IMG/VR virus record: IMGVR_UViG_3300025889_000809
Location: 1-26,697 of that record
DNA: 26,697 bases
Source: a virus
Strand: one strand, 5' to 3'
A program made the position numbers and the translations under genes. Below are positions 1-26,697 of the stretch, piece after piece. How positions within the stretch are numbered: position 1 is the first letter of the stretch; each line of letters opens with the position of its first letter. The notes below the pieces were generated by a model. That model had not been told where the DNA came from and made no database searches. It was given only the letters and a program-made list of their open reading frames with translations.

Positions 1-1605
1 CTCTTGTTCCTCATAAAAATCATCATATAAATCTAACTCCTCTTGAATAGCTGCCTCTAATTGAGCATCTAATTTAGCCTGATAATCTTTTTTGATTTGC
101 AGTTTCTTTTTCTCATGTTCATCTAATAAAAGCTCTGATAATTCCTGCTGTTGTTTCTCTGCCTCTAATAGATCCTTATTAGCCTCCTCTCTGAACTTTA
201 GCACCTCGTCAGAGTTTTTCCCATAAAAATCAATTAAAGCCTCCTCCTGTTTTTCTAATAAATCAATATATGCAGAAAACTCCTTTTCCCTCTGCTCTGT
301 AACTGCTTTAGCTCTAAGCTCCTCTAATCTTAGTAATCTTTCCTGCTCATCTTTTATACCCTCTGCTCTGAGTTTAGCTATCTGATCCTGTACTGATACT
401 ATAGCATCTATTCTCTGCTGTATAGATTGCTGTAATTTAGCTTGTAATTGTAGCAGCTTGTTCTGTCTCTCTAATGCTGCTGCTTTTCTTTTCTCTGCTC
501 TTTTCTGTGATGCCTCAAAATCTTTTTGCCTTTGTTGGAATTTCTTTTGAGCCTCTATAGTAGCATCAAATGCCTCATTGAATGCCTGAGTAACAGATCC
601 CTGATCATCATTAATAGCAGCTATTTCCTCTCTTAATCTTTTAATATTTGCACTTATCTCCTCATTAGATTTATCACTAAATGGATTAGCATATTGTATC
701 TTTTGGAATACTATCTCTGCTTGTTTGCCAAATATCTGTAATTTACCTCCTACATTCTTAGCAAATTGAGTAGCACCTGCTGCCACACCTGCAAAAAAAG
801 CAGGTAATTTAGCTAATAATTCAGCTATTTTAACTAAAGTAGGAGCAAAAGCCTCTAATAATACACCCCCTGCACTTGTAAAGCTCTCTCCAACTTTGGA
901 GAATGCACCGGATACACTTGCAATAGCAGGAGAGAATTCTTTGGTTTTATCTATAGTACTTTGAATAGCAGAGCCTATTCTCCTAATGCCACCTATCAAA
1001 TTCCTACCTAAAAATACACCTATTGCAACTTTGCCCAATTTACCCAATGCAGAGGAGTAATTGCCTACATTCCTACGAGTATCTCCTGTTTGTTTTTCTA
1101 ATTTTTTTAGTGCATTAGTTAATGCTAATTTTTGTTTTACCAATGCCTTACCCTCTGCACTATTTTTAAGCTCCTCCTTACTTAGTTTTTTCCATTGCAG
1201 AGTAGTAAGTGATAACTGCGCTCTAAGTTTTTCTATCTGTCCGGATTCTTTGCTCCTAAGTATAGCAGTCTGTTTAGCTATCTGCACCCTTTCCCTATCT
1301 GCTATCTTTTGCTTTTCTCTTTGGATTAGCTCCTCATCAGTAAGATCATTGAGCTTTTTCTTTGCACTTGCAGCCTTTTTCTCCTCTACATCTAATGCTT
1401 TTTTTGCTTTTATCAGCTCATTAACAGATTGAGTAGCTGCCTGGATAGCTTTCTCATCATTAGGATTGACTATATCTAAATCCTTTTGTGCCTGTGTAGC
1501 AAGATCTGCTAATTCTTTTTTTAGCTTATCTATATTGGTAAAGATGACCTCAAACGTGTCATCCTTACCTATTAAATCCTCATAGCTTATTACACTATCT
1601 GCCAT
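1..1605 (-). CDS. Tail tape measure protein, N-terminal part (runs off left edge)
   Basis: Minus-strand reading from the ATG at 1605 stays open to position 1, giving at least 535 residues with no stop in the window. The product would set tail length and act in tail assembly and genome delivery. It is rich in Lys, Glu, Gln and Ala. An N-terminal coiled-coil-like stretch (about residues 15-150) is followed by a more hydrophobic Gly/Ala-rich stretch (about 165-290) and then a long highly charged coiled-coil region. This alternation is typical of tape measure proteins. Its start overlaps the end of the frameshifted chaperone frame by 11 nt, and its place directly downstream of the G/GT pair is the classical siphovirus arrangement. 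No catalytic domain was seen in the visible part. The identification rests on composition plus position. Confidence 0.85.
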   Translation of the reverse strand, partial: MADSVISYEDLIGKDDTFEVIFTNIDKLKKELADLATQAQKDLDIVNPNDEKAIQAATQSVNELIKAKKALDVEEKKAASAKKKLNDLTDEELIQREKQKIADRERVQIAKQTAILRSKESGQIEKLRAQLSLTTLQWKKLSKEELKNSAEGKALVKQKLALTNALKKLEKQTGDTRRNVGNYSSALGKLGKVAIGVFLGRNLIGGIRRIGSAIQSTIDKTKEFSPAIASVSGAFSKVGESFTSAGGVLLEAFAPTLVKIAELLAKLPAFFAGVAAGATQFAKNVGGKLQIFGKQAEIVFQKIQYANPFSDKSNEEISANIKRLREEIAAINDDQGSVTQAFNEAFDATIEAQKKFQQRQKDFEASQKRAEKRKAAALERQNKLLQLQAKLQQSIQQRIDAIVSVQDQIAKLRAEGIKDEQERLLRLEELRAKAVTEQREKEFSAYIDLLEKQEEALIDFYGKNSDEVLKFREEANKDLLEAEKQQQELSELLLDEHEKKKLQIKKDYQAKLDAQLEAAIQEELDLYDDFYEEQE

Positions 1606-2346
1606 TATTCTTATTTTTTATATAATCTATTAGAGTATAAAATCTAAATGTAGTGATGTTCTCTAAATCCTCAGTAGTTTGATCCTTGACTGCCAACATG
1701 AATTCCTCAAAATTTAACTCAATCGTTTTTTCCTGATTGTTTTTATAATTCAGATTCCAATGATTAGGATTAATCTGCCGGAGTAATTCATTAGTAGCTT
1801 GACTTAATTCATCATTAGCATTAGCTTTCTCTAATATTACGTTTAATTCTGCTTTTAGTTTGTTAATTAAAGCTTGATTATATATAATGTTCTTACCCTC
1901 GAACTGAACAGGAAAAAAGATCTTTAGCTCCTGCTCTACTTTTTTTTTATCTGATCGGCAGTATCATGTATCTCTGCCTTAGTTAGTCCTAACCTTTGTA
2001 GAACATCTAATGTATTTTTTAGGCTATCAGAGGTAACATTTTCACTCTTTACGCCATTAATACTCTTAACCATTGCAGCAAGTGCCAATCCTTTAGGATC
2101 TATCTCATTCTGGGCATAGCTATAAGCCATCTGAGCATTAGTAAGCTCTTTCATGGCCTTATCATTTTCCTGTGCTGCAATAAACTGCATAGCTCTGCCT
2201 ATCCTTTTCATAATATCAGATACACTATTTCCTACCTCTCTATCTCTCATCATCTCCTTATTAAATTTCATGTAGTTTCTATGAGGCATCTCCTCTATAG
2301 AATCATAAAACTCAACCTCTACCTTTTTTTTGAATAGTCTGATCAT
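1595..2346 (-). CDS. Tail assembly chaperone GT, made by programmed -1 frameshift
   Basis: The zero frame (136 residues) ends at a TAG at 1936-1938 directly after a run of nine A on the minus strand. The last seven bases before the stop read A-AAA-AAG (1945-1939), a canonical -1 slippery heptamer. Slipping back one base enters a frame that stays open for 114 residues, to the TAG at 1595-1597. This second frame has no ATG near its beginning; its only internal Met is in its C-terminal half. Translation therefore needs the shift, giving a fusion of about 250 residues. Two overlapping frames of this size directly before the tape measure gene are the established G/GT signature of long-tailed phages. 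G and GT chaperone the tape measure protein during tail assembly. I did not model a downstream stimulatory RNA structure. Confidence 0.85.
1936..2346 (-). CDS. Tail assembly chaperone G (unshifted product)
   Basis: This is the 136-residue unshifted product, largely helical, Lys/Met/Gln-rich and ending in three Lys encoded by the slippery A-run. It overlaps the upstream small gene by 4 nt (ATGA), so translational coupling is likely. Sequence similarity alone does not identify it. The assignment comes from its size, its position before the tape measure gene and the -1 frameshift site at its end. In established examples G is made in large excess over GT and both bind the tape measure protein. 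Confidence 0.8.
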   Translation of the reverse strand: MIRLFKKKVEVEFYDSIEEMPHRNYMKFNKEMMRDREVGNSVSDIMKRIGRAMQFIAAQENDKAMKELTNAQMAYSYAQNEIDPKGLALAAMVKSINGVKSENVTSDSLKNTLDVLQRLGLTKAEIHDTADQIKKK

Positions 2347-2594
2347 CTCTTTAGTATATTAGATAGTGCAGGACACATAAAATAGTACAATATTGCTGTA
2401 TTATCTCCACTAAAATAATAAAAATTCAAAGCAAAAACTAAAGATACATGAGATTCTATGCAAAATTCACAATTAGTAAGCTCATCTATAAAGGCATTAG
2501 GCAGCAAATTATACAGCTTTGTAGGTAGATTGAGCCTGTATATCAGCAATATTGCCCAATAATACACTAAAAAATATGATATAAAGTTATACAT
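2343..2594 (-). CDS. Small hydrophobic protein, unknown function
   Basis: The product has 83 residues and two hydrophobic stretches (about residues 4-20 and 50-72), with a CEFCIESH segment between them (about 43-50). Two membrane passes with a Cys/His-containing connecting loop are possible. The ATG overlaps the end of the upstream gene by 8 nt, and its own stop overlaps the start of chaperone G by 4 nt, so it sits firmly in the tail operon. I do not recognise a family. A membrane-associated accessory or holin-like role is possible but unsupported. The tight overlaps at both ends argue that it is a real gene. Confidence 0.65.
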   Translation of the reverse strand: MYNFISYFLVYYWAILLIYRLNLPTKLYNLLPNAFIDELTNCEFCIESHVSLVFALNFYYFSGDNTAILYYFMCPALSNILKR

Positions 2595-2832
2595 CCTGCT
2601 CTATTTGTGACCATTCCGGAGTAGCCATAACCTCCAGGATAGCATGATGAGAATATTCTGTATAAGCTGATAAAAATGGATAGCTATTATGATCATCATC
2701 ATGCAATTTTATGACCATTAGAGAGCCATCTAAAGATAATCTCTGAGTATTTAACTCTCCTACTGATACATTAATAATCTCATCCATATTAGGATCATCA
2801 GCATCTACTATAAAATATCTATTATGTGCCAT
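2587..2832 (-). CDS. Small acidic protein of the tail operon, unknown function
   Basis: The 81-residue product is acidic (repeated Asp, including a DADDPN stretch and an HDDDHN stretch) and has no membrane segment or recognised domain. It lies 10 nt after the LamG-domain gene and overlaps the next gene by 8 nt. Between a neck/tail protein and the tail chaperones one would normally expect a tail tube or tail-completion component. This protein is too short for a tube subunit, so I make no functional call. Codon usage resembles that of its neighbours. Confidence 0.65.
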   Translation of the reverse strand: MAHNRYFIVDADDPNMDEIINVSVGELNTQRLSLDGSLMVIKLHDDDHNSYPFLSAYTEYSHHAILEVMATPEWSQIEQDV

Positions 2833-2842
2833 GTTTAATTAT

Positions 2843-4162
2843 TTATGGTGCAGGGCAATCGTCTACTAAATCAATCTCCTCCATATTTACAGATGTAAGG
2901 CCTGCTGTTACTCCTGAACCATCAGCTACATCAAATCTTAATCCATTCCATACTGCTGCTGCCATATCATAGTCAGCTATCAGATCAGTAGGATGAGGAG
3001 GAGATGGATTATAAGTATTAGCATTCCATAGAGCATTAACATTACCTGCAGATAATACTCTATTAGTCCACATTCTTACGCTCCTTAATGCACCATCAGC
3101 ATAAATACTTGAGTATCTCATTAATTCAAGAAATGTAGATGCATTTAGCATTGATCCTGTATTAATATTATTTGCACCTGTATTGAGTTTTATTTGTTGT
3201 ACATCATTAATATATATCTCTAAGCCTGATTGTAATCCTGTACCATCTGATGTCACTACAATATGATGCCATGAGCCGAATACCATAGTTGAATCAGCTT
3301 GTACTATTGTATTTGTTCCTCCTGTTCCATTAAGTTCAAATTGAACTCTACCACCAGACAAAGCTCTGCTAATTATTATTCCATTTGGACTCCTTGTTTT
3401 GAATATATACGCATAAGTGCTACTTTGTGAATCTATTTTAACCCACATCTCTATACTAAATGGTGTACTCCATTCTATATTAAGTGCTGCCTCTGTTCCT
3501 GTTAATAAACGCTCATTAACACCATCAAAATCCAATGATTTGCAGGCCACTAATGGAGGGATCTCAGGAACAGGACACGCCTCAGGTAGTACTATAGAGC
3601 AGTTTACTCTAAAGTGAGTAAATGGAGCTTTCTCCACCTGGCTCTCATCCTGTATATTAAACTCAGTAAAGACATTCTCAAGCAAATACTCTATGCTCTG
3701 TATAGTCAGCTTATAGCTCTTACCTAATAGCTGTCTACTTAATACATTCCTTACCTGTGCTATTAATGTCTGCTGATAGATTTCTGTACTTAATAAAGTA
3801 CTTTGGATCAGCTCCATATTGCAGGAGAATATAATGCCTACCTGATAATTAAGATAGCCATACATCCCTGTTTGAAACTCTGTAATAGTCTCTCTGCTGA
3901 CAAAAAAGAAACAGCTACCTCCCTTATCATTATCAGGAGTAACATTTAAGTATCTTTGGCTGTTATTTTGAGTGCCTAAGTAGATCTCTGGGAAAAATAA
4001 TATACCACCATTCCGGGCATCCCTATTCTTATATGCTCTACCATATCCATTAGATAACCATGATAGCTGATTGTTTAACTCATCTAAAATATCTATAATG
4101 GCTGCATCTATCTCTACAGGATTAGTAGCTACAGGTATATTAGGATCTTGCAATAATATCAT
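2843..4162 (-). CDS. Tail/neck structural protein with C-terminal LamG-like domain
   Basis: The ATG at 4162 is preferred over the in-frame TTG one codon upstream, giving 439 residues. The first ~200 residues (mixed alpha/beta) match the size and place of a tail completion or tail terminator protein, following the HK97 gp10-like gene. After a Pro-rich hinge near residue 200, about residues 207-395 look like a LamG/concanavalin-type jelly roll. Cues are the SLDFDGVNERLLTG opening strand, FSIEMWVKI, GSWHHIVVTSDG, LEIYIND and GALRSVRMWTNR. Such domains bind carbohydrate and are often displayed on virions as adhesins. A LamG fused to a neck/tail component suggests surface display for loose host binding. 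The LamG call is fairly firm; the N-terminal role is positional inference. Confidence 0.75.
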   Translation of the reverse strand: MILLQDPNIPVATNPVEIDAAIIDILDELNNQLSWLSNGYGRAYKNRDARNGGILFFPEIYLGTQNNSQRYLNVTPDNDKGGSCFFFVSRETITEFQTGMYGYLNYQVGIIFSCNMELIQSTLLSTEIYQQTLIAQVRNVLSRQLLGKSYKLTIQSIEYLLENVFTEFNIQDESQVEKAPFTHFRVNCSIVLPEACPVPEIPPLVACKSLDFDGVNERLLTGTEAALNIEWSTPFSIEMWVKIDSQSSTYAYIFKTRSPNGIIISRALSGGRVQFELNGTGGTNTIVQADSTMVFGSWHHIVVTSDGTGLQSGLEIYINDVQQIKLNTGANNINTGSMLNASTFLELMRYSSIYADGALRSVRMWTNRVLSAGNVNALWNANTYNPSPPHPTDLIADYDMAAAVWNGLRFDVADGSGVTAGLTSVNMEEIDLVDDCPAP

Positions 4163-4589
4163 CAAAATTACGTTTTATTGTTGGTAGTGTATACTCATCT
4201 ATAAAGCTCTGCCAATTATCAGCAGTTAATCCTAATATATCAGCATACTTATTGATCAGATAGATAGAATAAGATATGATAGTCCTAATAATCATGGCAT
4301 TACCTCCGGCTATTATCTCCAGGCTATTATAGAAATCTCCTGTATCTCTCAAAGTTACCCTATCTGTAGGCTGTCCTTTTCTGCCTTTTATTATGCGAGT
4401 AGATAGAGCATAAGATGGTTTAATTTCATCTCCTTTATTGGTAGTACCTAAGTATAGCTGTTCTACTTGTAGCTGTTTTACTACTTGCTCATTAGCCTTT
4501 ATACTCTGCTGTATAGATACATTAATACTATCCTGCAATTGCCTGATAGTATTGTTGAAATTGTTTAATATGGTAAAATCTACAGCCAT
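4140..4589 (-). CDS. Neck / tail-completion protein (HK97 gp10-like by position)
   Basis: The 149-residue product has a long N-terminal helix (about 5-45), then a LxxxTRIIKGRKGQPTDRVTLRDTGDFYNSLEI segment in the middle. This sort of xxL-R-DTG-x-x-x-x-S motif is seen in HK97 gp10-like proteins and related tail completion proteins. It overlaps the LamG gene by 23 nt, and its start codon abuts the stop of the upstream gene at 4589. It probably joins the head-tail connector to the tail tube. The family call is tentative; the structural role is well supported by its place between capsid and tail chaperone genes. Confidence 0.6.
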   Translation of the reverse strand: MAVDFTILNNFNNTIRQLQDSINVSIQQSIKANEQVVKQLQVEQLYLGTTNKGDEIKPSYALSTRIIKGRKGQPTDRVTLRDTGDFYNSLEIIAGGNAMIIRTIISYSIYLINKYADILGLTADNWQSFIDEYTLPTIKRNFDDIIARS

Positions 4590-5731
4590 TAAACAGCTCC
4601 GTAGGATGCACCTTTACGAGCGCATGGTACACAAATATTGTTAATATTGCCCTGATCTAAGTTAGTGGCTTGTATTGCCCTATCTGCCTGCTGCCAAAAT
4701 GGAACTTGTCTTGTATCAGCATCTCCCTCTAAATCTCTTACTATATTGATTTGTACATTCTGCTCTACATGTGAAATCTGACTGCTCGCTTTCATCATCT
4801 CTAATACTTTTAAAGCTACATATTTGCCTATGGCATTAGTCATAATTAGCTTGTTATCAATCCAGAACTGAGTAAGATTACAATTTATAGAGATGTTAAA
4901 ATTAAATCCATAGTTATTGTCATAGGTATAGACCATATCATCAGTATCCCACATCGTACCTACAGCAGGAACTTTAGTAGCAGGAATATAGAAAGGAGAC
5001 ATATTGATGTACTTTGCTATGCTTGTATATTTAGCAGATCTTACCCCTCCATCACATGTACGACAATAGCCATTTTTCCAATTAAGATTATCATATTGGA
5101 TAGCTTGCCCTGAGAGATCATCTTGATAGTATCCTAAGTACCATACTCCTCCCTCATTATTTGAGCCATCAGAGTAATCTAAAGTAATCTGCTCTGCTAA
5201 CCATGTAAAGCTATTGGATGAGGTAGAGGTAAATGTATATGTAGATACTACCTGCTCCTGTAAGCTGTTGTATAAATATAGAGTTAATCCTGCCTCTGGA
5301 GCAGTTAAGTATAATCCTATTCTATTGATAATAGCTCTAAGGCCTATAGCATTCTCATTCAAAGCAAATTCAATACCTACAAATCTGCTCTCATTTATAA
5401 CAGGCTTATTTTTTAGCACATTGTCATATATGAGCTTATTGTTTGCAAGATCCTTACCGGCATTATTCAGCTTTTTATAGGCTGTCATTTTCTCGAGCAT
5501 CTGATTGATAGCAGAGCTTTCTATGTCATCCAAAAAAGTTTCTAAGCCATAATCAGTAGGTAGTAATGCCTGAATATAATCTAATCTAAGCATAGGATGA
5601 TAATCCTGGTAATACTGCCCTGATTCAGTAGCAGTCAATGAGGCAGGTAGAACAGGAATATCTGTAGTATTCCAATGATCTTTCCATCCTATTACTTTTT
5701 TTAGCTCAGCTATTACTCTATTATCAAACAT
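4589..5731 (-). CDS. Virion structural protein downstream of the capsid gene, unknown family
   Basis: The 380-residue product has a helical N-terminal ~115 residues and then a beta-rich region (about 120-215) with aromatic-rich strands. It carries two Cys pairs: YCRTCDGG in the middle and CVPCARKG at the C-terminus, which could bind a metal or stabilise the particle. It follows the major capsid gene after a terminator and is joined to the gp10-like gene at its stop. Position suggests a head-tail adaptor or head-completion protein. I do not recognise a named family, and the size is large for a simple adaptor, so a fused decoration domain is possible. Confidence 0.65.
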   Translation of the reverse strand: MFDNRVIAELKKVIGWKDHWNTTDIPVLPASLTATESGQYYQDYHPMLRLDYIQALLPTDYGLETFLDDIESSAINQMLEKMTAYKKLNNAGKDLANNKLIYDNVLKNKPVINESRFVGIEFALNENAIGLRAIINRIGLYLTAPEAGLTLYLYNSLQEQVVSTYTFTSTSSNSFTWLAEQITLDYSDGSNNEGGVWYLGYYQDDLSGQAIQYDNLNWKNGYCRTCDGGVRSAKYTSIAKYINMSPFYIPATKVPAVGTMWDTDDMVYTYDNNYGFNFNISINCNLTQFWIDNKLIMTNAIGKYVALKVLEMMKASSQISHVEQNVQINIVRDLEGDADTRQVPFWQQADRAIQATNLDQGNINNICVPCARKGASYGAV

Positions 5732-5747
5732 ACATTAAGATTTAAGG

Positions 5748-5777
5748 AAAAAAAGAGAGCAGGAAAACCCTGCCCTC
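5748..5777 (-). terminator. Intrinsic terminator after the major capsid gene
   Basis: On the minus strand a 9-bp stem (arms 5777-5769 and 5763-5755, one G-T pair) with a 5-nt loop is followed by seven T (5754-5748). It lies 11 nt after the capsid stop. It should end most transcripts and leave readthrough for the tail genes, giving high capsid versus lower tail expression. Confidence 0.85.
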
Positions 5778-5788
5778 TAAAAGTACAA

Positions 5789-6832
5789 TTATGGTAGATA
5801 ATCAATCTTTTTGATACCTCCGTTTGTTCCTGTGTTGTAAGGAGTTAGGATGGCAACATTGATACCCATCTGATAAGATTTAACCAATGAGTTAGTATCC
5901 TCAGCGTTACCTGTGATAGCAGATACATCAGCACACTCATCCTTAACCATTAGCTCCATAGGTACACCTAATAGCTCAGACTGCTCAACTGACCATCTGA
6001 TACCCTCGCTCATGCTTACTCTGTTAGCAGCAGCATCAGGAGATACTTTAGCAACCATACCCAAAGATCCTACAGGCATTGCATAAGCAGTAGATACAGC
6101 TGCAGCAGATGTAGCGATAGTGTTTGAGTATTGGAATTGATAGCCATTGAATTGAAATGCAGTGTTTGTAGAGTTACCTGCACCCTGATTAACATACTGA
6201 TTAACAAAAGATGCATACTGAGCATCTCCAATTACATCCAATCCGTTTCTGCTGAAATCATCAGCTTGCATGATAGATTTAAGATCATTCAAGAAAAAGT
6301 CCTGATCTCCTGCAGCAACTTGTAGAGCATCAGCCAAAAGAGGATATTTAGCAGCAGCACCAACAAAAGCAGAATTGTAGGTAGTAGCAACAGCACCATC
6401 TACAGCAGCTAAAAGTTGAGCCTCTAAAAAGTTAGCTAATCCCTCCTCAGCATCTGAGAATTGTCTCATGAAATCCTGAGCCTCAGTAACAATATCAGAC
6501 TGATCTGTTAGTCTTGGGATAATTCTGAAACCGGTATGAGCTTTCACAAATGTTACATTAACAAGAGCAGCAGTAGCATCTTTAGTAGGAAATGCACATG
6601 TCATAGTACCTACAGATGCAGCAGTTACATTCTTAGAAAATACAGGGATTTGAGTAGCAGGAGCTCCCCATGAGTTAGCAATTACTGACTGGTTAGTACC
6701 TGATAATAGAGTACCTGTACCATTCAAAGCCATATTAATAAATCCGTATTCCTGTTGTCTTAATTCCTGTCTATCTAACTGCGATGGATAGACACCTTGA
6801 GCGTTTTGTCTTTTTAAATTTACGATTGACAT
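5789..6832 (-). CDS. Major capsid protein
   Basis: The 347-residue product has an N-terminal arm with LKRQNAQGVYPSQLDRQELRQQEYG, a central alpha/beta body rich in Ala, Thr, Val and Asn, and a C-terminal beta segment. It follows a scaffold-like gene 18 nt away and precedes a strong terminator, which fits a highly expressed capsid subunit of the HK97 fold. Charged and Ala-rich helices in the first half (for example the DFMRQFSDAEEGLANFLEAQ area) resemble the long spine-type helix of such proteins. No cleavage site or protease gene is obvious in the visible cluster. The call rests on length, composition and context. Confidence 0.8.
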   Translation of the reverse strand: MSIVNLKRQNAQGVYPSQLDRQELRQQEYGFINMALNGTGTLLSGTNQSVIANSWGAPATQIPVFSKNVTAASVGTMTCAFPTKDATAALVNVTFVKAHTGFRIIPRLTDQSDIVTEAQDFMRQFSDAEEGLANFLEAQLLAAVDGAVATTYNSAFVGAAAKYPLLADALQVAAGDQDFFLNDLKSIMQADDFSRNGLDVIGDAQYASFVNQYVNQGAGNSTNTAFQFNGYQFQYSNTIATSAAAVSTAYAMPVGSLGMVAKVSPDAAANRVSMSEGIRWSVEQSELLGVPMELMVKDECADVSAITGNAEDTNSLVKSYQMGINVAILTPYNTGTNGGIKKIDYLP

Positions 6833-6850
6833 TTTAATAAAATATTTTTA

Positions 6851-7774
6851 TCAGAACTCTCTGAGAGTTTTTACATTATATCTCTCAAATGCATCCCAAT
6901 ATAATTTGTTATATTCCTCGCCTTTTGGAATCCCTTTCCTTACGGCTATTTTGTCAAATTCCTGTAGGAATTGCTCCTGAGTTTTAAATGAATCCTCAGA
7001 CATTACTACCTGTGAATTGACAATATCTCCTCCTTTTGTGGGTTCGTTCCCTGCATTCCCACCTGGATTAGATTGAGCAATAATAGATCCTAATTCCTGT
7101 TTTAGAATAAATGATAAATCTGCATTCAGAATTCCGTCCTTATAAGGAGTGCCATCGGATTTCATCCATACAATTTTACCATCCTCCTCAACTGAGTTAG
7201 CTATTAACTGCTGTGTTTTTAATGTGATTACATCTTTAATCAAACCCTCATCTAATGATTTATTAAATTCAAAGCTATTGATTACAGAGTTAATCTCATT
7301 ACTTTTATTCAAAGAGCTTAGTTTATTTTTTAAGGCATTAAGCTCACTATCTCTGCTTTCAATCTCTCTTTTAGCATCAATAGTAAATTGCTCCTTTTCT
7401 TTTTTATGCCTCTTTTTAAGCTCCTCGATTTTATTTAACGTTTCTGAGTTATCTGTGTTACTTTTTAAAGCATTTATTTGTTCAGACATCTCTTTATTTT
7501 GATTAGCTATCATAGCTGCCCATTCAGATGTCTTAACTCCCTGAGGCTTTTCAAGGCCTGCACCTATCAGAGCCTGATCCACAAAATCATAAATCTTTTT
7601 ATGCTCATGGCCTACATTCTCCTCAAAGTAATTTTTAGCTATTGTCTCTGCATAGGCTTTACCTGTCTCTGTGCTTTTAACAATATCTAATAATTTTGCC
7701 TGAATAGTTTTATCCTCATTTGCTAATGATCTGATACCATCAAAATCTATAGCTGTCTTATTTTCATTCTCCAT
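6851..7774 (-). CDS. Capsid scaffold-like protein
   Basis: The 307-residue product has a long central coiled coil (about residues 95-165, very rich in Lys, Glu, Ser and Asn) and a C-terminal portion after about 230 that is flexible and Gly/Asn-rich. This is the build of phage scaffold or minor structural GP20-type proteins, which direct procapsid assembly and then leave. It lies directly upstream of the major capsid gene, the standard place for a scaffold. No protease motif was seen, so it is not a fused protease-scaffold. Confidence comes from the coiled coil plus position. Confidence 0.75.
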   Translation of the reverse strand: MENENKTAIDFDGIRSLANEDKTIQAKLLDIVKSTETGKAYAETIAKNYFEENVGHEHKKIYDFVDQALIGAGLEKPQGVKTSEWAAMIANQNKEMSEQINALKSNTDNSETLNKIEELKKRHKKEKEQFTIDAKREIESRDSELNALKNKLSSLNKSNEINSVINSFEFNKSLDEGLIKDVITLKTQQLIANSVEEDGKIVWMKSDGTPYKDGILNADLSFILKQELGSIIAQSNPGGNAGNEPTKGGDIVNSQVVMSEDSFKTQEQFLQEFDKIAVRKGIPKGEEYNKLYWDAFERYNVKTLREF

Positions 7775-7799
7775 ACGTCTCTATATGATTTAAAAAGTT

Positions 7800-8249
7800 T
7801 TATAATGATTTTTCTACCTGGTCAATAGATAGCTCAAGCTCCTCAGCTATTACATCAGCACTCATGCCATCAGCAGCCATCTCTATGATTTTTTTCTTTA
7901 CCGGAGGAGTAACCCTTTTAGCTTTTTTAGTCTCACTTGGAGCTACCTCCTCAACCATTTTAAGCTCAGGGTTATGTATCATCACTACTGCATTGTAATT
8001 CTGCTGTATTAGTGCTGTTTTCATATCCTCTCTGTAGCTGTAATACTGCTGAGATGAAACGCTAAACTGATGGATCTGTAAGTTAGGAGTAATACCCTCA
8101 TACTTAATCCTTACACCAATAAAATTAAAGGCAGTTTTGTTATGTTCTGGTATATCTGTGGGAAATTTTGCATTAGGATGCTGCTGAATCAGATTCTGCA
8201 TCTCCTTGCTGTTGGATAGATTCCCTGCTATCATCTTGTACTTTTTCAT
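7800..8249 (-). CDS. Unknown protein overlapping the portal gene, C-terminal HTH-like segment
   Basis: The 149-residue product has an alpha/beta N-terminal two thirds and a Lys-rich linker (about 105-120). The last ~35 residues (KKKIIEMAADGMSADVIAEE and following) look like a helix-turn-helix of the homeodomain-like type. The start at 8249 overlaps the portal gene by 77 nt in another frame. Internal Met codons at residues 6 and 17 would only shorten the overlap. It lies between portal and scaffold, where many phages carry a small head protein. Function is unknown; the HTH-like tail could bind DNA in packaging or head assembly, but this is inference. Confidence 0.6.
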   Translation of the reverse strand: MKKYKMIAGNLSNSKEMQNLIQQHPNAKFPTDIPEHNKTAFNFIGVRIKYEGITPNLQIHQFSVSSQQYYSYREDMKTALIQQNYNAVVMIHNPELKMVEEVAPSETKKAKRVTPPVKKKIIEMAADGMSADVIAEELELSIDQVEKSL

Positions 8250-9918
8250 CTTGTACGTAATTTAGAAAAGTGTTATAAATAATATCTATTTTTTGCTGAA
8301 ATGTAAGATCTGAGGCAAATTCTACTAAAGAACCATTCTCTCTCTCAAATTTCTTTACAAATTTACTAAAATTAGCCTTTATATACAAATCCTCCTCACT
8401 CATTACGCCCATCTCATACATCTTATAGCACTCTAATATTGAGCTATATGGAGCAGGATTAAGATTGTTCTCTATAATCAGCTTTCTAATTGTATGTGGA
8501 TCTCCTTTATATTTAGTCTCTACCAATAACTGATAGATCTGATCTATCTCTGATTCGGGCAACCCTGCAACCTTAGCAGATGTAAATAGCTCCTGTATCT
8601 GTTTCTCGGTCATCAAAAACCACTCAGTACCATAGTTAGCATGTACAGATACATCTATATCCATGTATAGTTTTATAGCTGTTTTAATTAACCATTTATG
8701 AACTCTATTGCATATCCCTGCTAATTTGAGCAAAGGCTTTTTTCTATCCTCCATTAAGCTCCTTACCTGGTCTGCATTAACTGCCTCTTTATTGATGACA
8801 TCATTAAATCCTGTGACCTGTACCTTAATAAAATTCTCTCTTTGGTTTTGTTTCTCCTGCTCAAATCTTAGATTTTCAGTAGGAGGAGATATGAATCTAA
8901 AGTATCCAGATACGTCATTTTCATCATTCTCTATCTTAGGATTGATCTTAATAGCAGTACCTGCCCCTGTGAATTTATTAGCAGAGCATGTAGGACAATC
9001 TGTAGGAGTACTCATGTCTCCATTTTCTAAAGGTACAGATACTTTACCATTTATGCAGTACTCATCCTCACAAACAGCAGCAGCATACTCTACTACAGGA
9101 AATACACCATAATGTTCAGCATAGTAGCTATACGCATGGAACTGCTGCCACTCACTCATAGATCCTAAGACCTGAGATAATGGAGCATATCTTTTGATGC
9201 TATCTTTAGTATTCAGAGAATCATCTACAAACCACCTCGCAGGACAATAACCTAAGTTATGAGGCATCTCAAAGATCAGGCTATACTGCCCATCCCTTTC
9301 CATGATTACTCTATAAAACTCATCATCATAGAAAGCAATTTTTTTGTATTCGCCTATCTCATCATGGCCATGTGAATGTCTGAATATGATATACTTAAAA
9401 TACTTTTTACATGGAGATAGCTTGTAGCCTATCAGCTTATCTAATTCAATAGTAACATAATAAGGAATACCTTTATCATCTTTATCTACTACTACGATAG
9501 TCTGAGGCTTACATTTGAATGCTCTCCGGCCTACCATCTCTACATAGCTGCGAGTATCTAAATCAGCCAGGAGCTTATTAGCATTTTCCTCAGCTCTTTT
9601 ATTAGGATATTGTACAGAAAAATTAGCATTCCTACCATTAAATACCCTCATTAAATCTGAGATCATATCCTCAGATATGGATACAATAGGCAGAGGATAG
9701 CTAAAATACTGCATCACTCTCTGATATTTTTCAGGAGATATGCTGTTTTTAATAGCTAATTTAATCTCACTCCATCCCTGCTCACTCTCCAATTCCCTAA
9801 AAAAGAGAGGTTCAGACATTACTTTGAGCCTACTTTCGTAGCTCTGCATCTCATAGATCTTATTCTGAGTCTTTTGTTTCCTCAGTAGCTCTATTACTTG
9901 GTTTTCGTTTAATAACAT
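8173..9918 (-). CDS. Portal protein
   Basis: The 581-residue product has the length and layout of a phage portal. A helical N-terminus leads to a mixed core (about 60-280), a helical stem/wing region (about 345-500) and an acidic Gln/Ser-rich tail. An ENFIKVQVTGFNDVINKEAVNADQV-type stretch (about 350-380) and the place after the terminase and before scaffold and capsid support the call. Portals form the dodecameric ring through which TerL pumps DNA. A CxxxxC plus CPTC pair (C283, C288, C308, C311) could form a zinc site, not usual for portals in general. It overlaps genes at both ends (59 and 77 nt). Confidence 0.8.
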   Translation of the reverse strand: MLLNENQVIELLRKQKTQNKIYEMQSYESRLKVMSEPLFFRELESEQGWSEIKLAIKNSISPEKYQRVMQYFSYPLPIVSISEDMISDLMRVFNGRNANFSVQYPNKRAEENANKLLADLDTRSYVEMVGRRAFKCKPQTIVVVDKDDKGIPYYVTIELDKLIGYKLSPCKKYFKYIIFRHSHGHDEIGEYKKIAFYDDEFYRVIMERDGQYSLIFEMPHNLGYCPARWFVDDSLNTKDSIKRYAPLSQVLGSMSEWQQFHAYSYYAEHYGVFPVVEYAAAVCEDEYCINGKVSVPLENGDMSTPTDCPTCSANKFTGAGTAIKINPKIENDENDVSGYFRFISPPTENLRFEQEKQNQRENFIKVQVTGFNDVINKEAVNADQVRSLMEDRKKPLLKLAGICNRVHKWLIKTAIKLYMDIDVSVHANYGTEWFLMTEKQIQELFTSAKVAGLPESEIDQIYQLLVETKYKGDPHTIRKLIIENNLNPAPYSSILECYKMYEMGVMSEEDLYIKANFSKFVKKFERENGSLVEFASDLTFQQKIDIIYNTFLNYVQDEKVQDDSRESIQQQGDAESDSAAS

Positions 9919-10063
9919 TATTATCCCAAATGTATGTCTTTGAATCTAATATCCAATCCTCTCTCCCTTGTTTGGATTGTGCCTGGAGAACAGATTGAGC
10001 ATGCACCAAAGTTAATTTGATGCTATGCCCTTTCTGATCTTTTAATTTTACAAGTTTTGCCAT
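9860..10063 (-). CDS. Small basic protein overlapping the portal start, unknown
   Basis: The 67-residue product has a basic N-terminal half and a polar C-terminus. It begins 2 nt after the upstream structural gene and overlaps the portal start by 59 nt in another frame. The pattern MAKLVKLKDQKGHSIKLTLV suggests a small beta hairpin. No family is recognised. Codon use and its exact fit between two structural genes favour a real gene; translation through the portal start could couple the two. Confidence 0.5.
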   Translation of the reverse strand: MAKLVKLKDQKGHSIKLTLVHAQSVLQAQSKQGREDWILDSKTYIWDNNVIKRKPSNRATEETKDSE

Positions 10064-10065
10064 TC

Positions 10066-10728
10066 TTAGATAGTTAAGGCATTGAAATCTGCAGGAGTTA
10101 CTGCATACTTGTACTCATCATAGTCAAAATCTAATTGGAATGTAAGAGTATTATTATCTCTCGTTCCAAATCCTGCATTAGTCATAGATCCTAATACTAC
10201 GTTTGTACATGGGAATCCTGTGTATAGGTCTCCAGATTTTTTGCCCCAAATCTTACCCTCTTGAGATACAAGATACACCTCTAAGCCATTACCCTCACAG
10301 GCCAATGTTCTGATAGCTGCAATCTGCGCACCTGTCAAAGAATCAAAACGAGCAGAGCCATCAGTAGGATTGATACCATTTACCAATGTTTCTCCGTTTA
10401 GAGTAGAGTTATCCCCTCCTCCCTGAGTAATAGTAGTACCGGCTGTAAGTGTAGAATCTCCACCGATTAGAGGAGTTTTTACTACTTTAGTGCTATCTAC
10501 AGCAGCGAATAAAATATTCCATCCTGCTGCATCCTCTGGAGCTTGACCTGTAATAGTAGCAGGCACATTATTAGCAGGAGTAACTATATCCCATACTACC
10601 TCTCCTTTTCTCACAAACCAATATCTTTGGATCTGTCCTAAATTCTCAGGACATGTAGACGATGGAATATCAGATAGAGCTGTAGGTAATGGACAGCAAT
10701 CCAATAAAAAATTACAAATATTAATCAT
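10066..10728 (-). CDS. Virion structural protein, candidate major tail protein
   Basis: The 220-residue product is beta-rich with many Gly, Thr and Asn and five Cys, including a CC pair near residues 11-12. The C-terminal strands (TNAGFGTRDNNTLTFQLDFD and following) resemble tail-tube or Ig-like virion proteins. It lies between the terminase and portal genes, away from the tail chaperones. No other gene in the visible tail cluster has the size of a tail tube subunit, so this is the best candidate by elimination. An alternative is a capsid decoration or head protein. The call as structural is safer than the specific role. Confidence 0.5.
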   Translation of the reverse strand: MINICNFLLDCCPLPTALSDIPSSTCPENLGQIQRYWFVRKGEVVWDIVTPANNVPATITGQAPEDAAGWNILFAAVDSTKVVKTPLIGGDSTLTAGTTITQGGGDNSTLNGETLVNGINPTDGSARFDSLTGAQIAAIRTLACEGNGLEVYLVSQEGKIWGKKSGDLYTGFPCTNVVLGSMTNAGFGTRDNNTLTFQLDFDYDEYKYAVTPADFNALTI

Positions 10729-10748
10729 TGTTTTAAAAATTTAATCAA

Positions 10749-11384
10749 TTAAAAAGTATAAGTAGTGATTAATACAGGAACTACAGGAGTACCAGTACTA
10801 TCACGTGGCAATATCTCAATATCATATCCAAATCCTGTTGGATCACTTGCAAAATCTACCCATAAATGGCTATATATTGCTTTGGTAGATTGACATTGAA
10901 AGAAATTGCAAATCACAGGAGATGCTACTACTGCAGGACTCCCTACCTGAGGAGAGATTGCTAATTGCAAATCATATACATCGCATGTAACCGAGTCATC
11001 TAATTGTAACTGAGCCTCGTATTCAAATGTGGCACTCCCAACTCTCTGATAGAATATTGGCACAACATTCAACAAAGTAGGAACATCTGACCCACAGCAT
11101 GTAGCCTGGGCAGGAGGATCAAGGTACTCTCTAATAACGTTTAACGCTGTTCTCTCTGCTAACGTTAAACTACTATAATCTAAATCTAAAGAATATAATT
11201 CATTTAAAAACTGATCAAAGCCTGCAGTATCAAAAGGCTGTATCTGCCCTGAGTCTAATGCAGTTTTGACATTGGCAATAGTGAAAGGAGATACTACACT
11301 AATCTGTCTCAAGCTCTCTAATAGTAGAGCAGAATAAGATTGTAGACCTGAATCAAATTGTGATGATGTTAATACAAATGCCAT
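10749..11384 (-). CDS. Probable virion protein, unknown
   Basis: The 211-residue product has a helical N-terminal ~95 residues (Leu/Ser/Gln-rich, like a bundle), a CC pair near 98-99, then a beta-rich C-terminal half with conserved-looking Cys and aromatic residues. It lies 20 nt upstream of the previous gene, in the terminase-portal interval. Both genes share beta-rich, Thr/Val-rich composition typical of phage particle proteins. No family is recognised. Confidence 0.5.
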   Translation of the reverse strand: MAFVLTSSQFDSGLQSYSALLLESLRQISVVSPFTIANVKTALDSGQIQPFDTAGFDQFLNELYSLDLDYSSLTLAERTALNVIREYLDPPAQATCCGSDVPTLLNVVPIFYQRVGSATFEYEAQLQLDDSVTCDVYDLQLAISPQVGSPAVVASPVICNFFQCQSTKAIYSHLWVDFASDPTGFGYDIEILPRDSTGTPVVPVLITTYTF

Positions 11385-11394
11385 AATTTATATT

Positions 11395-12582
11395 TTAATG
11401 TGCGTAAGATACGACATTTTGCCTAATTTTTCTAATACCTTGCTCTCCATATCTGAGCGCATCCCATATATGATTATATTTATCTATAGGTATGTTTTTA
11501 GCTCGGCCATCTTTTCTGTCTATAGTCCATACGTATTTTTGCTGTTCTTGTTTCCATTCTGGGTTATTAACTATCTGTAGGATGCCATAGGATTTTAAAT
11601 TATCTATACCCATCCTTATACTATCTGATCCTTTCTTACAGGGTTTTATTCTATATCCAAAATTCCTAAGCTCCTTGATACTTTTAGGCTCTGCACTATC
11701 TGCCATGATTAGATTACCTGTTCTTAGTCCTGGCTTTATTCCTATCTCTTTAAACTTTTGAGCTATATCCGGATTAGTTAATCCTGTCTCATAGCATAGG
11801 CATTCAGCAAATAGCTGCCCCTGAGATAATACTACTTTCACGATAGTAGTAGGATCATTAGTAAAGCCAAAATCCACCGAGTAGCACATCCTTTTGATGT
11901 TGGTAGTAGGCAGTTTACTAATCCAATTAACATTTGGAAATACAACTCCCTCTACTTTACCTGTAAGACCTAAGCCATATACTCTCCACTTATTAGGATC
12001 CTGATCTCTGAGCTTTTCTATCTTAAATTTAATATTAGCCTTTAGAAAAGGATTGTGCGTATAATTAGATATAAACATCTCTACTCGGGCATCTCCGATA
12101 AGTTTATCATGTACCCAAAATGGAGCAGTAGGATTATAATCTATATATACCCTTTTAGATGTTCTGATCTGTAGCTGATCGTATATGCTGTAAGGGATGC
12201 CATTAGCCTCATTCACAAAAAGATAATCTCTTTTACCACTCTTTGCATCCTGCTCATTATCAAAGCTCTTAAACTCCATTATACTCCCATTGTGAAAGGA
12301 ATAGATTCTATCAGTTTTATTAACTGATTTTATCATAGACCTAAAGAACTCTGATGATGCTATTATATTGTCAAAATCCCTTATAGCTCCTGCTTTTAGG
12401 TTAGGTATATCCTGGCCTACTATGGTAATGATTTGATTAGGAGATTCAGCAGCTTTACAGGCCAATACCTGCAGGATGCTATAAGTTTTTCCAGATGATG
12501 TACCTCCCTGATTAACTATAATCTGCTTATCAGCTTTATAATTCCATTCAAAGATAGGAGATATAGGAAAAGGATTATTCAT
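11395..12582 (-). CDS. terL: Terminase large subunit
   Basis: The start at 12582 (395 residues) is chosen over an upstream ATG at 12666, because the 28-residue extension is a hydrophobic run that overlaps the TerS frame. With this start the ATG overlaps the TerS stop by 8 nt. ATPase domain: Walker A GGTSSGKT (26-33) and a Walker B-like YLFVNEA (120-126). RNase H-like nuclease domain: D237 in SVDFGF, D295 in MADSAEP and D374 in HIWDALRYG are candidate metal ligands. The protein packages phage DNA into the procapsid through the portal and cuts it. Family usual length is about 400-450, so this looks complete. It belongs broadly to the phage terminase family with the TSSGKT-type P-loop. Confidence 0.95.
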   Translation of the reverse strand: MNNPFPISPIFEWNYKADKQIIVNQGGTSSGKTYSILQVLACKAAESPNQIITIVGQDIPNLKAGAIRDFDNIIASSEFFRSMIKSVNKTDRIYSFHNGSIMEFKSFDNEQDAKSGKRDYLFVNEANGIPYSIYDQLQIRTSKRVYIDYNPTAPFWVHDKLIGDARVEMFISNYTHNPFLKANIKFKIEKLRDQDPNKWRVYGLGLTGKVEGVVFPNVNWISKLPTTNIKRMCYSVDFGFTNDPTTIVKVVLSQGQLFAECLCYETGLTNPDIAQKFKEIGIKPGLRTGNLIMADSAEPKSIKELRNFGYRIKPCKKGSDSIRMGIDNLKSYGILQIVNNPEWKQEQQKYVWTIDRKDGRAKNIPIDKYNHIWDALRYGEQGIRKIRQNVVSYAH

Positions 12583-12895
12583 TAAGTAGCTCTGTCTCTG
12601 ATTTGATAGGTAGTACATTAGTAGGAGTAAAGCTAACACTAATAAGATTAGTATGCAGGTCTGCATCCATCTCTATTTTCTGCTGCTTAGGCATTACAAA
12701 CTCTAATGCCCTGAGATATCCGTTAATCTTATCCTTATCAGATAGATCCGGAGAGTCTAATAGCTCAAAGAAAATGCCTAATCTCTCTATCAATCCCTTT
12801 TTTAACTCAGCTTTGAACTCAGATATATCCTTATTTTTACTGCCTTTAGGCCTACCTGTATTGCCTGTTACAAATCTACCTTTGTTATCTCTCAT
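12575..12895 (-). CDS. Terminase small subunit-like protein
   Basis: The 106-residue product begins MRDNKGRFVTGNTGRPKGSKNK, an N-terminal basic arm common in small phage DNA-binding proteins located before terL. It continues with an amphipathic helical core (about 25-75) and an acidic C-terminus. It overlaps terL by 8 nt, giving translational coupling. TerS recognises the packaging site and regulates TerL. Position is the main reason for the name; the GRPKGSKNK arm fits DNA binding. Confidence 0.7.
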   Translation of the reverse strand: MRDNKGRFVTGNTGRPKGSKNKDISEFKAELKKGLIERLGIFFELLDSPDLSDKDKINGYLRALEFVMPKQQKIEMDADLHTNLISVSFTPTNVLPIKSETELLNE

Positions 12896-12915
12896 ATTCC
12901 GTAGTTTTCCCTTAA

Positions 12916-13260
12916 TTAACGGATTAGTAATTTCTCTCTAAGATCTAAAAAATCTCTATGCAGATTCATCCTCTCTAAGATTAGATAGAACTCCCCTGCT
13001 TTATATTTTAACGGATAATAATAGTTAAAAGTTTTACATTCTAATTCAAGCCATGCGTCTATAGATTGAATGTAATCCTCCAGGCTATTGATCTGCTCAA
13101 TCAATAGGTAGTCAATCATCTCCTCAGTAAAGTAGGCTATATCATCAAAATATATCTGATGGTCTTTACTTACTTTCTTATACCATTTGTATCCTAATGC
13201 TTTTCTGAGCTTATGGGATAACTGATAGGCTTTTATGATAAATCTATCTTTTGGATTCAT
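12916..13260 (-). CDS. Unknown helical protein upstream of terminase
   Basis: The 114-residue product is predicted to be almost wholly helical, with many Tyr, Leu, Lys and Glu. It overlaps the start-proximal neighbour by 4 nt and is 20 nt upstream of the TerS-like gene. No domain is recognised. It may be an accessory packaging factor, but nothing beyond position supports that. Confidence 0.6.
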   Translation of the reverse strand: MNPKDRFIIKAYQLSHKLRKALGYKWYKKVSKDHQIYFDDIAYFTEEMIDYLLIEQINSLEDYIQSIDAWLELECKTFNYYYPLKYKAGEFYLILERMNLHRDFLDLREKLLIR

Positions 13261-13553
13261 TTATTTTTAGATATTTTTCCATCACAATTCCAAAGCATAC
13301 GAGCAAAGTCATTAGGAGTAGCACCTTTCTGAGTAGTTTTAATTCCGGCAGATCTTGCACAATAGGAATCTCCTCTATCTGTACCTGTCCCAACTTTAAA
13401 ACCCTTAGCTCCAAATTGAACAACGCCACTACCTCCATCTATAGGAGTAGCTTTATATTTTTTCCCTTTAGCAGTACCTGCAGAGATCTTATACTTTTTG
13501 CCTTTCATGGTAACTACTGCACCTATATAAATTCTACTTTTTTTCTTTGCCAT
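13257..13553 (-). CDS. Small basic protein with GDSYCARS motif, unknown
   Basis: The 98-residue product is very basic (pI likely above 10), with Lys/Gly-rich repeats in the first half (KGKKYKISAG, KGKKYKATPI). The motif GDSYCARSAGI (about 61-71) is followed by NDFARMLWNC (about 79-88). I recall this kind of small basic Cys-containing protein from phages and large viruses, without an established function. A DNA-binding or virion-packed role is plausible. It begins shortly after a terminator hairpin and opens the packaging/head cluster. The shorter frame at 13244-13438 in the same strand is a shadow of this one. Confidence 0.6.
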   Translation of the reverse strand: MAKKKSRIYIGAVVTMKGKKYKISAGTAKGKKYKATPIDGGSGVVQFGAKGFKVGTGTDRGDSYCARSAGIKTTQKGATPNDFARMLWNCDGKISKNK

Positions 13554-13565
13554 ATCTTATAATTT

Positions 13566-13598
13566 AAAAGAGGATGATATACAGAATATACCACCCTC
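13566..13598 (-). terminator. Long hairpin with short T-run between two gene clusters
   Basis: On the minus strand a 12-bp stem (arms 13598-13587 and 13581-13570, two G-T pairs) with a 5-nt loop is followed by TTTT. It sits between the stop at 13614 and the start at 13553. The short T-run suggests a leaky terminator or an RNA processing/stability element. Confidence 0.6.
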
Positions 13599-13613
13599 AT
13601 AGCCACACATATA

Positions 13614-13904
13614 CTAACATTCCTGGATAACTAAAGCATTTATAGGCTTTATAGTTATTAATATTCTGTTATATCTTTCCATACACCAAACCCCTGAGAA
13701 ACCCATCAGCTCAATCTGATCTAAGACATCTATAAGGCAGAATGTCTCTTTAGAATCATGAATATTGCTGATATTCTTTATAAACTCCTCATACTCTACA
13801 GCATCTTTTTTAAAGTCCGGATAAAGGCCATTATCATAGGGTCTATATGTATGTTTATTCTGTTCATGTACTAATGGATCATGGATAGGTTCATCTATGA
13901 TCAC
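13614..13904 (-). CDS. Unknown protein; start uncertain (GTG proposed)
   Basis: The frame is open from 14048, where an ATG would give 144 residues but overlap the upstream gene by more than 140 nt. A GTG at 13904 lies 1 nt after the upstream stop and gives 96 residues with no overlap, so I prefer it; an ATG at 14006 is a third option. The product is acidic and aromatic-rich (EYEEFIKNI, WCMERYNRI) and ends in Cys. No family is recognised. It lies just before the hairpin at 13570-13598, so it is the last gene of its cluster. Confidence 0.5.
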   Translation of the reverse strand: MIIDEPIHDPLVHEQNKHTYRPYDNGLYPDFKKDAVEYEEFIKNISNIHDSKETFCLIDVLDQIELMGFSGVWCMERYNRILITIKPINALVIQEC

Positions 13905-13905
13905 T

Positions 13906-14094
13906 CTATATGTATTCGACTCTGGCGTATTCTGTATTATAAGATCCTCCTTTGCAGTTATCTCCTCCTGAAACAGAGTAACTAACTGAGGTATCTCTAT
14001 AACCATCCCAATAGCTATATCTAATTTGCTGTTTAGGTATAGGAGCATCTTTGTGCTTTATAGGTTTGTTATTAATGCTATCTATATCCCTCAT
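13906..14094 (-). CDS. Small unknown protein
   Basis: The frame extends to a TTG at 14115, but the ATG at 14094 is preferred, giving 62 residues. The sequence is basic at the N-terminus (NNKPIKHKDAPIPKQQIRY) and Ser/Gly/Tyr-rich after that. The downstream gene may begin 1 nt after its stop. It is either a real small gene or the N-terminal part of a two-frame product. No function can be assigned. Confidence 0.4.
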   Translation of the reverse strand: MRDIDSINNKPIKHKDAPIPKQQIRYSYWDGYRDTSVSYSVSGGDNCKGGSYNTEYARVEYI

Positions 14095-14107
14095 AGATCG
14101 TGCTAAT

Positions 14108-14512
14108 TTAAGCAAATTGAGCCAAATAGTCAGAGATCATCTGCATATATTTATCTTTCCTCTCCTGAGTAAATACCTCATCTACAGGTATAGCAGGTAG
14201 ATAAGTATTTATGGATGTTATTGCCCCTGTTTGAGCAAAGGCTAATATATCTCTGAATTTAACAAGTACAGCCTCTGATTGAGCAGGAGTAATATCCATT
14301 ATCCTATTATCCTCAACAAATACATATACAAGATCCTGTCCAAATTGTAGATCCATTGTAAGCCTCTCTTGGATAGTAGGAGGAGTATAAGGAGCATAAT
14401 ACTCAGCAGTATATCCCTCTCCTAATGTGTCAGCAAAAGCCTGAGCAGCATCTAAGCTATCAAATTTTTTAATACATGACCAAAGGTCTTTGGATATTTT
14501 ATAATAATTCAT
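14108..14512 (-). CDS. Unknown protein next to a receptor-binding-like gene
   Basis: The 134-residue product has a Tyr-rich alpha/beta N-terminus (about 1-45) and a helical C-terminal part (about 75-134). It follows the Gly-tract tail-tip-like gene by 10 nt. Position suggests a chaperone or accessory of that protein, comparable to small genes that follow fibre genes in other phages; that is inference only. No named domain was recognised. Confidence 0.55.
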   Translation of the reverse strand: MNYYKISKDLWSCIKKFDSLDAAQAFADTLGEGYTAEYYAPYTPPTIQERLTMDLQFGQDLVYVFVEDNRIMDITPAQSEAVLVKFRDILAFAQTGAITSINTYLPAIPVDEVFTQERKDKYMQMISDYLAQFA

Positions 14513-14522
14513 TTTTCTAATT

Positions 14523-15146
14523 TTATCCTATTTCACAATAAAAAGAATGAGCAACGGCATAATTCGACGTACTCGGAGTTAATGCACTCAACGAAATTGT
14601 TGCCGGTGTACTGCCAAAATCATAAGGAATTGAAAAACGTGAATAGCCATAGTATGATGCTGTGTTTGTTGGATTCTGTCCGACTAATGGGTTTCTTAAA
14701 TCGTAATATCTCATTACACCTGTACCACTTGAATTACATATTCCACGCATAAAATATATTCCTGCTATTAAATCTACAGGAGCTGTCAAATTTACAACCT
14801 GCCATCCTGTTGTACCTGTTGTACTATTATAATCAAATTCAGTTGGTTGAACAGCAATCAATTCTAAAGTAGATGTATCAGTATTTAATTTATAAATTGC
14901 ACCATAAAAATCCCCTGCACCTGTTGATAATGCGTTAAAATATTTAGCAAATGCTCTAATAGTTACATTCCCATTGATTAAAAAAGGATAATACCATTCA
15001 CTATCAAAATTAGCATTTTGAGCATTAGCCATGCTATTAATACTATATTGAAAATTAGTAATAGTTCCTGGTATGCCATAAGGATCTGCTGCTGATACTC
15101 CACCACCACCACCACCACCGGATGGCTGTCCTATTATAAAACTCAT
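14523..15146 (-). CDS. Putative receptor-binding / fibre-tip protein with poly-Gly linker
   Basis: The 207-residue product has a short N-terminal segment, a run of seven Gly (about residues 10-16), and then a beta-rich domain with many Thr, Ser, Asn and Tyr (about 20-207). A short anchor, flexible Gly linker and beta-sandwich head is a common build for phage tip or receptor-binding proteins. The Gly run is coded by a GGT triplet repeat. By eye, CpG dinucleotides are denser here (14540-14660) than in neighbouring genes, consistent with separate acquisition. Specific receptor and family are unknown; a head-decoration protein is an alternative. Confidence 0.5.
   Translation of the reverse strand: MSFIIGQPSGGGGGGGVSAADPYGIPGTITNFQYSINSMANAQNANFDSEWYYPFLINGNVTIRAFAKYFNALSTGAGDFYGAIYKLNTDTSTLELIAVQPTEFDYNSTTGTTGWQVVNLTAPVDLIAGIYFMRGICNSSGTGVMRYYDLRNPLVGQNPTNTASYYGYSRFSIPYDFGSTPATISLSALTPSTSNYAVAHSFYCEIG
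15101..15121 (-). repeat. GGT triplet repeat coding poly-Gly
   Basis: Six GGT codons in a row followed by GGA code seven Gly in the putative receptor-binding protein. Perfect triplet repeats can change length by slippage without breaking the frame, so the linker length could vary between relatives. Confidence 0.9.
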
Positions 15147-15150
15147 AATT

Positions 15151-15657
15151 TTATTTTTGTAAGGTTATTAATACTGATCCTGTTCCTGCAAATCTTACGC
15201 TATACTCAGCTTTAGTATCTGCCTGTAGATTTTCGCCTAATATGGTTAATCCTCCCATAGTCTTAGGATATTGGATTGTGATGCCGTTGATCGTTACATC
15301 AATAGTACCATCGCATACAAAGGATAGGCTTTTAAAATCTTGGTATACATTACCTCCAGGATTAGTAAGCTCCTCATGTGTAACGCTGTTTTTAAGCTGC
15401 TGAGTAGAGCTGATAAACTCAGTTAGATAATCTACTACATCTGCTTTACCTCCTAAAGGAATACCGGCCTGATTTTTTACATCTGCTATAGGAGCTTTAT
15501 AGGACAGCTCATCATCTGTATCTGTGTAATCCCAAATAACGATAGTGCCACCTGGCAAAACCTCAAATTTAGCAAACTGCAGAGGGATGTATTTTAGCTC
15601 CTGCCCTGCTATCTCAGTATCTACTACTACTGCTGTACCTTGTACGTATACTTTCAT
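15151..15657 (-). CDS. Probable virion-associated beta-rich protein
   Basis: The 168-residue product has several predicted beta strands and a C-terminal TKAEYSVRFAGTGSVLITLQ, reminiscent of particle-surface or Ig-like domains. It lies 4 nt upstream of the Gly-linker gene, so the two are likely co-expressed and may act together at the virion surface. No family is recognised and no signal peptide is seen. Confidence 0.5.
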   Translation of the reverse strand: MKVYVQGTAVVVDTEIAGQELKYIPLQFAKFEVLPGGTIVIWDYTDTDDELSYKAPIADVKNQAGIPLGGKADVVDYLTEFISSTQQLKNSVTHEELTNPGGNVYQDFKSLSFVCDGTIDVTINGITIQYPKTMGGLTILGENLQADTKAEYSVRFAGTGSVLITLQK

Positions 15658-15709
15658 TTTTTAAAGATTATTTTGGTTTCATTTACATACGAAATTCAGA
15701 GCATTTTGT

Positions 15710-16090
15710 TTAGAATGGCAGGCTATCCTCATTGCTAAAATCCATTTTGCTCTCAGTATATTCTACATTCTGTAGATCCAATGGCTTTGATGATGATTCA
15801 GGAGCAAATACTCTCCATGCTTGTAGATCATTAATGTAGAATGTTCTACCATTTTTCTCCCCTTTAAATCCTCTGAGATTGAATGATACCTCTACCTCTG
15901 CTCCTACTGCCATAGTATCCAGGTAGTCCATTACTTTGTCTTTTATGGTAGTAAATTTGATAGGCTGAGGATAATCTCCATCAGTCTCTACGATAAATTC
16001 CTGCTTTACAAAATCAGTTCCTTTTTTTGTAGGGATTCTCTGAATTTCAAATTTTTCTATGAGTTTCCCTTTCATAGTTAATGTGTCCAT
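15710..16090 (-). CDS. Single-stranded DNA-binding protein-like (DUF3127 type)
   Basis: The 126-residue product is a compact OB-fold-like beta protein. Cues are GKLIEKFEIQRIPTKKGTDF with QEFIVETDG (about residues 7-38), EVEVSFNLRGFKGEKNGR (about 65-82) and YINDLQAWRV (about 85-94). It ends in an acidic tail with tip EDSLPF. This matches small DUF3127/SSB-like proteins common in Bacteroidetes. Bacterial SSB tips of this kind recruit replication and repair partners. It coats ssDNA during phage replication and recombination. It lies next to the mom/dnaB block. Confidence 0.85.
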   Translation of the reverse strand: MDTLTMKGKLIEKFEIQRIPTKKGTDFVKQEFIVETDGDYPQPIKFTTIKDKVMDYLDTMAVGAEVEVSFNLRGFKGEKNGRTFYINDLQAWRVFAPESSSKPLDLQNVEYTESKMDFSNEDSLPF

Positions 16091-16117
16091 AATTGTAATT
16101 TTTTAATAAAAAGATGG

Positions 16118-16216
16118 TTAAATATACAAAATTTTCTTGAATAATTCTACCATAACGCAGGTAGTTATTGAGTTACCGGCTTGTTTATAGAGCTGAGTAT
16201 CTGAGTTTACTTTCAT
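16118..16216 (-). CDS. 32-residue orphan of cytosine-C5 methyltransferase motif X
   Basis: The short frame has its own ATG and a leader like its neighbours (AAAAACAATAATTATG). It codes the hallmark motif QLYKQAGNSI (residues 8-17) followed by a helix-like CVMVELFKKI. In C5-cytosine methyltransferases such as M.HhaI this is motif X at the extreme C-terminus (YKQFGNSV), which packs against the AdoMet pocket. Motifs I-IX are absent here: directly upstream is the Mom-like gene. It is therefore a remnant of a lost methyltransferase, or a separately encoded C-terminal piece of a split enzyme (two-part enzymes such as M.AquI are known). The family link is strong, the function uncertain. Confidence 0.7.
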   Translation of the reverse strand: MKVNSDTQLYKQAGNSITTCVMVELFKKILYI

Positions 16217-16227
16217 AATTATTGTTT

Positions 16228-16914
16228 TTAAAATAATTTTAATTGATCATCATTATTATAATGATTATACATAATAATTTTAGCACCATCATTATATCTA
16301 TTTTGATTACATTTAGGATATTGTTTTTCTATTTTATAATTAAAGTTTTTAAGTATTATTTTCTTTGTGCGTTTATCTGCATTTATATAAAAATACCTAT
16401 GTTTTATTTTAGGTTTAATCTTTTTTATATTGTTTTTTTTTGCCCATTCGCTGATACTTGTTATACCATATTTTTGAGTAATACTTTTTGGATGCATTTT
16501 TTTTCCATTTATAATATATTCACAATCGTGTGAAACAACTCCACCTGTATATAACCAGTTAGTAGATTGATATACTATACCACAATGATTCATATTAGTA
16601 TCTGCATAGCTTACTACTATATTGTTTTTAGGTAATAATTTAAGGCTGTTACCAATTAAAAAAGATGCAGCATTGTTTTTTTTTGTTTGTATTACTAATC
16701 TTGTTAATTCATAAACTTTATAATTCAAATTTATATCTTTTTTTAAAATAGATTTTTCAATTTGCACAGGAGGTCTACCATAAACTACTATTCCCTCTAT
16801 TTTATTTGATATTACTAATCCATAAGCAAATTGATACATAGGCTTTCTCTTTGCATAATGTTTCAACAAACACCATTTCATAGCATTATCATAAGATATT
16901 TCTATTACTTTCAT
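16228..16914 (-). CDS. Mom-like DNA adenine modification protein
   Basis: The 228-residue product matches the Mom family of phage Mu: ELTRLVI (69-75), NAASFLIGNSLKLL (81-94), a SYADTN motif (102-107) and IVYQSTNWLYTG (113-124). These are the conserved core of this GNAT-fold group, which converts adenine in DNA to a carbamoylmethyl-type derivative and protects phage DNA from restriction. The C-terminal third is very rich in Lys, Asn and Tyr, suggesting DNA contact. It ends in QLKLF (224-228), resembling a sliding-clamp-binding peptide. By eye the gene is much more AT-rich than dnaB next door, consistent with separate acquisition. The chemistry here is inferred from the family. Confidence 0.85.
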   Translation of the reverse strand: MKVIEISYDNAMKWCLLKHYAKRKPMYQFAYGLVISNKIEGIVVYGRPPVQIEKSILKKDINLNYKVYELTRLVIQTKKNNAASFLIGNSLKLLPKNNIVVSYADTNMNHCGIVYQSTNWLYTGGVVSHDCEYIINGKKMHPKSITQKYGITSISEWAKKNNIKKIKPKIKHRYFYINADKRTKKIILKNFNYKIEKQYPKCNQNRYNDGAKIIMYNHYNNDDQLKLF

Positions 16915-16923
16915 ATATTGTTT

Positions 16924-18357
16924 TTAAAATGGTAAAGTATCATCTACCTCATCTGTAGTAAGGTGATCTCTAAATCTTTTTGTAGTTTCTTTATTTATAA
17001 AGTTATCAAATTCTATCATTTTAGTCAAATCCATGTTATAACTCTCAGGATGTATTACTGCATCATTATCCTTTAGATAGGTCTGGAATGTAGATGTATT
17101 TTTATCCATGATCATGTAGTCCATCCCTGTCTCTCCATGTCTATTCTTACGAGTAATCAGTATAGTCATTCCCTCCTTTTCTACATTCTCATTGGAATAG
17201 TATTCCGGTCTATACAAAAAGCTGACTATATCAGCATCCTGCTCTATATCTCCTGATTCCTTTAAATCTGATAATACAGGCTTTTTATCTGTTCTACTCT
17301 CTACAGATCGTGAGAGCTGAGCCAAAGCTATTACAGGAATATTCAGATTCCTGGCTAATCCTTTAAGCTCTCTGCTGATCTTACCTACCTGTAGATGCCT
17401 GCTCTCTCCTGCTGCTCTGACTAATTGCAGATAATCTACAAAGATAATATCTATATCATGCTGCATCTTTGCCTTTGTAGCCTCTGATAGGATATGAGTT
17501 AAGGCAGGATTAGGAGTATCATCTATTAGGAATATATTTGATTTTTTCTCTCCTAATTGGCTCTGTATATGCTCCATCTGAATGTTATTGATCTTATTTT
17601 TTTTGATGTCTAAGGCAGATATAGAGGATTCCCTGGCCATTATCAAATGGCTTATCTGCTCTGATGACATTTCTCCACTAAAAAACATAACATTTTTACT
17701 AAATATCTTATAGGCATTATATGCCCAATTCAATACAAAAGTAGTTTTTCCCATTGCAGGCCTCCCTCCGATAATCATTAGCCATCCTTTACCTGCTCCA
17801 CCTATGCGCTTATCAAATTCCTCATATCCTGAGGGCACTCCGGAAACCTCTGTATATTTTCCTAAGTTTTGGATGATGTTTTTTAGGTTATTCTCTATGA
17901 TGTTCTCTAAAGTATTGACATTCTGAACAGATGGAGATAAGATCTGTATCATTTTCTCCTTATTGCTGCTGATAATATCAAATACATCATTAGTCTGATC
18001 ATAGCATTTATGGATTAATTCATTTGCTGTATTTATTGCCTCCCTCCTCATATATTTTTCATATATGATTCGTGATACATCTGTAATATCTGCTGTGTAA
18101 TACTTGTTGGTAATATCCAATAGCTCCATCATATTAAAATTGCTATCTCTGTCTTTAAGATATTGATAGATGGATGCTGTGTTAATTGGCTTACCATTCT
18201 CCTGGAGATCTATTATAGCTCTATAAATCTTTTTAGCTATTGGCTCTGTAAAGCATTCCGGATTGAGCAGATTATTTACGTTGTAGATGTTGTTAGGGGA
18301 TTGAATTAGAGTAGCTATGCATTTTAGCTCTAATTCCTGTGCAGCTATATTTTCCAT
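16924..18357 (-). CDS. dnaB: Replicative DNA helicase, DnaB family
   Basis: The 477-residue product has a DnaB N-terminal helical domain (about 1-110), linker, and RecA-like motor. Walker A is GGRPAMGKT (197-205), Walker B IIFVDYLQL (304-312), then PVIALAQLSRSVESR (341-355) and LKESGDIEQDADIV (365-378). It unwinds the phage fork as a hexamer and likely recruits primase. Its ATG overlaps the upstream initiator-like gene by 1 nt (TAATG). The last residues are VDDTLPF, an SSB-type acidic tip not expected on a helicase. It lies next to the iteron-bearing gene, as lambda P lies after lambda O. Confidence 0.95.
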   Translation of the reverse strand: MENIAAQELELKCIATLIQSPNNIYNVNNLLNPECFTEPIAKKIYRAIIDLQENGKPINTASIYQYLKDRDSNFNMMELLDITNKYYTADITDVSRIIYEKYMRREAINTANELIHKCYDQTNDVFDIISSNKEKMIQILSPSVQNVNTLENIIENNLKNIIQNLGKYTEVSGVPSGYEEFDKRIGGAGKGWLMIIGGRPAMGKTTFVLNWAYNAYKIFSKNVMFFSGEMSSEQISHLIMARESSISALDIKKNKINNIQMEHIQSQLGEKKSNIFLIDDTPNPALTHILSEATKAKMQHDIDIIFVDYLQLVRAAGESRHLQVGKISRELKGLARNLNIPVIALAQLSRSVESRTDKKPVLSDLKESGDIEQDADIVSFLYRPEYYSNENVEKEGMTILITRKNRHGETGMDYMIMDKNTSTFQTYLKDNDAVIHPESYNMDLTKMIEFDNFINKETTKRFRDHLTTDEVDDTLPF

Positions 18358-19190
18358 TATTGTTTGATGTTTTCTAAATAGAATCTTTTGTATTTATTCT
18401 GAGTAGCATATTGGATGCATTCAGTAATTTTATCTATGATAAACTTAGATGTAAATGATCCATTGGTATGTAGTACAGATTTTATCAGTACCTGAACTAC
18501 TTGAATACTATTGATATTCATTTTGTAAATATAAGTAAGAAAAGCACGATTCAATCTTTTCATAGGAAATGATATATCTATATCTGCTTTTTTAATTTTC
18601 TCCTCACTATAGACCATAAAATCCTCTGGTTCAAAATTAAGATCATCAAAATATAGAGATACTATTACAGATGCCTTTTTTTCGTACTCCTCTAATTTTA
18701 ATAATTCAGGATTCTCTATTTGATCATAAGAAAAAGAGAGAGAGGTTTTTTCTATATCCTCATTTACATTTTCATTTACATTAACATTAACATTTACATT
18801 TTCATTTACATTAGGTTTTTCATCTGATAACGTAAGGTTTTCGGTTTCATAACCTATGGTTTTATTATCAATAACCAGTGGTTTTTTAGTTTCATAACAA
18901 GTGGTTTTTTTATTAGAAACCTTAGGTTTTGTATCTGCATTACCTATGGTTTTCTTAGGTCTGCCTCCTTTTTTACCATCTGTAAACCTTTTAGTATTGG
19001 CATCTATCTGAGGCTTTATATTTGTAAATAATAAATCTATAAGAGGATCCATATCCTCATCTACTACGCCATCTATACCATAATATGCTACAGCTTTAAA
19101 TAATTTCAATGCAGTTTCTGCATCAAATTGAGTCTCTAATTTTACTATAGAATCTATAAATGATCTATAGAGTACCATTGAATCTCTCAT
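18357..19190 (-). CDS. Replication initiator-like protein carrying the origin iterons (DUF6291-type)
   Basis: The 277-residue product has an N-terminal helical domain (1-75; SMVLYRSFIDSIVKL, LFKAVAYYGIDG) typical of DUF6291-type phage replication proteins. A basic KKGGRPKK hinge (73-80) follows, then a low-complexity middle and a C-terminal helical domain (about 155-277). The middle has three 15-residue repeats starting KTIG/KTTC/KTIG (80-94, 95-109, 110-124), then an Asn-Val-Glu repeat (127-144). At DNA level these are iterons and an AT-rich repeat. Position directly before dnaB with iterons inside the gene matches lambda O. It probably binds the iterons and loads DnaB. The family name is moderate confidence; the replication role is well supported. 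Confidence 0.75.
   Translation of the reverse strand: MRDSMVLYRSFIDSIVKLETQFDAETALKLFKAVAYYGIDGVVDEDMDPLIDLLFTNIKPQIDANTKRFTDGKKGGRPKKTIGNADTKPKVSNKKTTCYETKKPLVIDNKTIGYETENLTLSDEKPNVNENVNVNVNVNENVNEDIEKTSLSFSYDQIENPELLKLEEYEKKASVIVSLYFDDLNFEPEDFMVYSEEKIKKADIDISFPMKRLNRAFLTYIYKMNINSIQVVQVLIKSVLHTNGSFTSKFIIDKITECIQYATQNKYKRFYLENIKQ
18761..18813. repeat. AT-rich direct repeats next to the iterons
   Basis: A 23-bp sequence at 18761-18783 is repeated exactly at 18791-18813, built from CATTTACATT/TTCATTTACA hexamer-like units. It codes the Asn-Val-Glu run of the initiator-like protein. Its second copy adjoins the first iteron. An AT-rich stretch beside iterons is where lambdoid origins melt. Confidence 0.85.
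18807..18953. repeat. Seven iterons at 22/23-bp spacing, probable replication origin
   Basis: Seven 13-bp units start at 18807, 18829, 18851, 18873, 18896, 18918 and 18941, with steps of 22, 22, 22, 23, 22 and 23 bp. On the plus strand they are TACATTAGGTTTT, AACGTAAGGTTTT, AACCTATGGTTTT, AACCAGTGGTTTT, AACAAGTGGTTTT, AACCTTAGGTTTT and TACCTATGGTTTT: consensus AACC-N3-GGTTTT, partly palindromic. The step is two helical turns and not a multiple of three, although the repeats lie in coding sequence. Pairs of steps make 44-45 bp, which gives the 15-residue protein repeat. With the AT-rich repeat beside them and dnaB next, this is a strong origin candidate. Confidence 0.85.
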
Positions 19191-19193
19191 AAA

Positions 19194-19325
19194 TTAAATT
19201 TTAAATAAAAAAAAATGGCCTACACAAGCAGAGCAGAGGATGTGACATGATGCCGAACAGATAGCATCTCCTCCTTTCCACTTGTATAGACCATTATAAT
19301 CTATTACTAATGTTATTCTGTTCAT
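19194..19325 (-). CDS. Small Cys/His-rich ORF
   Basis: The ATG at 19325 follows a purine-rich stretch (GGAGAAAGAA) and gives 43 residues ending 4 nt before the initiator-like start codon. Residues 23-37 hold CSASCHILCSACVGH: four Cys and two His within 15 residues, which could bind zinc. The promoter-like element at 19388-19420 lies just upstream. It could be a leader peptide or a tiny regulator of the replication operon. No family is known to me; it may also be a chance frame. Confidence 0.4.
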   Translation of the reverse strand: MNRITLVIDYNGLYKWKGGDAICSASCHILCSACVGHFFLFKI

Positions 19326-19387
19326 TTCTTTCTCCGGTCATTGTTGCAGGTTGTCAAGCTGCTGACCTAATCTAAAGTGTGTTAAGG

Positions 19388-19420
19388 CAAATATAGATTA
19401 TTTTTCTAATTCTTTCCAAA
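19388..19420 (-). promoter_or_regulatory. Bacteroidetes-type promoter for the replication operon
   Basis: On the minus strand TTTG (19420-19417), 21 bp, then TATATTTG (19395-19388), a full match to TAnnTTTG. Transcription would start near 19383 and read the small Cys-rich ORF, the initiator-like gene, dnaB and mom. It overlaps the end of the preceding gene. Confidence 0.7.
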
Positions 19421-19748
19421 AATAAAGAGAATTTATTTCATCAAATATTCTGCCCTTGTATTCAGGCTTTACATCGGAGTTAGATACAGGCTCTGGAACG
19501 TACTTAAACTTAGTCAGGATCCTATCCTTTTGATGTGAGAATCCTAAGCCTGTAAGCTCAGACAATTCTATGTCTATACATTGTTGATCTGTTGATGTAT
19601 TTGTCTTAACTAATCTGCATACTCTCAACGTATCATATTCATCAAATACTGATACTATACTGCTGCCATATTTTAGATTGGCTAATGACTGCATTAGAGA
19701 TCTCCAGGTATTATGCTGCCTTGCTCTGATTTGATTATACTTTACCAT
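19398..19748 (-). CDS. Unknown protein
   Basis: The 116-residue product is mixed alpha/beta. The N-terminal ~30 residues are basic (QIRARQHNTWRSLMQ) and could bind nucleic acid; the rest has short strands with many charged residues. It overlaps the end of the ParB-like gene by 7 nt, so the two are co-translated. No domain is recognised. Its location between the ParB-like gene and the replication operon suggests a replication or gene-control role, inferred from position only. Confidence 0.6.
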   Translation of the reverse strand: MVKYNQIRARQHNTWRSLMQSLANLKYGSSIVSVFDEYDTLRVCRLVKTNTSTDQQCIDIELSELTGLGFSHQKDRILTKFKYVPEPVSNSDVKPEYKGRIFDEINSLYFWKELEK

Positions 19749-20635
19749 ACTTGATTCTTATATTTAGTAGATAAATTTATATCATCTACAGTATAAATAC
19801 GAGATATAATCTCATCATTCATAAATGCATTCCACGTTCTATAGATTGATTGAATAATATCCTTAGTAGTTAATCTAGATTTTTTTAATTTATAGTTAAT
19901 TAGCTTTTTCCTTAGTTTATAAATAGGATGATCTACATTTAGTCCTATGCCATCAGATAGTAATTGAAAAAACTTATTAGCAGCTCTGTGATTTAATTTT
20001 TGTAGATTCCATTTACAAGCTAAAAATAATTTAGCCTGTATCAACTTATCTCCATTGGCATATATTCTCATTTCATTTTCAACAAAATCGAATATCTCCG
20101 GATGATTATCACAAAACTCTAAAAAATCAGTAGAGGATGTATATGAGTTAGTATCTTTAGCACCTGATATATTCAAATGATTATGCTGCATTTTTATAAT
20201 CATTCTCACAGAGGCAGATATTTGATTAGCATATTTATACTTTTTTTTGTGAGTTATCTCAAGTACATCAGCATAAGATCTGATTCTTTGGCCTGTATTG
20301 ATAGTAGAAATCTGATTAGTAGCTAATCCTTTTACAAATAGAGTATTAAACTGAGTCCCAGAGCTTACACATGCAGCCAATCTATGCTGTCCATCTATAA
20401 TATTACCATCTGAGTCCTGTCTGATAGAATCTCCATTAAAAGCAAAATTGCCTTTTTGCATCTCTCTTGCTAAGAATGTTACATGCTTTTGATTAATTGT
20501 CCTCTGATGCCTTTTATCAGACATTTCAAGCAGTTTCTCTGCTATCTGTGGTGTAATTGTTACCAGGTGTGTCTCAATCTGAGAGGCAGGCTGAAAAAAT
20601 AATTTTTCTTTGGTACTTTTTTGTTGTACTTTCAT
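19742..20635 (-). CDS. ParB/DGQHR-like protein
   Basis: The 297-residue product carries DGQHRLAA (81-88) preceded by SIRQDSDGNII, the core of the ParB N-terminal/DGQHR fold. This fold binds nucleotide or DNA in partition, restriction-type and phage regulator proteins. The opening TITPQIAEKLLEMSD...QRTINQKHVTFLAREM (about 26-60) also fits. The C-terminal ~150 residues are helical and Lys-rich, probably DNA-binding. It starts a new minus transcript after the terminator at 20719-20751. A role as a transcription or partition-like regulator is likely; the exact one is unknown. Confidence 0.7.
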   Translation of the reverse strand: MKVQQKSTKEKLFFQPASQIETHLVTITPQIAEKLLEMSDKRHQRTINQKHVTFLAREMQKGNFAFNGDSIRQDSDGNIIDGQHRLAACVSSGTQFNTLFVKGLATNQISTINTGQRIRSYADVLEITHKKKYKYANQISASVRMIIKMQHNHLNISGAKDTNSYTSSTDFLEFCDNHPEIFDFVENEMRIYANGDKLIQAKLFLACKWNLQKLNHRAANKFFQLLSDGIGLNVDHPIYKLRKKLINYKLKKSRLTTKDIIQSIYRTWNAFMNDEIISRIYTVDDINLSTKYKNQVW

Positions 20636-20662
20636 TGTATAGAAATTTTTAGTTAGATAATT

Positions 20663-20689
20663 GGAGTAGCTGCAACTACTCCTTTTTTT
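20663..20689 (+). terminator. Plus-oriented terminator-like hairpin in the ParB-like gene leader
   Basis: A 7-bp stem (20663-20669 with 20676-20682) and 6-nt loop are followed by seven T (20683-20689) on the plus strand. No plus-strand gene ends here. In the minus-strand leader of the ParB-like gene it is a stem-loop about 30 nt before the start codon, preceded by seven A. Read as RNA in that direction it may act as a 5' leader structure instead. Confidence 0.55.
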
Positions 20690-20718
20690 GTTTATGGTAA
20701 ATATATTAATTTCTAATT

Positions 20719-20751
20719 AAAAAAAGGCAGAGCTAGGTATAATTCTCTGCC
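20719..20751 (-). terminator. Intrinsic terminator after the MazG-like gene
   Basis: On the minus strand a 7-bp stem (20751-20745 with 20732-20726), 12-nt loop and seven T (20725-20719). It lies 10 nt after the stop at 20762 and ends the small-gene transcript. A TATATTTA element (20705-20698) after it may start the next transcript. Confidence 0.8.
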
Positions 20752-20761
20752 ATCACCTATC

Positions 20762-21151
20762 TTAATAAATACCTCCTTTTTGATTTAATAATGTCTCAAT
20801 ATATAGAGTAGCATCCATCAGCTCCTCCTGTAAATGTATAAGCCATTCCTGAGGATTTAGATCATCTCTGGTCAGCATCTTATTATACTTTTTTATTCCG
20901 GCAGCAGATCTATCCTCATACTTTTTTACTACCTTATTGACAATAGGATCTCCTTTTAAATCCATCTCTAAAAACTCTATTAGCTTTCTTTCTGTACTCC
21001 TCTTTAAATTATGCTTATACAATGCATTGTGTATTGTAGCTTTACCAAATGGAAAAGGATTAGGATCTTTACCATTACAGATATTGCCTAATTTTAGGCT
21101 GTGCTTATATGCGTAGTCCTTTAATAACCTCTTAACATTCCTGCCCATCAT
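20762..21151 (-). CDS. HTH plus MazG-like NTP pyrophosphohydrolase-type protein
   Basis: The 129-residue product has two parts. Residues 10-55 contain a GKDPNPFPFGKATIHNAL stretch that resembles an HTH. It is similar in layout to the protein of the gene at 21302-21538 (both have NPFPxG followed by xxIxxxL). Residues about 75-125 contain RDDLNPQEWLIHLQEELMDA, the helix with paired Glu typical of small phage MazG-like NTP pyrophosphohydrolases. It may clean up or adjust nucleotide pools; the N-terminal part may regulate. The fusion is unusual. Catalysis is inferred from the EExxD-like helix only. Confidence 0.6.
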   Translation of the reverse strand: MMGRNVKRLLKDYAYKHSLKLGNICNGKDPNPFPFGKATIHNALYKHNLKRSTERKLIEFLEMDLKGDPIVNKVVKKYEDRSAAGIKKYNKMLTRDDLNPQEWLIHLQEELMDATLYIETLLNQKGGIY

Positions 21152-21305
21152 CCCAAGTATACATCATAGGAATCTCCTGCAGCTCTATATCCTGATTGAT
21201 AGGAGTAGCAGGCTTTTTAATCGTTATCTCTACTGAGCAGAGCATTAGGATGCAGATGATCCAAACCAGGCAGCAAAGTATAGCTATATTAGTGATATTT
21301 CTCAT
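21132..21305 (-). CDS. Small single-pass membrane protein
   Basis: The ATG at 21305 overlaps the upstream stop by 4 nt (ATGA); the stop at 21132-21134 overlaps the MazG-like gene start by 20 nt. The 57-residue product has one hydrophobic segment (about 7-25, with four Cys in and near it) and a polar C-terminal tail. N-in topology is likely. Function is unknown; holin or superinfection-exclusion roles are possible but unsupported. Confidence 0.65.
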   Translation of the reverse strand: MRNITNIAILCCLVWIICILMLCSVEITIKKPATPINQDIELQEIPMMYTWDDGQEC

Positions 21306-21538
21306 TTCTCTATTAGGTTTAGTACAGGAATAAAATTAAAAAACTTAGCAAGCTCTGCCTGATTTTTTAGTGAGCAGGAGCCATGTATCAGCAGCTTTTG
21401 AATATTAGTTCTGCCTATAGGAAAAGGATTCTCCTGAGTACCCAGATTAATCTCTCCTAAGGATAGATTCCGAAATTTCATATACTCAGCTACATGTTGT
21501 TGTAAGATCTTAATAGTTAATGTTTCTTTAGTTATCAT
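21302..21538 (-). CDS. Small HTH-like protein, paralogue of the MazG-like gene's N-terminus
   Basis: The 78-residue product has a TQENPFPIGRTNIQKLLI core (about 34-51) that lines up with the DPNPFPFGKATIHNALY core of the neighbouring gene. Both continue with a Leu/Lys-rich helix, suggesting an HTH. It overlaps the next gene by 4 nt and the previous one by 11 nt. It is probably a small DNA-binding regulator. Identification is by similarity between the two neighbours rather than to a named family. Confidence 0.55.
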   Translation of the reverse strand: MITKETLTIKILQQHVAEYMKFRNLSLGEINLGTQENPFPIGRTNIQKLLIHGSCSLKNQAELAKFFNFIPVLNLIEK

Positions 21539-21746
21539 AATTACGCTTTTTGATTAAGTTTAAAACTGCCTTAATGCGATCATCCAATACATCCATATCA
21601 ATATCATCATATCCGGCCTCTAATAGTGCCATCTCTAATTGATCTGCAAGATGTTTATATTTAGGATCTTTGTTAAACTGATACATAGCCTTTGCATAGG
21701 CATAATTGGTCTCAGTTATGGATAGTATTGTTCTTTGATTTTTCAT
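21528..21746 (-). CDS. Small unknown protein, first gene after a strong promoter
   Basis: The 72-residue product is helical with an acidic patch (DDIDMDVLDD, about 46-55). It starts at the ATG 1 nt after a shared ACAAAAAACAATAT leader motif (21761-21748). A full promoter match (TTTG-N19-TATATTTG) lies just upstream, so the mRNA should begin about 15-20 nt before the ATG. No function is recognised; an early regulatory role is plausible. Confidence 0.6.
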   Translation of the reverse strand: MKNQRTILSITETNYAYAKAMYQFNKDPKYKHLADQLEMALLEAGYDDIDMDVLDDRIKAVLNLIKKRNYDN

Positions 21747-21765
21747 AATATTGTTTTTTGTGTAT

Positions 21766-21796
21766 CAAATATAGTTTTTTATATTAATATATCAAA
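21766..21796 (-). promoter_or_regulatory. Bacteroidetes-type promoter
   Basis: On the minus strand TTTG (21796-21793), 19 bp, TATATTTG (21773-21766). It reads the small-gene cluster beginning at 21746. The predicted start leaves a short leader made almost entirely of the shared A-rich motif. Confidence 0.8.
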
Positions 21797-21817
21797 CAAT
21801 AGTATAAAAAAATAAAC

Positions 21818-21850
21818 AAAAAAAAGAGCAGCCTAAAAATAGACCACTCT
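21818..21850 (-). terminator. Terminator for the gene cluster upstream
   Basis: On the minus strand a 9-bp stem with G-T pairs (21850-21842 with 21833-21825), 8-nt loop and a run of eight T ending at 21818. It lies 49 nt after the small gene at 21900. Directly before it, the transcript contains a stretch complementary to the shared leader motif. Confidence 0.75.
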
Positions 21851-21852
21851 AT

Positions 21853-21899
21853 ACAAAAAACAATATATGAAAATCGAATATATAGCTACCCCTAAATAG
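21853..21899 (+). other. Plus-strand copy of the leader motif plus 10-codon frame, or antisense tail of a minus transcript
   Basis: ACAAAAAACAATAT (21853-21866) matches the leaders of several genes exactly and is followed on the plus strand by a 10-codon frame from the ATG at 21867 (MKIEYIATPK). No plus-strand promoter was seen. In the minus transcript the same bases form an anti-leader sequence just before the terminator. The two readings are mutually exclusive explanations. Confidence 0.35.
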
Positions 21900-22055
21900 T
21901 TATTTATTCCATTTATCTTTAATATCCTGGAGATACATAGCATTACAGATAACTACTGCCTGCTCAGAGCTTTGAGCTGTTCCCTCCTCTAATACTATAG
22001 GGATGCATCTCTTAACAAAATCCTCTTTTTTCTCTGTAGGCAATGGCTTAGGCAT
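21900..22055 (-). CDS. Small phage protein, 51 residues
   Basis: The ATG at 22055 lies 3 nt after the upstream stop. The product reads MPKPLPTEKKEDFVKRCIPI and continues helical with QAVVICNAMY near residues 32-41. Small phage proteins with the pattern MPxPxxxExxxxFxxRC...AxxxCxxxW/Y are common and mostly unnamed; many lie near phage structural or early genes. Cys17 and Cys37 may pair. Clean spacing and protein-like composition support a real gene. Confidence 0.7.
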   Translation of the reverse strand: MPKPLPTEKKEDFVKRCIPIVLEEGTAQSSEQAVVICNAMYLQDIKDKWNK

Positions 22056-22058
22056 ATC

Positions 22059-22286
22059 TCAGAATTTAAAAAAATCAATAGGATCAGGCTTTTTATTATA
22101 AGCATTTAATATAATCATGGCTAATTGAAAAGCTAATTTGATAAACTTGAATATCTTAAAAAATACATTTTTTACCTGAGCTATTTCATCAGCTACCGGC
22201 TTAGATTCAATAAACAGATCATCTATAAACTGCTGCTGATTCTGAATCTGCTCTGTTAAAAATATTATTTTTTCGTCTTTAGTCAT
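22059..22286 (-). CDS. Small coiled-coil / amphipathic protein, unknown
   Basis: The ATG at 22286 is used; a TTG two codons upstream extends the frame but falls in the terminator T-run. The 75-residue product begins with a Gln/Glu-rich helix (residues 3-40) followed by a hydrophobic stretch (about 42-62, FFKIFKFIKLAFQLAMII) that could lie on or span a membrane. A holin-like or antiholin-like build is possible, and an endolysin is encoded upstream in the same direction. No family is recognised. Confidence 0.55.
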   Translation of the reverse strand: MTKDEKIIFLTEQIQNQQQFIDDLFIESKPVADEIAQVKNVFFKIFKFIKLAFQLAMIILNAYNKKPDPIDFFKF

Positions 22287-22290
22287 AATC

Positions 22291-22324
22291 AAAAAAAGCA
22301 GGAGATGACACCAACACCTCCTAC
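22291..22324 (-). terminator. Terminator-like hairpin immediately before a start codon
   Basis: On the minus strand a 7-bp stem (22324-22318 with 22304-22298), 13-nt loop and seven T (22297-22291). The T-run ends 5 nt before the ATG at 22286, and the promoter at 22355-22386 is upstream, so it may attenuate transcription or give a short RNA of about 60 nt. Confidence 0.7.
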
Positions 22325-22354
22325 TATAAAGTTTTAATTGTGCTTATGTCTACA

Positions 22355-22386
22355 CAAATATAATTAAAAAAACCAATGTTTCACAA
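22355..22386 (-). promoter_or_regulatory. Bacteroidetes-type promoter inside the end of the nuclease gene
   Basis: On the minus strand TTG (22386-22384), 21 bp, TATATTTG (22362-22355). The start would be near 22350, 60-odd nt before the small gene at 22286, with the terminator hairpin between them. Confidence 0.65.
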
Positions 22387-22864
22387 TTACATTAACATCT
22401 TTTAACTGATCTAATTTGCAATTATAACAGGGATACTGCATAGATCCAGAGACAACATCATCAGAGAATTTTTTGTAATCTATTCTATTGATGTAGCCTA
22501 ATATATTAGCCATTAATCCATTAACCTGGACACCTACTATATAATCCTTTACCTCTTGATCTTTTGGCTGTAGAATGAATCTATGACCTACTCTAATAGT
22601 CTTTACATCTATAGTAAATAATCCATTAGGCATAATAAAATCATAACTATCAGCTTTGATAGAGAATAGAGCAGAGTAATCTATAGGTATACCGGATTCT
22701 GTCAGGTAGTTATAAAAGGCTACCTCTCCCATTTTGCCATAATAGATATTTTGTTTGCGCTGCTTATCACTATCTCCAAATCTATTATAGATCCTATTGT
22801 TATCTACTAATATATTGGCTAAATCTATGCAGTCCTGCTGCTGATCTTTTCTAATCTTAATCAT
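22364..22864 (-). CDS. PD-(D/E)XK nuclease-like protein
   Basis: The 166-residue product has GKMGEVAFYNYL (43-54; E47), SYDF (73-76; D75) and FTIDVKTIR (83-91; D86, K88). These are the Glu helix, first Asp and D-x-K of the PD-(D/E)XK fold. The C-terminal part has CYNCK, possibly a metal site. Such small phage enzymes act in DNA processing or degradation. Its ATG is 4 nt after the T-run of a terminator. The specific target is unknown; a restriction-type endonuclease is one option. Confidence 0.7.
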   Translation of the reverse strand: MIKIRKDQQQDCIDLANILVDNNRIYNRFGDSDKQRKQNIYYGKMGEVAFYNYLTESGIPIDYSALFSIKADSYDFIMPNGLFTIDVKTIRVGHRFILQPKDQEVKDYIVGVQVNGLMANILGYINRIDYKKFSDDVVSGSMQYPCYNCKLDQLKDVNVIVKHWFF

Positions 22865-22867
22865 AAT

Positions 22868-22896
22868 AAAAAAATAGCCATATCATTAGATATGGC
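22868..22896 (-). terminator. Terminator after the endolysin gene, immediately before the next ATG
   Basis: On the minus strand an 8-bp stem (22896-22889 with 22884-22877), 4-nt loop, then TA and seven T (22874-22868). It is 65 nt after the endolysin stop and only 3 nt before the ATG at 22864. No promoter match was seen between the hairpin and that ATG. Confidence 0.8.
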
Positions 22897-22961
22897 CATC
22901 ATTAGATAAGTAGATTATTATGTATGTAATTATACTTATTATGATTGTGACTATAGTCAGA

Positions 22962-23729
22962 TCAATAATCATATCTGTGTAAATCATAGGAATCTATTAC
23001 TCTTTTTAGTTTACATTGATAGCAGCTATTCATGCAGCTTGTAGCATATACATAGCCTCCCTGATCTACTGCTTTCCTGCTTTGCTCACTATTTGCTCCA
23101 TTACATAGAGCTGCTATCCATTTATCTGCTGTAGGCTTTCCCTTTATTCTATTACGATATTTAGAGTATAAAAGTTTTGTATGCGCCCTCAAAGAGTACC
23201 ATCTGGAGCGATAGATAGTAAACCGATCAGTAGGAGAATCATCAGCGCATATCAAAAAATTAGCATCATCTCCTCTGTATTTATGGCCAAAAAGATTATT
23301 TCCCTCTACTGACAATCTGCTCTTATTAAAATTGCTCTCCAGGATAGACTGAGCAATTATGACAGATGGAATAAGATCAGGATAGTTAGCTCTCTCCTCC
23401 TGTACTGCTAAAGCAATCCACTCTATAAAGCTCTTTATGTGCTTATCTTTCCACTCTTTAAATCTAATCAGCTTATCTCCTGTCAGATGTTCTCCTTTCC
23501 ATTCTGACGCTGTGAGCCATTGCCTATCTTTAGGCAGTCCTAAGCTATTATATTTGGATGTAGGAGCTGATTCTGTTCTGCCTGCATAAACTTGTAACCG
23601 GTTCTCCTCCATTTTGTAACCGGTTCCAACCGGTTCCACAGCAGGAATTATCGGATATTGTTTGTCCTTAAATCCTATTTTAATCCAATAGGCTGATGTC
23701 AATGTCAGTATTAATATTATTGCTTTCAT
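22962..23729 (-). CDS. Endolysin, glucosaminidase (GH73-type) with N-terminal membrane anchor
   Basis: The 255-residue product starts with a hydrophobic segment (3-14) that may act as signal-anchor. A linker region (about 20-95) precedes the glucosaminidase domain (about 100-255): SVIIAQSILESNFNKSRLS (122-140, catalytic Glu131), NNLFGHK (144-150), then FTIYRSRWYSLRAHTKLLY and later KWIAALCNG with AVDQGGYVYAT. It cuts peptidoglycan between GlcNAc and MurNAc to free progeny. The Cys cluster CMNSCYQC (near 232-239) may stabilise it. It overlaps the upstream gene by 50 nt. It sits in the early-type region rather than the structural block. Confidence 0.85.
   Translation of the reverse strand: MKAIILILTLTSAYWIKIGFKDKQYPIIPAVEPVGTGYKMEENRLQVYAGRTESAPTSKYNSLGLPKDRQWLTASEWKGEHLTGDKLIRFKEWKDKHIKSFIEWIALAVQEERANYPDLIPSVIIAQSILESNFNKSRLSVEGNNLFGHKYRGDDANFLICADDSPTDRFTIYRSRWYSLRAHTKLLYSKYRNRIKGKPTADKWIAALCNGANSEQSRKAVDQGGYVYATSCMNSCYQCKLKRVIDSYDLHRYDY
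23596..23635. repeat. Three AACCGGTT palindromes, helically phased
   Basis: AACCGGTT occurs at 23596-23603, 23618-23625 and 23628-23635, with steps of 22 and 10 bp, about two turns and one turn of DNA. All three are exact and self-complementary, inside the endolysin linker coding region. They share AACC/GGTT half-sites with the origin iterons but lack the 3-nt spacer. Confidence 0.75.
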
Positions 23730-24132
23730 GATTAGTATTATTTTTTAATTCTGTATTATATGCATTAGCCTCAGAGAATAAATGCACGTTAAAATTTGTT
23801 TGAATATTGGAGTAGAATCTATACCCAGACATTTTGATATATGCCTCATATCCATCTATCCAATTTTTATAGGATCTGTAATGCCTCTGCTTATTAAAGG
23901 TATAGGTTATGATGTATTTAATGTCCTGGAATAGATCTCCTTTCTCTTTGTATAGATAATTCAGAGTATCTACTATGATGCCATTATAAAAGCCATCAAA
24001 ATAGACTAACACATCATTTTCTCTAATGAATGGCAGATTATCTGCGAAATCTTTAAGGCTAATTCTGTTCTGATCCTGATCATCATGTATACAGATGATT
24101 TGACCATTGTCATATTGAAATTCCTGTATCAT
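23680..24132 (-). CDS. Unknown protein
   Basis: The 150-residue product is acidic and aromatic-rich with a beta-rich first half (EFQYDNGQIICIHDD) and a polar Asn/Ser-rich tail. It overlaps the endolysin start by 50 nt and is 4 nt into the end of the next gene, so it belongs to the same operon. No domain is recognised. Its last ~25 residues look disordered and coincide with the endolysin start region. Confidence 0.55.
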   Translation of the reverse strand: MIQEFQYDNGQIICIHDDQDQNRISLKDFADNLPFIRENDVLVYFDGFYNGIIVDTLNYLYKEKGDLFQDIKYIITYTFNKQRHYRSYKNWIDGYEAYIKMSGYRFYSNIQTNFNVHLFSEANAYNTELKNNTNHESNNINTDIDISLLD

Positions 24133-24437
24133 GCTATTTTAATTTCATAGATTTTCTCAATAAGATCAATGCAATCATCTTTTAATCCATAGTAGTCAGT
24201 ATCTACTATATCATTGATGGCTTTATCAATCATTTCAAATTCAAAATCATTCAGGTGCATATTCTGAGATCTTAGAGCTACTACTGAGCAGAGCAGGATC
24301 TCTGTAGTAGTAGTCATATACTCATTCATGTACTGATCAAAATCCCACGATAGATAGACATTTACAAAGGATTTTTGATTGGTTAAAAATGAAACATCTA
24401 TAGATGTCTGCATTGTTAAATCTGAGTAGTTTACCAT
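24129..24437 (-). CDS. Unknown protein with shared leader motif
   Basis: The 102-residue product has an N-terminal beta-like stretch and a helical C-terminal half, acidic overall. The ATG at 24437 follows the shared leader ACAAAAAACAATAT (24452-24439) 1 nt away. It overlaps the downstream gene by 4 nt. No domain is recognised. The leader suggests regulation together with the genes at 24713, 21746 and 25277. Confidence 0.55.
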   Translation of the reverse strand: MVNYSDLTMQTSIDVSFLTNQKSFVNVYLSWDFDQYMNEYMTTTTEILLCSVVALRSQNMHLNDFEFEMIDKAINDIVDTDYYGLKDDCIDLIEKIYEIKIA

Positions 24438-24455
24438 AATATTGTTTTTTGTTGG

Positions 24456-24713
24456 TTAATAAGTAAAATTTTTCCATTGTTCATAGACTTGATCTAATAT
24501 ATCAGATGTCTGTTTTTCCATAATATGATTTATATAATCTAATGCATCAGCATAAGGCATATCATTACCTTTATAAGATATATCTATCAGTTTCCATGAT
24601 GTTATCTCAAATTCTCCTCCTGGAGGAGTAATATTATCTCCAAGACAAAAATCACAATAGACCTCTGCATCTATCAGAAAATCTATAAAATCTGTTTCTA
24701 TAAAAAATTCCAT
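24456..24713 (-). CDS. Unknown acidic protein with shared leader motif
   Basis: The ATG at 24713 is preferred to an in-frame TTG at 24749, because the shared leader ACAAAAAACAATAT (24728-24715) then lies 1 nt before the start. The product has 85 residues, strongly acidic, with a CDFC pair (about 21-24) and a PPGGEFEITSW stretch (about 30-40). A promoter-like element lies at 24752-24782. I recall no named family. Confidence 0.6.
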   Translation of the reverse strand: MEFFIETDFIDFLIDAEVYCDFCLGDNITPPGGEFEITSWKLIDISYKGNDMPYADALDYINHIMEKQTSDILDQVYEQWKNFTY

Positions 24714-24751
24714 AATATTGTTTTTTGTTGTGTAAATAACTAAGTACAACG

Positions 24752-24782
24752 TAAATCTAAATATAAAAATCTATATTTCAAA
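24752..24782 (-). promoter_or_regulatory. Promoter-like element for the 24.7-kb cluster
   Basis: On the minus strand TTTG (24782-24779), 19 bp, TAGATTTA (24759-24752): seven of eight bases of TAnnTTTG with correct spacing. It would start transcription near 24746, upstream of the leader motif of the gene at 24713. Confidence 0.55.
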
Positions 24783-24822
24783 CTTTTTGTATAAAAAATT
24801 ATATTTTTTTTTAATTTTTTTT

Positions 24823-25179
24823 TCAAACATCCTCAATAATTACCTCTATACGCTGCTGATCTCGTTTACTTATTTTGATCTGATTAGGTAAAAACTCAGT
24901 AACTATAGCAGGCTTATCGTCTACTATAACACCGGCAGCAACCAGGCTATCTCCAATATGTTTAAAGGATGCTGCAAAGTTATCCCAATCCATTAGTACT
25001 ATCTTATAGCCTATATATCTGATGATTACCTTTCCTAAATGCTTGTTTTTTGTCTGGCCCTTAATTAATGTAGTATAAAGATCCTTTTTCATTTTGGCTG
25101 TTCTGTAATGTTCTCGGATTAGGCCATGCTTACCATTCAATCCATGTACTACACCTTTGATAATAATTTTTGTGATCAT
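24823..25179 (-). CDS. RusA-like Holliday junction resolvase
   Basis: The 118-residue product has the RusA-type core: DWDN (64-67), then SFKHIGDSL (71-79; K73, D77), GVIVDDKPAI (83-92; D87, D88), and RIEVIIED strand at the end. RusA enzymes are metal-dependent dimers that cleave four-way DNA junctions in phage recombination. The family length is about 120, so it is complete. It is transcribed away from ERF and YqaJ, with which it likely cooperates. It shares the divergent intergenic region at 25180-25276. Confidence 0.85.
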   Translation of the reverse strand: MITKIIIKGVVHGLNGKHGLIREHYRTAKMKKDLYTTLIKGQTKNKHLGKVIIRYIGYKIVLMDWDNFAASFKHIGDSLVAAGVIVDDKPAIVTEFLPNQIKISKRDQQRIEVIIEDV

Positions 25180-25276
25180 GTTTTTTTTTATTTAAAGATA
25201 AATATTTTTTTTATCATCCTTTGATAATTTAAAAAATTATATTAAATTGCATCATCATTAACAAAAAACAATAATT
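25180..25276. promoter_or_regulatory. Divergent AT-rich control region between rusA-like and ERF genes
   Basis: This 97-bp region separates oppositely read genes and must hold both promoters. On the minus strand TATCTTTA (25200-25193) resembles TAnnTTTG. On the plus strand TTTG (25220-25223) followed by a weak TAAATTGC (25243-25250) is possible. The shared leader ACAAAAAACAATA (25261-25273) precedes the ERF ATG. Element assignments are weak; the location is firm. Confidence 0.5.
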
Positions 25277-25954
25277 ATGAGTAAGACAAAAACAGCTCTA
25301 TTACAGAGCGAGTATGACCTACCTTTTGAGTCAAATTTTTCAAATTTTCAACCTACTAAAAACATTATTAAAATGAATGTAATTAATCTATCTGAGCATT
25401 TATGGCAGACTGACCAAATCAATGAGTTATCTACTGCTCTTATCAAATTTCAATTAGACTTTGAAAAAGCATCACTAAAAAAGGATGCTAAAAACGCACA
25501 TCTAAGGAACAGCTATATCTCTTTAGATAATCTGTTAAACACTATCAGACCTTTACTATCTAAAAATGGTTTAGTAGTATGTCAGGATCTTGCAGGAGAT
25601 TATATAACTACTACTATCTACCATACCTCCGGCCAATTCAGAGGCAGCTCTATGCCATTCAATCCTATGTCTGGGAACAAAGGCACTAATAACCTACAGC
25701 AAATAGGAGGAGGGATCACATACGCTAAAAGATATGCTCTATCTGCCATGCTGTCCATCTCTGTAGATACTGATGACGATGGTAACAGCATGAGTACCAA
25801 AACCTTTAATAAAGGCAAATCTGCACTCCCTGTAGGTATGTATGATTTTGCAGGTAAAGCCTATGAGAGAGATGGCAATTTTGATGCAGTAGAGGCTAAA
25901 TATATACTAACTGATGAGGCTAAGGCTATCATCCTTAAAAACCTCAAGAAATGA
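25277..25954 (+). CDS. ERF-family single-strand annealing protein
   Basis: The 225-residue product carries the ERF core: YISLDNLLNTIRPLLSKNGL (about 77-96), then SGNKGTNNLQQIGGGITYAKRYALSAMLSI (about 132-161) followed by a DTDDDGN acidic loop (about 164-170). ERF proteins form rings that anneal complementary ssDNA in phage recombination and genome circularisation. The last ~40 residues are a small helical tail. Its stop overlaps the next gene by 4 nt. The shared A-rich leader precedes its ATG. It pairs with the adjacent exonuclease in the same way that beta pairs with exo. Confidence 0.9.
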   Translation: MSKTKTALLQSEYDLPFESNFSNFQPTKNIIKMNVINLSEHLWQTDQINELSTALIKFQLDFEKASLKKDAKNAHLRNSYISLDNLLNTIRPLLSKNGLVVCQDLAGDYITTTIYHTSGQFRGSSMPFNPMSGNKGTNNLQQIGGGITYAKRYALSAMLSISVDTDDDGNSMSTKTFNKGKSALPVGMYDFAGKAYERDGNFDAVEAKYILTDEAKAIILKNLKK

Positions 25955-26598
25955 GTAATTTCATAGATATAGAGCAGAATAGTCCTGACTGGTTTAATAT
26001 CAGATTAGGGCTATTCACAAGCTCTCAGATATATGTACTAATGCAGACAAGCAGATCAGGAGGATTCTCTAAATCTGCTGATACATACATTAAGACTAAA
26101 GCATTAGAGCTGATTTATCCATTAGCTACAGATGGATATTCAAATCCTGCTATGCAATGGGGCCATGATCATGAGCCTGATGCGAGGAATGTATATGAAT
26201 TGCAGACCGGTAGAGCTGTCACAAATGGAGGATTTTGGAAACTCAATGAGTATACAGGTAGCTCTCCTGATGGCCTTATAGATGATGGTTTAGGTAGTGT
26301 AGAGATAAAATGTCCTTATAATAGAATTAATCATTTAAGCTACTCCCTATGCGAATCTCCATTAGATCTGCTTAATGAGAAAAAGGAATATTTTTATCAA
26401 TGCCATCATCAGATGCTATGCACAGGTAGAGAGTATGTAGATTTTATGAGCTATGATCCTCGCCTGCTCTCATCTAAAGGCTTTTTGCATGTGATCAGAA
26501 TAGAAAGAGATGAGGATATTATTGATGAGATGATGAGCAACATAGAAAAAGCAGGAGAGGAGAGGGATAGAATAGTTAATTATTTTTTAAATAAATAG
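25951..26598 (+). CDS. YqaJ/lambda-exonuclease-like recombinase nuclease
   Basis: The 215-residue product has the YqaJ viral recombinase layout: SPDWFNIRLGLFTSSQI (11-27), WGHDHEPDARN (70-80), SSPDGLIDDGLGSVEIKCP (104-122; likely catalytic D107, E118, K120) and QCHHQM (150-155). It resects DNA ends to give the ssDNA that ERF anneals. It is joined to the ERF gene by a 4-nt overlap, so the two are co-expressed. A plus-strand terminator follows the stop by less than 25 nt. Confidence 0.92.
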   Translation: MSNFIDIEQNSPDWFNIRLGLFTSSQIYVLMQTSRSGGFSKSADTYIKTKALELIYPLATDGYSNPAMQWGHDHEPDARNVYELQTGRAVTNGGFWKLNEYTGSSPDGLIDDGLGSVEIKCPYNRINHLSYSLCESPLDLLNEKKEYFYQCHHQMLCTGREYVDFMSYDPRLLSSKGFLHVIRIERDEDIIDEMMSNIEKAGEERDRIVNYFLNK

Positions 26599-26622
26599 AG
26601 GATAACTAAATCCTCTTTTTTT
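26597..26622 (+). terminator. Terminator after the ERF-YqaJ operon
   Basis: A 7-bp stem (26597-26603 with 26610-26616), a 6-nt AACTAA loop, and a T-run from 26616 to 26622 on the plus strand. The stem begins within the YqaJ stop codon region. Confidence 0.85.
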
Positions 26623-26662
26623 CGTACATTTATAGTGCATTCTAAACCAAAAAATAATAAAA

Positions 26663-26697
26663 ATGTCAGAACTAAGTATGTTGCAGGATCAGATTCT
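26663..26697 (+). CDS. Start of a plus-strand gene cut by the window edge
   Basis: An ATG at 26663 after an A-rich leader (AACCAAAAAATAATAAAA) opens MSELSMLQDQI before the window ends. The leader resembles others in this window. Eleven complete codons are too few to identify it. It follows the operon terminator, so it must have its own promoter in 26623-26662 or depend on readthrough. Confidence 0.5.
   Translation, partial: MSELSMLQDQI

What the first reader, a model, noticed from the sequence alone, without database searches (positions are those of the whole stretch)
18757..18960. Lambda-style replication origin embedded in the initiator gene: seven iterons at 22/23-bp steps
Seven copies of AACC-N3-GGTTTT (starts 18807, 18829, 18851, 18873, 18896, 18918, 18941) lie in coding sequence with a two-turn period that is not a multiple of three. 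DNA binding, not the protein, is the likely constraint. Paired steps of 44-45 bp produce a 15-residue protein repeat that keeps the frame open. An exact 23-bp AT-rich duplication adjoins one side, as in lambda ori. dnaB is the next gene.
Basis: partly seen in the sequence, partly recalled or inferred. Interest (0 to 1): 0.8.

Follow-up and report, generated by a model that had tools for sequence, protein, structure and literature searches.

The report
Phage origin hidden inside initiator gene
A gene family of unknown function (DUF6291) found in many phages seems to encode a replication starter whose own DNA binding sites are written, once per turn of the helix and in all reading frames, inside its own gene next to an easily melted stretch, so the gene is probably also the phage's replication origin.

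Summary
Seven sites lie at exactly the stated positions (steps 22/22/22/23/22/23). GGTTTT is intact in 7/7, the AACC half in 3/7. Three copies match AACC-N3-GGTT on both sides, where synonymous recoding of the same protein gives 0.11 on average (max 2 in 2000). The one close relative (L001) keeps all seven in register, five of them perfect.

The gene is DUF6291 (PF19808, unknown function), with dnaB immediately downstream. Across 155 non-redundant DUF6291 genes, AACC is the most over-represented 4-mer against a synonymous-codon null (873 vs 393). It recurs every 11 bp (324 vs 33 pairs), equally in all codon frames, only in the linker-coding part. A ~60-bp AT-rich element, more AT-rich than the codons require, follows the array. 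A minority without the GGRP linker motif uses another word, AGCAA, with the same step. Relatives carry DnaD or other initiator C-termini and often precede DnaB, a G39P-type loader or SSB.

Best reading: DUF6291 is a phage replication initiator that binds iterons inside its own gene and melts the adjacent AT-rich DNA. It works like lambda O, SPP1 gp38 or pSK41 Rep but showed no homology to them here. Binding and replication are untested.

The parts
18357..19190 (-). DUF6291 gene, 277 aa: proposed replication initiator that contains its own origin
   Evidence: PF19808 E=5.8e-13, 49.3 bits vs cut-off 27.2; PHROG families of unknown function
18954..19181 (-). DUF6291 domain (aa 4-79): predicted three-helix bundle (H9-21, H24-40, H49-70)
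   Evidence: Pfam; AlphaFold block pLDDT 92-98 over residues 1-70 (domain alone); no PDB fold match at E<=0.001
18951..18974 (-). KKGGRPKK linker motif (aa 73-80), AT-hook-like by eye; its presence goes with the AACC word in the family
   Evidence: alignments; 80/80 AACC with motif vs 9/9 AGCAA without
18941..18951 (.). iteron 1, TACCTATGGTT (+)
   Evidence: conserved in L001
18918..18928 (.). iteron 2, AACCTTAGGTT, perfect
   Evidence: conserved in L001
18896..18906 (.). iteron 3, AACAAGTGGTT
   Evidence: perfect in L001
18873..18883 (.). iteron 4, AACCAGTGGTT, perfect
18851..18861 (.). iteron 5, AACCTATGGTT, perfect
18829..18839 (.). iteron 6, AACGTAAGGTT
   Evidence: perfect in L001
18807..18817 (.). 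iteron 7, TACATTAGGTT, weakest inverted half-site
18747..18806 (.). AT-rich element next to the array, proposed DNA unwinding element; contains most of the period-6 tract 18761-18812
   Evidence: GC 18.3% vs 34% for the window, lowest 2.5% of 60-bp stretches; family-wide 60-bp AT-rich flank below the synonymous null
18363..18713 (-). C-terminal helical region (aa 160-276), predicted with modest confidence; helicase-contact module by analogy only
   Evidence: no family match of its own
16924..18357 (-). dnaB replicative helicase, start overlapping the end of the DUF6291 gene
   Evidence: PF03796 E=5.6e-80

Best explanation
The gene 18357-19190 encodes a phage replication initiator of the DUF6291 family, and the middle of the gene is its origin. 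Inferred mechanism: the N-terminal DUF6291 domain with the KKGGRPKK linker binds the AAAACC half-sites. The sites are phased at 22/23 bp (two turns) in this phage, as inverted AACC-N3-GGTT sites, and at 10.5-11 bp in most relatives, so protein subunits stack on one face of the helix. The complex melts the AT-rich 60 bp that follows, and the C-terminal part helps bring in the DnaB helicase encoded by the next gene. Shown by computation: the DNA-level constraint, helical phasing, AT-rich flank, conservation, fusions and neighbourhood. Not shown: binding, melting, helicase loading, origin firing.
For: Iterons exceed the synonymous null in the window and L001 and are kept in register at synonymous sites. 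Across 155 genes AACC is the top 4-mer over the synonymous null, 873 vs 393; pair spacing peaks at 11, 22, 33, 44 bp (11 bp: 324 vs 33) and codon frames are even at 266/306/301. No excess in 858 neighbour genes (818 vs 886) or in the DUF6291-domain part (161 vs 163). Arrays of at least 4 in 87 genes vs 8.1 expected; GGTT at +7 48 vs 2.8. AT-rich 60 bp after the array, z -8 to -10 vs the synonymous null in 81 genes. DnaB_2/DnaD C-termini in 10/100 and DnaT in 1; initiator PHROG modules; C-terminal modules matching 'replication initiation O-like' and 'primosomal' phage proteins. Downstream gene DnaB_C in 18/76, G39P 6, IstB 4, SSB 4. Word/linker co-variation. In seven 40-49 kb phage records, arrays of at least 4 AACC occur only in the DUF6291 gene (five records).
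Against: No experiment. Window GC skew shows no inflection. Of seven phage records the detrended skew minimum lies at the DUF6291 gene in three (GRNRAP2, CRP19, NrS-3; the first two look related by gene content) and 3-7 kb away in four. No known DNA-binding fold was recognised in the DUF6291 domain. About 27% of the genes sampled had neither word array (42 of 155), and the sampling required GKKGGRP-like or KPQIDAN-like stretches. The window's own C-terminal part matches no known family.
Confidence: 0.85

Rival explanations
1. The iterons are sites for the DUF6291 protein, but serve autoregulation, partition or packaging and not replication initiation.
For: All evidence for DNA-level constraint fits any multimeric DNA-binding site; a conserved structured leader lies just upstream of the gene, so the gene is probably regulated.
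Against: AT-rich 60-bp element directly after the array, under DNA-level constraint; DnaD/DnaT/initiator C-terminal modules; DnaB, G39P and SSB genes downstream. Operators in the middle of the coding sequence would be unusual (general knowledge).
Confidence: 0.09
2. It is an origin, but the iterons are read by another protein (host factor or another phage protein), not by DUF6291 itself.
For: No recognised DNA-binding fold in the DUF6291 domain; no direct binding data.
Against: The word changes from AACC to AGCAA where the linker motif of the same protein is lost (80/80 vs 9/9, three changes on the tree); hosts span several phyla, which argues against one host factor.
Confidence: 0.05
3. The repeats are a protein-level feature: a low-complexity linker made by slippage of repeat units.
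For: The linker peptide is repetitive and the period-6 tract looks like slippage products.
Against: Synonymous recoding destroys the pattern; AACC is spread evenly over the three frames, giving KP, NQ/NL and ET, so the peptide differs while the DNA word is the same; no excess in neighbours.
Confidence: 0.01

Closest known systems
Phage SPP1 gp38 / oriL (Bacillus subtilis)
   Same: Origin of direct repeats plus AT-rich unwinding element inside the initiator gene; initiator, loader gp39 and DnaB-type helicase gp40 work together (PMC6316719). G39P-family genes follow DUF6291 genes in 6 of 76 loci.
   Different: The window protein matches only DUF6291 in Pfam. AACC every 10.5-11 bp across three frames is not described for SPP1 in the passages I read.
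Bacteriophage lambda O protein / ori-lambda
   Same: [quoted passage not shown] PMC7466680). The window's sites are inverted repeats, as lambda's are.
   Different: Lambda iterons are 19-bp inverted repeats, these are 11 bp; the protein is DUF6291 and not lambda O family; most DUF6291 relatives use direct repeats at 11 bp.
RepA_N plasmid initiators, pSK41 Rep
   Same: N-terminal domain binds boxes inside the rep gene; the central part encoded by the ori is a dispensable linker; C-terminal domain resembles DnaD (PMC5703833). Same three-part layout as DUF6291 proteins.
   Different: RepA_N N-terminal domain is a winged HTH (PMC5703833); DUF6291 is a predicted three-helix bundle with no PDB fold match and no RepA_N match.
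DUF6291 (PF19808) / phrog_15768, phrog_19415, phrog_16304
   Same: The protein is a member of these families.
   Different: All are annotated as unknown function; no paper in the searched library names DUF6291.

Membership tests
DUF6291 (PF19808) | match above Pfam's curated cut-off | tested here: met
   49.3 bits vs 27.2, aa 4-79
Lambda O-type initiator | homology to the lambda O family | tested here: not met
   only PF19808 matched in Pfam; no O-family PHROG for the window protein
Lambda O-type initiator | multiple iterons inside the initiator gene | tested here: met
Lambda O-type initiator | adjacent A+T-rich region | tested here: met
   18747-18806, GC 18.3%; family-wide
Lambda O-type initiator | initiator binds the iterons and opens the A+T-rich DNA | not testable with these tools
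   needs gel shift, footprint and melting assay
RepA_N (pSK41 Rep) | RepA_N winged-HTH N-terminal domain | tested here: not met
   no Pfam match; three-helix model without PDB fold match
RepA_N (pSK41 Rep) | origin in the central part of the gene, coding for a linker | tested here: met
   array lies between the domain and the C-terminal part, where model confidence is low; origin function itself untested
RepA_N (pSK41 Rep) | DnaD-like C-terminal domain | tested here: inconclusive
   DnaB_2/DnaD in 10/100 relatives but not in the window protein
SPP1 gp38-type system | DnaB-type helicase and loader encoded next to the initiator | tested here: inconclusive
   DnaB next door in the window, G39P loader next door only in relatives; no loader gene recognised in the window

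The most novel reading that the evidence does not exclude
DUF6291 plus its GGRP linker is a new class of origin-binding module that assembles with one subunit per helical turn on AACC words. The linker peptide is a by-product of the origin (the same DNA word at 11-bp steps read in three frames gives KP, NQ/NL, ET), and the recognised word switches (AACC to AAGCAA) with the linker, giving a natural two-word code for initiator-origin specificity across phages of several bacterial phyla.
Probability: 0.45. Interest if true: 0.78.

Novelty: new variant of a known kind. Interest (0 to 1): 0.64.

Why it matters
It gives a testable function to a protein family of unknown function that is spread over phages and prophages of several bacterial phyla, and it locates their replication origins from sequence alone. 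It is a clear case of an origin dictating the peptide it encodes, shown by frame-independence and synonymous-site tests over 155 genes. The linker/word co-variation offers a ready experiment on how an initiator recognises its origin. Located origins would also help build replicons for gut Bacteroidota and Clostridia that are hard to work with.

Tried and rejected
Protein-level repeat: rejected by synonymous recoding and even frame use. Chance: rejected. GC skew as evidence for the origin: window uninformative; seven phage records mixed (3 at the gene, 4 are 3-7 kb off), so not relied on. The 23-bp duplication as a special element: part of a period-6 tract, not kept as a duplication in L001. 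Sequence and fold search for a known DNA-binding domain: nothing significant. Closer relatives by single-protein scans: only L001; none in genome contigs by single-protein query. Phylum samples of species genomes gave few DUF6291 genes (2/299 and 3/296 genomes); new members read there (L184, L188, L189) show no AACC-type repeat peptide by eye. Control initiators (PF09681/HTH_36) were only 15 genes and mixed, several not phage initiators; AACC 71 vs 54 expected, a weak control. An independent-pairs test of word against linker motif has too few independent changes for significance (1 supported pair, 3 in all). Pooled z values treat related genes as independent and are descriptive. Relatives from public phage records were not accepted by structure prediction and were left out.

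Full report
Observation. All seven sites are present at the stated coordinates with steps 22, 22, 22, 23, 22, 23. On the coding (minus) strand the invariant half is AAAACC (7/7); the inverted half GGTT is exact in three, one mismatch off in three and two off in one. Recoding the same protein with this phage's codon usage yields 0.11 exact AACC-N3-GGTT on average (max 2 in 2000 trials; observed 3), and 1.5 at <=1 mismatch (max 5; observed 7 in the gene, six of them in the array). The remaining 25.9 kb of the window hold none exact and one at <=1 mismatch. The array repeatedly uses the threonine codon ACC, 6% of threonine codons in this phage. The chance explanation is out.

Conservation. The only close relative found, L001 (IMGVR_UViG_3300025671_000768, 69% protein identity), keeps all seven sites without an indel and has five perfect copies. 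Nucleotide identity is 96% in the iteron half-sites against 78% in the rest of the gene; third positions of conserved codons are 17/17 identical in half-sites against 115/148 elsewhere (Fisher p=0.025). Where the window has AACCTTACGTT (LTL), L001 has AACCTAAGGTT (LRL): the amino acid changed and the DNA palindrome became perfect.

What the gene is. The protein is DUF6291 (PF19808, E=5.8e-13), a family of unknown function; the matching PHROGs are also unknown and no paper in the library names the family. dnaB follows with overlapping ends. Profile searches gave 160 more family loci in viral and bacterial contigs, from Bacillota, Bacteroidota, Spirochaetota, Elusimicrobiota and others.

Family-wide test. 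For 155 non-redundant genes I compared the 330 nt after the domain with synonymous recodings based on each locus's own codon usage. AACC is the most over-represented 4-mer (873 vs 393). Distances between AACC words peak at 11 (324 vs 33), 22 (239 vs 24), 33, 44, 55, 66 and 77 bp, and the words start in the three codon positions about equally (266/306/301). So the same DNA word reads as KP, NQ or NL, and ET in turn: an 11-bp step makes an 11-residue protein repeat as a by-product. Controls are flat: first 330 nt of 858 neighbouring ORFs 818 vs 886 expected, DUF6291-domain part of the same genes 161 vs 163. Arrays of four or more words occur in 87 genes against 8.1 expected. Some alternate 10 and 11 bp, i.e. 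10.5 bp per step (L125: 20 words; L013, L114, L148). The window belongs to a second class in which the words are 22-24 bp apart and GGTT sits at +7 (48 vs 2.8 expected), with mixed members such as L020, L036 and L126.

The AT-rich neighbour. In 81 arrayed genes the 60 bp after the last word have GC 24-29% against 38% for the gene, are lower than the synonymous expectation (z -8 to -10 per 15-bp bin), and return to the gene average beyond 60 bp. In the window this stretch (18747-18806) has GC 18.3%. Many members encode it as NVNVNEN, KEKEKD or DTDTDT repeats.

A second word. Eleven members lack the GG[RK]P-type linker motif (GKKPKxKQ and similar). In a set made mostly of them the top words are AGCAA/AAGCAA (AAGCAA 36 vs 11.4), again at 11, 22, 33, 44 bp (27 vs 1.4 at 11 bp), read as KQ, ESK, EAK. 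Among the tree rows carrying either array, 80/80 with the motif have AACC and 9/9 without have AGCAA; both traits change three times on a poorly resolved tree. This points to recognition by the DUF6291 protein itself, but rests on three changes, one of them well supported.

Function of the protein. Ten of 100 members carry a DnaB_2/DnaD domain, two Phg_2220_C, one DnaT (DnaD also); PHROG matches include DnaD-like loader, primosomal and replication initiation families. The C-terminal module of L043 matches phage proteins annotated 'replication initiation O-like', 'primosomal' and 'replisome organizer'. Among 76 downstream genes, 18 match DnaB_C, 6 the SPP1 G39P loader family, 4 IstB, 4 SSB, 3 Toprim. 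The domain is modelled as three helices at high confidence, with no significant PDB match by sequence or fold.

Whole records. In seven phage records of 40-49 kb, an array of at least four AACC words occurs in five, each time only in the DUF6291 gene. The detrended GC-skew minimum falls within 0.4 kb of the array in GRNRAP2 and NrS-3 and beside the gene in CRP19 (similar to GRNRAP2 in gene content), but 3-7 kb away in four others. Gene orientation confounds this; I treat it as weak.

Interpretation. Origins inside initiator genes with iterons and an AT-rich melting region are known for lambda O (PMC5043065, PMC7466680), SPP1 gp38 (PMC6316719) and pSK41 Rep, whose ori-encoded centre is a dispensable linker between a DNA-binding N-terminus and a DnaD-like C-terminus (PMC5703833). 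DUF6291 genes have the same layout with an N-terminal domain that matched none of these. I conclude that this is most likely a replication origin embedded in a new family of phage initiators; binding, melting and origin firing are inferred.

Limits. The sample was drawn with conserved peptide patterns (GKKGGRP, KPQIDAN), so the share of DUF6291 genes with arrays is not an unbiased estimate; 42 of 155 had neither array by my criterion. Pooled statistics ignore relatedness. The AT-hook likeness of KKGGRPKK is by eye.

Noticed in passing
window 19200-19400 (- strand), L001:2780-3000: A ~165-nt structured leader just upstream of the DUF6291 gene: a small hairpin (GGTCAGCAG...CTGC...TGACC) and a long stem ending in a T9 run, folding z -4.3, about 90% identical in L001 with one compensatory pair change; no Rfam match and no other IMG/VR contig with its motif. 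Could be a small RNA or attenuator controlling the initiator.
   Followed up: partly
window 16228-16914 (-) versus L001:5273-6523: Directly downstream of dnaB the window has a Mom-family DNA modification gene (PF25680), while the near relative has what looks like a C5 DNA methyltransferase at the same place: exchange of modification genes.
   Followed up: no
L207, L208 (HTH_36 genes in two genomes): These genes have their own in-gene repeats (GVGSHRTY/GSDRTY peptide) above the synonymous null, perhaps another embedded origin in a different initiator family.
   Followed up: no
G098 contig C4 (L184, L186): Two different DUF6291 genes stand in tandem; whether both act in replication is unclear.
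   Followed up: no
L123 and L139: Two close DUF6291 genes use slightly different words (AAGCG and AGCAA) at the same 11-bp spacing, possibly a word in transition.
   Followed up: no
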